63,758 nucleotides of DNA from Solirubrobacterales bacterium. Its GTDB lineage: Bacteria > Actinomycetota > Thermoleophilia > Solirubrobacterales > Solirubrobacteraceae. Below the pieces are notes generated by a model. The model saw nothing but the letters and a program-made list of their open reading frames with translations. It had not been told where the DNA came from and ran no database searches. The translations under genes were made by a program, and so were the position numbers. The stretch lies in NCBI GenBank assembly GCA_027449125.1, contig DAIDME010000092.1, positions 1-63,758 on the forward strand. The letters run 5' to 3'. Of the stretch, positions 1 through 63,758 are shown one piece after another. The stretch's first letter is position 1, and each line of letters begins with the position of its first letter.

Positions 1-1
1 C

Positions 2-976
2 GGCGGTGAAGCGGGCGCGGGCGGGCCCCTGCATCAGGCGCTGCGGGAGCGGCTGGCCGGCGGGGCGGCGTTCTTCACCGACCTGCTGGTTGACGTGGGC
101 GCCGAGGTGCACGCGAGCGAGCTCGAGCGGGCGTTGTGGGACCTCGTCTGGTGGGGCGAGGTGACCAACGACGCCTACGCGCCGCTGCGCGCCCAGCGTC
201 TGGCGGTCGCGGCGGAGCGGCCCGCCACGTCCCGTTCCGGCGCGACCCGCGCCGGCCGCTACGCACGGCGCCGCCGCACAGCCCAGGTGCAGGTCCAGGG
301 CCGCTGGTCGCTGACTTCGCCGCTGCTCGGCCAGCGCGCTCCGGGCGGCTCGGCGGTGGACGCGCGCCGGGCCCGCGCGGAGCTGCTGCTCGAGCGCTAC
401 GGCGTGCTGACTCGCGAGCAGGTGCTCGCCGAGGGGCTGCCGGGCGGCTTTGCCGGCATCTACGCGGAGCTCACGCAGCTGGAGGTGCTCGGGATCGCCA
501 GGCGCGGCTACTTCGTGGAGGGGCTCGGCGCCACCCAGTTCGCGCTACCGGGCGCGGTCGAGCGGCTGCGCGAGCGCGGGCAGGCAGGCCGGGCGCTCGC
601 GCTCCCGGCGCTCGATCCGGCGCAGGTCTATGGGACGGTGTTGAGGTGGCCCGAGCGGGCGGGCGCCAAGGCGCCCGCCCGCGTGGCCGGGGCGCTGGTG
701 ACGCTCGTTGACGGGGAGCCGGTCCTGTATCTCGAGCGGGGCGGCCGGGGATTGCAGACGCTGGTGGACACCGCGACCGCCGGGAACGGCGGTGGCGAGC
801 GCCTCGAGCTGGCGCTCGAGGCGCTCGCCACCCACATCCGCTCCGGCCGCGGCCCGCTGCGCCGGCTCGCGCTCGAGCGCGTCGATGGCGAGCCCGCCAC
901 CGGCTCGCCGCTGGCCGCGCTGCTGCGCGCTCACGGCTTCCAGGAAGGGCCGCGCCGGCTGACGCTCAGTGCCTGA
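2..976 (+). CDS. Lhr-type DEAD/DEAH helicase, C-terminal part (5' end outside window)
   Basis: The reading frame is open from the first bases of the window, so only the last ~324 residues of a larger protein are visible. The segment matches the winged-helix and C-terminal domains of Lhr (large helicase-related) proteins: a block with ALWDLVWWGEVTND, then a second block with LLLERYGVLTREQV, and a C-terminal part with PALDPAQVYG. In full-length family members these follow an N-terminal superfamily 2 helicase core and act in DNA repair. The stop overlaps the start of the downstream nei-like gene by 8 bases, which suggests a co-transcribed repair pair. The catalytic helicase motifs are outside the window, so helicase activity is inferred from the family. 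Confidence 0.85.
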   Translation, partial: GGEAGAGGPLHQALRERLAGGAAFFTDLLVDVGAEVHASELERALWDLVWWGEVTNDAYAPLRAQRLAVAAERPATSRSGATRAGRYARRRRTAQVQVQGRWSLTSPLLGQRAPGGSAVDARRARAELLLERYGVLTREQVLAEGLPGGFAGIYAELTQLEVLGIARRGYFVEGLGATQFALPGAVERLRERGQAGRALALPALDPAQVYGTVLRWPERAGAKAPARVAGALVTLVDGEPVLYLERGGRGLQTLVDTATAGNGGGERLELALEALATHIRSGRGPLRRLALERVDGEPATGSPLAALLRAHGFQEGPRRLTLSA

Positions 977-1742
977 GGGCGACACGATCATGTGGGCGGC
1001 CACGCGCATGCGCCCGGTGCTGGAGGGGCGCACGGTCGAGGTCGCCCACGCGCACGCGCGCTTCGGGCGCGACCGCTGGCCGGAGCGCCTCGGCGGCCAC
1101 GTTGTCAGCGAGATCGAGACCCACGGCAAGAACCTGTTCATCGTCTTCGACCACGGGCTGGCGCTGCATTCGCACCTCCGCATGAGCGGTGCCTGGGACG
1201 TGCGCGACGTCGGCGGCCGCTGGCGACGCGCGCCCGGACGCGCGTGGCTGGTGCTTCGGGCCGGGGAGCGGGAGGTGGTGCAGTACGACGGGCCCGTGCT
1301 GCAGCTGATGACCGTGGGGCGGCGGCGCTTCGACCAGCGCCTGAGCGCGCTCGGTCCCGATGTGCTGGCGCCGCGCTTCGATGCCGAGCTGTACGTGCGC
1401 CGGCTGCGCTCGGCCGATCAGGCCCGCGCGCTGGGTGAGGCGCTGCTCGACCAGCGGATCCTCGCGGGCATCGGCAACATCTGGAAGGCGGAGAGCCTGT
1501 GGGAGGCTGCGCTCGACCCCTGGCGGCCGGTCGGTTCGCTCAGCGACGCGCAGGCGGTGGGCCTGGTCGACGCCGTCCGCCCGCGCATGCTGCTGTCGGG
1601 CACGCGCGGCCATCGCGCCGCCCCGCCCCGGGTCTACGGACGCGCCGGGCGTCCGTGCCCGCGCTGTGGCGCTCGCATCCATGCTCGCCCCCAGGGCGAT
1701 GAGAACCGCACCACCTACTGGTGCCCCGACTGCCAGCGCTGA
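969..1742 (+). CDS. nei: Fpg/Nei family DNA glycosylase (endonuclease VIII-like)
   Basis: Bifunctional glycosylase/AP lyase that removes oxidised bases. After the initiator (GTG) comes PEGDT, so the catalytic Pro2 and Glu3 are present; the Nei-type PEGD start separates it from Fpg, which has PELPE. A helix-two-turn-helix region carries LLDQRILAGIGNIWKAE. A C-terminal zinc finger has Cys230, Cys233, Cys252 and Cys255. Its 257 residues are normal for the family. The start lies inside the end of the Lhr helicase gene (8-base overlap), so translation is probably coupled. Lhr-Nei pairs are common in Actinobacteria. Substrate preference cannot be read from sequence. Confidence 0.9.
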   Translation: MPEGDTIMWAATRMRPVLEGRTVEVAHAHARFGRDRWPERLGGHVVSEIETHGKNLFIVFDHGLALHSHLRMSGAWDVRDVGGRWRRAPGRAWLVLRAGEREVVQYDGPVLQLMTVGRRRFDQRLSALGPDVLAPRFDAELYVRRLRSADQARALGEALLDQRILAGIGNIWKAESLWEAALDPWRPVGSLSDAQAVGLVDAVRPRMLLSGTRGHRAAPPRVYGRAGRPCPRCGARIHARPQGDENRTTYWCPDCQR

Positions 1743-1753
1743 GGGGGCGGCCT

Positions 1754-2329
1754 GTGACGAAACCGCGCAAGCCGCGTAGTACGGGCATGAGCTTGGGGCA
1801 GACCACGGCCGACGGGCGCGGGCGCGAGGCGAGTTGGGAGCGGCTCGAGGCGCTTTACCGCTCGAGCCGTGACGATCTCTACGCGTACGTGATGACGCTG
1901 CTGCGTGACAGCGCAGCCGCCGAGGACGTGACCGCGCTCGCCTTCGAGCGCGCCTATGCGCGGCGGCGCAGCTTTGACCGCCGCCGCGGCGAGGAACGCG
2001 CCTGGCTGTTCGGCATCGCGCGCAACGCCGCGCTGGATGAGCTGCGCCGCAGGCGGCGGACCGCGGCGCTCATCATCGAGCCCGAGGCCGTTGCCGCGGA
2101 TGCGCTCGCCGCCGACGACGATGACGAGTTGGCGGTGCGCCGGGCGGCGGTGAGGGCGGCACTGGACGGGCTGGGTCCCCGCGAGCGCGAGCTGATCGCA
2201 CTCAAGTTCCACGCCGGCTTGACCAACGCCGAGCTGGCCTCGGTGCTGGGAGTCAGTGTTTCCAACGCCGGCACGATGCTTCACCGTGCCGTCCAGAAGT
2301 TGAGGAGTGCCGTCGATGCGCCCGTTTGA
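1754..2329 (+). CDS. ECF-type sigma-70 family RNA polymerase sigma factor
   Basis: Region 2 is visible in the N-terminal half (LYRSSRDDLYAYV and the AFERAY helix) and region 4 at the C-terminus (LGPRERELIALKF, then the helix-turn-helix TNAELASVLGVSVSNAGTML). There is no region 1.1 or 3, as in ECF factors. I chose GTG 1754 because a purine-rich GGGGGCGG lies just before it; ATG 1787 is an alternative. The gene overlaps the start of the membrane protein at 2316, a usual arrangement for a sigma factor and its anti-sigma partner. The target promoters are unknown. Confidence 0.88.
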   Translation: MTKPRKPRSTGMSLGQTTADGRGREASWERLEALYRSSRDDLYAYVMTLLRDSAAAEDVTALAFERAYARRRSFDRRRGEERAWLFGIARNAALDELRRRRRTAALIIEPEAVAADALAADDDDELAVRRAAVRAALDGLGPRERELIALKFHAGLTNAELASVLGVSVSNAGTMLHRAVQKLRSAVDAPV

Positions 2330-3470
2330 TGAGGTCCCGTTCGAGCAGAGCGATTACTCCGATGTGGCGCTGATGCTCGCCGCCGCGCGCGAGTGGCCGG
2401 CGGAGGAGTTCGTGCGCGAGCTGGACGCGCGGGCCGCCCGGCGGTTCGCGCCGGCGCCGGCGGCCGGCGGTGGGCACGTCGCCGCGACGCGCAGTCGTCG
2501 TCGCTCGCGCCTTCTCGGCGGGTTGTCGGTGGGCCTGGCGCTGGCGGGCGCCGCGGCGGTGGTGGCGTTCGCCGGGGGCGGCCTCGGCGGCCGGGCGCGG
2601 CGTCGGCTGCCGACGCCCGAGCGCTATCTTGGCGCGGCGGCGGCGGCGCCGGCGCCGGCGACGACACATGCCCTGCCCGCGGGACCGGCGACGCCCTCGA
2701 ACCACTCGTCCGTGAACGGCACAGCGGCCCTGAACGCGTTCACCGCCACCCCCACGGTGCCCGGCGCCAAGCAGATCCGCTCGGCTCAGATCGACCTCAC
2801 CACCCCCAACCAGCACGTCAACCAGGTGGCCTCCGAGGTGATCGGCGTGGTCTCCTTCGAGCACGGGACCGTGATGAGCTCGCAGATCACCGCGGCGAGC
2901 AGCGCCTCCGGCGGCGGCTACGCGACCTTCACGCTCCGCGTCCCCACGGCAAACCTGCAGACCACGGTCGACCAGCTCTCCCGCCTGCGCTACGCGGACC
3001 TCGCCTCCAGCACCGCCGGCAGCCAGAATGTGAGCGACCAGTACGCCTCAGACCAGCGGCAGCTGGGCGACGCCCAGGCGCTGCGGGGCTCGCTGCTGAA
3101 GGCGCTCGCGACCGCCGCCACGCAACAGCAGATCGACAGCATCGACGCCCAGCTGAAGCTCGCCTCCGGGCAGGTGACGCGCTGGCAGCGGGCGCTCGCT
3201 TCGCTGAATCACCGCATCAGTTTCAGCACCGTGACCGTGCAGGTCAACGCCGGTGGGTTGCCGATCCTGCCGGTGGCCCACCGCGCGAGTGGGCTCACGC
3301 TGGGCCGCGCCTGGCACGACGCGTTGCGTGTCCTGGTCGTCTCGGCGGGCGTGGCGCTGATCGCGCTGGCGCTGGCGATCCCGCTCGGTCTGGCGGCGGC
3401 GCTGCTCGCCTGGCTGTGGCTGTGGTCGCGGCGGCGCCGCCGTGAGCAGGCGCTCGACCAGGCGTCGTGA
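2316..3470 (+). CDS. DUF4349 membrane protein, candidate anti-sigma partner
   Basis: The start ATG 2316 lies inside the end of the sigma gene (14-base overlap). The N-terminal ~60 residues are soluble and charged (EWPAEEFVRELDARAARRF), like the cytoplasmic arm of anti-sigma proteins. A membrane segment follows (LLGGLSVGLALAGAAAVVAFAGG), then an Ala/Pro-rich linker and the extracytoplasmic DUF4349 domain with a coiled-coil region (about residues 150-330). A second membrane segment near the C-terminus (VLVVSAGVALIALALAIPLG) is followed by a basic tail. DUF4349 has no established enzymatic role. The anti-sigma role is inferred from gene order and the N-terminal arm; no ZAS zinc motif (HxxxCxxC) is visible. 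Confidence 0.8.
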   Translation: MRPFDEVPFEQSDYSDVALMLAAAREWPAEEFVRELDARAARRFAPAPAAGGGHVAATRSRRRSRLLGGLSVGLALAGAAAVVAFAGGGLGGRARRRLPTPERYLGAAAAAPAPATTHALPAGPATPSNHSSVNGTAALNAFTATPTVPGAKQIRSAQIDLTTPNQHVNQVASEVIGVVSFEHGTVMSSQITAASSASGGGYATFTLRVPTANLQTTVDQLSRLRYADLASSTAGSQNVSDQYASDQRQLGDAQALRGSLLKALATAATQQQIDSIDAQLKLASGQVTRWQRALASLNHRISFSTVTVQVNAGGLPILPVAHRASGLTLGRAWHDALRVLVVSAGVALIALALAIPLGLAAALLAWLWLWSRRRRREQALDQAS

Positions 3471-3489
3471 GCCGCTCGCACAGGTGCGC

Positions 3490-4497
<1,008 letters not shown>

Positions 4498-4544
4498 TCA
4501 TGGCGGCGACCGCAGTCGCGGGCCGCGAGGCGTCTCACACGACG

Positions 4545-4573
4545 ATTCTGCAGTCGCAGGCACATAGATGCAA
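4545..4573 (-). promoter_or_regulatory. Likely promoter of the aldo/keto reductase gene
   Basis: On the minus strand, TTGCAT (4573-4568) and CAGAAT (4550-4545) are separated by 17 bases, a good housekeeping-type -35/-10 pair. It lies about 70 bases upstream of the reductase start and inside the intergenic region shared with the LysR gene. Confidence 0.45.
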
Positions 4574-4587
4574 ATACACGTTCTTCA

Positions 4588-4605
4588 GTTAGCATCGGAA
4601 ATAAC
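4588..4605. promoter_or_regulatory. LysR-type binding box next to the LysR start
   Basis: GTTA and TAAC flank a 10-base spacer, matching the T-N11-A interrupted palindrome of LysR-type regulators. It ends one base before the LysR start codon, as expected for autorepression. Confidence 0.45.
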
Positions 4606-4606
4606 T

Positions 4607-5515
4607 ATGGATCCTCGGCGCCTGCTGACCTTCCGCACGGTCGCCCACGAGCGCTCGTTCTCGCGTGCGGCGCGGCGCCTGTCGCTCTCGCAACCATCCG
4701 TATCCCATCAGGTGGCCCTGCTCGAGACCGAGGTCGGTACGCGGCTGCTGGTGCGCGCCCGTGGCGGTCTGCGGCTGACGCCCGCCGGTAGCGTGCTGCT
4801 GGATCATGCCGATCACCTCGCCTGGCGACTCGAGCTCGCCGAGCAGCAGCTCGCCAGGCTCGCCGGTGAGCGCCGGTCGCAGCTGCAGGTCGGTGCGTTC
4901 CCGACCGCCATGGCGGGCCTCGTCCCCGCCGCCGTCACGGAGCTGCGGCGAGCCCACCCAGAGGTGCGCGTGCTGCTGCGCGAGGTGACGGCGGGCACGC
5001 TCGAACCCAGGCTGATGAGCGGCGAGTTCGACCTCGCGCTCGCCTATCAGGATGCGACCATCGCCCGCCGTGAGGTCCCGGGCGCCCGACGGGTCGAGCT
5101 GCTCGCCGACGGCTTCCTGGTCTGCCTGCCGGTCGGACACCGGTTGGCCCAGACGAGCGGTCCAATCCGGCTGGCGGAGCTGGCGCACGAACCGTGGGTG
5201 CTCCCTTCCTCCGACGGCTTCCTGGCCGAGTCCTGCCGCCAGGCGGGCTTTGAGCCGGACATCGTCGCGATCTCCGGCGACCCGGTCGCGACGCGCGGGA
5301 TCGTCGCCCGCGGGCTCGCCGTCGGCTGGGTGCCGGGCATCCTTCGCGACGACTACCAGGGCGTCGTGCTGCGACCGCTGGACGGACCGGGCCGCAGGCG
5401 CGACATCTACGCGCTGCTGCCGCCGGGCGAGCCCCACCCGCTCGTGGCCGACATGATCGGTGCGCTGCGCCGGGCCGGCGGTGCCGGCGGCACCACAGGG
5501 GCGGCGCCCGCCTGA
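4607..5515 (+). CDS. LysR family transcriptional regulator
   Basis: The N-terminal winged helix-turn-helix (residues ~1-60: LLTFRTVAHERSFSRAARRL then LSLSQPSVSHQVALLE) is typical of LysR proteins. A PBP-like effector domain follows to residue ~300. I chose ATG 4607 (MDPRRLLTF) because LysR proteins begin within a few residues of this motif; an upstream in-frame ATG at 4568 would add 13 unusual residues and overlap the box at 4588-4605. It is divergent from the aldo/keto reductase gene, its probable target. The co-inducer is unknown. Confidence 0.9.
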   Translation: MDPRRLLTFRTVAHERSFSRAARRLSLSQPSVSHQVALLETEVGTRLLVRARGGLRLTPAGSVLLDHADHLAWRLELAEQQLARLAGERRSQLQVGAFPTAMAGLVPAAVTELRRAHPEVRVLLREVTAGTLEPRLMSGEFDLALAYQDATIARREVPGARRVELLADGFLVCLPVGHRLAQTSGPIRLAELAHEPWVLPSSDGFLAESCRQAGFEPDIVAISGDPVATRGIVARGLAVGWVPGILRDDYQGVVLRPLDGPGRRRDIYALLPPGEPHPLVADMIGALRRAGGAGGTTGAAPA

Positions 5516-5699
5516 GCTCGCGGTCAGGCGGTCCCGTGCGTGCAGCCGGACCCGAGGGTGTCGACTGGGGTCAGTGGACGCTCGGTGGTGCTCCGATCGG
5601 TCTGAACCAGCCGTGGTGGGTGGCCGGCCACGCACTGGAGCCCGGCTTGCGAGGCCGCGTCGCCACGATAGTCGAGCAGGACCCCGGCCGAGGTCAGCC

Positions 5700-6113
5700 G
5701 TCCGTAGCCGGGTGGTGTAGAGCACCGCCGCCTGGCCGCTCGAGGTCCGAGATACGGCGAGGCAGATCTCCTCGCCGCGGGCGTCGTTCGCGTGCGCCAC
5801 GGCGATGATGACCGCTGTTGCTGCGCGCGCGACGATGCGCAGCAGCGCCCGCTCGGCGCGGTACAGCTTCACCGCCCGAGCGCGTTCACCGGCGGCCGGC
5901 CGCGCTCCGACGCCCCGCTGACCGAGCCGGGAGCAGGTGAGCAAGAGGTGCTCGCGGCCGTTGCCGAGCACGTCGGCGACTCCGGCGGTGACGGCTGAGC
6001 CCGGGCCGGGCGCCGCCGCGCCCGTAGCCGCCGCCACGATGGGCGCCCGCGATCAGCGACGCGGCGGCGACCGCCACGACCGTGAGCGCGCCGCCCGCCA
6101 GTGATTTGCGCAA
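5700..6113 (-). pseudogene. Probable decayed secreted-protein gene
   Basis: This ~720-base stretch has no intact gene. On the minus strand a TTG at 6113 opens a frame whose first residues look like a signal peptide (MRKSLAGGALTVVAVAAASL then IAGA). That frame soon becomes Arg-rich. Protein-like sequence resumes in another frame from about 6010, with VKLYRAERALLRIVARAAT, VIIAVAHANDARGEEICLAV and SRTSSGQAAVLYTT. The parts can be joined only by a frameshift. I do not recognise the family. Boundaries are approximate, and the rest of 5516-5700 shows nothing I can support. Confidence 0.3.
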
Positions 6114-6138
6114 AAGCGCGCGATTTTTTGGGGTGGGA

Positions 6139-6175
6139 ATGCAAAAAGTGGCGCGACAGCCTGCATTTTTTGCAT
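6139..6175. promoter_or_regulatory. AT-rich inverted repeat upstream of the Crp/Fnr gene
   Basis: ATGCAAAAA (6139-6147) and TTTTTGCAT (6167-6175) form a 9-bp inverted repeat with a 19-base spacer, in a strikingly AT-rich island for this genome. It is about 52 bp upstream of the probable -10 box of the Crp/Fnr gene, a plausible operator position. It could equally belong to the decayed gene on the other strand. Confidence 0.35.
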
Positions 6176-6226
6176 CCTGACTGCCTTTCCGGTGAGCTGG
6201 ACAGGTGAGGGCGCCGCTGACTCATC

Positions 6227-6232
6227 TACGCT
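6227..6232 (+). promoter_or_regulatory. -10 box for a leaderless crp/fnr transcript
   Basis: TACGCT fits TAnnnT and ends 7 bases before ATG 6240, so transcription would begin at or next to the start codon. No Shine-Dalgarno sequence is seen near that ATG, consistent with a leaderless mRNA. Confidence 0.45.
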
Positions 6233-6239
6233 CTCGCCG

Positions 6240-6956
6240 ATGGTCGAGCCAGCCCCGAGTGTCGCGCCGCCGGCCGCAAAGCCCCACGCCGACCGCGCCC
6301 AGTTGATCGCCGGCCTGCCGCTGTTTGCGGCACTCGCGGACGACGACCTCGCCGCCATCGCCGAGCGTGCCGTGCTGCGTCGCTACGACGCGGGTGACGT
6401 CGTCTTCCACGAGGGCGATGGCGGCGAGAGCTGCTTCATCGTCGCCTCCGGCGTGGTGCGCGCGGTGCGCGAGCATCCGAGCGGCCGCGCGATCAGCCTC
6501 CAGCATTTCCACGCCGGCGACGTCTTCGGCGTGGGCGCGCTGTTTGACTCCCAGCCGCGCGCCGCGACGCTCGAGGTGGTCGAGTCAGGCGAGCTGGTCG
6601 TGATCGCCGCGCCGGACATGCGGCTCCTGATGCGGGAGCGCCCGGAGCTTGCGATCGCGCTGAGTGGGGCACTGGCGGCGAGGCTACGCGCGCTCGGGGA
6701 GCGGCTCGCGCGGCAGGCCTTCCAGAGCGTGCAGGGGCGGGTCGCCTCGACGCTGTTGCAGCTGGTCGACGCCACCGGCGACGAGCACGAGGTGGTGCTG
6801 GCGCTCACGCAGGCCGACCTCGCCAAGCTGGCCGGCGCCTCGCGCGAGTCCGCCAGCCGCTTCCTCGCCTCGATCGAGCGGGCGGGCGTGATCACGCAAC
6901 GCCGCGGGCGGCTGACCGTCCACGACACCGACGCGCTGGAGGCGTATGTCTACTGA
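6240..6956 (+). CDS. Crp/Fnr family transcriptional regulator
   Basis: An N-terminal cyclic-nucleotide-binding-like beta-barrel (residues ~30-145, with GDVVFHEGDGGESCFIV and HFHAGDVFG) is followed by the dimer helix and a C-terminal winged helix. The recognition region reads TQADLAKLAGASRESASRFL, the typical Crp/Fnr helix-turn-helix. There is no Fnr-type cysteine cluster at the N-terminus. The usual RxS cAMP-phosphate motif is replaced by SQPRAATLEVV, so ligand identity is open. ATG 6240 is preferred over GTG 6192 because of the -10 box at 6227. It overlaps the NUDIX gene by 11 bases. Confidence 0.9.
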   Translation: MVEPAPSVAPPAAKPHADRAQLIAGLPLFAALADDDLAAIAERAVLRRYDAGDVVFHEGDGGESCFIVASGVVRAVREHPSGRAISLQHFHAGDVFGVGALFDSQPRAATLEVVESGELVVIAAPDMRLLMRERPELAIALSGALAARLRALGERLARQAFQSVQGRVASTLLQLVDATGDEHEVVLALTQADLAKLAGASRESASRFLASIERAGVITQRRGRLTVHDTDALEAYVY

Positions 6957-7404
6957 GGCGGCGCCCGCACCCGATCCAGACGCGCCGGTCGAGTTCAGCG
7001 CCGGCGGCGTGGTGGTGCGCGGGGCCGACGTGGTGGTGATCGTCCCGACCAGGCGCGGGGCCGGCGGCACGCGTGTGCTCGGCCTGCCGAAAGGCCACGT
7101 CGAGCCGGGCGAGTCGCCGCAGCAGGCGGCGCTGCGCGAGGTGCGCGAGGAGGCCGGCGTCTCGGGTGAGCTGCGCGAGTCGCTGGGCGACGTCAGATAC
7201 GTCTACGAGCGGGCCGGCGCGCGGGTCGCCAAACGGGTCGAGTTCTTCCTCATCAGTTATACCGCCGGCGACCCAGCCGACCACGACCACGAGGTTGAGG
7301 AGGCGCGCTGGATGCCACTCGCGCAGGCCGCCTCGGCGCTCACCTATCCGGGTGAGCGCGAGGTGGTCGCACGCGCGCTGTCACGTGTCGCTGCGGAACG
7401 GTAG
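6946..7404 (+). CDS. NUDIX hydrolase
   Basis: Nucleoside-diphosphate-X hydrolase fold with a complete Nudix box: GHVEPGE, seven residues, then REVREEAGV, matching Gx5Ex7REUxEExGU. This supplies the Mg2+-binding catalytic helix. At 152 residues it is a minimal Nudix domain. The start overlaps the end of the Crp/Fnr gene, so the two are probably co-transcribed. The substrate is not predictable; short actinobacterial proteins of this shape often act on damaged nucleotides or diadenosine polyphosphates. Confidence 0.9.
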   Translation: MSTEAAPAPDPDAPVEFSAGGVVVRGADVVVIVPTRRGAGGTRVLGLPKGHVEPGESPQQAALREVREEAGVSGELRESLGDVRYVYERAGARVAKRVEFFLISYTAGDPADHDHEVEEARWMPLAQAASALTYPGEREVVARALSRVAAER

Positions 7405-7407
7405 GCT
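7402..7407 (+). promoter_or_regulatory. -10 box overlapping the NUDIX stop, for a leaderless ASCH transcript
   Basis: TAGGCT fits TAnnnT and lies 6 bases before GTG 7414. Its first three bases are the TAG stop of the NUDIX gene, so the ASCH gene may have its own internal leaderless promoter as well as read-through from upstream. Confidence 0.35.
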
Positions 7408-7413
7408 GAGCGG

Positions 7414-7812
7414 GTGCGCGTCCTCAACTTCTACTCCTCAGCGTTCGCCGACCAGCTGCGCCGCGGCCGCAAGACGGCGACGATCAGGCTCGGCGACAAG
7501 TCCCACAAGTACCGCAAGAACGACTGCGTCTTGGTCACGATCGGCTACCAGCATTCCCCGCGCGAGAAGATCTTCAACGCCGTGATCGACCAGGTGGAGG
7601 TCAAGCGCGTCAAGGATCTCTCGCCCCGTGATATCGAGCACGACAACCCCGAGTTCCGCCGCGTCGACGAGATGGTCCACTTTCTGGAGCGGATCTACGA
7701 CCGCGCCGTGACGATGGATGACACGGTCACGGTTGTGCGCTTCTCCCAGATCATCGAGAACCCGCCCGAGCTGCGCGACCGCATCCACGGGCTCGGCGGC
7801 GCCAACAACTGA
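7414..7812 (+). CDS. ASCH domain protein
   Basis: 132 residues forming one ASCH domain, the PUA-like beta-barrel fold thought to bind RNA. The start MRVLNFYSSAFADQLRRG and the segment RKTATIRLGDKSHKYRKND give the diagnostic Lys/Arg-rich groove (GRKTATIRLGD). A beta-rich core follows with the helical end VDEMVHFLERIYDRAVTM. It is 9 bases after the NUDIX gene on the same strand. No enzymatic role is established for this subgroup. Confidence 0.8.
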   Translation: MRVLNFYSSAFADQLRRGRKTATIRLGDKSHKYRKNDCVLVTIGYQHSPREKIFNAVIDQVEVKRVKDLSPRDIEHDNPEFRRVDEMVHFLERIYDRAVTMDDTVTVVRFSQIIENPPELRDRIHGLGGANN

Positions 7813-7826
7813 GGGCGGGCGTGGGG

Positions 7827-8255
7827 TCAGCGGCGCCCTGCCGCCGCCGCCTCGGCCCGCTCGGCCGCATCGGCGGCGCGGTGCACGGCCTGCTCAAGCG
7901 AGTCATGGCGCTCGTGCAGGTGCTCGAAGAGCCGCTTGAGCTCACGGCTGCGCTGGCGGTCACGCTTGACCAGATGCACGGTGAGCCCGGCGGCGATGCA
8001 TGCGCCGAGGTCGGAGGTGACGTTCGTGTAGTTGCCGCCGATCAGCTCCGCCCTCGCGCTGACGTCGACGCCCAGCAGTGGCAGCAGCACCAGGTAGACG
8101 CCCAGCAGGGTCAGGAAGATGATGTGGGCGTGACTCGACAGGGCCCGCGGCACGAGTGCGAGCAGGCGGTCCAGCCCGCTGCTCGGTGCGGCGGCCGCGG
8201 TCACCGCCTGGGTGTCGGCCGGCTCGGCGGCGGGGGTCGCGTCGCTGGTGCTCAT
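7827..8255 (-). CDS. Small membrane protein, one membrane segment plus coiled coil
   Basis: 142 residues starting at ATG 8255, chosen because AAGGAG lies 6 bases upstream. The Thr/Ala-rich N-terminus is followed by a strong hydrophobic segment (IIFLTLLGVYLVLLPLLGV), a second weaker apolar stretch (LGACIAAGLTVHLV), and a charged helical tail (RQRSRELKRLFEHLHERHDS) that probably forms a coiled coil. I do not recognise the family. It converges on the ASCH gene with a 14-base gap. Confidence 0.65.
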   Translation of the reverse strand: MSTSDATPAAEPADTQAVTAAAAPSSGLDRLLALVPRALSSHAHIIFLTLLGVYLVLLPLLGVDVSARAELIGGNYTNVTSDLGACIAAGLTVHLVKRDRQRSRELKRLFEHLHERHDSLEQAVHRAADAAERAEAAAAGRR

Positions 8256-8301
8256 CGGTGCTCCTTTGCTCGGGGTAGCCGCGATTATGTAGGCCCCGAC
8301 G

Positions 8302-8323
8302 CGCTCGCGCCACTGCGCGAGCG
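8302..8323. repeat. Hairpin in the gap between the small membrane gene and groES
   Basis: CGCTCGCGC and GCGCGAGCG form a perfect 9-bp stem with loop CACT. It lies in the 371-base region between the divergent small membrane gene and groES, upstream of a CATAAT-like -10 (8289-8284, minus strand) for the former. Function unknown. Apart from this and the groES control sites, the gap shows nothing else. Confidence 0.5.
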
Positions 8324-8491
8324 ACGGCCTGCGTGGGCGCTGGACCGACGCGGCTGCTCCGAGCGTGATCGGGCAGGCGCGATCGGCCGCCGCCCGGCCG
8401 CCGTCGCCGCTGGCGGGCGGCGCGGGGCCGTCCTGAACAGGGTCGACGGGGCACAGCGGGCCGCGTAAGCGGACCGAACTGGAAGGAAAAC

Positions 8492-8518
8492 TTGGCACTC
8501 TTCACAAGAGAGTGCCAA
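8492..8518. promoter_or_regulatory. CIRCE operator 1 (HrcA binding site)
   Basis: TTGGCACTC, nine bases, GAGTGCCAA: a perfect inverted repeat with the CIRCE spacing and core (GCACTC-N9-GAGTGC). It covers the region upstream of the groES -10 box. HrcA repression released by heat shock is the known role. Confidence 0.95.
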
Positions 8519-8536
8519 CCATGGCGCGAAAGGCGC

Positions 8537-8542
8537 TATATT
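8537..8542 (+). promoter_or_regulatory. -10 box of the groESL promoter
   Basis: TATATT lies between the two CIRCE elements, 18 bases after the first and 8 bases before the second. Transcription would start within or beside CIRCE 2, so both operators could block polymerase. No good -35 hexamer is visible. Confidence 0.6.
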
Positions 8543-8550
8543 TCCGCTCG

Positions 8551-8577
8551 TTGGCACTCCGCCACGCCGAGTGCCAA
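8551..8577. promoter_or_regulatory. CIRCE operator 2 (HrcA binding site)
   Basis: A second perfect TTGGCACTC-N9-GAGTGCCAA element, 32 bases after the first, positioned at the expected transcription start and 49 bases before groES. Two CIRCE copies at one promoter usually mean tighter HrcA repression. Confidence 0.95.
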
Positions 8578-8626
8578 GAAACGTAAAGCTCAATCTCGAG
8601 GGAAATCAACCCCGGAGGCTGCATAG

Positions 8627-8923
8627 ATGGCTCTAAAGCTCAAGCCCCTTGGCGACCGCCTGATCGTACGCGCGATCGAGGAGGAGGAGACGACCGCCAG
8701 TGGCATCGTGCTCCCAGACACCGCCAAGGAGAAGCCCCAGAAGGGCAAGGTCCTGGCCGTCGGCGACGGCAAGATCAACGAGGAGACCGGCAAGCGCACC
8801 CCACTCGACGTGGCGGTCGGCGACGAGGTCCTCTACAGCAAGTACGGCGGCACGGAGATCAAGGTCGAGGGCGAGGAGCTGCTCGTCCTGCGCGAGTCCG
8901 ACGTGCTGGCCAAGGTCCAGTAA
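8627..8923 (+). CDS. groES: Co-chaperonin GroES
   Basis: 98-residue GroES/Hsp10, the heptameric lid of the chaperonin. It starts with [19 protein letters not shown] and carries the mobile-loop region [19 protein letters not shown], with the typical end [16 protein letters not shown]. It is the first gene of the groESL operon, 34 bases before groEL, controlled by the two CIRCE sites upstream. Length and all family landmarks are intact. Confidence 0.98.
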
Positions 8924-8957
8924 GACAGAGAACCTCTCTAGGAGAACCACACCAAAA

Positions 8958-10589
<1,632 letters not shown>

Positions 10590-10620
10590 GCCGCCTGTTC
10601 AGGCATTTCGTCTGTGGTAC

Positions 10621-10652
10621 GAGGGCCCGCCCGCTGGCGGGCCCTCTTGTTT
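10621..10652 (+). terminator. groESL terminator
   Basis: An 11-bp stem GAGGGCCCGCC / GGCGGGCCCTC with loop CGCT, followed by TTGTTT. This is an intrinsic terminator 31 bases after the groEL stop. It shares its CGCT loop with four other hairpins in the window. Confidence 0.9.
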
Positions 10653-10694
10653 ATGCGCGGATAGTCGCCGCTTAGCCGGCTGGCCGAAGCTTGG

Positions 10695-10727
10695 TGGTGC
10701 AGGGCCCGGTTGGCGGGTCCTGCACCA
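10695..10727 (+). terminator. Second hairpin between groEL and the secreted-protein gene
   Basis: A 14-bp stem (TGGTGCAGGGCCCG with CGGGTCCTGCACCA, one G-U pair) and loop GTTGG, followed by TTTC. It may be a back-up terminator for groESL or a 5'-UTR hairpin of the gene starting at 10748. Confidence 0.5.
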
Positions 10728-10747
10728 TTTCGACGAAAGGCAGGGCG

Positions 10748-11236
10748 ATGTTCGAATCACGCAGGAGGGTGCTCGCGGCAGCGGTTGCCGTGGCGGCGGT
10801 GGGGGTTGCCCCGGCCGCGCTGCTCGCCGGCAGCGCGAGTGCCAGCACACCCCGGCGGACCGGTGCGAACGGCACCGGGACGGTCACGCTGGTCGGGCCC
10901 GCCGGCCACAGCCACACCATGAGCGGGGCTGTGAGCTGCCGGGTCGTCGGCAGTCGCTACGTCGTGAGCACGGGTGGCGGTCGCCGCCGTGGGCACGGGT
11001 TGCGCGTGAGGCTCGTGATCCCGAAGTACACGGGCGCGGGCAGCTACACGGGCAGGCTGCGCATCGTCCACGTGCGGCGTGCGCGCTTCCGCGGGCGGGT
11101 GTTGCGGGACGTGCCGGTGACGGTCACGAGCACGGGCGGCAGCTTCAAGTACTCGCGGACGCTCACCGGCAAGCACCACAAGGCGCTGGCCGGCAAGACG
11201 ATCAGCGTCTCCGGCAGCTGGACGTGCACGGCGTGA
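10748..11236 (+). CDS. Small secreted protein of unknown function
   Basis: 162 residues from ATG 10748, preceded by AAAGGCAGGG. The N-terminus is a clear signal peptide: basic SRRR, then VLAAAVAVAAVGVAPAALLA and an Ala-rich cleavage region (GSASAS). The mature part (~130 residues) is rich in Gly, Arg, Thr and Val with alternating beta-strand character, including two Cys (SCRVV near the start, WTCTA at the end) that could form a disulfide. I do not recognise a family. A perfect palindrome follows 30 bases after the stop. Confidence 0.7.
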   Translation: MFESRRRVLAAAVAVAAVGVAPAALLAGSASASTPRRTGANGTGTVTLVGPAGHSHTMSGAVSCRVVGSRYVVSTGGGRRRGHGLRVRLVIPKYTGAGSYTGRLRIVHVRRARFRGRVLRDVPVTVTSTGGSFKYSRTLTGKHHKALAGKTISVSGSWTCTA

Positions 11237-11265
11237 GCGTCGTCTGATCGCGTGCGGTGGCGCGG

Positions 11266-11304
11266 GGGAGGGGTTTTGCGTCGTGACGACGCAAAACCCC
11301 TCCC
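11266..11304. repeat. Perfect 39-bp palindrome
   Basis: Left arm 11266-11284 begins GGGAGGGGTTTTGCGTCG; the right arm ending at 11304 is its exact reverse complement, around a single central G. As RNA this is an 18-bp stem with a TGA loop. It lies 30 bases after the secreted-protein stop and is not followed by a T-run, so if it ends transcription it is not a classical terminator. See findings for related palindromes. Confidence 0.9.
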
Positions 11305-11502
11305 TCGGCGCGTCTGAGGTGTCCGTGGCGGGTTGGTGCTCCGCCACTACCGGTGAGGCGGCGAGAGTGCGTATCGCCCAGGCTCGCTCGGTCAGCGTCA
11401 CCACTCGTGGTGTGGATGGACGGGCCGCTGCCGGCCAGCACGCCGGTGCCGATGGCGAGGCTCGCAAGGCCGCACGATCTGGTCGCTGCCTGTGCTGTGT
11501 GA

Positions 11503-11754
11503 GCGTCAGCGCCCGTCGATCGTGCGGCACGCGACCACCTCGGCGACGAGGTCCAGACGATCGGACCAGACGAGCTGCGCGACCGCCTCGCGCGCGGGCA
11601 GGCGGTGCTGGTCGACGTCCGGCCGGCAGAGGAGTTCGCCGCCGGCCACAGCGACGGCGCCCAGTCGATCCCGCTCGGAGAGCTCGACCGACGCCACGGG
11701 GGTGGTCCGCCCTCGCTCCGGGGACCGGCGCGAGCTGACCGGCGCCGCGCCTGA
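11503..11754 (+). pseudogene. Rhodanese-domain relic
   Basis: In one forward frame, after a stop at 11500, the sequence reads through VQTIGPDELRDRLARGQAV, LVDVRPAEEFAAGHSDGAQS and IPLGELDRR, the N-terminal half of a rhodanese domain (the LVDVRPAEEFAAGHxxGAxSIP motif is diagnostic). It then runs into unrelated Gly/Pro/Arg sequence and stops at 11754, before the catalytic cysteine loop. No start codon is present. The segment before the domain (ARDHLGDEV) resembles the linker in ArsR-rhodanese fusion regulators, so this may be the remnant of one. The rest of the 547-base gap (11305-11500) shows nothing I can support. Confidence 0.6.
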
Positions 11755-11771
11755 GCGACGCGACAGGCGCA

Positions 11772-11777
11772 TAAGAT
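11772..11777 (+). promoter_or_regulatory. -10 box for a leaderless response-regulator transcript
   Basis: TAAGAT (TAnnnT) ends 6 bases before GTG 11784, with no Shine-Dalgarno sequence in between, consistent with a leaderless mRNA for the two-component operon. Confidence 0.5.
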
Positions 11778-11783
11778 TGCGGC

Positions 11784-12470
11784 GTGGGCCTCCGGGTGCT
11801 GATCGCCGAGGACGACGAGCGCCTGCGGGCGATGCTCAGCCGTGGCCTGCGCTACGCGGGCTTTGAGGTGTGTGAGGCCCGCGACGGGCTCGCGGCGCTC
11901 GAACAGGCGCAGCAACTCGCGCCCGACCTGGTGGTGTTGGACATCGGCATGCCGGCCATGGACGGCTTGGCGGTCTGTCGCGCTCTGCGCGCGGCCAGCG
12001 CGGTGCCGATCCTGATGCTGACCGCCCGCGGCGAAGTCGCCGACCGGGTCAGCGGCCTGCGGGGCGGTGCTGACGACTACGTCGTCAAGCCGTTCGTATT
12101 CCAGGAGCTTGTCGCGCGGCTGGAGGCTCTGGCGCGGCGCAGCGGTCTGAGGCTCGGTGAGCGGCTGAGCTTCTCCGACCTGGTGCTGGAGGTGGAGACG
12201 GGCGCGGTGCGGCGCTCCGGTGTGGTCGTGGAGCTGAAGCCGCGTGAGCGCGAGCTGCTCGAGCTGCTGCTGCGCCATCCCGGCCAGGTGTTGAGTGCGG
12301 CGCTGCTATGGGAGCGGATCTGGGGCGAGGATCGCGGTGGCTCGTCCAACGCGTTGAACGTCGCCGTCAGCGGCCTGCGCCGCAAGCTCGGCCAGCCAGA
12401 GCTGGTGGAGACCGTCCGCGGCGTCGGCAGCGGCGGGGTCGGCTACCGGCTTCGGGAGCCGGGGGCTTGA
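11784..12470 (+). CDS. OmpR/PhoB family response regulator
   Basis: The N-terminal receiver domain has acidic residues in IAEDDE, phospho-acceptor Asp53 in VVLDIGMPAMDG, Thr80 in LMLTARG and Lys102 in DDYVVKPF. The C-terminal winged helix (residues ~130-225) has LKPRERELLELLLRHPGQVL and SNALNVAVSGLRRKLG. 228 residues is the usual length. Its TGA overlaps the TTG start of the histidine kinase (TTGA), so the pair is translationally coupled. The signal and regulon are unknown. Confidence 0.95.
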   Translation: MGLRVLIAEDDERLRAMLSRGLRYAGFEVCEARDGLAALEQAQQLAPDLVVLDIGMPAMDGLAVCRALRAASAVPILMLTARGEVADRVSGLRGGADDYVVKPFVFQELVARLEALARRSGLRLGERLSFSDLVLEVETGAVRRSGVVVELKPRERELLELLLRHPGQVLSAALLWERIWGEDRGGSSNALNVAVSGLRRKLGQPELVETVRGVGSGGVGYRLREPGA

Positions 12471-13726
12471 CCCGCCGCGTCGCGGTTGCCGGCGTGGCCG
12501 CCGTCTGCCTCACGGCGCTCGTGGTGGCCGCGATCGCCTACCTGCTGGTCGCCCATGGTGCGCGCACCTACGAGGATCGCCTACTGGTACAGATCGCCGC
12601 ACGCCCGCGACTGCTGCTGGCGCCGCATGCGAGCGCGACCGAGCTGGGCCAGGTGACCGCGCGTGACGGGGCGTTGAGGCGCGAGACGGCGGCGCTCGCC
12701 AAGCTCGGCCGGCTGCCGCTGCTGCACCACGGCTTTGCCAACGTGACGCTGGACCATCGGGCGCTGCGCGTCTTCACCAGAGCGCTGCCGCGGCGCCACA
12801 GCGTATTGAGCGTCGCGGTCTCGGACGTGGCGGCCCGCGACGATCTGGCGGCACTGCGCCGCGGGGTGGTGATCGCGATGCTCGCGGGGGCGGCACTGGC
12901 ATCGCTCTTACTGGTCACGATCACGCGCCGGGCGCTGTCGCCGTTGCGCCAGACCGCGGCGGTCGCCGACCGGATCGTCTCGACCGGGGACCTCGCCGCG
13001 CGCGTACCGGACGCGCGCGGCGAGGACGAGATCGCGAGCCTGAGCCGTTCGCTGAACCGCATGCTCGACCACCTGGAGGCTTCCGACGCGGCGCTGCGTC
13101 GGCTGGTGGCAGACGCCTCACACGAGCTGCGCTCGCCCGTGACGACGCTGCGCGGCAACCTCGAGCTGCTGCTTGACGCGCGGCTCGAGGATGCCGACCG
13201 CGAGGACGCGCTGCGCGACGCGGAGGCCGAGGCTCAGCGGCTCGGGCAGCTGGTCGAGGAGCTGCTGACGCTCGCCCGTCTGGACACCGTCAGCGCGCGC
13301 GAGCAGGTGGTCTTCGCCGAGCTCGTGCAGGAGTCACTGGTCGACACCGGCGCGGCGCTCCGGCCCGTGCCGGCGGAGCTGGCGGGTGCCCGGGTCGCCG
13401 GCGACAGGGTGGCGCTGCGGGCGCTGGTCCGCAACCTGGTGGAGAACGCGGAGCGCTATGGCGGCGGTGCGACGATCGCGCTCACCGGCGGCTCGCAGTG
13501 GCTCGAGGTCGTCGTGGCGGATCACGGGCCGGGCATTCCCGAGGCCGACCGTGAGCGGATCTTCGGCCGCTTCACGCGCGGGGCCGGTACCGCCAACCTG
13601 CCTGGAAGCGGCCTCGGGCTGGCGATCGTCGCTGCCACCGCCGCCGCTCACGGGGGCACGGTGGCGGTGGGCGAGACGCCCGGTGGAGGCGCGACGTTCA
13701 CCGTCCGGTTGCCGCGCGCGGCGTGA
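12467..13726 (+). CDS. HAMP-containing sensor histidine kinase
   Basis: 419 residues from TTG 12467, which overlaps the response-regulator stop by 4 bases. Domains in order: an N-terminal membrane helix (VAGVAAVCLTALVVAAIAYL), a ~115-residue extracytoplasmic sensor, a second helix (MLAGAALASLLLVTI), a HAMP linker, the dimerisation domain with phospho-acceptor His in DASHELRSPVTTLRGN, and an ATP-binding domain with N box NLVENAERYGGG, G1 DHGPGIP and G2 GSGLGLAIV. It should phosphorylate the regulator encoded just upstream. The stimulus is unknown. Confidence 0.93.
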   Translation: MTRRVAVAGVAAVCLTALVVAAIAYLLVAHGARTYEDRLLVQIAARPRLLLAPHASATELGQVTARDGALRRETAALAKLGRLPLLHHGFANVTLDHRALRVFTRALPRRHSVLSVAVSDVAARDDLAALRRGVVIAMLAGAALASLLLVTITRRALSPLRQTAAVADRIVSTGDLAARVPDARGEDEIASLSRSLNRMLDHLEASDAALRRLVADASHELRSPVTTLRGNLELLLDARLEDADREDALRDAEAEAQRLGQLVEELLTLARLDTVSAREQVVFAELVQESLVDTGAALRPVPAELAGARVAGDRVALRALVRNLVENAERYGGGATIALTGGSQWLEVVVADHGPGIPEADRERIFGRFTRGAGTANLPGSGLGLAIVAATAAAHGGTVAVGETPGGGATFTVRLPRAA

Positions 13727-13809
13727 GGCGCTCTGCGGCTGCGGGCGCGGCGTCCAGCGGGGCCGCGAGCTGACCGCCTCCAGCCCCCAAACCAAGGCTT
13801 GCGGAGGAG

Positions 13810-13852
13810 CTTTGGGGGTTTCGGGCGCTGCCAGCGCCCGAAACCCCCAAAG
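13810..13852. repeat. Perfect 43-bp palindrome between convergent genes
   Basis: A 21-base left arm (13810-13830, starting CTTTGGGGGTTTCGGGCG) and an exact complementary right arm (13832-13852) surround a single C. It lies in the 254-base gap between the sensor kinase (ending 13726, plus) and citrate synthase (ending 13981, minus), where a bidirectional terminator would be expected. Shorter CCCCCAAA-type matches flank it at 13784-13791 and 13873-13877. Nothing else is seen in this gap. Confidence 0.9.
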
Positions 13853-13980
13853 CGGGTGTGAGGCGAGGTAGTTTGGGAGCGCGGGGCTGTTGCGGGGCCG
13901 CGGGTCCGAGCCCGGGCGCGCTCGCCGTGCCAGGCTGGTCGGTCGGGCCGGCCGCCGCAGCAGCGGCGCGGCGGCCGGGA

Positions 13981-15081
13981 TCAGACGCTTGACAGGGGGC
14001 GGGGTGGCGCGCCCACGTACTTGGCGCTCGGCCGGATCATCCGGCGCTCGCGCTTCTGCTCGAGGATGTGGGCGGACCAGCCGGCGACACGGGCACAGCC
14101 GAACATCGGCGTGTAGAGCGCCGGGGGCACCTGGGCGAAGTCCAGCACCACGGCGGCCCACAGCTCGATGTTGGTCGCGAGGATGCGGTCCGGGCGGCGG
14201 GCTTGGAGCTCGGCCAGAGCTGCCTGCTCGAGCGCCGCGGCCACCTCGATGCGGGGTGAGCCGAGCTCGTGCATCAGCTGGCGCAGGATGCGGGCGCGCG
14301 GGTCCTCGGCACGGTAGACGCGGTGGCCGAAGCCCATGATGCGCTCGCCGCGGTCGAGGCGCTCGCAGACCCAACGGCGGGCGTCGCCGGCGCGCTCGAC
14401 GTCGTCGAGCATCTGCAGGACGCGCATCGGCGCGCCGCCGTGCAGCGGACCGGAGAGCGCGCCGACTGCTGCTGAGAGTGCGGCGGTGACGTCGGCGCCG
14501 GTAGAGGCGATCACGCGCGCGGTGAAGGTGGAGGAGCTAACCCCGTGCTCGGCGGCGGCGGTCCAGTAGGCGTCGATCGCCCTGACGTGGCTGGGGTCAG
14601 CCTCGCCGCGCCAGCGCAACAGGAAGCGCTCAGCGATGGAGCTGCCGCTGTCTATCTCGCGCTCGGAGACCGGCGGTCGGCCGAAGCCGCGCGCAGACTG
14701 GGCGACGAATGACAGGGCCATCACCGAGGCGAGCGCCAGGTCGTCCCGCGCCTGCGCGTCGGTGATGTCCAGCAGTGGCCTGAAGCCCCACTGCGCCCCG
14801 AGCGCGGCCAGCGCCGCCTGCATATCGGCGCGCGGGTCGCCCGAATGGAAGGCCAGCGGGTAGGGCTCGGCGGGCGGCAGACCGGGCAGCAGGCTGTCGT
14901 CCACCAGCAGACCCCAGACCTGCTCGAACGGCACCTTGCCGACCAGTTCCTCGATGTCAACACCGCGGTAGCGCAGCGTGTCGCCGTCCCGGTCGGGCTC
15001 GGCTATCTCGGTCGCGAAGGCGAAGACGCCCTCCAGGCCGGATTGGACTTCGTCGTAGAGAGGCATGGGCACATAGTTCAC
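13981..15081 (-). CDS. Citrate synthase family protein
   Basis: 366 residues, the short form of bacterial citrate/2-methylcitrate synthases that condense oxaloacetate with acetyl-CoA (or propionyl-CoA). Catalytic histidines are visible in SGPLHGGAP and in GFGHRVYRAEDPRA; the catalytic Asp region is LDFAQVPPALYTPMFG. The N-terminal substrate segment reads YRGVDIEELVGKVPFEQV. The start is GTG 15081 or ATG 15066. It is divergent from a ferredoxin gene. A methylmalonyl-CoA epimerase lies elsewhere in the window, so a propionate role is possible, but sequence alone does not separate citrate from methylcitrate activity. Confidence 0.9.
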   Translation of the reverse strand: MNYVPMPLYDEVQSGLEGVFAFATEIAEPDRDGDTLRYRGVDIEELVGKVPFEQVWGLLVDDSLLPGLPPAEPYPLAFHSGDPRADMQAALAALGAQWGFRPLLDITDAQARDDLALASVMALSFVAQSARGFGRPPVSEREIDSGSSIAERFLLRWRGEADPSHVRAIDAYWTAAAEHGVSSSTFTARVIASTGADVTAALSAAVGALSGPLHGGAPMRVLQMLDDVERAGDARRWVCERLDRGERIMGFGHRVYRAEDPRARILRQLMHELGSPRIEVAAALEQAALAELQARRPDRILATNIELWAAVVLDFAQVPPALYTPMFGCARVAGWSAHILEQKRERRMIRPSAKYVGAPPRPLSSV

Positions 15082-15132
15082 TACACTCGGCGGTCCTTCG
15101 CCAGGAACCCGCAGAGAGGACTAGAGAACCAG

Positions 15133-15396
15133 ATGGCCTATGTGATCGCCGAGCCGTGCATCGGGACCAAGGACAACTCATGCGTTGAGGTCTGCCCGGT
15201 CGACTGCATCCACCCGACGCCCGACGAGCCCGATTACGACCAGGTGGAGATGCTCTACATCGACGCCGAGGAGTGCATCGACTGCGACGCCTGCGTGGAG
15301 GCCTGCCCGGTGGATGCCTGCTTCGCCGAGGACCAGCTGCCCGAGGAGTGGCAGAAGTTCACGCTGATCAACGCGGAGTACTACCGCAACCGCTAG
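15133..15396 (+). CDS. fdxA: Seven-iron ferredoxin (FdxA type)
   Basis: 87-residue soluble electron carrier. Cysteines fit the 7Fe-8S pattern: C-x7-C-x3-CP in CIGTKDNSCVEVCPVDC (3Fe-4S site) and C-x2-C-x2-C-x3-CP in CIDCDACVEACP (4Fe-4S site). The C-terminal end EEWQKFTLINAEYYRNR is typical of actinobacterial FdxA. ATG 15133 is the start; a longer open frame upstream is antisense to citrate synthase. It probably donates electrons to oxidoreductases or P450s. Confidence 0.95.
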   Translation: MAYVIAEPCIGTKDNSCVEVCPVDCIHPTPDEPDYDQVEMLYIDAEECIDCDACVEACPVDACFAEDQLPEEWQKFTLINAEYYRNR

Positions 15397-15519
15397 GGAG
15401 CCCTTGGCCGTTGCGACGCCCGGTGGCGGGCGGCGCTTCTGATACGTACGTCCAATCCGGATGCTGACTGGTCCAGACCGCTAAAGCTGCCCGGCGATCT
15501 GCCGATCTGCGAACTCGGA

Positions 15520-17472
15520 ATGTCTGTGGTCACGGATCGACCCAACCCCGCTGTTGAGCATGGCGCCGAGCTGCCGGGTCCCCCGGCTGCGGCCACGCTT
15601 ACGCCGGCTCGCTGTGCTGGTCCGGCCGTGCCCACCGCGCGCTTCGGCCGCGGCCTGTCGGACAGGCGCACGATGCTTCGCTACCTGCCACTGGTCGCGA
15701 TCGTGACCTCAGCCCTGGTCGGTGGGCCCATCGCCTTCGTCTGGACCATGCGCGCGACAGGCCTGGTCACCTCGCCGGTGCTGCTGTTCGCGGCGGCTCT
15801 GACGCTTTCCATGATGCTCTCGCTTGGCGGGGCCGAGCTCTGGCAGGCTTATGGGCTACGCGAAGACCTCGTGTTCAGCGACCTCCTGGTCTGGGGCTTC
15901 GTCCGGCGGGTCCGCCAGGAGCGCGCGCTGGTGCGGGCTGTGAGCCGGATCGGCCTCGGCGGCGCGATCGGCTACGGCGACGCCGGCGAGTCAGCCGACC
16001 AGGACCGCAGCCGTGAGGCGCTCGAGCGCTTGGCCCAGGTGCTGGAGGGTCAGGATCGCTATCTGAACGGTCACTCGCGCCGCGTCGCCCGGCACGCCAC
16101 GCTGATCGCCAGGGAGCTGGGCTTCTCAGATGAGGCTCTGGACCGGTTGCGGGTGGCGGCGGCTCTGCACGACGTGGGCAAGCTGCTGACCCCCAGCGAG
16201 ATCCTCAACAAGCCCGCGCGGCTGACCGACGAAGAGTTTGCGGTGATCAAGCTCCATCCGGTGGACGGAGCGGCGATGGTCGCGACGCTCGGCGACGACG
16301 AGCTCACGGAGATCGTGCGACACCACCACGAGCGTCTGGATGGCAACGGCTACCCCGACCGACTGGCCGGCGAGCAGATCCCGCTCGGGGCGCGCATCGT
16401 CGCGGTCGCAGACACCTTTGACGCGCTCACCTCAGCGCGTGCCTACCGTGGCGCGGCGCGCCACGCCAAGGCGATCGCGATCCTGCGTGAGGAAGCGGGC
16501 AAGCAACTCGACCCGGACGCCGTGCATGCGTTCCTGTCCTACTACTCGGGCAACCGCCTGGCGTTCAAGTGGCAAGCCCTGGTGAGCGGTCTGCGGGAAC
16601 TGATAGCGACGCTCAGCGGCAGCCCCGCCAGCGCAGCGGTCCTACCAGCTGGGAAGGCGGCACTGGTCGTCGGCGCCACGATCGCCGTGGCATCGGCTGC
16701 GTCGGTCCTGCCGGCTGCCCCGCGTCCGCATCTCGGGCGCCCGGGCGCCGCGTCGGCACGCGCCGCCGCGTCCGCACCCGGGCTGGGGTCTGCATCCGTT
16801 CGCATCGCCCTAAAGGCGGGGGTAGCCGCCACCGGGTGGCGACCGGCGGGTTCGCGCCCCGCGGCCCACGACCGCACACGGCCAGCCGTCCGTGTGACCC
16901 TTCCTCGCCACGCTTCGGTCGTGTCCGTGGGCCTGGGCGGCGGGAGGACAGCGGGGGCCGGCGCTGCTGGTGGGGCAGCGGCGCCGGGCGCAAATGTGGG
17001 CACGAGCGGGACCGTGGTTACCCGCAAGCCGTCGCCAGTCGCCGCAGCGACTCCTCCGTCGGTTCGCTCTGCGCTGAGCACGGGCTCGGCGCACAAGGCT
17101 GCGGCGCCGACGCGCGCCGGTGCGTCAGGGTCCGTCGCGGCCGGTGGCGCGCTTGACGGTGCGGGCTCTGCCAACCCCGCTGCGACCGGCGGCGCGGCCG
17201 GATCATCTGCTGCGACCGCGCCAGCCCCTGCCGGTGCAGCCGCCGCGACATCCACGGCTGGGACGACCGGAGGCGTAACCGCTGGCGGGACATCCGTCAC
17301 GGCCACCACGCCCGCAAATTCGCCGGGCGCGACCGCCGCCACGACCGCGGGCACCGCCACCACGGCGGCCGCGGGCACCGCCACCACGGCGGCCGCGGGC
17401 GCCGCCACCACGGCGGCCGCGGGCACTGCCACCACGGCGGCCGTGCCTGGCGCCGGTGCGGGCAGGCCGTAG
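15520..17472 (+). CDS. Membrane HD-GYP phosphodiesterase with long Ala/Thr-rich tail
   Basis: 650 residues. Two membrane helices near the N-terminus (YLPLVAIVTSALVGGPIAFV and VLLFAAALTLSMMLSL) precede an HD-GYP domain (about residues 165-345). That domain has GHSRRVARHA, the HDVGK pair, ILNKPARLT and HHHERLDGNGYPDRL, so all metal ligands and the GYP motif are present; the family hydrolyses cyclic di-GMP. A third hydrophobic stretch (AALVVGATIAVASAASVLPA) follows the domain. The last ~250 residues are low-complexity Ala/Thr/Gly/Pro ending in 8-residue tandem repeats, most likely outside the membrane. That tail is unusual for the family. Confidence 0.88.
   Translation: MSVVTDRPNPAVEHGAELPGPPAAATLTPARCAGPAVPTARFGRGLSDRRTMLRYLPLVAIVTSALVGGPIAFVWTMRATGLVTSPVLLFAAALTLSMMLSLGGAELWQAYGLREDLVFSDLLVWGFVRRVRQERALVRAVSRIGLGGAIGYGDAGESADQDRSREALERLAQVLEGQDRYLNGHSRRVARHATLIARELGFSDEALDRLRVAAALHDVGKLLTPSEILNKPARLTDEEFAVIKLHPVDGAAMVATLGDDELTEIVRHHHERLDGNGYPDRLAGEQIPLGARIVAVADTFDALTSARAYRGAARHAKAIAILREEAGKQLDPDAVHAFLSYYSGNRLAFKWQALVSGLRELIATLSGSPASAAVLPAGKAALVVGATIAVASAASVLPAAPRPHLGRPGAASARAAASAPGLGSASVRIALKAGVAATGWRPAGSRPAAHDRTRPAVRVTLPRHASVVSVGLGGGRTAGAGAAGGAAAPGANVGTSGTVVTRKPSPVAAATPPSVRSALSTGSAHKAAAPTRAGASGSVAAGGALDGAGSANPAATGGAAGSSAATAPAPAGAAAATSTAGTTGGVTAGGTSVTATTPANSPGATAATTAGTATTAAAGTATTAAAGAATTAAAGTATTAAVPGAGAGRP
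17351..17446 (+). repeat. 24-bp tandem repeat, four copies, at the HD-GYP 3' end
   Basis: Four consecutive 24-bp units starting GCACCGCCACCACGG, at 17351, 17375, 17399 and 17423. The third and fourth have single substitutions near the start. Each encodes eight residues (GTATTAAA type) in frame with the HD-GYP tail, so copy-number change would lengthen or shorten the tail without a frameshift. Confidence 0.9.
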
Positions 17473-17506
17473 GCGGGCGCTGGCGCGGGCAGGCGCCGCG
17501 GCGGCC

Positions 17507-18664
17507 TCAGGCCATCGGCAGCGACATGCCGACCGGCTTTGGCGGCAGCACAGTGAGAGTCGGCTGCGGCTCGGCCGCCATCGGCAACGAGACCGGGGCG
17601 GCCGGGGCCATCTCGATCAACCGCTGAGCGATCTGGGTGATGGCGCGTGAGGCCGCGTCGGCAGGCTCGGCCAGAACCACCGGCAGACCACCGTCCGACT
17701 GTTCGCGCAGCGCCATCGTGAGCGGCACCCGGCCGAGCAGCGGCACCCCGAGCTCCTCGGCCAGCAGCTGCCCGCCGCCTGTGCCGAAGATCGGGAAGCT
17801 CTCACCCGCAGGTGTGGTGAAGCCCGACATGTTCTCGATCACACCGCTGACCGCGAGCTTCAGCTTCTCGGCCATGTCGGCTGAGCGCTTGGCCACCTTC
17901 TGGGCCACGGCCTGCGGTGTGGTGACGAGCAGGAACTGCGCTTCCGGCAGCAGCTGGGCGAGCGTCATGGACACATCCCCGGTGCCGGGCGGCAGGTCGA
18001 TCAGCAGGTAGTCGAGCTCTCCCCACTCAACGTCCTCGATGAACTGCTGCAGAGCCTTGTGGAGCATCGGGCCGCGCCACACCACGGCCGCATCCTGGTC
18101 GATGAAGAAGCCGATCGAGACGACCTTCACGCCCTCCGCGCCGTCCAGCGGCAGGATCTTCCGGCTCGAGTTGACCTTCGCCCGCTCGCCGCTCAGACCG
18201 AACATGCGTGGCTGCGAGTAGCCCCAGACGTCGGCGTCCATGACGCCGACGCGCTTGCCGGCGGAAACCAGCGCCGCGGCGAGGTTGGCGGTCACGCTCG
18301 ACTTGCCGACGCCGCCCTTGCCGGAGCCCACGCAGACCACGTTTGCGACCTGGGCCAGCGCGCCCTCGGGCAGTGAACCACGGCCAAGCTTCTGGCTCAG
18401 GCCGCGCCGCTCGTCCTCGGAGAGGACATCGAAGCTGATGTTCACGCCGACCACGCCTTGGAGGCGCCGGACCGCGGCATCCACGGCGGTCTGGAAGTGG
18501 TCGCGGATCGGACAGCCAGGGGTCGTCAGCGACACCATCACATCCACCACACCGTTGGGGTGCACGTCGATCGAGCGCACCATCTCAAGCGTCACGATGT
18601 CCCGGCGCAGCTCGGGGTCGATGACCTCGCGCAGCGCCTCACTCACTTCTTCTCTTGTCGGCAT
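17507..18664 (-). CDS. mrp: Mrp/NBP35-family Fe-S carrier P-loop ATPase
   Basis: Iron-sulfur cluster carrier. An N-terminal MIP18/DUF59 domain (residues ~1-85: LREVIDPELRRDIVTLEMV, TTPGCPIRDHF) is followed by the ParA-like ATPase with deviant Walker A GSGKGGVGKSS, GVMDADVWGYSQPRMFG and LIDLPPGTGD. The CxxC motif that binds the cluster in many homologues is not visible: the expected region reads VIENMSGFTTPAGESFPIFG, without cysteines, as in some actinobacterial Mrp. ATG 18664 is chosen because of the -10 box at 18672-18677; ATG 18673 is possible. Confidence 0.9.
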   Translation of the reverse strand: MPTREEVSEALREVIDPELRRDIVTLEMVRSIDVHPNGVVDVMVSLTTPGCPIRDHFQTAVDAAVRRLQGVVGVNISFDVLSEDERRGLSQKLGRGSLPEGALAQVANVVCVGSGKGGVGKSSVTANLAAALVSAGKRVGVMDADVWGYSQPRMFGLSGERAKVNSSRKILPLDGAEGVKVVSIGFFIDQDAAVVWRGPMLHKALQQFIEDVEWGELDYLLIDLPPGTGDVSMTLAQLLPEAQFLLVTTPQAVAQKVAKRSADMAEKLKLAVSGVIENMSGFTTPAGESFPIFGTGGGQLLAEELGVPLLGRVPLTMALREQSDGGLPVVLAEPADAASRAITQIAQRLIEMAPAAPVSLPMAAEPQPTLTVLPPKPVGMSLPMA

Positions 18665-18671
18665 GGGTTCC

Positions 18672-18681
18672 ATGATAGGTT
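18672..18681. promoter_or_regulatory. Divergent overlapping -10 boxes for two leaderless genes
   Basis: Minus strand: TATCAT (18677-18672), 7 bases before mrp ATG 18664. Plus strand: TAGGTT (18676-18681), 8 bases before ATG 18690. Both fit TAnnnT, and they overlap by two base pairs. Only 25 bases separate the two start codons, so both transcripts must be leaderless or nearly so, and the two polymerases should exclude each other. Confidence 0.55.
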
Positions 18682-18689
18682 CCCGCCAC

Positions 18690-19871
18690 ATGTCGATCGA
18701 GATCGCCGCCCTCCGGGGCCGCTCCGACCTCCGCGAGTTCGTCGCGCTGCCCTTCCGATTGCACGCCGGCACGCCCTGGATTCCGCCCCTGAAGCTGGAG
18801 CGCTACGCCTTCATGACGAGGCCGCTGAACCCGTTCTTCAAGCACGGTGAAGCGGAGTTCTTCCTGGCTCGCCGCGACGGTCGCGTCGTCGGACGGATCA
18901 GCGCGCAGTACGACCGCAACTTCAACGCCTTCCATCAGAACCGTTGGGGCTTCTTCGGCATGCTCGAGTTCGAGGACGATCAGGAGGTTCTGGATGCGCT
19001 GCTGGGCGCCGCCGAGGACTGGCTGCGGCTCCACGGCCGCGATCGCATGATCGGACCCTACGACCTCACGATCAACGAGGAGTGCGGCGTCCTGATCGAC
19101 GGGTTCGAGCTGGAGCCGATGATCCATCAACCCTGGCATCCGCGCTACTACGGTGAGCGCGTTGAGACGGCTGGCCTGGTCAAGGCGATGGACGTGCTGC
19201 ACTGGAACCTGCGTCTGGATGACCGGGATACGCGCATGCTCAAGAGCCTGCCGCGCTTTGCCCAGCGCGCGCGCGAGCGCCACGGGATCCGCATCCGCAA
19301 GATGTCGTTCTGGGGGCTCGGGAGGGAGCTGGAGGAGTTTCAGAAGGTTTACAACGCCGCCTGGTCGCACAACTGGTCATTCCAGCCGCTGGATGAGCAC
19401 GACATCGCCGACATGGCGATGCTCTACCGGCTCGTGTTCGACAAGCGCTGGTTCATGCTCGCCGAGAACGACGAGGGCGTTGTCGCCGCTGCGATCACGA
19501 TCCCCGACATCAACCAGGTGCTCAAGAAGATGAACGGCAGGCTGCTGCCGCTCGGCTGGCTCTACTACTTGAATCGCAAGCGCATCGTCGACCGCTGCCG
19601 GGTTGGCTTCCTCGGTGTGCTGCCCGAATACGAGCACACCGGTGTGGCGGCGCAGCTCTACCTGGAGAACTTCGACATGGCGGCCGAGTCCCGGATCAAG
19701 TGGGGCGAGCCCGGCTGGATCCTCGAAACCAACCACAGCATGAACCGCGGCCTGGAGGCGATGGGCGGCCGTGTGGTCAAGCGCATGCGCATCTACGAGC
19801 GGCTGCTGGAGGATGGCGCCAGGCCGGCCGCGCCGCCGCCCGACGTCAGGCGCTACGGGCCGGCCGGGTAG
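18690..19871 (+). CDS. GNAT-like N-acetyltransferase family protein
   Basis: 393 residues from ATG 18690. The layout resembles large GNAT-fold proteins often annotated as hypothetical acyltransferases: an early PWIPPLKLER segment, a core with NRWGFFGMLEFEDDQEVLDA and DRMIGPYDLTINEECGVLID, and a late GNAT-like acetyl-CoA region (RVGFLGVLPEYEHTGVAAQL). The end LETNHSMNRGLEAMGGRVVK is also characteristic. I cannot name the substrate. It is divergent from mrp with a shared 25-base promoter region and is followed by a convergent HDOD-GGDEF gene. Confidence 0.65.
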   Translation: MSIEIAALRGRSDLREFVALPFRLHAGTPWIPPLKLERYAFMTRPLNPFFKHGEAEFFLARRDGRVVGRISAQYDRNFNAFHQNRWGFFGMLEFEDDQEVLDALLGAAEDWLRLHGRDRMIGPYDLTINEECGVLIDGFELEPMIHQPWHPRYYGERVETAGLVKAMDVLHWNLRLDDRDTRMLKSLPRFAQRARERHGIRIRKMSFWGLGRELEEFQKVYNAAWSHNWSFQPLDEHDIADMAMLYRLVFDKRWFMLAENDEGVVAAAITIPDINQVLKKMNGRLLPLGWLYYLNRKRIVDRCRVGFLGVLPEYEHTGVAAQLYLENFDMAAESRIKWGEPGWILETNHSMNRGLEAMGGRVVKRMRIYERLLEDGARPAAPPPDVRRYGPAG

Positions 19872-19929
19872 CACGAGCGTCAGGCGCTAGGCGAGCGTCG
19901 TGAGCCCGTGCAGCGGCGGCGCGCTTCGC

Positions 19930-21291
19930 TCAGGCGGCCGCTGCCTGCGCCTCCGGTGAGAGGCAAGCGCGGCCGCGCCCGGCCGCCTTGGCGCCGTAGA
20001 GGGCACGGTCAGCCGCCTCAAGGGCCTCGGTTATGTCGTCGGTCCTGGGCGCCACACCGACCGACACGCCAACTTTCGGCGACTCGTTGGGGTCGAAGGC
20101 GACCCGCACCTCGGCGATGATGCGCTCGCCCACCTCGAGCGGTGTCTCGCTCTGAACCCAGAGCGCGAACTCATCGCCCCCGATCCGCCCGGCAAGTCCG
20201 TGGCGGGCGAGTACCCGCGCGACCTCCATCAGCACCATGTCTCCGGTCGAGTGGCCGTGCGTATCGTTGATCTGCTTGAAGTGGTCGAGGTCGCAGAGCA
20301 GCACGTGGCCAACGGCGCCGTGCTGAATCGCCTGCCGCACGGTCGTCATCCAGTGGCGGCGGTTCGCCAGCCCGGTCAGCTCGTCTGTCTGCGCCATGCG
20401 CTCGAGCTCCGACACCCGTTCGCCGACGCTACCCGGCGTGACGGGCGCCTGGCCGGAACCGGCAGCGGTCGCCAGTTCGTCCAGCGCCTCGGTTCCGAGC
20501 CCCAGTTTGGCGAGCGTCTCGCCCAGCAGCGCGTCGTCCACGGACTCGCCGCCGAGCAGGCCGACCACGGCGTTTGCAAGCTGGACACACGCGAACTCCG
20601 CGTCTGGTGCCGCGCAACCGCGTCTGCCGCCGTGGTGCCAGGCGATCGCGGCGGCGAGCTGGTCATCCAGTCCGGATTCCTCGGCCAGCAGTGCGCCCAG
20701 GTACGCGTGGTCAATCCCGAAGCGCTCCCACTCCGCGCGAGACCGGTCAGCCCCCGATGCGTGCTCGGCGGCCATCTGATCCATCCTGCTCTCGCCGAAG
20801 GCAAGCGGCATGACCAGCTTGCCGCAGTCGTGCAGCAGCCCGGCCAGGTGCGGTAGCTCTGGCGGCAGCGAGACCATGGCGGCCGCGGCGGCGGCGACTC
20901 TGGCGACCGCCACGGCGTGCAGGTGCATCTGGCCCCGTGAGGCCCTGCCGTTTCCGGGTGCGGACTCGAAGAACCTGAACGTGACCGCCTCCAGGCACAG
21001 CTGGCGCGTTGCCCGGCGACCGATCATCACCACCGCCTGGCGGATCGTCTTGGCGGGGATCGGTCGGCCCGCATGGGCCGAGTTGGCGTACCTCAGGACG
21101 TTGACCGCTATCGCTGGGTCGGACTCGAGCGCGCTGACGAGCTTGCCGAGCTCACACTGCTCGTCCTCGGTGAGCGCGAGCACACGCTGGACCGTCTTGT
21201 CCAACACCGGGAGGCGACCGCAACGCCTTACGGCGTCCGTGGTCAAAGCGGTGAGCTCAGGGTCGAGCGCGAGTCTCCAGGTGGCCTCCAC
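19930..21291 (-). CDS. HDOD-GGDEF protein (probable diguanylate cyclase)
   Basis: 453 residues. An N-terminal HDOD domain (about 20-225) has LPVLDKTVQRVLAL, LVSALESDPAIAVNVLRYAN and an HD pair in LLHDCGKLV. A C-terminal GGDEF domain (about 295-450) has DELTGLANRRHW, LLCDLDHFKQINDTHGHSTG and RIGGDEFALW at 369-378, so the active-site signature for making cyclic di-GMP is intact. The inhibitory RxxD I-site that normally precedes GGDEF is absent. No membrane segment is seen. A ~200-base structured leader precedes the gene. The likely role is a cytoplasmic signal-responsive cyclase. Confidence 0.9.
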   Translation of the reverse strand: MEATWRLALDPELTALTTDAVRRCGRLPVLDKTVQRVLALTEDEQCELGKLVSALESDPAIAVNVLRYANSAHAGRPIPAKTIRQAVVMIGRRATRQLCLEAVTFRFFESAPGNGRASRGQMHLHAVAVARVAAAAAAMVSLPPELPHLAGLLHDCGKLVMPLAFGESRMDQMAAEHASGADRSRAEWERFGIDHAYLGALLAEESGLDDQLAAAIAWHHGGRRGCAAPDAEFACVQLANAVVGLLGGESVDDALLGETLAKLGLGTEALDELATAAGSGQAPVTPGSVGERVSELERMAQTDELTGLANRRHWMTTVRQAIQHGAVGHVLLCDLDHFKQINDTHGHSTGDMVLMEVARVLARHGLAGRIGGDEFALWVQSETPLEVGERIIAEVRVAFDPNESPKVGVSVGVAPRTDDITEALEAADRALYGAKAAGRGRACLSPEAQAAAA

Positions 21292-21490
21292 AGTCGGCGT
21301 ATCGGCAGAACGCAGAGGGCGGTTGAGTCGTCAGCCGAACCGCTTCAGAAAGACCGACGGGGTGCCCCTGAGGGCACCCCGGCGGTTGAGGGAGGAGAGG
21401 GTACTGCATTCGCCGGCGAGGATATGAGGCCGGCGAATCTCTCCCAACCGGGCACTCTCCTGAGCTGCGCGGCGGGGGAAGCTGTCGTGG
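21292..21490 (-). ncRNA. Structured 5' leader of the HDOD-GGDEF gene (candidate cis-regulatory RNA)
   Basis: On the minus strand, between a TATACT box and the start codon, two strong stems occur. The first is ATTCGCCGGC / GCCGGCGAAT (21438-21429 with 21417-21408, loop of 11). It is nested inside a weaker outer pairing of GGTTGGGAGAG with CTCTCC...CAACC. The second is CGGGGTGCCC / GGGCACCCCG (21381-21358, loop of 4), followed by TCGGTCTTTC. The layout, an aptamer-like multistem then a terminator-like stem, suggests attenuation or a riboswitch. I could not match it to GEMM, ydaO, glycine, TPP or cobalamin consensus sequences. Confidence 0.4.
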
Positions 21491-21495
21491 ACCAG

Positions 21496-21501
21496 AGTAT
21501 A
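21496..21501 (-). promoter_or_regulatory. -10 box of the HDOD-GGDEF gene
   Basis: TATACT on the minus strand, a near-consensus hexamer, gives a leader of about 198 bases. No clear -35 hexamer is found at the expected distance. Confidence 0.5.
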
Positions 21502-21579
21502 GCGCGCACACTTCCGCTTACGGCTGATCGGTTTCAGGCGGACTACCGTCGGAATCCGTCAAAAGCCTAGCGTGGCGCT

Positions 21580-21611
21580 GCGGTGAGCGGGCGCCGCGGT
21601 GAGCGGGCGCC
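21580..21611 (+). repeat. 16-bp tandem duplication
   Basis: GCGGTGAGCGGGCGCC occurs twice in a row (21580-21595 and 21596-21611) in the gap before the protease gene end. No function is apparent. Confidence 0.85.
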
Positions 21612-21643
21612 GTGCGCATTGGCCCCAGCCCTCACGCGGCGGC

Positions 21644-22687
21644 TCACATCCGGCGCCTGAGCCACGCCCCCGGGTCGTTGACCTCGGACAGCGAAGGCAG
21701 CGCCTGCGCGGAGGAGAAAAGCTCGCGCAGCGCCTCCTGACCGCCCTGTCGGACTATCTCGTCGCAGAAGATCTTGCCCTGCCGGTACTGCTCGAGCTTC
21801 AGCTCGAGCCCCAGCAGGCGGCTCAGCAGACGGCTGAGCGGGGGCTGGCTCTGCCGGCGCTCGTCGAGCCCTCGCCGCAACTGCGGCAGCGACGGTAGCA
21901 ACTCCGGCGCGACGGCATCCATCACGTGCTCGGCGTGGCCCTCGATCACGGCCATCACCGCCTGCGCCCGATCCATGGCCGCGCGCTCGGAGTCCGAGGC
22001 GACCATGCCGATCAGGTCTGCGCGCAGCGCCGCGCGGCCGACCCGGCGTACCGTCGCCGCCTTTGGCAGGCGCAGCTCACGACGCCTGATCATCCGCTCC
22101 TCGGCGCCCGCAAGCAGCTCGCGCACGAGCCCTGCGAGATGGTCCTGCAGCCAGGGCACGCCGCCGAACTGCACGGCGTGCGTCGCCTCGTGCAGGGCCA
22201 CCCAGGTGACGAACTCGTGCGCGTCGGCGTCCAGCCGCCTGACAGCCTCGGCGAGGTTCGCCGTCACGAACAGCAGTCGCGGTCTGTGGTCGTCCGCACG
22301 CTCGGGCAGCAGCACGACCTCGTACTGGCCCATGACCCGCTTGCCCAGGTAGCCGACCAGCAAGCCCACCTCGCTCGACCCGGCGGCGCCGAGCCACAGC
22401 TGGGCCGCGGGCTTGACTCGACCCAGTCGATCGGCGGCACGCTCGAGCATCGGTTCCAGCAGCGCCCGCGTGGAACTCAAGTTTGCCGCCACCCACTCGC
22501 GGCGGCCGATCGCCTCCGGCGGGGGCAGCGGCGCGGCTGGCTGAAGGCCCGTGTAGGCGATCACCCGTGCGCCGGCGTCGGCGACGATCGGCTCGAGCTC
22601 CAGCGCCGGCAGGCGCGCCTCACCCTCGCCGGCGACCCGCCCGGCGATCCACTCCGCGAGTATCCAGTCGATCACCGGCGCGGGCAC
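21644..22687 (-). CDS. Zinc-dependent metalloprotease of the DUF2342 / F420-associated family
   Basis: 347 residues from GTG 22687 (VPAPVIDWILAEW), the usual start for this actinobacterial family (TIGR03624/TIGR03883 type). The HExxH zinc motif is His166-Glu-Ala-Thr-His170 in WVALHEATHAVQF; the upstream block YEVVLLPE is also typical. The family is annotated as coenzyme F420 biosynthesis-associated from co-occurrence only, and its substrate is unknown. The start overlaps the end of the upstream phosphatase gene by 16 bases, so the two are probably an operon. Confidence 0.85.
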   Translation of the reverse strand: MPAPVIDWILAEWIAGRVAGEGEARLPALELEPIVADAGARVIAYTGLQPAAPLPPPEAIGRREWVAANLSSTRALLEPMLERAADRLGRVKPAAQLWLGAAGSSEVGLLVGYLGKRVMGQYEVVLLPERADDHRPRLLFVTANLAEAVRRLDADAHEFVTWVALHEATHAVQFGGVPWLQDHLAGLVRELLAGAEERMIRRRELRLPKAATVRRVGRAALRADLIGMVASDSERAAMDRAQAVMAVIEGHAEHVMDAVAPELLPSLPQLRRGLDERRQSQPPLSRLLSRLLGLELKLEQYRQGKIFCDEIVRQGGQEALRELFSSAQALPSLSEVNDPGAWLRRRM

Positions 22688-23523
22688 AGCCCCTCCAACT
22701 CCCCCAGCGTACGTGCGCTGCGCGCCGCGACCACGGGCGCGTGCGCGATCAGGTCGAGCGGCGCCGCGAGCGGCTCCCCACAGCCGGGGAAGCTGACCAG
22801 CCCGCCCGCCTCCCGCACGATCAGCTGCCCGGCGGCCGCGTCGACCGAGCGGCACGCGCGCAGTGACACCAATCCGTCAAGGCGCGCGGCGGCTACCTGG
22901 CAGAGCGCCGGAGCGATCGCCCCCAGCGCGCGCAGCCGGTGCGCGCTCGAGGCCAGCTGATCAACGGAGCCGACCAGCCAGCGAGGGTCGGCCGACTCAA
23001 TGCCGAGCAGCTCGACGCGGCCGTCGGGCGTGCGGCGCTCACCCGACCCCGGCTCGAGCAGCATGTCGTTCAGGTAGGCGCCCCGGCCCCGCGCCGCCCA
23101 CCACTCCTCGCCGCTGCCGAAATCGTGCACGTAACCGAAGCCGACGTCCGCCATGCTCTCACCCGTCGCGACCGCGAGTGACAGCGCATGCGGCGCGAGC
23201 CCGCGCTTGGCGTTCAGCGAGCCGTCGATCGGGTCGATCACGACCACCGGTTCGCGGGCGCCGAAGCCCACCTCGCCCCGCTCCTCGGAGACCGTGCGGA
23301 AGCGCGCGCCGCGCGCGTGCAGACGGTCGAGTTCGTCGAACACGATCGCCTCGGCTTCGGCGTCTATCACCAGCGTGCGGTCCCCACCGCCGCCCGTGGT
23401 GCCGGTCTCGAGCGCGCGCTGCGCGGTGCTCGTCTGCGCGGCCAGCATGGCGGCGATCCGCTCGGCGGCTCGCCTGCAGAGCTCGAGCCAGGCGGCCGGA
23501 GATGTGCCCGCAGGGTCACTCAT
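22672..23523 (-). CDS. Inositol monophosphatase-family phosphatase
   Basis: 283 residues. Metal-binding motifs of the Li-sensitive Mg-dependent phosphatase fold are visible: Glu-Glu in TVSEERGEV, Asp97 and Asp100 in VVIDPIDGS, and the C-terminal Asp in CRSVDAAAGQLIV. The second motif is DGSLNAK rather than DGTxNF, a divergence seen in archaeal-like and actinobacterial members, so the substrate could be a sugar phosphate, fructose-1,6-bisphosphate or NADP. It lies upstream of and overlaps the protease gene, and is divergent from the helicase gene with a 9-base gap between starts. Confidence 0.85.
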   Translation of the reverse strand: MSDPAGTSPAAWLELCRRAAERIAAMLAAQTSTAQRALETGTTGGGGDRTLVIDAEAEAIVFDELDRLHARGARFRTVSEERGEVGFGAREPVVVIDPIDGSLNAKRGLAPHALSLAVATGESMADVGFGYVHDFGSGEEWWAARGRGAYLNDMLLEPGSGERRTPDGRVELLGIESADPRWLVGSVDQLASSAHRLRALGAIAPALCQVAAARLDGLVSLRACRSVDAAAGQLIVREAGGLVSFPGCGEPLAAPLDLIAHAPVVAARSARTLGELEGLCPRR

Positions 23524-23532
23524 CGTCAGCCT

Positions 23533-26500
23533 ATGCTGTCAGACCGGGTGAGTGAGCCAGTTCCAACCGCCACACAGGCGGCCGAGATCGTCGGCTACAG
23601 CGGCGGCTCGCTGCTCATTCGCGGGCCGGCTGGCAGCGGCAAGACGCGCCTGATCATCGACCGCTTCGCCTGGCTGGTGCAGCAGGGCGCGGCGCCCGAA
23701 CGTCTGGCGGTACTGGTGCCCAGCGCGGCGCGCGCCGGCGCGCTCCGCGGCGCGCTCGAGCAGCGACTGGACGGTGGGTACAGCGAGCTGTTGGTGCTCA
23801 CGGCCCCGCAGCTGGCGGCGGCCGTGCTGCGTCGCCACCCCGGCGGCTGGCACGAGCGCCCGGAGATCACCCTCAGCCAAGGCGATCGGCTGGCGATGCT
23901 CGCCGAGCGCATCGACGAGCTGCCACTTCAGCACCACGACTTTGGCGGCAACTCGGGCGTGCTGCTCGCCAGCCTCGTGCGGCGGATCGACCGGCTCAAG
24001 GCGGAGCTGGTCGACAGCGGCCGGTTCAGCGAGTGGGCGCGGCAGGTCGGAGGGCCGCGCGAGCGCGAGTTCGCTGAGATCTTCGCCGCGCACGAGCGCA
24101 TGGTGCGCGAGACCGGTGGCTGCGACGACAACGACCTGATTAGGCTGGCCACTCGTCTGGCAGAGGACCAGGCCCCGGAGCGGTCGCCTTTCGCGGCGCT
24201 GCTGATCGACGACGCCCAGGAGCTTGACCTCGCCGCCGCCACGCTCGCCCGAGCGCTCGCGCCGGAGGCGCTGACGGTCGCGGGCGATCCGATGGCGGGG
24301 GCGCTGCGCTTCCGCGGCGCCGGCGCGCAGCGGCTCGAGTGGTTCCAGCAGGCGGATATGCGCGTGGTGACGCTCGCCGGCTCGCGGCGCTGCCCGCCGC
24401 CGATAATGGCCGCAGCCCGCGCGGTGGCCGTCGGCGCCGTGGTGGCCGGTGAGGACCAGCAAGCCGCTGAGGCCGTCTCTTTCTGGCGCTGCGCCAGCGA
24501 TCGCGCGCAGGCTCAGGGGGTGGCAGCCGACATCGAGCGCCTGATCGTGCGCGACCGGGTGGCCCCAGGCGCGATCGTCGTCCTGGTCGCTGACCTGAGT
24601 GGCGAGGGCGTCGCCGTGGCGGCGGCCCTGGAGGAGCGCGCGGTGCCGCAGCAGCTGGTCGGCGAAGTGGGTCTCTTCCAGCGCGCCGAGGTCCGCGACC
24701 TGCTGGCCTGGCTGCGGCTGCTGGCCGACCCCGGTGACGCGCCGGCGGTAGTCAGGGCGCTGGCGCGGGCGCCGATCGAGCTGCGCTCAGCCGACATCGC
24801 CCGTTGCACTCAGATAGCCCGGCGGCGCAAGCTCGACATGGTGGCCGCACTGACCGCGGCGATCGAGTCGCCGCAGGTGCCGCCCGAGGCGCGCGAGCGC
24901 ATCCGCCTGTTCCTGAAGCTCTACCGTGCCGGTGCGGCCCATATCGACACGATGCGGCCCGATCTCTACGTGCACCGCCTGGTCGACCGCCTCGGCCTGC
25001 GCCGCCAGCACCTGTTCGCCGCGCAGGCCGACGTGGTGGCACGGCTGCGGGCGCTGGCGCGCTTCGGCGAGCTGGCCGCGGCCCACGTCGCACGCAGCCC
25101 GCAGGCGACGGCGCGGGACTTTGCCCGATCGGTCGCCACCCTGGCCGAGTGGGGGTTCGGCGAGCGCGACGAGCCGCTGCTCGCGGGCGCCGGAGTGGTG
25201 CAGGTGCTGGAGATCGGGCAGGCCGGCGGGCTGGAGGCAGACCACGTGTACGTGCTCGGGCTGGCCGGCACGCTCGCACACGCCCCGTGGCTGCATAGCG
25301 AGCCGGTCCCCGACCAGCTGCTCGCAGAGCCACTGCCCGCCGACGACGACGCCGGTCGCCGTACGCGCCTGCGCCAGCGGCTCTACCTGGCGATCAGCCG
25401 TGCCCGGCGAAGTGTGGTGTTGGCCCACGCCGCAGCCGGCGCCGCCGGGGCCCCGGCGCTTGCGGAGATCGAGTGTGCCCGCCGGTCGCTGGGGGCGGAG
25501 TGGAGCGAGATCGCAGAGGAGCAATCCGGGCCGGCGGACACGCTGCAGGCGACCTACCGGCTGCTGCGTGACGAGCTGATGGAGGACACCGCCAGGGCCG
25601 CGGCTAGGCTCGCCGAGCTGCGCTTGGACACCGACCTCGACGTCTCGCACGCGGTGGTCCGTTACCTAGAGCTGCTCAAGGTGGCGGCGCTTTTGGCGCG
25701 GGCCGAGGGCGACCCCGACCACGGCCTGGCTGAGGCGCTGCGTGACATCAACGCCCGCATCGAGCAGGCGGTGACCGCCGAGGAGCGGGAGATCTTCGCC
25801 AGCTCGCCGATCGACGAGTACCTGCTTGACGGCGAGCGCGACGTGCGCCGCCGGGCCCGTGCGCTGGCGGCTCGCGAGGAGCCGTCGCTCGCGCGCTTTC
25901 TGCCGCTCAGCGGCGATGGCGTAATGCTCTCCGCGACCGACATCGACACCTACCGCGCGTGCCCGCTGCGCTACAAGTTCGCGCGTGTCTTCCGGATCCC
26001 GCGGGAGCCGTCGCTGCACCAGCGCTTCGGCATCACCGTCCATCAGGTCCTTGAGCGCTTCCATGCGCACGGCACCGAGCAGCTCGGCCCGCTGGCCGAG
26101 CTGCACACGCTCCTTGACCGCGCCTGGCAGCGGGGCGGCTTCGGCGATTCCGGGGAGGAGCGGCAGCTCTACGCGAAGGCGGTGGCGGCGCTGGCCCGCT
26201 ACCACGAGCGCGCGAGCTCGGATCCCGGGCACCCGGTGTGGTTCGAGCGCCAGTTCAGCTTCAGGCTGGGAGAGCACCTGGTCCGCGGCCGGGTTGACCG
26301 TGTCAACCGCCTGGACTCAGGCGAGTACGAGCTGGTCGACTACAAGACCGGGCGGCCGCGCAGCGCCGAGCAGCTCGCCGGTGATGTGCAGCTCTCGCTG
26401 TATGCGCTGGCGGCGCGCGAGGCGTGGGGGCTGCAGGAGACGCGTGGGGTCTACCACTATCTGCTGGATGACGAGCGGGTCGCGGTTGCCGCCGGCCCGG

Positions 26501-26637
26501 GGCGTGTGGAGTGGGTGCGCGGCGTCGCGCTCGAGGTGGCTGCCGGGATCATGGCGCAGGAGTTCGAGCCGGCGCCTTCGGCGCGGGTGTGCCGGCTCTG
26601 TGACTACCGGCTCGCGTGTCCAGCTGCGGAGCGGTGA
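23533..26637 (+). CDS. UvrD/Rep-type helicase fused to a RecB-like Fe-S nuclease
   Basis: About 1034 residues. The superfamily 1 helicase begins with Walker A GPAGSGKT (residues 31-38) and has Walker B-like LLIDDAQELD and the motif VYVLGLAGTLAHAPWL. The C-terminal ~250 residues form a PD-(D/E)xK nuclease with ELVDYKTGRPR. Four cysteines are placed as in the AddB/RecB Fe-S cage: Cys in YRACPLRYKF, then three in CRLCDYRLACP. This is the AdnB/AddB plan of DNA end-processing helicase-nucleases for recombination. The start may be ATG 23533 or GTG 23548; TATGCT at 23532-23537 could be the -10, which would favour 23548. Confidence 0.88.
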   Translation: MLSDRVSEPVPTATQAAEIVGYSGGSLLIRGPAGSGKTRLIIDRFAWLVQQGAAPERLAVLVPSAARAGALRGALEQRLDGGYSELLVLTAPQLAAAVLRRHPGGWHERPEITLSQGDRLAMLAERIDELPLQHHDFGGNSGVLLASLVRRIDRLKAELVDSGRFSEWARQVGGPREREFAEIFAAHERMVRETGGCDDNDLIRLATRLAEDQAPERSPFAALLIDDAQELDLAAATLARALAPEALTVAGDPMAGALRFRGAGAQRLEWFQQADMRVVTLAGSRRCPPPIMAAARAVAVGAVVAGEDQQAAEAVSFWRCASDRAQAQGVAADIERLIVRDRVAPGAIVVLVADLSGEGVAVAAALEERAVPQQLVGEVGLFQRAEVRDLLAWLRLLADPGDAPAVVRALARAPIELRSADIARCTQIARRRKLDMVAALTAAIESPQVPPEARERIRLFLKLYRAGAAHIDTMRPDLYVHRLVDRLGLRRQHLFAAQADVVARLRALARFGELAAAHVARSPQATARDFARSVATLAEWGFGERDEPLLAGAGVVQVLEIGQAGGLEADHVYVLGLAGTLAHAPWLHSEPVPDQLLAEPLPADDDAGRRTRLRQRLYLAISRARRSVVLAHAAAGAAGAPALAEIECARRSLGAEWSEIAEEQSGPADTLQATYRLLRDELMEDTARAAARLAELRLDTDLDVSHAVVRYLELLKVAALLARAEGDPDHGLAEALRDINARIEQAVTAEEREIFASSPIDEYLLDGERDVRRRARALAAREEPSLARFLPLSGDGVMLSATDIDTYRACPLRYKFARVFRIPREPSLHQRFGITVHQVLERFHAHGTEQLGPLAELHTLLDRAWQRGGFGDSGEERQLYAKAVAALARYHERASSDPGHPVWFERQFSFRLGEHLVRGRVDRVNRLDSGEYELVDYKTGRPRSAEQLAGDVQLSLYALAAREAWGLQETRGVYHYLLDDERVAVAAGPGRVEWVRGVALEVAAGIMAQEFEPAPSARVCRLCDYRLACPAAER

Positions 26638-26971
26638 GCCGGGTCGCCCGGGCGGTGCTTTGGCGGGCAACTGGGGCTTGATTATGCCAGCCCGGCTTCC
26701 GCCCCTGTCGATCGAGGGGTTTGCTCGTGCCAGGCATCGTGTCGCGTCCGGCTCGGGGCGCTGGCACCGCCGTCCGGGCGCTGCGGCTGGTGGTCCGCCA
26801 CCGCCGGTAGCCGGTGGCTGGCTTCGGGCTGGGCCTGCGGGCGGGGATGCGTTCAGGCTGCTGTCGGCCGCCGGGTGAACACGACCGCACGCCGGCGAGG
26901 ATTGCCCGCGCCGGCTAGCCGCAGAGCGGGTGGGCCAAATGCGTGCCCCAGCATGTATTTGGCCCGTCCCT
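26638..26971. other. Intergenic region with hairpins only
   Basis: No gene is supported in these 334 bases. It contains a GCCACCG / CGGTGGC stem (26797-26818, loop of 8) after the helicase gene and the palindromic repeat at 26932-26965 described separately. Open frames here have the composition of shadows. Confidence 0.6.
26932..26965. repeat. Palindromic repeat, copy 1
   Basis: GGGCCAAATGCGTGC (26932-26946), loop CCCA, then GCATGTATTTGGCCC (26951-26965). The arms pair fully as RNA with two G-U pairs. The right arm is identical to 15 bases of the palindrome inside pxpC (38120-38171). It lies 7 bases beyond the 3' end of the VOC gene. Confidence 0.85.
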
Positions 26972-27370
26972 TCACGATCGCTGCTGCTGGACGACCATCA
27001 GCGAGTGACCGGTGGGGTCGCGGAACCAGAACATCGGCGGGATGGGGTCGCCCATGCGCGAGACCTCCGCGTCCACGTCGGCGCCGGCGGCCCTGAAGGC
27101 CGCGTGGGCGGCGTCGATGTCGTCCGTGGTCAGCGTGATGCCGGTGAAGGCCGGCTGCACCGTCTCCTGGCCGGGCGGCGGGGGTGCCAGCGCGATGCCG
27201 GTCGTGCCCTCGGGCGGGTAGACCTCGATCCAGCGGTAACGTCCGCCGAACGGGGTGTCGGTGCGCTTCTGAAAGCCGATCGACTCGTAGAAGGCGACCG
27301 CGCGGTCCTGGTCGGGGGTGGGCACGGTCACGAGGCTGATCTGGCGGATTCCGGTAGCTGCGGCAGTCAC
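26972..27370 (-). CDS. VOC family (glyoxalase/bleomycin-resistance fold) protein
   Basis: 132 residues from GTG 27370, with GGGGAGG 8 bases upstream. It has paired beta-alpha-beta-beta-beta modules: QISLVTVPTPDQDRAVAFYE with SIGFQKR at the N-terminus and DDIDAAHAAFRAAGADVD with FWFRDPTGHSLMVVQQ at the C-terminus. The final metal-ligand Glu expected in metalloenzyme members is replaced (GHSLMVV), so it may be a non-catalytic binding protein or have an altered site. The 3' end abuts palindromic repeat copy 1. Confidence 0.85.
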   Translation of the reverse strand: MTAAATGIRQISLVTVPTPDQDRAVAFYESIGFQKRTDTPFGGRYRWIEVYPPEGTTGIALAPPPPGQETVQPAFTGITLTTDDIDAAHAAFRAAGADVDAEVSRMGDPIPPMFWFRDPTGHSLMVVQQQRS

Positions 27371-27419
27371 TGTTTTACCTCCCCGGTGGTGTTGATATGC
27401 GGGTGTGCGCGGGGTCTGC

Positions 27420-28292
27420 TCAGCCCGGCTGCTCGCCGCCGCGCTGGCGCAGGAAGCGCTGAAGCTCACGCTCGATCGCCTCGCCCGAGGGCAGCTCGAA
27501 GCGCTCCGGCGGCTCGGCGCCGGCGGCCGCCTCGAGCCGTTCGACAAACGCCTGGACGTCGGGGTCGTGAGCCACCGCGAGGTTCACCTGCCGCTCGTAC
27601 TCGGTGGCGCCCGCCTCCAGCTCGCGCGCGTCGATCACGACGCCCACCAGGCCCTCGAGCTTGCGGATCAGCGCCAGCGAAGCCTTCGGGTTGGGGGAGG
27701 CCGAGATGTAGTGCGGGACGGCCGCCCAGAGGCTCGCGGACGGCAGGCCCGCGGTCCGGCAGGCGTCGTGCAGCACGCCGAGGATGCCGGTGGGGCCCTC
27801 GTAGGAGGACTCGGTCAGACCCAGCCGCGCGACCAGCGCCGGGTCGGTCGCGAAGCCCGTGACGGAGACCGGGCGCGTGTGCGGCACGTCGGCCAGGAGC
27901 GCGCCGAGCGTCACCACCAGCTGCACGCCGATCGCCTCCGCCAGCTCGACGATCAGGCCGGTGAACGTACGCCAGCGAAACGACGGCTCGTGGCCGGTGA
28001 GCAGGATCAGGTCGCGGGGAGCGCGCGGGATGCGGGCCTCGTAGAGGCGCACCTCGGGCCACTCGATCATCCGCCCCTGCTGCTCGCCGAGCTTGATCCG
28101 CGGCCGCGTGGCCTGGAAGTCATAGAACTCCTCTGGGTCGATCGTCGCGAACTCACGCGCGCCGAGCGCCTGCGCGGCGAAGCTCACCGCCGCGGATGCC
28201 GCGTCGCCGGCGTCGTTCCAGCCCTGGAAGCCGCAGACGAGGGCCGGCGCACGCAGGTGATCGGGCCGATAGTTCCATCGCAGAGGCTGCAT
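27420..28292 (-). CDS. PAC2 family protein
   Basis: About 290 residues from ATG 28292. The PAC2 domain, shared with proteasome assembly chaperone 2, covers most of the length. Landmarks are ALVCGFQGWNDAGDAASAAV, the FYDFQATRP segment and LGALLADVPHTRPV, typical of the actinobacterial PAC2 group. In proteasome-bearing Actinobacteria a link to proteasome biology is suspected but not proven. ATG 28292 is preferred over the start at 28301 because TACGGT (28305-28300, minus) lies 7 bases upstream. Confidence 0.9.
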   Translation of the reverse strand: MQPLRWNYRPDHLRAPALVCGFQGWNDAGDAASAAVSFAAQALGAREFATIDPEEFYDFQATRPRIKLGEQQGRMIEWPEVRLYEARIPRAPRDLILLTGHEPSFRWRTFTGLIVELAEAIGVQLVVTLGALLADVPHTRPVSVTGFATDPALVARLGLTESSYEGPTGILGVLHDACRTAGLPSASLWAAVPHYISASPNPKASLALIRKLEGLVGVVIDARELEAGATEYERQVNLAVAHDPDVQAFVERLEAAAGAEPPERFELPSGEAIERELQRFLRQRGGEQPG

Positions 28293-28299
28293 CCGACTC

Positions 28300-28311
28300 A
28301 CCGTACATCAT
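28300..28311. promoter_or_regulatory. Back-to-back -10 boxes between PAC2 and YhaM-like genes
   Basis: Minus strand TACGGT (28305-28300) is 7 bases from ATG 28292. Plus strand CATCAT (28306-28311, a weaker fit) is 6 bases from GTG 28318. The starts are only 25 bases apart, the same compact divergent layout as at 18664/18690. Confidence 0.4.
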
Positions 28312-28317
28312 GGCGCT

Positions 28318-29241
28318 GTGAGCGAAGAGCCGACGATCAGCGCGTTGCGTGCGGGGGATGAGGTCCGGGGCGTCTACGCCTGCGTGCGCAAGGACCGGCG
28401 CCGGACGCGCACCGGCAGCCCCTACCTGGCGCTCGAGCTGCGCGACCGCACCGGCAGCGTGCCGGCTCGCGCCTTCCGCGACGCCGACCAGCTCGCCGGA
28501 CTGTTCGAGCGCGGCGACATCGTCCGCGTGATCGGCCGGGTCGAGCGCTTCCGCGACGAGCTGGTGGTCGAGGTGGCCGACATCCGCCGCCATGGGGCCG
28601 GGGGCGAGTCGGTCCCTGAGGCGGCCTCCGAAGCGCTGACACAGGCTTTCCTGCCGGTCGCCTACCGCGACGTCGATGAGCTCGACGGGTTCCTCGAGCA
28701 CCTCGCCTCCGAGGTCTACGACCGCGGTTACCGGTCGCTGCTCGACGCGCTGCTGGGTGATGCGGCGCTGCGCGCGGAGGTCCGGCGCGCCCCGTGCAGC
28801 CGTGCCGGCCACCACGCGTATCTGGGGGGGCTGCTCGAGCACACGGTCGCGGTGGCGACGCTGGCCCGCGAGCTCTGCGACCTGCACCGGAGGCTCAACA
28901 GCGACCTGCTGCTGACCGCGGCGATAGTGCACGACATCGGCCGCACGCGCGAGTTCACCTACATGGCGGAGATCGGCCTGAGCGACGAGGGGCGGCTGCT
29001 CGGGCACCTGGTGCTCGGCCAGCAGCTGCTCAGCGAGCGCTTCGCCGCGCTCGGCGAAGCGCTCGACCAATCGCGGCGGTTGGCGCTCCTGCACTGCGTC
29101 ATGGGCCACCACGGCGCGGCTGCCCTGCCGGGTGGCCGCTTCGCCTCCGCCGAGGCGCTTGCGCTGTACCGGCTGAACGCGCTCGACGCGGGGGTCAAGG
29201 GTGCGCTAGAACACGGGCTCGGGCCGCCGGCCGAGGGCTGA
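28318..29241 (+). CDS. YhaM-like OB-fold plus HD-domain 3'-5' exoribonuclease
   Basis: 307 residues. An N-terminal OB fold (~10-95: SPYLALELRDRTGSVPARAF, IVRVIGRVERFRDELVVEV) is joined to an HD phosphohydrolase domain with HHAYLGGLLEHTVAVATLA, IVHDIGRTREF and a later HxxxxHH cluster (LLHCVMGHHG). This order and length match YhaM/CBF1 proteins, Mn-dependent 3'-5' exonucleases acting on RNA or ssDNA. The end overlaps the convergent membrane-protein gene by 36 bases. Confidence 0.85.
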   Translation: MSEEPTISALRAGDEVRGVYACVRKDRRRTRTGSPYLALELRDRTGSVPARAFRDADQLAGLFERGDIVRVIGRVERFRDELVVEVADIRRHGAGGESVPEAASEALTQAFLPVAYRDVDELDGFLEHLASEVYDRGYRSLLDALLGDAALRAEVRRAPCSRAGHHAYLGGLLEHTVAVATLARELCDLHRRLNSDLLLTAAIVHDIGRTREFTYMAEIGLSDEGRLLGHLVLGQQLLSERFAALGEALDQSRRLALLHCVMGHHGAAALPGGRFASAEALALYRLNALDAGVKGALEHGLGPPAEG

Positions 29242-30090
29242 TCCGGCCTGGGCGAGCGCACGCTCGAGCACGGGCGTTGCCACGATCAGCGTCACGAGCG
29301 CGGCGGCCGCCGAGAGCAGCGCCGGTGCGAGCGCCATGTGCGGCAGGCAGCTGGCGAGCACGGCGGAGAAGGAGATGGTGGCCGCCATCGACACGATCGT
29401 GCCGCGGGCGAGCTCGGCGGCGCCCGCCGCGCCGTTGGCGCGGTGGGTGGATGGCAGGATGATCGAGAGCAGCACCGGCGCGGATGAGAGCACGCCCGCC
29501 GGGCGGGCGCCGAGGATCGGAACGAGGCTCGTCATCGTCGCCACGACGCAGGTGGAGATCACCGCGCGCGTCAGCATTGGGCTCGGCCGGGCTGTGCCGG
29601 GTGGCCTCGGTTGCGGGTGCTCTGCGCCTTCGTGGTCTGGGTCGGGCCGGTCGGGGCCGCGCTGGGCGGCGGGCGCGCCGGTCGTGGGATGGTGGCGCGC
29701 GGGCCACGGCCAGAGCAGGAGGCTCACGCCGATCACCGACCAGACAGCGGCAGCGGCCGCCCAGGGCGTGCTGGTCCAGCTCAGCGCGAGCACCGACGCG
29801 AGCGCGAGCGCCAGGGCGGCGATCGTCGTCTGGACCGGTTCCATGCTGCGCGCGAGCCACGCGTAGGCGACACAGAACACGACCACCGCCATCTGACCGG
29901 TGGTCACTCCGGTCGCCGCGTGCGCCGCCGTCAGGCGGCTGGAGGTGAGGCAGACGGCCAGCAGGAACGGGCCCGTCGTCACCGGCAGGCCGATCAGGCG
30001 GCCGCCGATCCGGTCGCCGAAGCGGGACTGCGCCCATGACACGAGCGCGAAGGCGAGAGGCGTGAGCCCGATGCGCAGCAGGATCGTCAT
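29206..30090 (-). CDS. Multi-pass membrane protein, possible transporter
   Basis: About 294 residues from ATG 30090 (MTILLRIGLTPLAFALVSW). Several hydrophobic segments are visible: near the start, GPFLLAVCLTSSRL, MAVVVFCVAYAWLA, TTIAALALALASVLALSW and AAAAVWSVIGVSLLLW, then a polar His/Pro-rich loop, then about four more in the C-terminal half. I do not recognise the family. It is divergent from an Lrp/AsnC gene, an arrangement common for amino-acid exporters such as LysE or BrnFE, but the sequence does not match those. Confidence 0.65.
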   Translation of the reverse strand: MTILLRIGLTPLAFALVSWAQSRFGDRIGGRLIGLPVTTGPFLLAVCLTSSRLTAAHAATGVTTGQMAVVVFCVAYAWLARSMEPVQTTIAALALALASVLALSWTSTPWAAAAAVWSVIGVSLLLWPWPARHHPTTGAPAAQRGPDRPDPDHEGAEHPQPRPPGTARPSPMLTRAVISTCVVATMTSLVPILGARPAGVLSSAPVLLSIILPSTHRANGAAGAAELARGTIVSMAATISFSAVLASCLPHMALAPALLSAAAALVTLIVATPVLERALAQAGSALGRRPEPVF

Positions 30091-30212
30091 GCCTGTAATG
30101 ATCGTCGAAGCTCGGCCTAATTTCCTGCTGAGTTTGCGAGCAAACACGCGGATCGGCCGATGATTACTCGGCAACTACGGCAAGATGGCATTGATTCTGC
30201 GACACTGATCCG

Positions 30213-30671
30213 ATGGATGCGATCGACCGGATCCTGCTGAAGGAACTACTGCGTGACGCGCGCGTCACCTACCAGGAGCTGGGTCGCGCCGCCCGCCTGT
30301 CCCCGAACACAGTCGCCGACCGTGTCAGGAGGCTTCGCGGCTCGGGGGTGGTGAGCGGCTACCACGCAGAGCTGAACCTGCCGGCGCTCGGCCGTGGGCT
30401 CGAGCTGATGAGCGACGTGCGGCTGCGTGAGGGGATCGACCGCGGCGAGTTCGAGCGCGGGTTGGCGCAGGTCGAGCAGGTGATCGCCGCTGCGCGCCTG
30501 ACCGGCGACTACGACTACCTGCTGCAGGTGGCCTGCGCCGACCCGGAGGAGTTCGAGCAGGTGATAGACACGCTCAAGCGCGAGCTCGGGGTGCGCGAGG
30601 TTCGCAGCCGGCTGGTGCTGCACCGCGTGCCGATCGCGCTCGAGCGGCTGGTGGACGCCTCCGCGGTCTGA
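30213..30671 (+). CDS. Lrp/AsnC family transcriptional regulator
   Basis: 152 residues. The N-terminal helix-turn-helix reads MDAIDRILLKELLRDARVT then YQELGRAARLSPNTVADRVR. A C-terminal RAM (ligand-binding, oligomerising) domain follows, with AAARLTGDYDYLLQVACADP. These regulators bind amino acids and form octamers. It probably controls the divergent membrane-protein gene. It is 16 bases from the downstream carbonic anhydrase gene, so read-through is likely. Confidence 0.93.
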   Translation: MDAIDRILLKELLRDARVTYQELGRAARLSPNTVADRVRRLRGSGVVSGYHAELNLPALGRGLELMSDVRLREGIDRGEFERGLAQVEQVIAAARLTGDYDYLLQVACADPEEFEQVIDTLKRELGVREVRSRLVLHRVPIALERLVDASAV

Positions 30672-30687
30672 CATCTTCTGGCAGACC

Positions 30688-31185
30688 ATGTCCGCGATCC
30701 AGCGATTGCTGTCGTACAACCTCACCGGCGCCGCCGGCACCGAGCCGCGGCACCTCGATGTGGTCCCGGCCCTGCGCCTGGCGATCGTGACCTGCATGGA
30801 CTCGCGGATCGACGTGTTCAGCGCGCTCGGGCTCGACGGTGGCGAGGCGCACATCATCCGCAACGCGGGCGGGGTGGTCACAGACGACGTGATCCGCTCG
30901 CTGGCGATCTCGCAGCGCAAGCTCGGTACGCGCGAGATCATGCTGATCCACCACAACGACTGCGGCATGCAGATGGTCAGCGACGACGGCTTCCGGGCCG
31001 AGCTGCAGGCCGACACCGGCGTGGCGCCGTCGTTTGCGATCGAGTCCTTCACCGACCTGGACGCCGACGTGCGCCAGTCGGTGGAGCGGGTCCGCCGCTC
31101 GCCGTTCATCCCCAACCGCGACGCCGTGCGCGGCTTCGTCTACGACGTCGACACGCGTCTGTTGCGCGAGGTTGTGGCTGGCTGA
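30688..31185 (+). CDS. Beta-class carbonic anhydrase
   Basis: 165 residues; reversible hydration of CO2. Zinc ligands and the catalytic dyad are visible: Cys36, with Asp38 and Arg40, in TCMDSR, and His89/Cys92 in HHNDCGM. The short length and the MDSRIDVFSALGL motif place it in the small beta-CA clade found in Mycobacterium (Rv1284-like). It begins 16 bases after the Lrp gene. Confidence 0.95.
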   Translation: MSAIQRLLSYNLTGAAGTEPRHLDVVPALRLAIVTCMDSRIDVFSALGLDGGEAHIIRNAGGVVTDDVIRSLAISQRKLGTREIMLIHHNDCGMQMVSDDGFRAELQADTGVAPSFAIESFTDLDADVRQSVERVRRSPFIPNRDAVRGFVYDVDTRLLREVVAG

Positions 31186-31237
31186 CGCCAGGCCGGCTCC
31201 CGATTTGTTGCACCCGCAGTCGTGTAACCTGCCGAGG

Positions 31238-31669
31238 GTGTCGACCGACGGCGCCTACCGCGTTTCCGGAGGCTGCCTCTGCGCCCGCGTGCGCTTCGAG
31301 CTCGCGGCGCCGCCGGAGGTCGCCGGCTACTGCCACTGCACCCGCTGTCAGCGCCGGACCGGCACAGGTTCGGCGGTGTCGGTGTTTGTCGACCCGGCGG
31401 CGGTGCACTGGCAGCGCGGGGAGGAGCTGATCCGCTGCTGGAAGCCGGCCGACGGGATGCACAAGTGCTTCTGCGGCGAGTGCGGTGCGCACCTGCTGTC
31501 GCGCTCGCCGGACGGATCACGGATGGCGCTCCGGATGGGCGCGTTTGACAGCGACCCCGGAATCCGGCCGAGCTACCGGCAGTTCGTCGCCTACGCCGCC
31601 AGCTGGGAGCCGATCCCCGACGATGGGCTCCCTCGCTACGCGGAGGCGCGGCCCCGCGACGGCACCTGA
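31238..31669 (+). CDS. GFA-domain (CENP-V/formaldehyde-activating-like) zinc protein
   Basis: 143 residues from GTG 31238. Zinc cysteines fit the GFA pattern: GGCLCARVRFE, then YCHCTRCQRRTGTGSAVSVF, then KCFCGECGAHL. This is the Mss4-like fold shared with glutathione-dependent formaldehyde-activating enzyme. Most actinobacterial members lack a proven substrate, and their hosts lack glutathione, so formaldehyde activity should not be assumed. Confidence 0.9.
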   Translation: MSTDGAYRVSGGCLCARVRFELAAPPEVAGYCHCTRCQRRTGTGSAVSVFVDPAAVHWQRGEELIRCWKPADGMHKCFCGECGAHLLSRSPDGSRMALRMGAFDSDPGIRPSYRQFVAYAASWEPIPDDGLPRYAEARPRDGT

Positions 31670-31735
31670 GCCGGAGCCGCGGCGGTGCCGCCGCCCTTAT
31701 CCCATCCTCAATCTGAGTCGCCATACTGAACGGCT

Positions 31736-32539
31736 GTGACCTCAGCGGTGCTCCACGAGTCGCTCGCGCCCCTGCGCACGAATCCGTCGGAGTCGGCGAT
31801 CCTGCTCGACATCGACGGGACGCTGGCGCCGATCGTTGAGAATGCCGGGGAAGCGAGCGTTCCCGAGAGCACCCGACAGCTGATCATCGCGATCTCCCGA
31901 CGTTACGGTCAGCTGGCCTGCATCAGCGGGCGCCGTGCCTCGGAGGCACGCGCGATGGTCTCGGTCGGTACGATCGCCTACGTCGGCGCCCACGGTGGCG
32001 AGCTGCTGCGCCCCGGCTGGACGGAGGCGGTGGTGGACCCGGAGCTTCTGCGGTGGTCCGCCCGCGTCGAGGCGTTTCGCCTCGAATCGGACACCGGCGA
32101 GCTCAGGCGCCGGCGCGTGCGTATCGAGGACAAGGGGACGATCATCGCCTACCACTGGCGGGGGGCCGCTGACGAACAGGATGCCCGCGCGGCGGTCGAT
32201 GCGCTTGCCGGTCGGGCCAAGCAGGCCGGGCTCGAGGTCTACTGGGGGCGCAAGGTGATGGAGGTGAGGCCCCCAGTGAGGATCGACAAGGGGCTCGCCG
32301 TGCGACAGGTGCTTGGCGAGCGGCGCTATGCGGCCGTGCTCTACGTGGGTGATGACACGACCGACCTGGACGCCTTCCGTGCCGTGCGAGCGCTGGCCCG
32401 CGACGGCTCGGTTGGACAGGCGATCTGCGTGGGCGTCAACTCCGCGGAAGCGCCCGCCGGCGTCACCGGCGAGGCTGACCTCATGGTTCGGGGCACCGAC
32501 GGTGTGCGCGATCTGCTTGCGGCGCTGGCCGCAAGCTAG
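31736..32539 (+). CDS. otsB: Trehalose-6-phosphate phosphatase
   Basis: 267 residues; removes phosphate from trehalose-6-phosphate to give trehalose. HAD-family motif I is LLDIDGTLAPI (nucleophile Asp and general acid Asp). Motif II is CISGRR, and motifs III/IV are RIDKGLAVRQVLG and YVGDDTTDLDAF. The substrate-side segment IAYVGAHGGELLRP is typical of OtsB. No otsA is present in the window, so the synthase must lie elsewhere. The start is GTG 31736 with CATACT 8 bases upstream. Confidence 0.93.
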   Translation: MTSAVLHESLAPLRTNPSESAILLDIDGTLAPIVENAGEASVPESTRQLIIAISRRYGQLACISGRRASEARAMVSVGTIAYVGAHGGELLRPGWTEAVVDPELLRWSARVEAFRLESDTGELRRRRVRIEDKGTIIAYHWRGAADEQDARAAVDALAGRAKQAGLEVYWGRKVMEVRPPVRIDKGLAVRQVLGERRYAAVLYVGDDTTDLDAFRAVRALARDGSVGQAICVGVNSAEAPAGVTGEADLMVRGTDGVRDLLAALAAS

Positions 32540-32557
32540 GCGACGTTCCCGGTACGG

Positions 32558-33112
32558 ATGCGATTTCCCGACCTCCTGCGCACCACCGTCATTCTCTGCG
32601 GCGCGGCCGCGACGCTCCTGGCGGTGGTCACGGTCGCCGGGGCGTCCGCTAACGGCGCCTCACTGCTCGTGCCCCTGTGTGCCGGCTGGTGGCTGGTGGC
32701 TGCCGTGTCGGGCGTCATGCTCGGCCGCCGCGGCAGCACCTCGCGCCAGATCGGCCTGCTGCTGTCCCGCGCAAGGACGCAGACCACCCTCCCTGAGATC
32801 AACCCCGGCCGTGTCGTCCTCAACCGCCTCTGGCCGATCCTGGTGTGCACCCTCGCGGCCGGCGCGGTCGCATTCGCGGAGCCTCAGGTTCCCGGGATCG
32901 CCGCCGGCTTCGCGCTCGCCGGGGCCCTGGCCTGGCGCCGGCAGGCATCGGCGGTGAGCGCCATCGAGGAGCGGGACGGCGCCCGCTTCTACGTCGAGCA
33001 CACCTCGCCGCTGCGGCCGATACGGCTCATCCGCACGCCCGGCTTCCGCTCCAACCTGACCGAGCTGGCGCAGTCGCGGCACGCGCGGCCGGTCGCCGGC
33101 AGGCGTGCCTAG
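32558..33112 (+). CDS. Small membrane protein of unknown function
   Basis: 184 residues. Hydrophobic segments are at the N-terminus (TVILCGAAATLLAVVTVAGA), then LLVPLCAGWWLVAAVSGVML, and a pair in the middle (WPILVCTLAAGAVAFA and GIAAGFALAGALAW), so about four membrane passes. The tail is soluble and basic (FYVEHTSPLRPIRLIRTPGF). I do not recognise the family. It lies 18 bases after otsB and 14 before lgt on the same strand, so the three may be co-transcribed. Confidence 0.65.
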   Translation: MRFPDLLRTTVILCGAAATLLAVVTVAGASANGASLLVPLCAGWWLVAAVSGVMLGRRGSTSRQIGLLLSRARTQTTLPEINPGRVVLNRLWPILVCTLAAGAVAFAEPQVPGIAAGFALAGALAWRRQASAVSAIEERDGARFYVEHTSPLRPIRLIRTPGFRSNLTELAQSRHARPVAGRRA

Positions 33113-33126
33113 CGAAGCCCGAGCGT

Positions 33127-34005
33127 ATGCTGAACACCCTGCACATTCCGCTGTTCGCCTATATCCCCAGCCCGCCGTTCAACGGCTTTTCAGTCGGGCC
33201 GTTCTTCTTCCACATCTATGGCATCTGCTACGTGCTGGCGGCGGCGCAGGCGATCCTGATCACGCGCCGGCGCTGGTCCAAGCGGGGCGGTGACCCCGAT
33301 CTGGTCTACGGCGTCGCCTGGTGGGGGTTCCCTGCCGGGCTCGTCGGTGGCCGCATCTACTTCGACATCACCACGCCCAGCCAGATGCCGCATCACTGGT
33401 GGGGCCCGTTCGCGATCTGGGACGGCGGCATGGGCATCTGGGGCGGCGTCGCGCTCGGCGCCGCGGTCGGCTACTGGTATCTGCGCAAGCGCGTCGGGCG
33501 CTTGCGGGCCAACCAGTTCGTCAACGTGGTCACTCCGACGCTGCTGATCGGCCAGGCGATCGGCCGGGTCGGCAACTACTTCAACCAGGAGCTCTACGGC
33601 AAGCCCTCCAAGCTGCCGTGGGCGCTCGAGGTCTCGCCCGCGCACCGCGTGCCCGGCTACGCCCGGTACGCGACCTTTCAGCCATCCTTTCTCTACGAGC
33701 TGATCTTCGACCTCTGCTTCGCGGGCGTGCTGCTGCTGCTCGACCGGCACAGGAAGATCCGCCCGCCCGCCATGTTCCCGCTCTACGTGGCCGGCTACTC
33801 CGGCTACCGGATCTTCGAAGAGACGATCCGCATCGACTACTCGCAGTACATCCTCGGCATGCGGCTGAACTTCTGGGTGGCGATCATCGGCACCGTCGCC
33901 GGCTTGATCTGGTTTGCCCGCATCCAGTTCAGGCGCAGCCCCGACGACCCCGCAGAGCCGCCAGCTCAGGCCACGGAAGCGTATTCGCAATCTGCGCGGG
34001 CGTGA
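33127..34005 (+). CDS. lgt: Prolipoprotein diacylglyceryl transferase
   Basis: 292 residues; the first enzyme of lipoprotein maturation, transferring diacylglycerol from phosphatidylglycerol to the lipobox cysteine. Family landmarks are FHIYGICYVLA near the N-terminus, GLVGGRIYFD, the Lgt signature around GQAIGRVGNYFNQELYG with its essential Arg, Asn and Glu, and the C-terminal YSGYRIFEETIRID. It is an integral membrane protein of about seven passes. The 3' end overlaps the convergent polX gene by 77 bases. Confidence 0.95.
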   Translation: MLNTLHIPLFAYIPSPPFNGFSVGPFFFHIYGICYVLAAAQAILITRRRWSKRGGDPDLVYGVAWWGFPAGLVGGRIYFDITTPSQMPHHWWGPFAIWDGGMGIWGGVALGAAVGYWYLRKRVGRLRANQFVNVVTPTLLIGQAIGRVGNYFNQELYGKPSKLPWALEVSPAHRVPGYARYATFQPSFLYELIFDLCFAGVLLLLDRHRKIRPPAMFPLYVAGYSGYRIFEETIRIDYSQYILGMRLNFWVAIIGTVAGLIWFARIQFRRSPDDPAEPPAQATEAYSQSARA

Positions 34006-35671
34006 GCCAGGCGCGGCGGGCGGTGGCGATCCCGTAGCGCGCCACCTCGAAGCCGCCGGGACGGTGGGCGTCGCAGTTGATCACCAGTGGGATGCCGGCC
34101 TGCGCGGCGGCGCGCGCGTGATGCTCGTTCAGGTCACGCCGCTCCGGGTTTGCGTTGATCTCGAGCATCGTGCCGGTGCGTGCGGCGGCCTCGAGCACCC
34201 GCTCGAGGTCGAAGTCGTAGGGCTCGCGCTCGAGGATCTTGCGACCGCTCAGGTGGCCGATGCAGTCAACGGAGGGGTGCTCGATCGCGGCGACGATGCG
34301 TGCCGTCATGGCCGCCGCCGGCATCCTGAACGACGTGTGCACGCTGGCAACCACCCAATCCAGCTCGGCCAGCAGCTCGTCTGGGTAGTCGAGCCCGCCG
34401 TCCGGCAGGATGTTCACCTCCGAGCCGATCAGCAGCCGGAAGCCGTCCAGGGTCGCGTCCAGTTCGCGTGCCCGCTCGATCTGCGCGCGCAGCTCGTCGG
34501 CGCAGACATCGGCCCCGAACCCCATCGACGCGGAGTGGTCGGTGATCACCAGGTACTCATAACCGGCGGCAGCAGCGGCCACAGCCATCTCCCGCATCGA
34601 CGCGGTCCCGTCGGAGGCGACCGTGTGGCAGTGCAGATCGCCCTTGAGGTCGGTGGTGCGCACGAGCTCGGGGAGCGTGCCGGCCAGCGCCGCCTCCACC
34701 TCGCCGCGCCCTTCGCGCAGCTCGGGCTCGATGTAGCCCATGCCGAGCAGCGCATACACCTCGGCCTCGCTCGCGCAACGGTGGGTTACGCCGCTTCTCT
34801 CGTCCAGCACCCCGTACTCCGAGATGTGCAGCCCGCGCCGCACCGAGAGCTCGCGCAGCGCCACGTTGTGCTCCTTCGAGCCGGTCAGGTGCTGCAGCGC
34901 GTCGCCGAACCGGTCGCCCGTGACGATCCTCACGTCCACCGCGAGGCCGCTGTGGGTCCTGATGCGCACCGCGTGAGTTCCGGGTGTCGAGGACTCCTGC
35001 ACCTGGGGCAGGGCCGCGACCGCCGCCGCCAGTGCCCCCGGGTCACCGGCGCTGGCGACGATGTCAAGGTCCTTGACCGTCTCGGTCATGCGCCGCGCCG
35101 AGCCTGCGAGCAGCGCCTGCTCACACCCGTCCAGCGTCATGATCGCCGCGACCAGCGCTTCTCCCGCAGCGAGTGCGCGGCTGAGCAGCAGCCGTGTCGC
35201 CGGCCCCGTGCGCTCGTACGCGCCGGCCGCGTCGAGCAGCGCCCGCTCGGCGCGTGCACCGAACCCCTTGAGCGTACTGATCCGGCCCTCCGTGGCGGCC
35301 GTGCGCAGAGCCTGCGGCGAGTCGACTCCCAGCTCCTCGTAGAGCCTGCGAGCCCGCTTGGGGCCGAGCCCTGGAAGCTTGGTGAGCTCCACCAGTCCCG
35401 GCGGGAACTTCCCGCGCAGCTTCTCTAGCGCCGGAATGGTCCCGGTGCTGGTCAGCGCGACGATCTTCTCCTGCAGGGTTGTGCCGATCCCCGCGAGCTC
35501 GGTGGCGCTCCCGGCCAAGGCCAGTGCCGCCACCGACACCGACGCCTCCCGCACGGCCCTGGCGCCGTTGCGGTAGGCGACGATCCGGTGGATCGAGGCG
35601 CCATCGAGCTCGTAGAGGTCTCCGAGCTCGTCGAGCGCGGCTGCGATCTGGCTGTTGGTGGGCGCCGCCAC
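33929..35671 (-). CDS. polX: PolX family DNA polymerase/3'-5' exonuclease
   Basis: 580 residues; gap-filling repair polymerase with a PHP nuclease. Domains in order: an N-terminal 8-kDa-like domain with HhH motif (ELTKLPGLGPKRARRLYEEL), a pol beta nucleotidyltransferase palm with GSARRMTETVKDLDIV supplying the catalytic aspartates plus VDVRIVTGDRFG, and a C-terminal PHP domain (from ~340) with GDLHCHTVASDG, ITDHSASMGFG, EVNILPDGGLDY and a final CDAHRP. Length and motifs are complete. The last 77 bases overlap lgt tail to tail. Confidence 0.95.
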   Translation of the reverse strand: MAAPTNSQIAAALDELGDLYELDGASIHRIVAYRNGARAVREASVSVAALALAGSATELAGIGTTLQEKIVALTSTGTIPALEKLRGKFPPGLVELTKLPGLGPKRARRLYEELGVDSPQALRTAATEGRISTLKGFGARAERALLDAAGAYERTGPATRLLLSRALAAGEALVAAIMTLDGCEQALLAGSARRMTETVKDLDIVASAGDPGALAAAVAALPQVQESSTPGTHAVRIRTHSGLAVDVRIVTGDRFGDALQHLTGSKEHNVALRELSVRRGLHISEYGVLDERSGVTHRCASEAEVYALLGMGYIEPELREGRGEVEAALAGTLPELVRTTDLKGDLHCHTVASDGTASMREMAVAAAAAGYEYLVITDHSASMGFGADVCADELRAQIERARELDATLDGFRLLIGSEVNILPDGGLDYPDELLAELDWVVASVHTSFRMPAAAMTARIVAAIEHPSVDCIGHLSGRKILEREPYDFDLERVLEAAARTGTMLEINANPERRDLNEHHARAAAQAGIPLVINCDAHRPGGFEVARYGIATARRAWLTPAQIANTLPWPELAALRGRRGCA

Positions 35672-35682
35672 AGCGCTCGACG

Positions 35683-37200
35683 TCAGCCGGCCCGTGCCGC
35701 CGGGTCCCGGTCGCCGGCCCGCCCCGCGGGGTCCCGGTCACGCCCCTTGGGCTTGTAGGCGTAGCCGGTCGGGTCCATCCCCGCAACCAGGCGGTCCACC
35801 GTTCGGGGCCTGTGGCCCAGATCCTCGCTGTGCTCCTTGCGCGCCACCGCTCCTCGTACCGCGCGCCCGCCCACGTAGCGGATTGGCTCGGGCGGGAGCC
35901 AGCGCCGCGGCACCGTGCGAAGCGCCGCCGGCAGGCCCGCGTCGCCACCCTCGGCGAGCATCTGCGCAAGGATCTCTCCGGCCAGCCGCGACGGCCCGAC
36001 GCCGTCACCCGAGAAGCCCGCACAGGCCAGCACGCTCGGCGCATCGCGCAGCCTCACGAAGAACGGCAGGCCACTCAGCGAGTAGTCGATCGGACCGCTC
36101 CACGAGGCTTCGATCGGCAGGTCCCAGAGCGCCGGGTAGGTGCGCAACAGCTGGCTGCGGATCCCGGCTTCGCGGCGGCCGGGATGGTCGAAGCCCGCGG
36201 TGATGCGCTGCCCGTATGCGAGCGTGCCGCCACCCTTGCCGAAGATCACGCGCCCCTCCGCGGTGGCGTGGTAGTAGTTCACCAGGCGTCGCCCGTCGGA
36301 GATGCACACGCCGGGCTTCACGCCCGCCCGCTCGAGCCGCTCCGGCGCCGCGGCGGTGGCGATCACGTCGCTTGCGACCACCACCAGTCCGGCGCCGATC
36401 TCGGGCAGTGCCGCCGCCCAGGCGTTGGTCGCGAGCAGGACCTGCTCTGCGTCGATCGAGCCACTGTCGAGCACCACCTTCGCACGCGGCCCGTGTTCGA
36501 TCGCCCGTGCCTGCGAGCGCTCGTACACGTGCACGCCCGCCTCTCGCACCGCCCGGGCCAGCTCGCGTGCCAGCCGGGCCGGCTGGACGCTCGCCGAGAC
36601 CGGCTCAAACAGCCCCGCGAGGTGCTGCGCGGACCCGGTCATCGCCACCAGCTCGTCGTGTCCCAGCTGCCGGTAGGGACTCGCGCCCAACCGGTCGAGC
36701 AGGCGTACGGTTCGCTCCCATGAGCCCACCTGCGCAGGGTTGGTCGCGGCCCAGACCCAGCCGTCCAGGCTGAACGCATCGGCGATCCCGCGCTGCTGGC
36801 AGAACTCGCCGATGCCGCGCACCGCCCGCTCGGCGCGACCGGCCAGCTCGAGCGCGCGCTCGGGGCCGCAGAGCGCCAGCAGATGTTCAAAGTGTGCCCA
36901 CCAGGTGAGCGCAAAGCCGCCGTTGCGCCCGCTCGCGCCGGCGCCGCAGATGTCGGCCTCGACCACCGTCACGTCGGTGCCGGGGGCTCGCGCCTTCAGT
37001 TCCAGCGCCGTCCACAGCCCGGTGAAGCCACCGCCGACGATGCAGACGTCGGTCTGTGCACCGCCAGCGAGCCGGCTGCCGGCATCAGGATCCTCCGCCG
37101 CGAGCGCCTGCTCGAGCCAGAGCGACCGGCGGCCGTGCGTGCGCACCGGTCGCGCGGGCAGCGAAATGATTCCAGGTGGGGCTTGGCTACGGCCGAGCAC
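35683..37200 (-). CDS. FAD-dependent amine/amino-acid oxidase (DAO family)
   Basis: About 505 residues. An N-terminal Rossmann FAD-binding motif VCIVGGGFTGLWTALELK (~52-69) is followed by the second dinucleotide segment VTVVEADICGAGASGRNGG, typical of the DAO family (PuuB/GlpD/sarcosine oxidase fold). The C-terminal FAD contact is FSGDGVGPSRLAGE. The Arg/Asp-rich tail GRDRDPAGRAGDRDPAARAG is a short imperfect repeat and not part of the fold. It lies 11 bases upstream of polX on the same strand. The substrate is unknown; a polyamine or N-methyl amino acid is plausible. Confidence 0.87.
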   Translation of the reverse strand: MLGRSQAPPGIISLPARPVRTHGRRSLWLEQALAAEDPDAGSRLAGGAQTDVCIVGGGFTGLWTALELKARAPGTDVTVVEADICGAGASGRNGGFALTWWAHFEHLLALCGPERALELAGRAERAVRGIGEFCQQRGIADAFSLDGWVWAATNPAQVGSWERTVRLLDRLGASPYRQLGHDELVAMTGSAQHLAGLFEPVSASVQPARLARELARAVREAGVHVYERSQARAIEHGPRAKVVLDSGSIDAEQVLLATNAWAAALPEIGAGLVVVASDVIATAAAPERLERAGVKPGVCISDGRRLVNYYHATAEGRVIFGKGGGTLAYGQRITAGFDHPGRREAGIRSQLLRTYPALWDLPIEASWSGPIDYSLSGLPFFVRLRDAPSVLACAGFSGDGVGPSRLAGEILAQMLAEGGDAGLPAALRTVPRRWLPPEPIRYVGGRAVRGAVARKEHSEDLGHRPRTVDRLVAGMDPTGYAYKPKGRDRDPAGRAGDRDPAARAG

Positions 37201-37257
37201 CCTGACAGGATGACGCTTGTTGCGAGCGCACGCGTTCTCCCCGCGCGAGCCGGGCGC

Positions 37258-37273
37258 TATACTTTGTAAAGTA
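37258..37273 (+). promoter_or_regulatory. trxA -10 box overlapped by an operator-like palindrome
   Basis: TATACT (37258-37263) is a near-consensus -10. It overlaps TACTTT-GT-AAAGTA (37260-37273), a 6+6 inverted repeat with a 2-base centre in otherwise GC-rich DNA, placed where a repressor would cover the -10 and start site. The matching regulator is not identifiable from this window. Confidence 0.5.
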
Positions 37274-37299
37274 ATAAGGCAATCCCGAGAGGAGCCGCT

Positions 37300-37629
37300 A
37301 TGGCCGGCAACGTTTCAGAGGTGACAGACAACAACTTCCAGGCAGAGGTGCTCGAGTCCGACGTGCCGGTGCTCGTCGACTTCTGGGCCCCGTGGTGCGG
37401 TCCCTGTCGGATGGTCGGTCCGGTCGTAGAGGAGATCGCCGCCGAGAAGCAGGGCGCGCTCAAGGTCTCGAAGCTCAACACCGACGAGAACCAGCAGACC
37501 GCGATCCGCTACAACGTGATGTCGATCCCGACGCTGATCGTGTTCAAGAACGGCCAAGAGGTCAAGCGCGTCGTCGGTGCCTATCCCAAGAAGCGCCTCG
37601 AGTCCGAGATCGAGCCGGCGCTCGCCTAG
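37300..37629 (+). CDS. trxA: Thioredoxin
   Basis: 109 residues; cytoplasmic disulfide reductant. The active site Trp32-Cys33-Gly34-Pro35-Cys36 lies in [18 protein letters not shown], and cis-Pro is in [12 protein letters not shown]. Full-length, with AGAGGAG 7 bases before the ATG. It has its own promoter (37258) and a terminator-like hairpin after the stop, so it is probably monocistronic. Confidence 0.97.
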
Positions 37630-37637
37630 CCTCTCTC

Positions 37638-37670
37638 CCGGGGCGCCGGTCCCGCTGGACCGCGCCCCGG
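37638..37670 (+). terminator. Terminator-like hairpin after trxA
   Basis: CCGGGGCGCCGGTCC pairs with GGACCGCGCCCCGG (one bulged C) around a CGCT loop, 9 bases after the trxA stop. No T-run follows. The loop and its CC/GG closing pairs match those of the groESL terminator. Confidence 0.65.
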
Positions 37671-37676
37671 CAGCGG

Positions 37677-37714
37677 CGCGCCTGCCGCGACGCGCCTGCC
37701 GCGACGCGCCTGCC
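37677..37714 (+). repeat. 14-bp tandem repeat, 2.7 copies
   Basis: CGCGCCTGCCGCGA repeats at 37677, 37691 and (partial) 37705, just after the trxA terminator and before the convergent pxpC end. It is non-coding as far as I can see. Confidence 0.85.
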
Positions 37715-37773
37715 TCGGCGCCCGGGGCCGCGCCGCGGCCGCGGCGCCATCATCCGGCGGCGCCGCGGCCAGC

Positions 37774-38607
37774 TCAGGGCACCGCCCGGAATCGTACGCG
37801 CGTACCCGGTCGCAGCTGCGCCGCCAGCGGGATGTCGTCGCTGTGGAGCACCGCGATCACCGGGTAGCCGCCGGTCGTGGGATGGTCTGAGAGCAGCAGG
37901 ATGGGCCGTCCGTCGGGCGGTACCTGGATCGCCCCGGGCACGAGTCCCTCGGAGCGCAGCTCGCCTTCCCGGGCACGAGCTAGCGCCGGTCCGTCGAGCC
38001 GCACGCCGACCCGGCTTGCTTGGTGGCTGGCCGTGAACTCCGCGCTGGTGAGCAGCGTGAGCGCCGCCGGCGTGAACCAGTCCGCACGCGGACCCGGCAC
38101 CACGCGCAACGCCGTTCCCGGTTCGGAGGGGCCAAATACATGCTCTGGCATGTATTTGGCCCCTCCGAACCCCAGCTCCAGCACATCACCGGCCCGCAGC
38201 GGCGCCGGCCCGAGCCCGGTGAGCGTGTCGGTGGCGGCGCTGCCGAGCGTCAGCGGCACCCGCAGTCCGCCGGCGAAGGCGATGTAGGTCCGCAGCCGCC
38301 TGACCGCCGTGCCCACCCGCAGCTCCTCGCCCGCCTCCACCTGGAAGGCGTCGTACATCACCGCCCCGCGCACCGGCGCCCCGGCAAGCGCCACCAGCGC
38401 CCTGTCGTGAAAGCGCAGGCGCGGGCCGGTGAGCGTGGTCTCGAGCGCCGCCGCGCCGGCGTGGTTGCCCACGAGCCGGTTTGCGAGGATCAGCGCGGGG
38501 CGGTCGGCGGCGCCTGAGCGCGGCACGCCGATGTGCGCGAAGCCCGGACGGCCAAGATCCTGGATGGTCGTCAGCGGGCCGGGCGCGACGACCTCGACGC
38601 GCGTCAC
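37774..38607 (-). CDS. pxpC: 5-oxoprolinase subunit C (biotin-dependent carboxyltransferase-like, KipA/PxpC)
   Basis: 277 residues; with PxpA and PxpB it opens 5-oxoproline to glutamate using ATP. Family landmarks are VVAPGPLTTIQDLGRPGFAH, GVPRSGAADRPALILANRLV, the FAGG segment and the C-terminal LSDHPTTGGYPVIAVLHSDD. The start overlaps the end of pxpB (ATGA). Residues around GFGGAKYMPEHVFGPSEP are encoded by a perfect 52-bp palindrome (38120-38171) in what is a variable loop in the family. The frame stays open, so the protein is presumably functional with an altered loop. Confidence 0.92.
   Translation of the reverse strand: MTRVEVVAPGPLTTIQDLGRPGFAHIGVPRSGAADRPALILANRLVGNHAGAAALETTLTGPRLRFHDRALVALAGAPVRGAVMYDAFQVEAGEELRVGTAVRRLRTYIAFAGGLRVPLTLGSAATDTLTGLGPAPLRAGDVLELGFGGAKYMPEHVFGPSEPGTALRVVPGPRADWFTPAALTLLTSAEFTASHQASRVGVRLDGPALARAREGELRSEGLVPGAIQVPPDGRPILLLSDHPTTGGYPVIAVLHSDDIPLAAQLRPGTRVRFRAVP
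38120..38171. repeat. Perfect 52-bp palindromic repeat inside pxpC (copy 2)
   Basis: Arms 38120-38143 and 38148-38171 (24 bp each, exact complements) with loop TCTG. The inner 15 bp of each arm (GGGCCAAATACATGC) equal the right arm of the repeat at 26932-26965. The repeat is translated in frame within pxpC. Confidence 0.95.
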
Positions 38608-39215
38608 AGCTCGCCCGCCTGGAAGCGCACCCGGGCCCCCGGCGCGAGCAGCGCCGGCGGCTCGCGCGCGGGGTCGAACAGCACCGCGTCGGTGCGCCCG
38701 ATGAGGTTCCAGCCGCCGGGCAGCCTGCGCGGGTAGATGCCGCAGTAGCCCGCGGCCACCGCCACCGAGCCGGCCGGCACCGCGGGGCGCGGACCTGCGC
38801 GGCGCGGCAGACCGAGCAGCGGTGAATCGCGCTCGCAGACCAGGTACGGGAAGCCGGGTGCGAAGCCCATGAAGGCGACGGTGTAGACCGCGCCGGTGTG
38901 AAGGCTCACGACGGCGTTTGTGCTCACGCCGAGCTGCCCGGCGACCGTCTGTAGATCCGCTCCGTCGTAGTGGACGGTGAGCAGGACCGGTGCGCCGGTC
39001 GCCTCGGCGGTGGCCTCCGCTTCGAGCCCGTCCAGGTCGACGCGTGGCCGCCCCCGGCGCCCGACCAGCAGCAGCGTCGCGTGTCCTGGGACAACCTCCG
39101 CGAGCTGCTCGCCGTAGCGCTCTCGCGCGCGCCGCGCGGCCACGTGCACGGCCGCGTTGTCAGGCAACTCGAGCAGCACTGCACGGTCCCCGACGGGGCG
39201 CGCACGGGCGTTCAT
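38604..39215 (-). CDS. pxpB: 5-oxoprolinase subunit B (KipI/PxpB)
   Basis: About 203 residues from ATG 39215. Typical PxpB/KipI landmarks are PVGDRAVLLELPDNAA, VPGHATLLLV, the block YTVAFMGFAPGFPYL and the end PGGWNLIGRTDAVLFDP. It forms the PxpBC carboxyltransferase-like complex with the downstream gene. Its start overlaps the LysR stop (ATGA) and its stop overlaps the pxpC start, so lysR-pxpB-pxpC is one tightly coupled unit. Confidence 0.93.
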   Translation of the reverse strand: MNARARPVGDRAVLLELPDNAAVHVAARRARERYGEQLAEVVPGHATLLLVGRRGRPRVDLDGLEAEATAEATGAPVLLTVHYDGADLQTVAGQLGVSTNAVVSLHTGAVYTVAFMGFAPGFPYLVCERDSPLLGLPRRAGPRPAVPAGSVAVAAGYCGIYPRRLPGGWNLIGRTDAVLFDPAREPPALLAPGARVRFQAGEL

Positions 39216-40174
39216 GGCGCGCGGGCGACCGTCACGCGGCCCGCGACCCACTCGCCGGCGAGCTCGAGCAGCAGGTTGAGCATGGCCGTCACCGCCGGCG
39301 GCCGGTAGCCGGCGGCGACCGCGGCGACCACGGGGCGCGCCGGCAGCGGCGGCTCGGTCTCGCGCACCACCACACCGGCCCGCAGGTCCCGCGCCACCAT
39401 GTCCGGGATCACGGCGATGCCGGCGCCGGCGGCGACGAAGCCGAGCAGCGCCGCATAGTCGTCGTACTGAAAGGCGACCCGCGGGTCCAGCCCCGCCATG
39501 CGCGCGGCGGCGGTGAAGATCTCCGAGTCCGGGCAGGTGGCGGTCGTCGTCAGCATCCAGTCCTCGGAGGCGAGGTCCGCGAGCCGCAGCCGGGGGGCAT
39601 CGGCGAGCGGGTGTCCGGCCGGCAGCGCCACGTACATGGGGTCGTCGAACAGGGCCACCGGCTCGAGCGCCGCCCAGCTCGGCACGACCGTGCTTCCAGC
39701 CCGCTCGACGGGACGGTTGGGGTCGTCGTAGTTGCAGAGCGCGATGTCGAGCTCGCCCGCGCGCAGCAGCGGCAGCGAGTCGAGCGGGTCCAGCACGATC
39801 ACGCTGAGCTCGACGTTCGGGTGGCGCTCGCGGAAGCGCACCAGCGCCAGCGGCAGCACCGAGGCGGCGGCGGATGCGAAGGCCGCCAGCCGCAGCGTGC
39901 CGCCGTCGAGCCCGGCATAGGCGCGCAGCTCATCCTCGATCCGGTCGAGCCGGAGGATCACCTCCTCCGCGCGGTCCACCAGCAGCCGGCCCGCATCGGT
40001 CAGCACGACGCCCTGCGGCACGCGGCGCAGCAGCTGCACGCCCGCCTCGCCCTCGAGCACAGAGATCTGCCTGGAGATCGCTGGTTGGGTGTAGCCCAGC
40101 GAGGCGGCCGCGGCCGAGAGCGAGCCCTGTCTCGCGACCGCGCGCAGCACCCTCAGACGGCGTACGTCGAGCAT
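39212..40174 (-). CDS. LysR family regulator in the 5-oxoprolinase operon
   Basis: 320 residues with an N-terminal helix-turn-helix (MLDVRRLRVLRAVARQGSLS then AAAASLGYTQPAISRQISVL) and a LysR effector domain (~90-300). It is the first gene of the lysR-pxpB-pxpC unit, so it probably controls oxoproline use and its own transcription. On the minus strand TAAGGT lies 6 bases before the ATG, giving a probable leaderless start, inside an AT-rich patch (40177-40218) that is unusual for this genome and a good place for its binding site. Confidence 0.92.
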   Translation of the reverse strand: MLDVRRLRVLRAVARQGSLSAAAASLGYTQPAISRQISVLEGEAGVQLLRRVPQGVVLTDAGRLLVDRAEEVILRLDRIEDELRAYAGLDGGTLRLAAFASAAASVLPLALVRFRERHPNVELSVIVLDPLDSLPLLRAGELDIALCNYDDPNRPVERAGSTVVPSWAALEPVALFDDPMYVALPAGHPLADAPRLRLADLASEDWMLTTTATCPDSEIFTAAARMAGLDPRVAFQYDDYAALLGFVAAGAGIAVIPDMVARDLRAGVVVRETEPPLPARPVVAAVAAGYRPPAVTAMLNLLLELAGEWVAGRVTVARAP

Positions 40175-40283
40175 GACAAAACCTTATACCACACCCTACC
40201 AAGACCTATTTGTGTTTATGCCAGACGGGGTGCACGATCGGCGCTGGCTGGAGCCGTCGACCAATCACGAAAGGCAGAGGACC

Positions 40284-40577
40284 GTGTCCAAGCTCATCGC
40301 ACTGACAACCCGCATCGGCCGCATCTACGGCGAGCTCGAGCGCGCTCAGGCGGCGCTGCTGCGCCCCGTATGCAGCGCGGGCGGGGAGGGGAGGGGCGGC
40401 CACGCCGCCCCTCCCCTCCCCGCCCGCTTCCTCACCACGCAGGGCCTCAGGCAAACGGCCGGATCTCGTAGCCCGCGCCGATCAGCCGGTCGCGCAGCGC
40501 GACCGCCAGCGCCGCCGCGCCGGGCGTGTCGGAGTGCAGGCACAGCGACCGGTAGCGACCGCTGTCCGCCAGCGTGA
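40284..40577 (+). CDS. Possible small protein gene interrupted by a palindrome
   Basis: GTG 40284 has AGAGG 7 bases upstream and opens a frame starting MSKLIALTTRIGRIYGELER then AQAALLRP, a plausible short amphipathic helix. The frame then runs into the 51-bp palindrome (40377-40427) and onward antisense to pxpA until 40577, with shadow-like composition. If real, the original gene probably ended near 40377. It lies between the divergently facing lysR promoter and pxpA. Evidence is limited to the ribosome site and the helix-like start. Confidence 0.3.
   Translation: MSKLIALTTRIGRIYGELERAQAALLRPVCSAGGEGRGGHAAPPLPARFLTTQGLRQTAGSRSPRRSAGRAARPPAPPRRACRSAGTATGSDRCPPA
40377..40427. repeat. Perfect 51-bp palindrome
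   Basis: Arms 40377-40400 (starting GCGGGCGGGGAGGGGAGGGG) and 40404-40427 are exact 24-bp complements with a CAC loop. It lies 20 bases beyond the 3' end of pxpA, between pxpA and the lysR promoter. No T-run follows on either strand. Confidence 0.95.
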
Positions 40578-41190
40578 GCGCCTGCGTGAGCGCCGCCTCA
40601 GGCGCCAGCAGCGCCCCCTCCTGCCCGCGCGGCACGAGCGTCCCGTCCGCGCGGTAGGCGCGGTCGGCGAAGCCCTCGGCGACGGCGTCCACGCCGCGCG
40701 CGGAGGCCGCCTGCAGCAGCTCCGAGCCGGCCGGCGCGAGCAGCTTCAGCGGAGCATCGGTGGCCCCGATCGCGTCGCGCACCGCCTCGAGCACCGCCTG
40801 GGCGTGGACCGGGTCGACCGAGGCCCGGTGGTAGAGCGCCCCGTGTGGCTTGACGTAGCGTACGTGCCCGCCCGCCACCACCGCGGTCGCCTGCAGGGCG
40901 GCGATCTGCTGCGTCACCTGGTCGCGCAGCAGCGCCGGCTCGACCTTCAGATCCCGGCGCCCGAACCCCTCGCGGTCGAGGAACGAGACGTGCGCGCCGA
41001 TCGCCTTGTGGTGGCGCACCGCCGCCTCGCAGACGCGGTGCATCGTCTCGCCGTCACCGGCGTGGAAGCCGCAGGCGACGTTCACGCTCGAGACGCCCGC
41101 CATGATCGCCTCGTCGTCGGCCACGCCCGCGTCGCCCGGGCGCTCGCCGACGTCCGCGTTCAGATCGATCGCACGCGCGGGCGCGTCCAT
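40447..41190 (-). CDS. pxpA: 5-oxoprolinase subunit A (LamB/YcsF family)
   Basis: 247 residues. The family start IDLNADVGERPG, the core SVNVACGFHAGDGETMHRV, the block KPHGALYH and the end LCLHSDTPGAAALAVALR are all present. It is the catalytic partner of PxpBC in ATP-dependent 5-oxoproline hydrolysis. It begins 4 bases after the ileS stop, so it is probably co-transcribed with ileS, and is separated from lysR-pxpBC by 272 bases. Confidence 0.95.
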   Translation of the reverse strand: MDAPARAIDLNADVGERPGDAGVADDEAIMAGVSSVNVACGFHAGDGETMHRVCEAAVRHHKAIGAHVSFLDREGFGRRDLKVEPALLRDQVTQQIAALQATAVVAGGHVRYVKPHGALYHRASVDPVHAQAVLEAVRDAIGATDAPLKLLAPAGSELLQAASARGVDAVAEGFADRAYRADGTLVPRGQEGALLAPEAALTQALTLADSGRYRSLCLHSDTPGAAALAVALRDRLIGAGYEIRPFA

Positions 41191-41194
41191 GTGC

Positions 41195-44100
41195 TCAGGC
41201 CCGCGACAGGGCGATCCGCAGTGTGAGGCCGTCGATCGTCACCGGCTCGCCCGCCGGCTCGGCCCCGCCCACGGGCTCGTAGCCGAGCGCCACCGCGAGA
41301 ACCTCGGCAGCCAGGTAGCGCTCGTGCGCGCGTGCGGCGGCCACCAGCTCGGCGGCGCCGTCGAGCTGCAGCACGATGCGGTCGGACACCTCCAGTCCGG
41401 CCGCCCGGCGCGCGGCCTGCACGGCGTGGACGATCTCCCGCGTCCAACCCTCGGCACGCAGCGACGCGTCGATCTCGAGCTCGAGCGCGACCGCGTGTGA
41501 GCCCTCGCGCTCCACCTGGTAGCCGGCCAGCGGCCGCATCGAGACCAGCAGGTCATCGGCCGACAGCGCGTGCTCGCTGCCGCCCACGTCGACGTGCACC
41601 TGCTCGCCGGCGCGCAGTGCGCCCGCGGCACGGGCAGCGTCGAGTCCGGCCACAGCGGCCGCGACCAGCGGCATCTGCGCCCCGAAGCGCGGGCCGAGCG
41701 TGCGGTAGTTGGGCTTCACCTCCACCTCGCCCAGCTCGTCGGCCTCGCTCACGAAGCGCAGCTCGCGCACGTTTAGCTCATCGCGGACGATCTCACCGAG
41801 GCGCTCGATCGCCTCCCGCTCGGCGCCGGCGGCGACGACCACGGCGGCGCGCAGCGGCTGGCGCAGCTTGACCTTCGCTTGCGCGCGGGCGGCCAGCCCG
41901 AGGCGCACCGTCTCGCGCGCGACGTCCATTGCGATCTCCAGGTCCACGTCGCGCCGGACCCCGTCGGCGACCGGGAAGTCGCAGAGGTGCACGCTCAAAT
42001 CCTCGCCCGACAGGTTCTCATAGATCTCGTCGGCGATGAACGGCGTGAACGGTGCGAGCAGCTTGGCGAGCGTCACGAGCACCTCATAGAGGGTCGCCAT
42101 CGCCGCCGGCTCGCCGTCCCAGAAGCGCCGGCGCGAGCGGCGCACGTACCAGTTGGAGAGGTCGTCAACGAAGGCCGCGATCGCGCGCCCGGAGCCGGTC
42201 GCGTCGAAGCTGTCCAGGCCGCTGCGCACCACCGCGATCGTCAGCTGCAGCCGCGAGAGCACCCAGCGATCCAGCTCGCTCGAGCCGGCCCCACCGTCAA
42301 GCGACAGCGACTCGCGTGCGACGCCAGCCGCGTTCGCGTAGAGCACGTAGAAGCCGTAGGTGTTCCACAGCGGCAGCAGGAACTGGCGCACCGCCTCGCC
42401 GATCGCCTCCATCGAGAAGCGGTAGCCGTCCCACGGGTACTTGGAGGTGAAGAAGTACCAGCGCAACGCGTCGGCGCCGAAGCGCTCGAGCACGTCCCAG
42501 GGCTCGACGATGTTGCCCTTGGACTTGCTCATCTTCTGTCCCTGCTCGTCGAGGATCAGCCCCAGGCAGACGACGTTGCGGTAAGAGCTCTCACCGAACA
42601 GCAGCGTCGAGACCGCGAGCATCGAGTAGAACCAGCCGCGCGTCTGGTCGAGCGCCTCGCAGATGTAGTCGGCCGGGAAGTGCGCCTCAAACTCGTCATC
42701 TGCCCGTGCTGGCGCCGCCCCGCCGCGCGCGGGCATCGCCCCGTAGGAGGCAAACGGCATCGACCCGGAGTCGAACCACACGTCGATCACGTCCGGCACC
42801 CGCCGCATCGTCTCGCCGCACCCGTCCGCCTGGCAGCCGAACACGACCTCGTCCACGAACGGCCGGTGCGGGTCCTCGAGCGCCACGGCGGAAAGCGCCT
42901 CGAGCTCCGCCAGTGAGCCGACCACATGGAGGTGTCCAGCGGGACACCTCCATACAGGCAAAGGGGTCCCCCAGTAGCGCTCGCGCGAGAGCGCCCAGTC
43001 GACGTTGCCCTCGAGCCAGTTGCCGAAGCGCCCGTGCTTGACGTGCGGTGGCTGCCAGCTCACCTGCTCGTTGGCTGCCAGCAGGCGGTCCTTGATCTGG
43101 CTGGTGGCGATGTACCAGGAGGGCTTGGCGTAGTAGAGCAGCGCGGTGTTGCAGCGCCAGCAGTGCGGATAGGAGTGCTCGTAGGGCTCGGAGCGCAGGA
43201 GCAGGCCGCGACGCTCGAGGTCCTCGAGGATCAGCGGGTCGGCGGCCTTGACGCCCAGCCCCGCCCACGGGGCGATCCGCTCCCCGTAGGTGCCGTCGGG
43301 CAGGACTGGGTTGATCGGTGTGAGGTCGTTTGCCTGGCCCAGGCGGAAGTCGTCCTCGCCAAAGGCGATCGCCGTGTGCACCAGGCCGGTCCCGTCCTGG
43401 GCGGTGACGAAGTCGGCCGCGAGCACCGTGTGGGCGCGCTCGCCGTACTCGGCGCCGGGGATGAAGTCATACGGCGGCTGGTAGCGCAGACCGACCAGCG
43501 ACGCGCCCGGGAAGCGCTCGGCGATCACCACGTCCTCGCCGAACAGCCTCCCCGCCAGTGCCTCGGCGACGATGTGGCCATCGCCGGTCAGCACGTAGGT
43601 GAGCTCGGGGTCGACTGCCACAGCTGCGTTCGAGACGAGCGTCCAGGGGGTCGTCGTCCAGACCACCAGCTTGCCGCGCTCGCTGGGCAGGATCACGTAG
43701 GCGGAGGGGTCCACGACGTCCTGATAGACCCCCGGCTGTCCGAGCTCGTGGCTCGACAGCGCCGTGCCGCAGCGCGGGCAGTAGGGAACGACCTTGAAGC
43801 GCTCGAACAGCAGCCCGCCCGCGTGGATCGTCTTGAGCGCCCACCAGACCGACTCGACGTAGGAGCCGTCGAGCGTCTTGTAGGCGTGATCGGTGTCCAC
43901 CCAGAAGCCGATCCGCTCGGTCAGCGCCGTCCAGTCGTCGATGTGGCTGAGCACCACCTCGCGGCAGCGGGCGTTGAACTTGGCGATCCCGTAGCGCTCG
44001 ATGTCGGCCTTCTGGCTCATGCCGAGCTCGCGCTCGACCGCCAGCTCGACCGGCAACCCGTGGCAGTCCCAGCCGCCGCGGCGGTCCACTCGGTAGCCGC

Positions 44101-44332
44101 ACATCGTGCGGTAGCGCGGGAAGATGTCCTTGAACACCCGCGCCAGCACGTGGTGTGAGCCCGGCGCCCCGTTGGCGGTCGGCGGCCCCTCGAAGAAGCC
44201 CCAGCGCGGCGCCTGCGCCCGGCGCTCGAGCGAGGCGCGGAAGACGTCGCGCTCGCGCCAGCGCGCGAGCACCGCCCGCTCCAGCTCCGGGAAGGAGGCG
44301 CGCGGGTCGACGGGGCGGTGCGGGGTGCTCAT
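41195..44332 (-). CDS. ileS: Isoleucyl-tRNA synthetase (type 2 / eukaryote-like)
   Basis: 1045 residues; charges tRNA-Ile and edits valine. The HIGH-like signature is in GPPTANGAPGSHHVLARVFK. The editing domain CP1 starts at about residue 180 (LVVWTTTPWTLVSN), and KMSKS is intact in GQKMSKSKGNIVEPWDV. A C-terminal domain typical of the long IleRS2 class (ELEIDASLRAEGWTREIVHA) is present; this class is often naturally mupirocin-resistant. A short perfect palindrome (42926-42953) lies inside the gene without changing the expected protein pattern. pxpA follows 4 bases later. Confidence 0.97.
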   Translation of the reverse strand: MSTPHRPVDPRASFPELERAVLARWRERDVFRASLERRAQAPRWGFFEGPPTANGAPGSHHVLARVFKDIFPRYRTMCGYRVDRRGGWDCHGLPVELAVERELGMSQKADIERYGIAKFNARCREVVLSHIDDWTALTERIGFWVDTDHAYKTLDGSYVESVWWALKTIHAGGLLFERFKVVPYCPRCGTALSSHELGQPGVYQDVVDPSAYVILPSERGKLVVWTTTPWTLVSNAAVAVDPELTYVLTGDGHIVAEALAGRLFGEDVVIAERFPGASLVGLRYQPPYDFIPGAEYGERAHTVLAADFVTAQDGTGLVHTAIAFGEDDFRLGQANDLTPINPVLPDGTYGERIAPWAGLGVKAADPLILEDLERRGLLLRSEPYEHSYPHCWRCNTALLYYAKPSWYIATSQIKDRLLAANEQVSWQPPHVKHGRFGNWLEGNVDWALSRERYWGTPLPVWRCPAGHLHVVGSLAELEALSAVALEDPHRPFVDEVVFGCQADGCGETMRRVPDVIDVWFDSGSMPFASYGAMPARGGAAPARADDEFEAHFPADYICEALDQTRGWFYSMLAVSTLLFGESSYRNVVCLGLILDEQGQKMSKSKGNIVEPWDVLERFGADALRWYFFTSKYPWDGYRFSMEAIGEAVRQFLLPLWNTYGFYVLYANAAGVARESLSLDGGAGSSELDRWVLSRLQLTIAVVRSGLDSFDATGSGRAIAAFVDDLSNWYVRRSRRRFWDGEPAAMATLYEVLVTLAKLLAPFTPFIADEIYENLSGEDLSVHLCDFPVADGVRRDVDLEIAMDVARETVRLGLAARAQAKVKLRQPLRAAVVVAAGAEREAIERLGEIVRDELNVRELRFVSEADELGEVEVKPNYRTLGPRFGAQMPLVAAAVAGLDAARAAGALRAGEQVHVDVGGSEHALSADDLLVSMRPLAGYQVEREGSHAVALELEIDASLRAEGWTREIVHAVQAARRAAGLEVSDRIVLQLDGAAELVAAARAHERYLAAEVLAVALGYEPVGGAEPAGEPVTIDGLTLRIALSRA
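42926..42953. repeat. Perfect 28-bp palindrome inside ileS
   Basis: ATGGAGGTGTCC, AGCG, GGACACCTCCAT: 12-bp arms around a tetraloop that reads CGCT on the coding strand. It encodes WRCPAGHLH, which fits the normal IleRS sequence between the RYWGTPLPVW motif and VVGSLAELE, so this is not an obvious insertion. Confidence 0.9.
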
Positions 44333-44342
44333 CGGAGGCCCG

Positions 44343-44348
44343 ATTCTA
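44343..44348 (-). promoter_or_regulatory. -10 box of ileS
   Basis: TAGAAT on the minus strand, 10 bases before ATG 44332, would give a leader of only a few bases. This leaves no room for a T-box, the usual ileS control element in Actinobacteria. Confidence 0.5.
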
Positions 44349-44356
44349 GGCGGCGT

Positions 44357-44382
44357 CGCTCCTGGCCCGCTGGCCAGGAGCG
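44357..44382. repeat. CGCT-loop hairpin upstream of ileS
   Basis: CGCTCCTGGCC and GGCCAGGAGCG form a perfect 11-bp stem with loop CGCT. It lies upstream of the ileS -10 box and 65 bases before the divergent hydrolase gene. It is not downstream of any gene, so it is not a simple terminator. Confidence 0.8.
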
Positions 44383-44446
44383 CCGAGCGGCGCGCTCAGC
44401 CGGCGCACACCCTCCCATGGCGCCGCGCAGCGACGATACTGCGGGC

Positions 44447-45286
44447 ATGCGACTGCGTCTGTACCACCACCGCGACGGCGCGCGCGTGGCCTACTGGGAG
44501 GAGGGGACCGGGCCGGCGCTCGTGCTGCTGCACTCGCTCGGGCTCTCGCACCGCGAGTGGGCGCCGGTGGTGGGGGCCCTGGCCGGTCGCTTCCGGGTCG
44601 TGCTCCCCGACCTGCCGCTGCACGGCGACTCCGAGGACCGGCCCCGTCACCCCTACACGCAGGCTTGGCTGACCGAGGTGATGGCCGGCTTCTGCGCCGA
44701 CGCCGGGGGGCCGCGGGCGGCGGTGGCCGGGCACGACATCGGCGCCGAGCTGGCGCTGCGCATGGTCGTGACCGGCGCCTACGCACCCACCCGCCTGGTC
44801 CTGCTGGGCAACCGCATGCACCGTCCGGCGCCGTTCGGCGCCTGGCGCGGTCTGTGGCGTGCAGTGGCCGGGTTCGGGGCGCTGCCGGTGGCCGACCTGG
44901 CGCTCTCCCACGCTGCCCCGGTGTTGCTGCGGCCGCGGCTCGGGGAGTACTTGAGCGCTCAGCGCAACCCGGAGAGCAGGGATGCGGTGCGCCACGCGCT
45001 CGCGGACGTGCGCGGCAACACGAACCGGGCGCGGGCCTGGGCGAAGTTCGCGCGGCGCTGGCCGTTCGAGGCGCAACGTGACCTGCTCGACGCCTATCCG
45101 GCGCTTGCCCTGCCGGTGCTGCTGCTGTGGGCGGAGGAGGATCCACTGGCGCCGATCGAGCTCGCGCGCGAGGCGCTCGACCTGATTCCGTGCGCGCAGC
45201 TGCGCACGCTGCCGGACGCCGGCTTCCTGGTCGCCTACGACGACCCTGTGGCGCTCGCTCGCGAGCTGATCAGCTTCTGCGGCTGA
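44447..45286 (+). CDS. Alpha/beta hydrolase with Asp nucleophile elbow
   Basis: 279 residues. The oxyanion-side motif is LLHSLGLSHREW. The nucleophile elbow reads AGHDIGAELALRM, giving Asp where esterases have Ser. Asp nucleophiles mark haloalkane dehalogenases, epoxide hydrolases and fluoroacetate dehalogenases. A later acid is plausible in WAEEDPLAPIEL. The region where the catalytic His is expected (LPDAGFLVAYDDP) has no histidine, so catalysis is uncertain. It is convergent with the TetR gene (17-base overlap). Confidence 0.85.
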   Translation: MRLRLYHHRDGARVAYWEEGTGPALVLLHSLGLSHREWAPVVGALAGRFRVVLPDLPLHGDSEDRPRHPYTQAWLTEVMAGFCADAGGPRAAVAGHDIGAELALRMVVTGAYAPTRLVLLGNRMHRPAPFGAWRGLWRAVAGFGALPVADLALSHAAPVLLRPRLGEYLSAQRNPESRDAVRHALADVRGNTNRARAWAKFARRWPFEAQRDLLDAYPALALPVLLLWAEEDPLAPIELAREALDLIPCAQLRTLPDAGFLVAYDDPVALARELISFCG

Positions 45287-45830
45287 GGCGTTGGAGGCCG
45301 TCGTCCAGCAGGTCCAGCAGGCGCTCGAAGGAGTCCCCGGGGTCGAGCGGCATCCCGAAGCCGCCTCCGCCCTCGAGCGCGACGAAGCCGTAGATCGCGG
45401 CTCGCACCGCGCGGACGGCATGGATCGCGTCCTCTCCCTCCAGCCCGTAGCCGCGCATCACCGCGACCATCGGGACCACCACGCTCGCGACGGCGTCGTG
45501 CTGGCGTGGCCTTGGGAACTGGAGCGCCGCGTGCCTGCCGGGGTGGGCCAGGGCCCAGGCTCGATGCGCGCGCCCCGCGGCGCGCAGCGCGTCGCCGGCC
45601 GCGCGGCCGCTGACCGCATCGGTCAGCGCGGCCGCCAGCTCCCCGGCCGCCAGCTCGGCTACGCGGGCGCGCAGGTCTTGGAGGCCGCTGACGTGTGAGT
45701 AGAGCGATGGCGGCCGGACCGCGAGGGTTGCGGCGACCGCGGTCAGCGTCACCGCCTCGAGTCCCTGCTCGTCGGCCAGCGACGCCGCGGCCGCCACGAC
45801 GGCGGCCGTGTCGAGGCCCGCGTGCGCCAT
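45270..45830 (-). CDS. TetR family transcriptional regulator
   Basis: 186 residues from ATG 45830, whose A is shared with the stop of the upstream MBL gene (TGATG). The N-terminal helix-turn-helix (AVVAAAASLADEQGLEAVTL then TAVAATLAVRPPSLYSHV) is typical, and the C-terminal part resembles a TetR_C domain of the WHG type (RAAGRAHRAWALAHPGRHAA). It probably represses the MBL-tetR operon through the palindrome at 46529-46541. Confidence 0.92.
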   Translation of the reverse strand: MAHAGLDTAAVVAAAASLADEQGLEAVTLTAVAATLAVRPPSLYSHVSGLQDLRARVAELAAGELAAALTDAVSGRAAGDALRAAGRAHRAWALAHPGRHAALQFPRPRQHDAVASVVVPMVAVMRGYGLEGEDAIHAVRAVRAAIYGFVALEGGGGFGMPLDPGDSFERLLDLLDDGLQRLSRRS

Positions 45831-46513
45831 CAGGCGGCGCGCGCGGCGCGTGTGATCGCCAGGTCCATCGCCTCGAGCGGCGAGCGCAGCGCGCGCCCGT
45901 GGCCGAGCGCCAGCAGCTCCGGCTCGCGCGCGCGCAGAGCGCGCGCGGACTGGACGACACGCCGGCGGTCGCAGGTGCCGAGCCACACGAGCGGGAACGG
46001 CAGCGACGGCTGGCTGGGCACCGTCAGGCGCCCGATCGAATGGAGCGCATCGCCGGCGATCAGGCTGCGGTCGCGGACGTCCAGGAACGCGATGTGCCCG
46101 GGCGTGTGACCGGGGCAGGCGACCACCTCGAGGCTGCCGACGCGGTCGCCCGGCGCGAGCAGCACGTCCGGCCTGGTGGCGAGCTTGGGCCAGCTGCCGC
46201 GTCGCTTCTGGCCATAGTCGACCGCCTCGCCCGCCAGCGCCCGGGCGTCCGGCTCCGAGATCAGCACCGGCACCTCGCGGCCGAGCTTGGCGCGCAGCGC
46301 ATCGAGCGAGCCGACGTGGTCGCCGTGACCGTGGGTGAGGGCGATCCGGCGGATCGGCGCTCCCAGCTCGCCCGCGGCGGCGATCAGCTCGTCGGCGGCA
46401 TTGATCGTGGTGTCGACGAGCGTCAGGCCGTCGTCCTCGCGCACGAGGTAGGCGTTCATCATCCGCGCCTTGGTCAGCTGGAAGAGGGTCGGGGTGAGTT
46501 CGGTCGTTCGCAT
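45830..46513 (-). CDS. MBL-fold metallo-hydrolase
   Basis: 227 residues. The zinc motif HxHxDH is THGHGDHVGS; later ligands are in CPGHTPGHIAF and IAGDAL, and a final His is in LALGHGRALRSP. The start MMNAYLVREDDGLTLVDT is typical of single-domain MBL hydrolases. It could be a lactonase or thioesterase-like enzyme, but the subgroup is not clear. It is the first gene of an operon with the TetR regulator. Confidence 0.9.
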   Translation of the reverse strand: MRTTELTPTLFQLTKARMMNAYLVREDDGLTLVDTTINAADELIAAAGELGAPIRRIALTHGHGDHVGSLDALRAKLGREVPVLISEPDARALAGEAVDYGQKRRGSWPKLATRPDVLLAPGDRVGSLEVVACPGHTPGHIAFLDVRDRSLIAGDALHSIGRLTVPSQPSLPFPLVWLGTCDRRRVVQSARALRAREPELLALGHGRALRSPLEAMDLAITRAARAA

Positions 46514-46528
46514 CGGCTGCTCCGTTGG

Positions 46529-46541
46529 CTAAGACACTTAG
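46529..46541. promoter_or_regulatory. TetR-like operator upstream of the MBL-tetR operon
   Basis: CTAAG-ACA-CTTAG, a 5+5 palindrome with 3-base centre in a locally AT-rich stretch, 16 bases before the MBL start. Its size and position fit a TetR operator; the regulator is encoded in the same operon. Confidence 0.45.
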
Positions 46542-46640
46542 TTTTACAGCTATGAAGCATAGTCAGCCTGTCGCGGGTCTCTCGCTGCGGCGCGCGCGGT
46601 AGCGTTCGTGGCCGAGCAAGACGCGGCAGAAAGGACGAGC

Positions 46641-47969
46641 GTGAGCGCAGCACAGCGAGAGCAACTCTGGGGCGGCGAGACCGACAAGGCGGTCGCCAAC
46701 TTCCCGATCTCGGGGGAGCCGATCCCGGTGCCCGTGATCCGTTGGCTCGGCCGGATCAAGGCCGCCGCCGCGCTGGTCAACGCTGAGCTTGGACTGCTCG
46801 ACGCGGACCTGGCGCCGCGCATTGCCGCGGCGGCCGACCGGGTCGCGACCGGCGAGTTTGACGACCAGTTTCCGATCGACGTCTTCCAGACCGGCTCCGG
46901 CACCTCGTCGAACATGAATGCCAACGAGGTGATCGCCAAGCTTGCCGGCGCGGGCGTGCATCCAAACGACCACGTCAACATGGGGCAGTCCTCAAACGAC
47001 GTCTTCCCCTCCGCGGTGCACCTCGCGGCACTCGCGGAGGCGAGCCACGACCTGCTGCCGGCGCTGGAAGGGCTCGAGGCAGCGCTCTGCGCAAAGGCGG
47101 CGGAGTTCCACGACGTGGTCAAGTCGGGGCGCACGCACCTGATGGACGCCGTGCCGGTCACGCTCGGCCAGGAGTTCTCGGGCTATGCGGCGCAGGTGCG
47201 CCTCGGGGCGCGCCGGGTTCGCGGCGCGCTGCCCCAGGTCTCGCAGATCCCGCTCGGCGGCACCGCCACGGGCACGGGCCTGAACACCCATCCGGAGTTT
47301 GCCGCCAGGGTGCGGGCGAAGCTGGCCGAGTCAAGCGGCCTCTCCATCTCCGCCCCCGAGGACCCCTTCGAGGCGCAGGGCAACCGTGATGCGCTGGTCG
47401 AGCTCTCAGGTGCGCTCAAGGTGCTCGCGGTCTCCCTGACCAAGATCGCCAACGACCTCGCGCTGATGGGCTCCGGCCCGCGCGCGGGGATCGGCGAGAT
47501 CTTCCTGCCGGAGCTGCAGAAGGGCTCGTCGATCATGCCCGGCAAGGTCAACCCGGTGATCCCCGAGGTGACGCTTCAGGTCGCCGCTCAGGTCGTGGGC
47601 AACGACGCGGCGATCACGCTCGCTGGCAGCCAGGGCAACTTCGAGCTCAACGTGCGAGTGCCGCTGATCGCGCGCAACCTGCTCGAGTCGATCCGCCTGC
47701 TCGCGGCGGCGGCCCGGGTGCTCGACCAGAAGTGCGTCGCCGGGATCCGCGCCAACCTCGCCGGCTGCGAGCGCTCGGCCGAGTCGACGCTCGCTGCCGC
47801 CACCGCCCTGAACCCCTACATCGGCTATGACCGCGCCACCGAGATCGTCAAGCAGGCGGCGGCCTCAGGCAGGCTGCTGCGCGAGGTCGCCTACGAGCAG
47901 GGCGTGGACGAGGAGACCTACAACCGGGCGATGGATCTGCGCAGGATGGCGCAGGGAAACCTGGACTGA
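46641..47969 (+). CDS. fumC: Fumarate hydratase, class II
   Basis: About 442 residues; interconverts fumarate and malate in the TCA cycle. The superfamily signature GSSIMPGKVNPVIPE is intact. Other family blocks are QTGSGTSSNMNANEVIA, DHVNMGQSSNDVFPS and GRTHLMDAVPVTLGQEFSGY. I prefer GTG 46641 because AAAGGA lies 7 bases upstream; GTG 46608 overlaps a TAGCGT -10-like box and would begin upstream of the predicted transcript. A citrate synthase lies elsewhere in the window, but the genes are not linked. Confidence 0.96.
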   Translation: MSAAQREQLWGGETDKAVANFPISGEPIPVPVIRWLGRIKAAAALVNAELGLLDADLAPRIAAAADRVATGEFDDQFPIDVFQTGSGTSSNMNANEVIAKLAGAGVHPNDHVNMGQSSNDVFPSAVHLAALAEASHDLLPALEGLEAALCAKAAEFHDVVKSGRTHLMDAVPVTLGQEFSGYAAQVRLGARRVRGALPQVSQIPLGGTATGTGLNTHPEFAARVRAKLAESSGLSISAPEDPFEAQGNRDALVELSGALKVLAVSLTKIANDLALMGSGPRAGIGEIFLPELQKGSSIMPGKVNPVIPEVTLQVAAQVVGNDAAITLAGSQGNFELNVRVPLIARNLLESIRLLAAAARVLDQKCVAGIRANLAGCERSAESTLAAATALNPYIGYDRATEIVKQAAASGRLLREVAYEQGVDEETYNRAMDLRRMAQGNLD

Positions 47970-47986
47970 GCGTCGAAGCAGGTCCG

Positions 47987-49531
47987 GTGTCGGTCAGAGT
48001 TGGACACAGGCTGCGTGCGGCGGCGTGTAAGCGGGCTGCGCTCGCGACTGTGTGCCTGGCCACGCTCGGCGCCGTCCCCGCACGAGCGCTGCCCGGCGCC
48101 GCGCCAGCGCGGGCGGCGGCCGGTGTGGGCGGGCTCTACATCACTGGCGCCGGCTACGGCAGCGGGGTCGGCATGAGCCAGTACGGCGCCGCCGGCTACG
48201 CGTTGCACGGTCAGACCTACCAGCAGATCCTCGCCGACTACTACGCGCAGACGACGATCGGTCAGGTCAACCCCAGGCACGTCGTCACCGTGCTGCTGCG
48301 CGCCGGTGGCGAGCCGACGTTCCGCGGCGCCACGCGCATCGCCGGCTCCCGTCGGCGCCTGCGTGCCGGCGTGGCCTATAGCGTCGTGCCGTCGGGAGTG
48401 CGTCTGCGCCTGCTCACCCGTGGCAGAACGGTGGGCGTGTTCGCGGCGCCGCTCGTCGTGCGCGGCCGCGGCCCCTTGGCGCTGGCCGGCAGCGGGCGCT
48501 ATGCGGGCGCCCTGGTCTTCAGGCCGCGCCTCCTGGGCCGGGGTGTCATGACCGTCAACGCCGTGGGGCTGGACGCCTACGTGCGCGGCGTCGTCGCCTC
48601 CGAGATGCCGGCCAGCTGGCCTTCCCAGGCGCTCGAGGCACAGGCCGTGGCCTCACGCAGCTACGCATACGCGTCCACGCCGGCCTCGCCCGATTACGAC
48701 CTGTACGCCGGCACGCGCTCACAGCTGTACCTGGGTGTCAGGGCGCAGACGCCCGCCACCGACGCGGCCGTGGCCGCCACCAGCGGGCAGGTCATCGAGT
48801 ATCAGGGGATCCCTGTCGTCACCTACTTCTTCGCCAGCTCCGGCGGCCAGACGGAGAGCGTGCAGAACGTCTTCGCGGTCGCTCCCGAACCGTGGCTGAT
48901 CGGCATGTCCGACCCCTACGACGACTCGCTGGGCAACCCGTACTACCGCTGGCGACGGGCGTTCAGGCTGCCGGCGGCGCAGGCTCGCCTCGGCCGGCTG
49001 GTGCGTGGGCGGCTGCGCGGCATCAGGGTGCTCGAACGGGGTGTCTCCCCACGCATCGTGCGCGCCGAGGTGGTGGGGACGCATGGCTCGGTGCGCGTGA
49101 GTGGCGCGACCCTGCGCAGCATCCTGGGCACGCCCAGCACGTGGATGGCGTTCACGACCGTCACCGCTCGCGGCGTGCAGCGCGGCACGGCGCCGTTGCC
49201 CGCACCGACGACAACCGGCCCGAGCCAGCCCGGCACCGGCACGACCACCACCCCCACGACCACCGCCCCCGCAACCGGTGGTGGCGGCCTGCCGCAGGCA
49301 CGGTCACGCGCCCTGGCTCCAGATCGCCGGCGGCTCGCGGTTGCCGGCACGGTCTTTCCGGTCACGCCCGGCGCCCGCGTACGGGTCGAGTCCGCGTCTG
49401 GCGGCAGGTGGTCTCTGGCCGGGGCGGTGCGCCCCACCGCCGCCGGCCGTTACGCGCTCGCGGTCGCGGGGCCGGGCAGGTACAGGGTGCTCTACGCGGG
49501 CGCCACCGGGCCGACCGTATGGGTCAGGTGA
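47987..49531 (+). CDS. Secreted SpoIID/LytB-domain protein
   Basis: 514 residues. A signal peptide covers ~1-44 (AALATVCLATLGAVPARAL). The SpoIID/LytB domain (about 50-360) begins with the actinobacterial motif GAGYGSGVGMSQYGAAGYA. It contains LDAYVRGVVASEMPASWPSQ, the catalytic-Glu segment, and LEAQAVASRSYAYA, marking a peptidoglycan lytic transglycosylase-type fold. A Thr/Pro-rich linker (PTTTGPSQPGTGTTTTPTTT) and a C-terminal beta-rich domain follow. It probably acts in cell-wall remodelling outside the membrane; sporulation is not implied. Confidence 0.9.
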   Translation: MSVRVGHRLRAAACKRAALATVCLATLGAVPARALPGAAPARAAAGVGGLYITGAGYGSGVGMSQYGAAGYALHGQTYQQILADYYAQTTIGQVNPRHVVTVLLRAGGEPTFRGATRIAGSRRRLRAGVAYSVVPSGVRLRLLTRGRTVGVFAAPLVVRGRGPLALAGSGRYAGALVFRPRLLGRGVMTVNAVGLDAYVRGVVASEMPASWPSQALEAQAVASRSYAYASTPASPDYDLYAGTRSQLYLGVRAQTPATDAAVAATSGQVIEYQGIPVVTYFFASSGGQTESVQNVFAVAPEPWLIGMSDPYDDSLGNPYYRWRRAFRLPAAQARLGRLVRGRLRGIRVLERGVSPRIVRAEVVGTHGSVRVSGATLRSILGTPSTWMAFTTVTARGVQRGTAPLPAPTTTGPSQPGTGTTTTPTTTAPATGGGGLPQARSRALAPDRRRLAVAGTVFPVTPGARVRVESASGGRWSLAGAVRPTAAGRYALAVAGPGRYRVLYAGATGPTVWVR

Positions 49532-49535
49532 GCAG

Positions 49536-50432
49536 ATGACCGGGCCGCTGCTGGTGGTGGACGCCCCGTTTGTGCTCTACCGCTCCTTCTACGGCCTGCC
49601 GGAGACGATCCGCGGCGCTGACGGCGAACCCGTCAACGCGCTGCTCGGCGCGTGCAATCTCCTGCTGCGCGTCGCCGCCGAGACCTCACCGCGGGCGATC
49701 GTCACCTGTTTCGGGGCCGAGCAGGCGCCCTACCGGGTGGCTTTGTACCCTGGCTACCACGCACAGCGCCCGCCGATGCCCGCGGCTCTGGCCGGGCAGT
49801 GGCAGCAGGCCTGGCCACTGTTCGCGGCCTTTGGCTGGGAGCCCCGCGACGCGGGCGAGCTCGAGGCCGACGACCTGCTCGGCGCCCTCGCGCGGTGTGA
49901 GGCCGCCGCCGGCGGTGAGACCCTGATCCTGACCGGCGACCGCGACCTCTACCAGTGCGTGAACGACCGCACGCGCGTGCTGTATCTGAGGCAGGGGCGC
50001 GCCGGCTTCGAGACGGTCGATGGTGTGGAGGTGAAGCGGCGCTACGGCGTTCCGCCGGTGCTCGTGCCCGACTTCATCGCGCTGCGCGGCGATCCGTCGG
50101 ATGGCCTGCCCGGGGCCCCCGGGATCGGTGCCAAGACCGCCGCCGCGCTGCTCGAGCGGCACGGCTCGCTCGAGGCGCTGCTGGGGGCCGTCGCCCGTGA
50201 GGACGCCGGTGAGCGCCCGCGGCTGGCGTCCGTCCTGCGCGAGCACGCGGCGGCGCTGCGCCGCTACCGTGAGATCGCCGCCCTGCGGCCGCTGGTCGCA
50301 GGGCGCCCGCGCGACGCGCGCACGGACCTGCGGGGCGGCGCGGCGGCCGCCGCGCCGCTCGGCCTGGGCAACCTCGCCGGCCGCCTGGAGGCAGCCGCGT
50401 CGCTTGCTGACCTGCGTTCGGCTCAGCGTTGA
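49536..50432 (+). CDS. 5'-3' exonuclease (PolI N-terminal domain-like)
   Basis: 298 residues from ATG 49536. It is a stand-alone flap/5' nuclease with acidic metal-binding residues in LLVVDAPFVLYRSFYG, ELEADDLLGALA and ILTGDRDLYQCV, and the helix-hairpin-helix in DPSDGLPGAPGIGAKTAAAL. No polymerase domain is attached. It begins 4 bases after the SpoIID-like gene stop. It probably processes RNA-DNA or flap intermediates, as do the mycobacterial stand-alone homologues. Confidence 0.92.
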   Translation: MTGPLLVVDAPFVLYRSFYGLPETIRGADGEPVNALLGACNLLLRVAAETSPRAIVTCFGAEQAPYRVALYPGYHAQRPPMPAALAGQWQQAWPLFAAFGWEPRDAGELEADDLLGALARCEAAAGGETLILTGDRDLYQCVNDRTRVLYLRQGRAGFETVDGVEVKRRYGVPPVLVPDFIALRGDPSDGLPGAPGIGAKTAAALLERHGSLEALLGAVAREDAGERPRLASVLREHAAALRRYREIAALRPLVAGRPRDARTDLRGGAAAAAPLGLGNLAGRLEAAASLADLRSAQR

Positions 50433-51031
50433 CGTCGCCGCAGGCGGACGCCGTTCAGGTAGCCTGACAGCCGCGCTGCGTCGTCGTCCGAGATCGACTC
50501 GAAGGCGACCCCGACCGCGTCGGGAAGGCGGCGCGCGACCTGTGCGCGCGCGCTGATCGGCGCCGGATCGGCGCCGAAGCGCAGATCGACGCCGACGCGC
50601 TCGGCGCCGGCCAGCGCTGGGATGGCGCGCAGCAGAGCACCGCTCTCACTGACATCCAGCGTATAGGTGTTCTGGTCGTCTCCGCCGTCGGGCTCGGTGC
50701 TCTCGGCTGCTCTGACCCGTGCCGGCGTGACCAGCTTGACGCGGTCGGCTCCGCGACGCTCGCGGACCTTGATGTCGTCGAGCAGGGCGGCGTCCACGTA
50801 TGGCGGGCGCGCACGCACCGCGACGCGCAGACCCACCGGAACGCTGAACTCCTCCGACACCAGGTAACCGGTGCACCCGAGCACCAGCCGGCCGACCATT
50901 GCCGGTGAGAGCTCCGTCCGGTAGGCGAGCCGGTTGAGCGCGCCCTCCACGCTGACGACACGGCACTCCACGACTTGATCCACATCGTCGAGGCTGAGGG
51001 TCACAGTCTGGTCGATCTGCAGGCGCGTCAC
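50423..51031 (-). CDS. PilZ domain protein, probable cyclic di-GMP receptor
   Basis: 202 residues. The N-terminal YcgR-like beta domain (1-90) is followed by a PilZ domain with both ligand motifs: RRGADR (RxxxR) near residue 92, and DVSESGALL ((D/N)xSxxG) about 35 residues later. It therefore probably binds cyclic di-GMP. It overlaps the convergent exonuclease gene by 10 bases. The output partner is unknown; a GGDEF and an HD-GYP protein are encoded elsewhere in the window. Confidence 0.9.
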   Translation of the reverse strand: MTRLQIDQTVTLSLDDVDQVVECRVVSVEGALNRLAYRTELSPAMVGRLVLGCTGYLVSEEFSVPVGLRVAVRARPPYVDAALLDDIKVRERRGADRVKLVTPARVRAAESTEPDGGDDQNTYTLDVSESGALLRAIPALAGAERVGVDLRFGADPAPISARAQVARRLPDAVGVAFESISDDDAARLSGYLNGVRLRRRQR

Positions 51032-51060
51032 CAGTCATGTATCGGCACGCGCACGCGAGT

Positions 51061-54000
51061 TCAACACTCCGGAAAGATGGCTTGGAGCGTCGCCGACGCG
51101 CGTTGCGCCATCAGCGTCGCGCCCTGTCCGCGTGCCAGCTCCAGTGCCAGCTCGAGCGTCTCCACCGCGCTGTGGCGCTCACCCAGGCGGGACTCCTCGA
51201 TCGCCAGCAGCCGCAGCAGCTCGCTGCGCACCCACCGCTCGCCCGCGCTGAGCGCCGCCAGCAGCCGTCGAAGTGTGGGCGGGTCCTCTCCGGTGTCGCT
51301 CGCCCCGGAATCCGCGGCTGCCGAGGCGCGCAGGACCCGGAAGCTCGGCAGCAGGAAGCCGGAGCCGTTGCTGGTGAACCACTCGACGCCGGCGTCGAAG
51401 CTCTGGCGCCCGCGCGCGAGCTCCCCCTGCTGGGTCAGCTCGATCCCCTCGAACAGCTTGACCGTGGCCTCCCAGAACGGCAGCGCGTGGGGTGCGGCGA
51501 GCTCTCGCAGCTCACGCACATACAGCGACATCGCCCCCCAGTCGCTCTGCAGGGCGGCGCCGATGGCGCCCCCGTAGGCGAGCACGTGGCAGTGGTTGTG
51601 CACCCGGCCGAGGCGCTCCGCCGCGGCCACCGTCGTCTCCTGCAGCCGGCGGGCCTGCTCCGGTTGGCCGGTCAGCACGGCCACGCAGATCCGGCAGCAC
51701 TGCACCGTGGTGTAGTTGTCGGTGGCGCCGTACTGCGCGAGCGCGGCCGCGTGACGGTCGGGATCGTAGCGCCGGGCAAAGCGCTCCAGCGCCGCGTGAG
51801 CAGCCTCCAGCTCGCCGCGGAACAGGTGCGTCGAGCCCAGCATGCGGTCGATCAGCAGCAGCGCCGCGTCGCTGCCCAGCTGCTCGGCCAGCGGCGCCAG
51901 CTCGAGCCCCAGGCTGTGGGCGATGTCGATGCCACCGCGCCCCATCTGATCGAGCCAGCGCAGGAACATGGCGTTGAAGCCCTGCTCCGGCTGCGCCCGG
52001 CGGGTCGTCAGCTCCACCACGCGGTTGACCGACGCGGTGGCCGCGCTGACATAGCCGTCGGAGCCGATCAGCGCGGGCAGGAAGGCGAGCAGCACGTCCA
52101 CCTCGAACGCCTCCGCCGCCTCCGCGTCCGAGAACTGCGGTAGCAGCGCCAGCGCCCGGCGGAAGTAGGCGCTCGCCTCCGCGTCGGCCGAGCGGGACGC
52201 GGCGAGCCGTCCCGCTTGCGCCCAGCTGTACGCCGCGCGCTCGCCACGACCGGCGCGTTCCTCGTGGTAGGCGCGGGTTTCCGGAGCGCTCTCCGGGCGT
52301 TGCTCGAGCACATCGGCGACGCGGGCATGGAGCGCCGCGCGTCGCTCGCGCAGGATCGTGTCGTAGACGTATTCGAGCACCAGCTGATGGCGGAAGCTGA
52401 CGGTCTCGGACAGGTCTGCGCCGTCGGCGTAGGAGACGTTCAACAGGCCCGCGGCACCCAGCTCGTTGAGCGCTGCAGCGCGCACGCGCTCACTGGGGAT
52501 CAGCGCACCCAGCACGTCCATTGGCACCTCGCGCCCGAAGATGGCGGCCAGCTCCAGCAGCTCGCTGCCGACGGCCAGGCCGTCCACCCGGTACTGCAGC
52601 GCTTCCTGCAGTGAGGCCGGAACGTCGCTGATCGCGGGGCCCGTCTCGGGGTGAGCGGCGCTGGCCTGGGCGAAGGACAGGGCCAGCTCGGCCGCGAACA
52701 GCGGCATCCCGTCGGCGCGCTCGGCGATCTCCGCGATCACTCCCGCCAGTGGCGAGAGCGCGTGCGCGGCGATCGTGCTGGCCACGATCTGCTCGACGGC
52801 AGCGGCGCTGAGCGGGCCGAGCGTCAGGACCGCGTCCGGGCTGATCCCCGGAATCCCGTCCGGGTCGCGGCCGGTGATGACCAGCAGCACGGGCCGTTGC
52901 GCGATCGCCTGGCCCAGGCGTGCGAGCACCTCGAGCGAGGAGGGGTCGCTCCAGTGGGCGTCCTCGAAGCAGATCAGCGTCGGCGTGCCGTCCCCGGGGG
53001 CGAGCGCCCGCCGGACGAAGCCCGAGATCAGCGACTCGCGGCGCCGGCGGATCAGGTACAGCGATTCGTTGCGCTCCGGTTCCCGCAGCGCGGCGGTGAG
53101 CAGCGGGTCGACCAGGTCGGTGCCGCGCCGGGCGCCGCGCGCCTCGCGCAGGAACGGGAAGAACGGTGAGTCCACGAACTCGGACGAACAGCCGAAGCTG
53201 TGTAGCGGGTGCCCTGCCGCCCGCACCCGCTGGGCGAACGCCGCGACCAGATGCGACTTGCCGATCCCCGCCTCACCACTCACGTAGACGCAGCGCCCCG
53301 CACCGCCGGGCAGCTCACGCCAGAGCGCGTCCAGGGTCGCGAGCTCCCGTTCGCGGCCGACGGGCGGCAGCAGTGCGGAGGAGCCCGATCCGGGCGCGGC
53401 AAGCGTCTCATCGCCCAGCACCCGCCACACCTGCATCTCGGCGTCGATCCCCTTGAGCGTGTGGCGACCGCGGGACTCGACCCGCACCTGGTCCCGGATC
53501 AGTCGGCGCGTGCTGTCGGCGATCACGACCTCGCCCGCCTCGGCGAGCGCCTGGATCCGCGCGGCGACGTTCGCCGTCTCGCCAAAGACGTTGGTCGTGT
53601 CGGCGTGGTTGAGTACGACCATGCCGCTGGCCAGCCCGGCCCGGACGCGGATCGGTTCCCCGCCCGGATCGCGCACCAGCCGGTGGGTCTCGTCGAGGAT
53701 CTCGCGAGCCGTGAGCACCGCCTGCAGGGCGGCGTGCTCACGGGCCTGCGGGTAGCCGAAGAAGATGAACGAGCCGTCGCCGAGGCGGTTTGCCTCGTGG
53801 CCGCCGCGGCGCTGCAGCACGCGCGTGACCACGGCGTAGTAGTCGCGGAACATCTCGCTCATCTGCTCCGCGTCGAAGCGTTGCGACAGCGCCGTGGAGC
53901 CGACGACGTCACAGAACAGGATCGTCAGGTGCCGGCGCGCGCCGATGAATACCGGACCCTCGGTCGCAGTGGCCTGCTCGGCGCGCAGGCGGGCGATGGC

Positions 54001-54168
54001 GCTCTCCAGGCGCCGTCGTGGGCCGACGGCTTGGACCCCGATCTCCAGCAGGTCGGCGGCGGTCAGCTCCGGCAGCGTGTCGAAGTCGACCTCAGCCTCG
54101 GCGAACGCCTGCGCGTAATGCTCGAGGCCGAGTCCCGCGAGCCATGTCGATACCTTCGGATCCTCCAT
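51061..54168 (-). CDS. SAM domain - class III nucleotide cyclase - AAA ATPase - TPR protein
   Basis: 1035 residues. An N-terminal SAM domain (~1-60: VSTWLAGLGLEHYAQAFAEA) is followed by a class III adenylyl/guanylyl cyclase domain (~78-250) with LTILFCDVVGSTALSQ and NRLGDGSFIFFG, whose two metal Asp (FCD, GDG) are present. Next is a STAND/AAA-type ATPase (~275-560) with VYVSGEAGIGKSHLV and Walker B-like LICFEDAHWSD. The C-terminal half is helical TPR-like repeat. The layout is common in Actinobacteria as a large signalling protein. It is 29 bases from the PilZ gene on the same strand. Confidence 0.88.
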   Translation of the reverse strand: MEDPKVSTWLAGLGLEHYAQAFAEAEVDFDTLPELTAADLLEIGVQAVGPRRRLESAIARLRAEQATATEGPVFIGARRHLTILFCDVVGSTALSQRFDAEQMSEMFRDYYAVVTRVLQRRGGHEANRLGDGSFIFFGYPQAREHAALQAVLTAREILDETHRLVRDPGGEPIRVRAGLASGMVVLNHADTTNVFGETANVAARIQALAEAGEVVIADSTRRLIRDQVRVESRGRHTLKGIDAEMQVWRVLGDETLAAPGSGSSALLPPVGRERELATLDALWRELPGGAGRCVYVSGEAGIGKSHLVAAFAQRVRAAGHPLHSFGCSSEFVDSPFFPFLREARGARRGTDLVDPLLTAALREPERNESLYLIRRRRESLISGFVRRALAPGDGTPTLICFEDAHWSDPSSLEVLARLGQAIAQRPVLLVITGRDPDGIPGISPDAVLTLGPLSAAAVEQIVASTIAAHALSPLAGVIAEIAERADGMPLFAAELALSFAQASAAHPETGPAISDVPASLQEALQYRVDGLAVGSELLELAAIFGREVPMDVLGALIPSERVRAAALNELGAAGLLNVSYADGADLSETVSFRHQLVLEYVYDTILRERRAALHARVADVLEQRPESAPETRAYHEERAGRGERAAYSWAQAGRLAASRSADAEASAYFRRALALLPQFSDAEAAEAFEVDVLLAFLPALIGSDGYVSAATASVNRVVELTTRRAQPEQGFNAMFLRWLDQMGRGGIDIAHSLGLELAPLAEQLGSDAALLLIDRMLGSTHLFRGELEAAHAALERFARRYDPDRHAAALAQYGATDNYTTVQCCRICVAVLTGQPEQARRLQETTVAAAERLGRVHNHCHVLAYGGAIGAALQSDWGAMSLYVRELRELAAPHALPFWEATVKLFEGIELTQQGELARGRQSFDAGVEWFTSNGSGFLLPSFRVLRASAAADSGASDTGEDPPTLRRLLAALSAGERWVRSELLRLLAIEESRLGERHSAVETLELALELARGQGATLMAQRASATLQAIFPEC

Positions 54169-54192
54169 GCGCGGCCCCTGAGCCGAGTGCGG

Positions 54193-54198
54193 ATACTA
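54193..54198 (-). promoter_or_regulatory. -10 box of the cyclase gene
   Basis: TAGTAT on the minus strand, 24 bases before ATG 54168. Its TAG is also the stop codon of the upstream oxidase gene, so the cyclase could be transcribed separately. Confidence 0.4.
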
Positions 54199-55776
54199 CA
54201 GGCGTTGGGTCGACTCCCCGGTTGCGGGGTGGACGTATTGGCCGGTATCGGTCGAGTCGGCGGACAGCTCGAGCGGCGGGATTGATTGCGGGAACCGGAA
54301 CACGTTCGCCGGGTCGTACTTGGCCTTGATGTAGCGCAGCGCGGGGTACAGCAGCGCTCCCCAGTACTCGGTGCCGAAGTCCGTGTCGCCCTCGCTCGGG
54401 TAGTTCTGGTACACCTGCCCGCTCCAGTGCGGCGCGATCAGCTCGCTCCAGCCGTCGAGGAAGCCCTGCATCACGGGCTCGTCCTCGGGTTTGAGCCAGA
54501 ACACGTCCATGAAGCAGTCAAAGTCCACGTCGCGGTGCACGAAGGCGTTGATGCCGGGGGTCATCGAGCCGATCGCGCCACGGTATGCCTCGAACGCGAC
54601 GATCGTGTAAGGGTTCGGCGAGGTCACGAAATAGTCCATGAGGCTCTGCCACTGCGCCGGCGTCAGCGTCTGCGAGATGTAGCGGCTGCGCTTGTTCTCG
54701 GCCGGCGGGTTCGGATCGATGTCGGGCGGGAACTCGGGGACATCGTAGGGCTGGGTCATCAGGTACGCGTTCAGTTCGCTGTAGACCATCGGCCCGGTGT
54801 AGTACTGCAGCTGGGTCCCGGGCTGGGCCAGGAGCGGCGCGAGCAGCGCCTCCAGGTCGGACTGGGCACCGTCGTACATGCCCATCATCCGGAAGCTCGG
54901 CGCCAGCGGGCCGCTGGTCGCGCCGTCAAACACCCAGACCATCTGGAAGCCGAGCTCCTGCGGCGCGGAGCGGACGAAGTTGTCCTGCATCCAGCTGAGC
55001 GTCTGGGCTGCCTGCTCGCGCCCGGCCGGCGTCGAGAGGTCCCAGCAGAGCGAGAAGCCCTGAAACCGGTCGCCGGTCCGCAACGGGTAGACGGTCTGCA
55101 AGAGGACCCCGAAGTTGTTGCCGGTGCCGCCCCGCATCGCCCAGAAGAGGTCGCTGTTGACGGTCGCGCTCGCCTGCACGATCGAACCGTCGGCCAGCAT
55201 CACGAGCAGTGAAAGCGGCTGGTCGCAGTTCATCCCGAAGATCCGGGCCGTGAACCCGTAGCCGCCGCCCTGCATGTAACCGCCCTGGCAGACGTCGGGG
55301 CAGGCGCCCCCGGGGAGATGCAGGCCGAACTTCTCAACCGTGGCGTTGAACGTGCCCCAGTTGCAGCCCGGGCCCACCGTCGCCAGCCTGTTGACCGGGT
55401 CTACCGAGACCGAGTCCAGCCCGCTCACGTCGAGGATCATCACGTTGCTGCCGGAATAGCCGGCCGTGCTGTGGCCACCCGAGCGGACGGCGAAGCTGAC
55501 CCCGAAGCGGTTGATCACGTCCAGGCACACGGAGACGTCGGCGATGCTCTTGCACATCACCACCACCTGCGGGTGAAACTGAAAGCGGGGATTGGCCAGC
55601 TCCGACGCGCTCGCATAGCCGGGGTCTCCGGGCAGGAGCACCGCGCCCTGGATCGAGCTCTGCAGCTCCTTGATCGCCTCGAAGGGAATGCCGAGCTGCG
55701 CCTGCCCGAGGCCGCGGTCCTCCCAGCTCTCGAAACGCTCACGGTTGCGGCGCCTGCGGGAGTCGTACCAAAACAC
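54196..55776 (-). CDS. Berberine-bridge-type FAD-linked oxidase
   Basis: 526 residues. The PCMH FAD domain has VVVMCKSIADVSVCL, the covalent His in AVRSGGHSTAGYSG, and GPGCNWGTFNATVEKFGL. A Cys in PGGACPDVCQGGYMQGGGYG is in position for a second covalent FAD bond, so a bicovalent flavin is likely. The C-terminal BBE motif is YWGALLYPALRYIKAKYDP. There is no signal peptide, so it is probably cytoplasmic. The start GTG has AGAGGA 7 bases upstream. The substrate is unknown; homologues oxidise carbohydrates or secondary metabolites. Confidence 0.9.
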   Translation of the reverse strand: MFWYDSRRRRNRERFESWEDRGLGQAQLGIPFEAIKELQSSIQGAVLLPGDPGYASASELANPRFQFHPQVVVMCKSIADVSVCLDVINRFGVSFAVRSGGHSTAGYSGSNVMILDVSGLDSVSVDPVNRLATVGPGCNWGTFNATVEKFGLHLPGGACPDVCQGGYMQGGGYGFTARIFGMNCDQPLSLLVMLADGSIVQASATVNSDLFWAMRGGTGNNFGVLLQTVYPLRTGDRFQGFSLCWDLSTPAGREQAAQTLSWMQDNFVRSAPQELGFQMVWVFDGATSGPLAPSFRMMGMYDGAQSDLEALLAPLLAQPGTQLQYYTGPMVYSELNAYLMTQPYDVPEFPPDIDPNPPAENKRSRYISQTLTPAQWQSLMDYFVTSPNPYTIVAFEAYRGAIGSMTPGINAFVHRDVDFDCFMDVFWLKPEDEPVMQGFLDGWSELIAPHWSGQVYQNYPSEGDTDFGTEYWGALLYPALRYIKAKYDPANVFRFPQSIPPLELSADSTDTGQYVHPATGESTQRL

Positions 55777-55809
55777 GAGGTTCCTCTCTGTCGGCTGCGG
55801 TTCGCGCCG

Positions 55810-55815
55810 ATTCTA
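55810..55815 (-). promoter_or_regulatory. -10 box of the FAD oxidase gene
   Basis: TAGAAT (minus strand), 33 bases before the oxidase start and upstream of its AGAGGA ribosome site. Confidence 0.45.
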
Positions 55816-56011
55816 TGACCGCCTCGCGCCTCGCGGCTCGCGCGTAGCGGCGCCATCGGTGCGCCGGCGGGGCGTTGGCGCCAGATCCCGGAATGTGGGA
55901 CTGACGCAGCGCCGGCTGACGCGCTTGCGCGCAACCGCGGCTGCGCCGCCCCGTCGCGCCGTGCCCTGGCTGTGTCGGTCCAGCGCCGCGGGCGTGCCGA
56001 CGCTCGAAGGT

Positions 56012-56049
56012 ACGGCCAGATACCGGCAGAATTGCCGGTATCTGGCCGT
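56012..56049. repeat. Perfect 38-bp palindrome
   Basis: ACGGCCAGATACCGGCA (56012-56028), loop GAAT, and its exact complement (56033-56049): 17-bp arms. It lies in the 375-base gap between the DUF1203 gene end and the oxidase promoter. Nothing else is supported in this gap. Confidence 0.95.
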
Positions 56050-56151
56050 GGCCCGGAGCCATATGGCGTGGGCCCCGGCGCGCGCGGCTTGTCTGCCGGG
56101 CTGAGCGGCCGGACGCCGAATCGCCGGCTTGCCGCGACGCCGCACGAGCCG

Positions 56152-56649
56152 TCAGCTCTCACCCTCTGATGCGGACGCGGTCACCGCGTACAGAAAGCAC
56201 TGTGGCGCCAGCGTGCGGACGTGGACCGTGGCCACGTCGAGGAGCGTCAGCAGGCGTGAGATGAGTGGCTCGATCTCCGTCGGCTCCGTGAGGACGGTGT
56301 TGTGGTCGTAGTTCATCGCGCCGTCGGGCCGGTAGGCGCGCAGCACGCGCGGGCCCCTATCCAGCCGCGCCGGTAGGCGACCATCAGGCTGATATCCGGC
56401 GCAGTGTTCCGCGTGGATGAACACGGGCCCGACCTCTCGCCAGACCGATTGGCGCGCGCACGGCGCGTAGGAGATGAGTGCGATCTGCTCGCCCGCGGCC
56501 GCGTAGCGCAGGCAGCAGCGCAGTGGCTCGCCCTGGCCCGTCGCCGCAAACGGGCGCAGGTCGTTGCCATGCCCGTCCACGCCGCTTGATCGAACGGCCC
56601 GCAGGTGTGCCGGATCGATCGCGTGGACGTGAAGACGGATTGCGCGCAT
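56152..56649 (-). CDS. DUF1203 family protein
   Basis: 165 residues from ATG 56649, with GGGAG 6 bases upstream. The family signature is CRYCLR-like near the middle (PLRCCLRYAAAGEQIALISY) and GPRVLRAYRPDGAMNYDHNT at ~105-125. The function of DUF1203 is unknown. It contains several Cys and His (HAEHC) that could bind a metal. It is followed by a 375-base gap containing a perfect palindrome. Confidence 0.85.
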   Translation of the reverse strand: MRAIRLHVHAIDPAHLRAVRSSGVDGHGNDLRPFAATGQGEPLRCCLRYAAAGEQIALISYAPCARQSVWREVGPVFIHAEHCAGYQPDGRLPARLDRGPRVLRAYRPDGAMNYDHNTVLTEPTEIEPLISRLLTLLDVATVHVRTLAPQCFLYAVTASASEGES

Positions 56650-56761
56650 GTGAAGCTCCCTGTGCTCGTTGTCGGTCCGCGGCTGGAATGCCGCCCGAAT
56701 ACAACGGCGCTGCTGGTGACGCTGTGAGGTTCGTCGCCAGGAAGCAGGGGCGAGCGCGCGC

Positions 56762-57841
56762 TCAGGGCGTGAACTTGATGGTGATCACATCACCGTCGGC
56801 CATCACGTAGTCGCGGCCCTCGAGGCGCAGGGCGGCGTGCTCGCGCGCGCCGGCGTAGCCGCCGAACTGAACCAGCGCCTCCCACGAGACCACCTCGGCG
56901 CGGACGAACCCGCGCTGGATGTCCGAGTGGATCTGCCCGGCGGCGTGCCAGGCCGAGAGGCCGCGGCGCAGATGCCAGGTCTGCGCCGGCTTGTCCTCGC
57001 CGGCGGTGAAGAACGCGATCAGGTCGAGCAGCTCGAAGGCGCCCCGGACGACCGCTTGAAGCCCGGACTCGGCCAAACCCAGGTCGGCCCGCATCTCCGC
57101 CGCCTCACCGGCCTCCAGCGCGCCCAGCTCGGCCTCCAGGCGCGCGGAGACGGCGACGGCTCGCGCGCCCTGGGAGGCCGCGTAGGCCGCGATGGCGGCC
57201 GGCACCTCTGCGTCGCCCTCGTCGACGTTTGCGACCAGCAGAACCGGCTTTGAGGTCAGTGAGCCAAGCAGCGTCGCCGCGTCCGGCGCCTCGTCCGGGA
57301 CGGGCACGGTGCGCACCGGCCTGCCGGCGGAGAGCGCCGCGACGACCTGCTCGAGCCAGCGCTGCTCGGCGATCGCGTGCCGGTCGCCGCCACGCGCCTG
57401 GCGCACGACGCGCTCCAGTCGCCGCTGCGCCTGCTCCAGGTCCGCGTACATCAGCTCGGTTTCGATCGTCTCGATGTCGCGCAGCGGGTCGACGCTGCCC
57501 TCGGAGTGCACGATCCCCGCGTCGGTGTGGGCGCGCACGACGTGCAGCAGCGCGTCGGTCTCGCGGATGTTGGCCAGGAACTGGTTGCCGAGCCCCTCGC
57601 CCCTGTGCGCCCCGGCCACCAGGCCGGCGATGTCGTGGAAGGCGATCGTGTCCCAGACGACCTTCGAGGCGCGCACGGTGTCCGCGACCCGGCGCATACG
57701 GTCATCCTCCACGGGCACCACGGCGACGTTCGGCTCGATCGTCGTGAACGGGTAGTTCGCGGCCTCGGCGGCGACCCCGGTGAGCGCGCTGAACAGTGAG
57801 GACTTGCCGGCGTTGGGCATGCCGACGATCCCGACCTTCAT
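56762..57841 (-). CDS. ychF: Redox-regulated ATPase/GTPase YchF
   Basis: 359 residues from ATG 57841. OBG-like ATPase: P loop GMPNAGKSSLFSAL, switch region FTTIEPNVAVVPVEDDR, G3-like DIAGLVAGAHRGEGLGNQFL and a C-terminal TGS domain ending DGDVITIKFTP. The NKxD motif is replaced by LLVANVDEGD, consistent with ATP preference in YchF. The start overlaps the PAP2 stop (ATGA), so the two are coupled. Confidence 0.96.
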   Translation of the reverse strand: MKVGIVGMPNAGKSSLFSALTGVAAEAANYPFTTIEPNVAVVPVEDDRMRRVADTVRASKVVWDTIAFHDIAGLVAGAHRGEGLGNQFLANIRETDALLHVVRAHTDAGIVHSEGSVDPLRDIETIETELMYADLEQAQRRLERVVRQARGGDRHAIAEQRWLEQVVAALSAGRPVRTVPVPDEAPDAATLLGSLTSKPVLLVANVDEGDAEVPAAIAAYAASQGARAVAVSARLEAELGALEAGEAAEMRADLGLAESGLQAVVRGAFELLDLIAFFTAGEDKPAQTWHLRRGLSAWHAAGQIHSDIQRGFVRAEVVSWEALVQFGGYAGAREHAALRLEGRDYVMADGDVITIKFTP

Positions 57842-58437
57842 CGGCACCGCAGGAGCCTCCCCGTGAGCGTGCCGAGCAGCGCCCCGGCGGCGACATCGCT
57901 CGGGTAGTGCACACCCAGGTAGGGGCGACTCGCCGCCATCAGCAGCGCGGTGGCGTAGAAGAGCGGTGCGGCCGGCGGCAGCGCCCGGCTGTAGGCGGCG
58001 GCGGCCGCGAACGAGGTGGTCGCGTGGGCGCTCGGGAACGACATGTTCGAGACCACGGGGGAGAGCGGCGGCAGCTCGTCAAGCGCCGGACGCGGCCGCC
58101 TGACTGCCAGCTTGACCGCATAGTTGAGGCCGTAGGCGGCGCCCGTCACCACCACCCCGCGCCGGAAGGCGCGGCGGCGGGCGCCACCGGCCGGGCTCGC
58201 CACCACGCCCGCCGCGCCCAGCGCGAACCAGCAGGCGGCGTGCTCGCCGCCGCGCGAGAACGCGCGCGCGGCGGCGACCAGCCGCGGGTCCTCGTGGCCG
58301 CGCCCGCGCATCAGCACGAGCAGCCGGCGGTCGAGCGCGACCGCCGGCTCGATCAGGGTCTTCGAGGGCTTCAGGGCGCTGGTCCCGCTAGAACCCGACG
58401 CGGTGCTCGTCGCTCTCGACCAGCAGGTAGTCGACAC
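57838..58437 (-). CDS. PAP2 family phosphatase, start unresolved
   Basis: Membrane phosphatase of the PAP2/phosphatidate-phosphatase type. Three motifs are present: KLAVRRPRP (C1), FPSAHA (C2) and SRPYLGVHYPSD (C3). About five membrane segments follow the conserved N-terminal ALDRRLLVLMRGRG. The family-like sequence seems to begin shortly after the stop of the upstream small gene (58388), yet there is no ATG, GTG or TTG there. Candidate starts are GTG 58437 (50-base overlap, used here), a non-standard CTG 58374, or GTG 58317, which would cut off the N-terminus. Confidence 0.85.
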   Translation of the reverse strand: MSTTCWSRATSTASGSSGTSALKPSKTLIEPAVALDRRLLVLMRGRGHEDPRLVAAARAFSRGGEHAACWFALGAAGVVASPAGGARRRAFRRGVVVTGAAYGLNYAVKLAVRRPRPALDELPPLSPVVSNMSFPSAHATTSFAAAAAYSRALPPAAPLFYATALLMAASRPYLGVHYPSDVAAGALLGTLTGRLLRCR

Positions 58438-58609
58438 GCGTGAGGTCGAAGCTGATCGTGCCATCCTCGGCGCGCAGCTCGTGCCAGCCGCCGCTCTTGC
58501 CGAGCACCGCGCGCAGCGCCTCGAGCTCCGAGCCGCGCACCCGCGCGGCCAGCGTCTGGCCGCCATGGAAGCCGATGCTGATCTTCTGGGGCTTTTCCTC
58601 TGCGTTCAT
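58388..58609 (-). CDS. Conserved-looking small protein of unknown function
   Basis: 73 residues, starting MNAEEKPQKISIGFHGGQTL. The mix of beta-strand segments (ISIGFHGG, TISFDLTRVDYLLV) and one helix (SELEALRAVLGKSGGWHEL) suggests a compact alpha/beta fold. There is no membrane segment. It lies between the methylmalonyl-CoA epimerase and PAP2 genes on the same strand. I do not recognise the family, but normal codon bias and placement support a real gene. Confidence 0.65.
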   Translation of the reverse strand: MNAEEKPQKISIGFHGGQTLAARVRGSELEALRAVLGKSGGWHELRAEDGTISFDLTRVDYLLVESDEHRVGF

Positions 58610-58628
58610 CTGCGAAGCTCCTCGCTGG

Positions 58629-59039
58629 TCAATGGTGGTCTGCGGGCGCCACCAGCTCGGTCAGCACCCCAGCGGTGGCCGACGGGTGCAGGAACGCGAC
58701 CCGCGAGCCGCGGATCCCGGCCCGTGGCGCCGCGTCGATCAGGCGTGTGCCCGCAGCCGAAAGACTAGCCAGGACCGCGTCTATGTCGTCCACACGGTAG
58801 GCCAGGTGGTGCAGCCCGGGGCCACGGCGGGCCAGGAATCGCGCGACACCTCCATCCGCGTCGAGCGGCTCCAGCAGTTCCACGTGCGACTCGCCGACGT
58901 CCAGGAGCGCCGCCCGCACGCCCTGCTCGGGCAGCGTCTCCCGGTGCACCAGCGCCATCCCCAGCACGTCCCGGTAGAAGGCCACCGCCGCCTCCAGGTC
59001 GGTCACCGCGATACCGGCGTGGTCGATCGCGCGAAGCAT
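58629..59039 (-). CDS. mce: Methylmalonyl-CoA epimerase
   Basis: 136 residues from ATG 59039. VOC-fold epimerase with metal ligands in LRAIDHAGIAVTDLEAAVAF (His), GLHHLAYRVDDIDAVL (His) and the final Glu in GVLTELVAP. The motif HVELLEPLDADGGVARFL is diagnostic. It converts (S)- to (R)-methylmalonyl-CoA in propionyl-CoA catabolism. It begins 2 bases after the nicotinate phosphoribosyltransferase gene stop. The methylmalonyl-CoA mutase is not in the window. Confidence 0.93.
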   Translation of the reverse strand: MLRAIDHAGIAVTDLEAAVAFYRDVLGMALVHRETLPEQGVRAALLDVGESHVELLEPLDADGGVARFLARRGPGLHHLAYRVDDIDAVLASLSAAGTRLIDAAPRAGIRGSRVAFLHPSATAGVLTELVAPADHH

Positions 59040-59041
59040 CG

Positions 59042-60136
59042 CTAGTGGACCCTTTCCAGACGCGGGTTGGGGCGGTAAGCGCGCCCCGCCTTGGCGCACG
59101 GCGAGCCGTCCACCATCACCACGTCGGCGGTGAAGTCGTTCTGGCCGCGGATCAGCGACGAGCCGACACCGTAGGCGTCGACCGGCACGCCGAGACGCTC
59201 GAAGCGGTCGATCTTCTCCGCCGTGAAGCCGCCGCTGGCGACGATCCGCACCTCCGGGAAGCCGGCGTCGTCGAGCGCGCGGCGCACGTTTGAAACCAGC
59301 TGCGGGTTGACCCCGCGCGGGTCGAACTCGCCCATCGAATCGATCAGCGAGCGGTCGACCATCCGCTCCGAGGTGTCGAGCCGCACGCCCCACAGGCGCG
59401 GGCCGAGCGCCCGTGCGACCTCGACCGCCGTACGCGGGCAGTCGTTCTCGAAGTCGACCAGCACGGTGATGTTCATCTCCTCGTGGAAGCGCTCCGCGAA
59501 CACGCGCGCCGCCGCCACGGTGTCGCCACCGTAGGCGGCGATCAGGCCGTGTGGCACCGTGCCGACGCCACGCCCGCCCCACCAGGATGCCTGCGCGTCG
59601 GTCGAGACGCCGATCGCTCCCGCCACGTGCGCGGCCCAGCCGTCGCCGGTCTGCACGTGCCAGTGGTCGTGCCGCGCGGGGAAGTAGAGGATCGGCTTGC
59701 CCCGCGCCGCGCGCACGACCGCGTCGACGTTGCGCATGATCAGCGAACGGCGCGCCAGCGAGCCCAGGTAGACGGTCTCCAGGTGCGCGAACAGGGGGTA
59801 TTCGCCCGCGATCGTCATCACCGTCTCCCACGGCTCGATCGGATCGCCCTCGCAGAGCGCGTGCACCTCGAGCCGCTCCCAGCCGGGCAGCCACTCGCCG
59901 TCGGCGTCCCGCTCGCCGGCTGCGAGCTTGAGCATCGCGATCGCCTCGTCGATCCCCCCCAGCCGCGAGTGCTGCTTCTGGAAGACCTGCAGCAGCACCC
60001 GCGGCCGGTGGCCCATCTCCTCCAGGAGCTGCTTGGTGTAGACGAAGTACGCGTCCGAGTAGTAGCCCTCGCGCAGCCGCGCGACGGGCAGCCTGAAGAC
60101 CTCGGGCGCGAGGCGCGTGCGGGCCGCTGCTGACAT
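59042..60136 (-). CDS. pncB: Nicotinate phosphoribosyltransferase
   Basis: 364 residues; makes nicotinate mononucleotide in NAD salvage. Family landmarks are REGYYSDAYFVYTK at the start, ILYFPARHDH (the catalytic His region), NITVLVDFENDCPRTAVEVA, LWGVRLDTSERMVD and the phosphate site IVASGGFTAEKI. This is the shorter PncB-like form seen in many Actinobacteria. It is divergent from the MFS gene with a 26-base gap between starts. Confidence 0.92.
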   Translation of the reverse strand: MSAAARTRLAPEVFRLPVARLREGYYSDAYFVYTKQLLEEMGHRPRVLLQVFQKQHSRLGGIDEAIAMLKLAAGERDADGEWLPGWERLEVHALCEGDPIEPWETVMTIAGEYPLFAHLETVYLGSLARRSLIMRNVDAVVRAARGKPILYFPARHDHWHVQTGDGWAAHVAGAIGVSTDAQASWWGGRGVGTVPHGLIAAYGGDTVAAARVFAERFHEEMNITVLVDFENDCPRTAVEVARALGPRLWGVRLDTSERMVDRSLIDSMGEFDPRGVNPQLVSNVRRALDDAGFPEVRIVASGGFTAEKIDRFERLGVPVDAYGVGSSLIRGQNDFTADVVMVDGSPCAKAGRAYRPNPRLERVH

Positions 60137-60162
60137 GCGCGCAGCCTACAGTCAGGGCGGTC

Positions 60163-61461
60163 ATGCGCGTCTTGAGACACCGCGACTTCAGGCTGCTGTT
60201 CATCGGCCAGTCCGCCAGCCAGATCGGCACGCAGGCGGTGATCGTCGCGATGGCGCTCTACATCACCCGGCGCACCGGCTCGGCGACCGACCTGTCGGTG
60301 ATCCTCGGCGCGGGCTCGCTGCCGTTCGTGGCGCTGATCGTCTTCGGCGGCGTCTGGGCGGACCGTCTGCCACGCCACCGAGTGGTGATCGCGAGCGACT
60401 CGGTGCGCGCCGTGCTGCATGCCGCGCTCGGGGTGCTGATCCTCACGGGCGCCCCCGCGATCTGGCTGATCGCGCTGATCGAGGCGGCCTCGGGTGTCGC
60501 CGAGGCGTTCTTCCAGCCCGCCTACGTCGGCCTCGTGCCCCAGACCGTGCCGGAAGCCGAGATCCAGGCCGCCCAGGCGCTGCGCGGCACGCTCGCGAAC
60601 GCCTCGATCGTGATCGGGCCGCTCGTCGCCACCGCGGTCGTGCTCTCGGTTGGCGCCGGTGAGGCGTTCCTGCTGGACGCCGCCAGCTTTGCGCTCGGGG
60701 CGCTGCTGCTCCTGCCGGTCAGGCCGCGGCGGCGTGGGCGGGCTGGAGGTGGGGCGCCGGCGGGCGCGGTGCAGTCGCGCGAGGCCAGAGGTGCCGGCGC
60801 ATCTGCGAGCTTCATCACGGACCTGAAAGCCGGCTACCGCGAGGTCCGCTCGCGCAGCTGGCTGTGGGTGACGATCATCGCCTACAGCGCCGTCACGCTG
60901 TGCACGGTGGTGCCGCTGATGGGGCTCGGGCCGCTGGCGGTCAGGGACGCCTACGGGAGCGTCGGGCTCTTCGGCCTGCTGATCGCGATCTACGGCGCCG
61001 GGTCGCTGGCGGCGTCGCTGCTCGCCACCGTCTGGCGCCCGCGCTGGCCGTTGCGCCTCGCGCTCGCGCTCGGCTCGCTGTGGCCGCTCGTCGGCCTGCT
61101 GGTCGCGCTCGCGCTGCCGCGCGCCGTGCTGATCGCGGGCGCTTTGGTCTCCGGCGGCGCCGGCGCGCTCGCGGGCGTCTGGTGGGAGACGACACTCGCC
61201 CACCACATCCCGCCTGGCGCGCTCTCCCGCGTGAGCGCCTGGGACCACATGGGGTCGCTGGCGTTGATGCCGCTTGGCTACGCGGCCGTCGGCCCGCTGG
61301 CCGCCGGCCTCGGTGTGCGCTGGGTGCTCGGCGCAGGCGCCGGGCTCGGGATGGCGGCGGCGCTCGTGGCGCTCGTCCCCCGCTCGGCGCGGATGCTGCC
61401 GGCGCGGGCTCCAGCGGGGCCACCGGCCAGCGGGCCGGTGGCCCCGGCCAAGGCGCTCTAA
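60163..61461 (+). CDS. MFS transporter (enterobactin-exporter/MFS_3-like)
   Basis: 432 residues with about 12 hydrophobic segments. The family start FRLLFIGQSASQIGTQAV and the loop motif GGVWADRLPRHRVVIASD (motif A-like) are typical of the MFS_3 group, which exports drugs or siderophores. A central cytoplasmic loop follows LPVRPRRRGRAG. The last ~20 codons include a perfect hairpin (61415-61446) that may double as a terminator. It converges on the M20 peptidase gene, whose end is at 61458 (4-base overlap). Confidence 0.9.
   Translation: MRVLRHRDFRLLFIGQSASQIGTQAVIVAMALYITRRTGSATDLSVILGAGSLPFVALIVFGGVWADRLPRHRVVIASDSVRAVLHAALGVLILTGAPAIWLIALIEAASGVAEAFFQPAYVGLVPQTVPEAEIQAAQALRGTLANASIVIGPLVATAVVLSVGAGEAFLLDAASFALGALLLLPVRPRRRGRAGGGAPAGAVQSREARGAGASASFITDLKAGYREVRSRSWLWVTIIAYSAVTLCTVVPLMGLGPLAVRDAYGSVGLFGLLIAIYGAGSLAASLLATVWRPRWPLRLALALGSLWPLVGLLVALALPRAVLIAGALVSGGAGALAGVWWETTLAHHIPPGALSRVSAWDHMGSLALMPLGYAAVGPLAAGLGVRWVLGAGAGLGMAAALVALVPRSARMLPARAPAGPPASGPVAPAKAL
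61415..61446. repeat. Perfect 32-bp palindrome at the MFS 3' end
   Basis: CGGGGCCACCGGCC, AGCG, and its exact complement: 14-bp arms, with a loop reading CGCT on the minus strand. It is inside the MFS coding sequence (PASGPVAPA), 12 bases from the stop, and downstream of the convergent M20 peptidase gene. It could terminate both. Confidence 0.9.
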
Positions 61462-62786
61462 CCCAGCAGCTCGCGCGCCAGCTCGGCGTAGAAGCTCGCC
61501 GCGTAGCCGAGGTCGCGCACGTCTATGCGCTCGTCGGCGTTGTGCACGAGCGGCGCTGACTCGAAGAGGGTCTGGTGCCTGTGCGGGAAGAAGCCGTAGG
61601 CGATCAGGTCGGGGAAGGCGGCCCGGAAGTAGCTCGAGTCGGAGTAGCCGGGCAAAAGCACCGGCACCGCCCGGGCGTCCGGGTCGTTTGCGGCCAGCCA
61701 GCGCTCGATCGCGTCCATCAGCTCGCTGCGGTGCGGGGAGGCGTAGCCGGGGACCTGCTCGGTGAACTCGATCTCCAGCCCGTCGGCCGCCGGGCCGAGC
61801 AGCTCGTGCAGGCGCGCGAGGGCGGCATCGGCGCCGAGCCCGGGGGGCACACGCGTGTCCACCTTCAGCCAGGCGCGGGCGGGGATCACGTTGATCTTCT
61901 CGGATGCGCCGGCCATCGTCGGGGTGAGCGTCACCGCGAGCATCGGCTCGACGATCACCGGCAGCGCGGGGTGGCGGGCGCGCAGGCTCGCGATCGCGGC
62001 TGGCAGGTCGTCCGCGTTCTCGCCGAGCGCGTCGATCAGCGCCAGTGCCGCTGGGGTCGGGTCATAGCCGGCGGAGCCGGGCGCGAGCGCCTCGATCACC
62101 GGCGCCAGCTTGAGCAGCGCGTTGTCGCCGAGGCGCGGCATCGAGGCGTGCCCGGCGGTGCCGTGGGCGGTCAGGCGGAAGCGGAAGATCCCCTTCTCGC
62201 CGCAGCAGACGCCGTAGTAGCGCCGGCCGTCCAGCTCGAAGGGACTGCCGGCGCCCTCGTTGACCAGGTAGTCGCAGCGGACGCGGTCGGGGTGGCGCTC
62301 GGTCAGCCAGCGGGCGCCCACATCGCCGCCCGTCTCCTCGTCGGCTACGAACACCAGCTTGAGCGCGCCGCGCTGCGGGCGCCAGCCCGAGCGGGCGAGC
62401 GTGACGGCGGCGACCGCCTCCGCCGCGACCTGGCTCTTCATGTCGAGCGCGCCGCGCCCCCAGAGGAAGCCGTCGGCGACGTCCCCGCTCCAGGGGTCGT
62501 GCCGCCAGTCCTCGGCGGCCGCGAGCACGGTGTCGACGTGGCCGAGGAAGACCAGCGTCGGGCCGTCTGGCGAGTGGCCGGGGAGGGTCGCGATCAGGTT
62601 GGGGCGCTCGGGTGTGGCGGCCAGCAGCTCGGTCTGAAAGCCGGCGGCGCGCACGTAGCTCTCCAGGTGCTCGATCGCCGCGCGCTCGTTGCCCGGCGGG
62701 TTGACGGTGTTGAAGCGGACCAGCCGCTGCAAGATCTCGGTCGTCTCCGGCTGCAGGTCGGCGGCGCTGACGCTGGCGGCGGGCAT
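61458..62786 (-). CDS. M20/M25/M40 family metallopeptidase
   Basis: 442 residues from ATG 62786. Zinc ligands and catalytic residues are in FLGHVDTV (His, Asp), WGRGALDMKSQ (bridging Asp), VADEETGGDVG (catalytic Glu plus Glu ligand), and the late His in HRHQTLFESAPLVHNADERI. It has the dimerisation domain of DapE/ArgE-type enzymes. The substrate could be an acylated amino acid or a dipeptide; gene context does not tie it to lysine or arginine synthesis. Confidence 0.92.
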   Translation of the reverse strand: MPAASVSAADLQPETTEILQRLVRFNTVNPPGNERAAIEHLESYVRAAGFQTELLAATPERPNLIATLPGHSPDGPTLVFLGHVDTVLAAAEDWRHDPWSGDVADGFLWGRGALDMKSQVAAEAVAAVTLARSGWRPQRGALKLVFVADEETGGDVGARWLTERHPDRVRCDYLVNEGAGSPFELDGRRYYGVCCGEKGIFRFRLTAHGTAGHASMPRLGDNALLKLAPVIEALAPGSAGYDPTPAALALIDALGENADDLPAAIASLRARHPALPVIVEPMLAVTLTPTMAGASEKINVIPARAWLKVDTRVPPGLGADAALARLHELLGPAADGLEIEFTEQVPGYASPHRSELMDAIERWLAANDPDARAVPVLLPGYSDSSYFRAAFPDLIAYGFFPHRHQTLFESAPLVHNADERIDVRDLGYAASFYAELARELLG

Positions 62787-62793
62787 GGGGCGC

Positions 62794-62806
62794 AGCGTAC
62801 TAGGAT
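62794..62806. promoter_or_regulatory. Back-to-back -10 boxes for two leaderless divergent genes
   Basis: Minus strand TACGCT (62799-62794), 7 bases from ATG 62786. Plus strand TAGGAT (62801-62806), 8 bases from ATG 62815. The two starts are 28 bases apart and neither has a Shine-Dalgarno sequence. Confidence 0.6.
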
Positions 62807-62814
62807 CGCTCGCC

Positions 62815-63594
62815 ATGAGCACCCCCTATGACGATGACCTGAAGCTCTGCTTCGAGCTGGCCGACGCCGCCGATGCGGTGACGATGGCGCGCTACCGCGC
62901 GGCCGACCTGGCGGTTGAGACCAAGCCCGACATGACACCCGTGTCGGAGTCCGACAAGGCCTGCGAGCGGGTGCTGCGCGAGCGGCTCGCCGTCGCCCGG
63001 CCGGCCGACCGTGTCATCGGCGAGGAGTTCGGCGGCGTGGAGGCCGCGGGCGAGCCGGGGCGCGCGTGGGTGATCGACCCGATCGACGGCACCAAGAGCT
63101 ACGTGCGCGGCATGGACACGTGGACGACGCTGATCGCGCTGCTCGATGACGGTGAGGTGAAGGCGGGCATGGTCTCGATGCCGGCGATGGGAAAGCGCTG
63201 GTGGGCGGTGCGGGGCGGCGGCGCCTTTGCGGACGGCCGGCGCCTGCAGGTCTCGGCGGTGAGCGACCTGGCCCACGCCCAGTTCGTCTGGAGCGGGGTC
63301 GAGGAGTGGGACGCGATCGGCGGCTTTCAGCGTGTCGTCGACCTGGCCCGGCGCTGCTGGCGCAGCCGCGGCGTCGGCGACAGCTGGCAGTACATGCTGG
63401 TGGCCGAGGGGGCGGCGGAGATCGCCACCGACCCGGAGGCGACGCTGTGGGACCTCGCGGCCGTCTCGATCGTCGTGGAGGAGGCGGGCGGCCGCTTCAC
63501 CGGGCTCGACGGCGGTGGTGGCCCCGGCGCCGGCTCAGGGCTTGCGACCAACGGCCTGCTGCACGAGCGGGCGCTGGCGGCGCTCGGCGGGTAA
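62815..63594 (+). CDS. hisN: Inositol monophosphatase-family enzyme, histidinol-phosphatase-like
   Basis: 259 residues from ATG 62815. Metal-site motifs are GEEFGG, the diagnostic WVIDPIDGTKSYVRG and the C-terminal WDLAAVSIVVEEAGG. The segment GTKSYVRGMDTWTTLIAL, with Lys-Ser-Tyr after DGT, is typical of HisN-type histidinol-phosphatases rather than inositol phosphatases; the symbol is therefore a reasoned guess. It is divergent from the M20 peptidase and followed by a 32-bp tandem repeat. Confidence 0.85.
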   Translation: MSTPYDDDLKLCFELADAADAVTMARYRAADLAVETKPDMTPVSESDKACERVLRERLAVARPADRVIGEEFGGVEAAGEPGRAWVIDPIDGTKSYVRGMDTWTTLIALLDDGEVKAGMVSMPAMGKRWWAVRGGGAFADGRRLQVSAVSDLAHAQFVWSGVEEWDAIGGFQRVVDLARRCWRSRGVGDSWQYMLVAEGAAEIATDPEATLWDLAAVSIVVEEAGGRFTGLDGGGGPGAGSGLATNGLLHERALAALGG

Positions 63595-63625
63595 CGCCCG
63601 CCTGTGGGCGGCCGCTCGCCCGAAC

Positions 63626-63758
63626 CCGCCTGCCGGTGGCCGGCCGCCCACCTGAACCCGCCTGCCGGTGGTCGGCCGCCCACCCGAACCCACCCGCCCA
63701 CCCGAAACCGCCCGCCGGTGGTCGGCCGCCCACCCGAACCCGCCCGCCGGTGGCCGGC
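63626..63758. repeat. 32-bp tandem repeat continuing past the window edge
   Basis: Units beginning CCGCCTGCCGGTGG occur at 63626, 63658, (shortened by 14 bp) 63690, 63708 and (cut by the edge) 63740. The sequence lies after the hisN-like stop. Any frame reads as Pro/Gly/Arg-rich shadow protein, so I treat it as non-coding. Confidence 0.85.

Follow-up and report, generated by a model that had tools for sequence, protein, structure and literature searches.

The pxpC locus

The DNA analysed here, a stretch of 63,758 nucleotides referred to as the window, belongs to a genome (G000) with an assembly of 3,165,141 bases in 113 contigs and a completeness of 92%. It contains a pxpC-like gene, the open reading frame of which matches the Pfam family CT_A_B (E 1.2e-81), and within this frame lies the palindrome GGTTCGGAGGGGCCAAATACATGC-TCTG-GCATGTATTTGGCCCCTCCGAACC, with 100% complementary arms around a 4-nt loop, which is translated as GFGGAKYMPEHVFGPSEP and introduces no stop codon (Table 1). 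The sequence and the translation of the ORF thus bear out the preliminary description of a perfect palindrome with 24-bp arms, set in frame within pxpC.

Table 1. Coordinates of the palindromic repeat, its parts, its host gene and the other copies in G000.
Feature	Position	Strand	Remarks
pxpC-like gene	37774..38607	-	277 aa, carboxyltransferase subdomain A/B; palindrome in frame
Palindrome, pxpC copy of the family	38120..38171	.	perfect, 52 bp, 24-bp arms, TCTG loop
Left outer arm GGTTCGGAG	38120..38128	+	locus-specific; mirror of 38163-38171
Core, type A, 34 bp	38129..38162	.	GGGCCAAATACATGC-TCTG-GCATGTATTTGGCCC
Right outer arm CTCCGAACC	38163..38171	+	mirror of 38120-38128
Second window copy	26932..26965	.	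between convergent ORFs; two transitions in left arm, GGGCCAAATGCGTGC
Seven G000 copies	C89:5478, C92:26932, C92:38129, C102:62588, C102:95983, C25:26057, C106:33439		arm search

The pxpC palindrome has an arm score of 24. The window holds 16 palindromes with an arm score of at least 12, and three third-order Markov copies of it hold 0-2 (best score 13); at a score of at least 14, 35 palindromes were found in 446,595 real bases versus none in one fourth-order Markov copy. Folded as single-stranded DNA, the pxpC palindrome is predicted to reach -31.5 kcal/mol versus a shuffled mean of -6.35, and the copy at 26932 reaches -14.7 versus -6.23 kcal/mol. An origin of the palindromes by chance or through faulty assembly is extremely unlikely: although the assemblies are drafts, and contigs of the related species G018 end at or near several copies, palindromes occupy identical positions in separately assembled species and the Markov controls contain none of such size, on which grounds this reading was rejected. 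Elsewhere in the window, directly downstream of a pxpA-like ORF (40447-41190), there is a G-rich perfect palindrome with 24-bp arms (40377-40427), which is perhaps a terminator.

The stretch of pxpC bearing the palindrome differs in length and sequence from relative to relative. The palindrome is present in three species (G000, G018 and G006), with both the core and the outer arms of G018 and G006 differing from those of G000; between G000 and G018, 7 of the 18 encoded residues differ and the palindrome is still perfect. In G012 and G021 the stretch is equally long, with 39 residues between the same anchors, and lacks the palindrome, and a clean insertion in pxpC was therefore rejected. Of the earlier proposal that a variable loop had tolerated an insertion, the variability stands; a recent insertion is not shown by these comparisons. 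Neither of the two outcomes named beforehand as counting against the element, a genome with just these two copies or a loop kept in all relatives minus the palindrome, was fully obtained.

A family of dispersed palindromes

The palindrome at 38120-38171 belongs to a small family of dispersed palindromes. The 15-base arm occurs with 0-1 mismatches at 14 places in the G000 assembly, all forming seven close pairs; eight matches with two mismatches were every one unpaired, and for the reversed control the counts were 1 and 4. The pattern GGGCCAAA-N-TTTGGCCC is matched exactly by six of the seven copies, and the 34-bp core of the pxpC copy recurs identically, loop included, at C89:5478 and C102:62588, so that the pxpC, cofD and lipB copies have the same 34 bases. 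The abi copy is a hybrid, with TACATCC in one arm and TACATGC in the other. The inner 15 bp, said earlier to be common to the pxpC palindrome and 26932-26965, are exact in the right arm, whereas the left arm is off by two transitions. The broader claim of a sequence-conserved palindrome that occurs at intergenic positions as well as in frame inside genes was confirmed: the genome has seven clear copies, and not just the two of the window, and a fadH-like gene holds a second in-frame copy.

The unit of the family is about 50 bp long, an extent chosen because conservation fades about 8 bp beyond the 34-bp core, and is built from a pair of half-sites (consensus GANYNGRKGGGSCAAAKRCAYNC), each about 23 bp long and placed face to face across about 4 bp. 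A possible eighth copy in G000, decayed, lies upstream of gltB; it was kept apart from the clear copies because model R1 does not match it (no match at E 5). In a sample of G000, the matches of model R1 were confined to the six copies identified there before.

Other palindromes of the window are shared as well. The GGGGTTTTGCGTC core of the palindrome at 11266-11304 occurs also at C102:18557-18607 of G000, with the extra outer arms CCGCGA/TCGCGG, and has one match with three mismatches in G016, making 2 of 28 genus genomes altogether. The TTTGGGGGTTTCGGGCGCT arms of a third shared palindrome (13809-13853) recur at L189:1815-1855, in the rplL locus on contig C26 of G000. A palindrome with 17-bp arms at 56012-56049 (ACGGCCAGATACCGGC...) is similar to the family only at its ends and gives no match to model R1.

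Distribution among related genomes

Relatives were represented by one genome per species, in draft assemblies. G018, of the same genus, carries ten whole copies and a half copy, G006 four, G021 one and G013 two decayed ones; the trmD2 copy of G018, found on two overlapping contigs (84 bases, 98.8%), was counted once. Among 101 genomes of the genus, family and order, the strict type A pattern matched in G000 and G018 only, and with up to three mismatches it matched in 3 of the 28 genus genomes. When 84,980 species genomes were scanned, matches came from two contigs of a single MAG, Actinomycetes bacterium DBS1-3.bin51, at the positions known from G018, and from a contig of Planococcus, where the match was taken for chance. 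A looser pattern matched 22 of the 28 genus genomes, yet the control count was as high or higher in 20 of the 28; the standouts were G018 (11 versus 4), G006 (7 versus 1) and G000 (10 versus 4). It was with this pattern that a second core, type B (GGGCCAAAGGCACAC), was seen in G018 and G006, type B being searched for in the 28 genus genomes and in viral contigs. The viral contigs gave no match to the type A pattern or to the wider A/B pattern, and a sample of 400,000 bases from G012 yielded no more than two weak matches to model R1, with E 1.1 and 1.9.

Alignment of flanks, which reaches 74-85% identity at pxpC, cofD/HMG-CoA lyase (HMGL), lipB, fadH and abi, identified orthologous places at pxpC and lipB (G000, G018 and G006), at cofD/HMGL, the fadH-like gene and the abi-like gene (G000 and G018), and at the locus termed 96k (G000 and G021). 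The fadH copy is found also in G006 and, decayed, in G013, where the abi copy is decayed too. In G018, 96k is the sixth shared locus: contig C215 begins there within a palindrome of type B, which gives a truncated model match with E 0.008. Six of the seven G000 positions are thus common to G018, which indicates that those copies are old; the seventh (26932) was not placed in G018, its flanking protein being without a match in that genome. At the fadH and 96k places G012 carries palindromes of unrelated sequence (L096:1596-1647 and L185:1430-1472), the former of which is single-copy by exact pattern in the 28 genomes.

Concerted change of the cores

Copies in one genome resemble each other more than orthologues do. 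At all six shared places the core is of type A in G000 (TACATGC/TACATCC) and of type B in G018 (GGCACAC). Over the 15 arm positions the mean distance is 4.1 between orthologues, versus 0.73 between paralogues in G000 (six loci) and 0.0 in G018 (five loci), the contrast being based on those five loci at which each species has a whole copy. Among the 252 possible divisions of the ten copies into two fives, a contrast as large as that observed is attained by none but the species split and its mirror image. G013 has the core TCCACAC in each of its two copies, at fadH and abi, both of them decayed. In G006 the core is GGCACAC at pxpC and lipB and TGCACAC at fadH, the form at C260 being decayed. Within-genome likeness against orthologue difference, together with the G013 and G006 cores, indicates that cores are alike within genomes. 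Most positions are thus old, and the cores are homogenised within genomes. G018 retains two type A copies (C13 and trmD2) alongside nine of type B, one of them the half copy, which means that homogenisation is incomplete or that the type A copies came later. Taken together, the results suggest an undescribed repeat and some process that keeps its copies alike within each genome.

Genomic context of the copies

With ORFs chosen by G+C content at codon positions, the copies at cofD/HMGL, lipB, abi (overlapping a gene start) and gltB are placed between divergent genes, those at 26932 and 96k between convergent genes, and those at trmD-rplS between genes of the same direction. The abi copy overlaps the start of a gene with an AbiEi_4 domain (L013:5874-6875). 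In the trmD-rplS interval of G018 (L030:3344-3460 and L088:1-120), two family palindromes with different cores lie about 30 bp apart, adjoining an imperfect duplication of the region, and two contigs end there.

The convergent placement at 26932 and 96k, and the abundance of long hairpins in this genome at an arm score of at least 14, are what would be expected if the copies were ordinary transcription terminators or RNA hairpins, alike by coincidence. Such an explanation is very improbable: several copies occupy divergent regions, and two are located within the genes pxpC and fadH; visual inspection showed no T-run after the copies inspected; and the wobble-type mismatches, also judged by eye, affect one strand or the other depending on the copy. 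A search of Rfam with 12 loci gave no match at gathering score and seven sub-threshold matches to microRNA precursors. The terminator reading was rejected on account of the coding and divergent copies. A plain regulon was likewise rejected, given the divergent, convergent and coding placement.

The coding copies, in pxpC and the fadH-like gene, are both in frame, and the fadH copy, carried by four species in one of which it is decayed, is read in another reading frame than the pxpC copy. The loop of fadH is 24-25 residues long in the four species that carry the family and 13, 14, 16, 17, 22, 25 and 29 residues long in relatives without it; the loop of 25 residues (G012) holds an unrelated palindrome and that of 22 (G023), by eye, a shorter one, the AT-rich inverted repeat CTGAGGTTTCT...AGAAACCTCAG (L103). 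The notion that the loop is always longer with a palindrome was dropped, as G005 has 29 residues and no palindrome. An in-frame insertion at fadH is plausible, with the loop lengths as mixed evidence. Within genes the repeat may persist by occupying a variable stretch and by having no stop codon in the frames used.

Pairing of the arms and half-site conservation

At the five G000-G018 loci, 19 changes in the core are mirrored in the opposite arm versus 2 unmirrored, and in the outer ten pairs 9 are mirrored versus 23 unmirrored; by locus, mirrored versus unmirrored outer changes number 3 and 1 at pxpC, 4 and 4 at cofD, 2 and 4 at fadH, and 0 and 7 at both lipB and abi. Arm matching is therefore firm in the core and patchy outside it. 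The 15-bp core arms are identical in 16 of the 22 copies that could be aligned without gaps (alignment A1, which omits the G013 fadH and abi copies, the half copy of G018 at 96k and the possible gltB remnant of G000). Of the 550 cells in A1, 87.3% are paired and 94 have changed on both sides, versus a shuffle mean of 42.9 (0 of 500 shuffles reaching 94) and at most 25 in slid versions. The corresponding score is 0.399 versus 0.163 shuffled and at most 0.113 slid, and for the outer ten pairs alone 0.517 versus 0.233 and at most 0.148, where 10 pairs are changed on both sides, a count reached by 117 of 500 shuffles; these comparisons are to be read with the fact that shuffles ignore kinship, the 22 copies include orthologues, and related sequences can exceed shuffles without any structure.

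Among the 44 arms, the half-site has A at position -7 in 32, a pyrimidine (Y) at -5 in 38, G at -3 in 34 and a purine (R) at -2 in 44, followed by GGGSCAAAKRCAYNC, with little conservation past -8. In the four copies with at most two of the five outer pairs formed, A at -7 and Y at -5 are each kept in 7 of 8 arms, which implies that the sequence is constrained apart from pairing.

This constraint is what would be expected of binding sites for a DNA-binding protein, such as a chromosome organiser or regulator, the specificity of which shifted between species while the sites followed. The fixed half-site positions even where the outer arms pair badly, the positions common to species and the core change at all six G000/G018 loci are consistent with such a protein. 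It is possible, though unlikely, that this is the explanation: G018 holds both core types together, the TCTG loop is common to three unlinked G000 copies, some covariation is present at variable outer positions where a dimer would not need it, and the divergent, convergent and coding placement suggests no regulon.

Gain and absence of copies

At least one copy has clearly been gained, namely C13 of G018, where the alignment has 57 columns, mostly palindrome, that are filled in G018 and empty in G000, G012 and G006. No palindrome with an arm score of at least 13 was found at the trmD loci of G000, G012, G006, G013 and G021, where G018 has two family copies, at HMGL/cofD and lipB in G012, or at lipB in G013, G008 and G026. 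The trmD-rplS duplication of G018 aligns too poorly to serve as a filled/empty pair.

The C13 gain, the two G018 copies at a trmD locus free of such palindromes in five relatives and the identical 34-mer at three loci are features of a very small MITE- or REP-like element, moved by a transposase and repeatedly re-entering or replacing the palindromes at these loci; the accessible texts of PMC10969869 and PMC3733652 put MITE copies of 39 bp and intragenic REPs, respectively, on record. Even so, this account is unlikely, because the element would have had to enter each of six loci independently and at one and the same place, which demands strong target choice. At offsets 0-15 no flush direct repeat of at least 4 bp occurs in more than 2 of the 22 copies, a result that leaves room for target-site duplications of 2-3 bp. 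Type A arms occur in G000 as close pairs only, with no lone arm at 0-1 mismatches, so that no longer element with such ends was seen. The two Y1_Tnp genes of G000 stand, by eye, beside TnpB-like ORFs, and their loci (3,363 and 2,292 bases) contain no GGGCCAAA.

A possible mechanism of homogenisation

Directly supported by the data are the dispersal of the repeat, its mostly shared places, the concerted cores, the mirrored core arms, the half-site constraint and one gain. The reading preferred here, with a probability of roughly 0.45, is that these short dispersed palindromes make up a new family of repeats, the arms of which would be matched by template switching within hairpins and the cores of which would spread by copying between loci. 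The unit would form a DNA hairpin, inside which template switching would match the arms, strongly in the core and partly outside it. The core might then spread from locus to locus by overwriting existing palindromes, through ectopic gene conversion, template switching in trans or re-entry, and the fixed half-site positions may be read by a putative factor that made or spreads the copies. The hybrid abi copy of G000, a single case, fits piecewise copying. It is quite unlikely that the process is hairpin-directed and homing-like, with one winning core overwriting the palindromes at fixed places, coding ones included, and a factor reading the half-site. Against the preferred reading stand the outer arms, only partly mirrored and at lipB and abi not at all, the two type A copies of G018, and the unrelated palindromes of G012 at fadH and 96k, which this model leaves unexplained; no candidate for an acting factor was found.

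Comparison with known repeats

A literature search that included actinobacteria, with subscription papers mostly outside its reach, retrieved no description of the family. The palindromic elements of Rickettsia (RPEs), to which the preliminary description likened the repeat, are, in the accessible text of PMC10969869, palindromic repeats of about 150 bp with a conserved peptide, found between genes and in frame in unrelated genes. The likeness holds for the intergenic and in-frame occurrence, the latter in the unrelated genes pxpC and fadH-like. It fails, as far as that text describes RPEs, for size (about 50 bp here) and for the peptide, which is not conserved, as the residue differences between the pxpC copies of G000 and G018 show, the repeat being read in more than one frame. 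In addition, the genomes of G000 and G018 have 7-11 copies each, and the core is replaced in concert.

REPs of the GTAG/CGTC superfamilies, associated with RAYT transposases, are likewise short dispersed palindromes sometimes located within genes according to the portion of PMC3733652 available, so that an intragenic location alone is not new. Their usual number exceeds 100 per genome in the accessible part of PMC2817692, in contrast to seven copies in G000 and ten whole ones in G018. None of the 22 copies has a GTAG/CGTC tag reading towards the core; in either orientation, one of the four tag words lies within 14 bp of 5 of the 22, at differing places. Unlike REPs, the family has identical core arms in most aligned copies; in the 92% complete assembly of G000, no transposase was found linked to it. 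Bacterial MITEs, such as QMITE1, span 39-400 bp in the available text of PMC10969869, and the family agrees with them in its non-autonomous size, inverted repeats, and one clear gain, with filled and empty sites at that one locus (C13). It may differ in that no duplication of at least 4 bp was seen in more than 2 of the 22 copies and no parent element in G000, and it differs in that core arms change together and cores are homogenised.

Perfect inverted repeats with arms changing together occur in coding sequences of Nematomorpha mitochondria, where template switching has been discussed (PMC6649704, in its accessible portion); the in-gene copies are similar in this respect, but there the repeats are those of single genes, whereas here one core is common to unlinked loci. 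Correction of quasipalindromes by template switching, as presented in the available parts of PMC7202029 and PMC8604942, would match the arms within one palindrome but alone does not place one core at unlinked loci.

What is new here is that at the six places shared with G018 the core differs in the same way, a change between genomes made in concert. For long repeats such as rRNA genes, concerted evolution is well known; in the present family its units measure about 50 bp and lie at unlinked places, some of them in coding sequence. Should this be confirmed, the family would provide a compact natural system for separating copying between loci from arm matching within a hairpin, and a case of a protein stretch that follows a DNA palindrome while the peptide varies.
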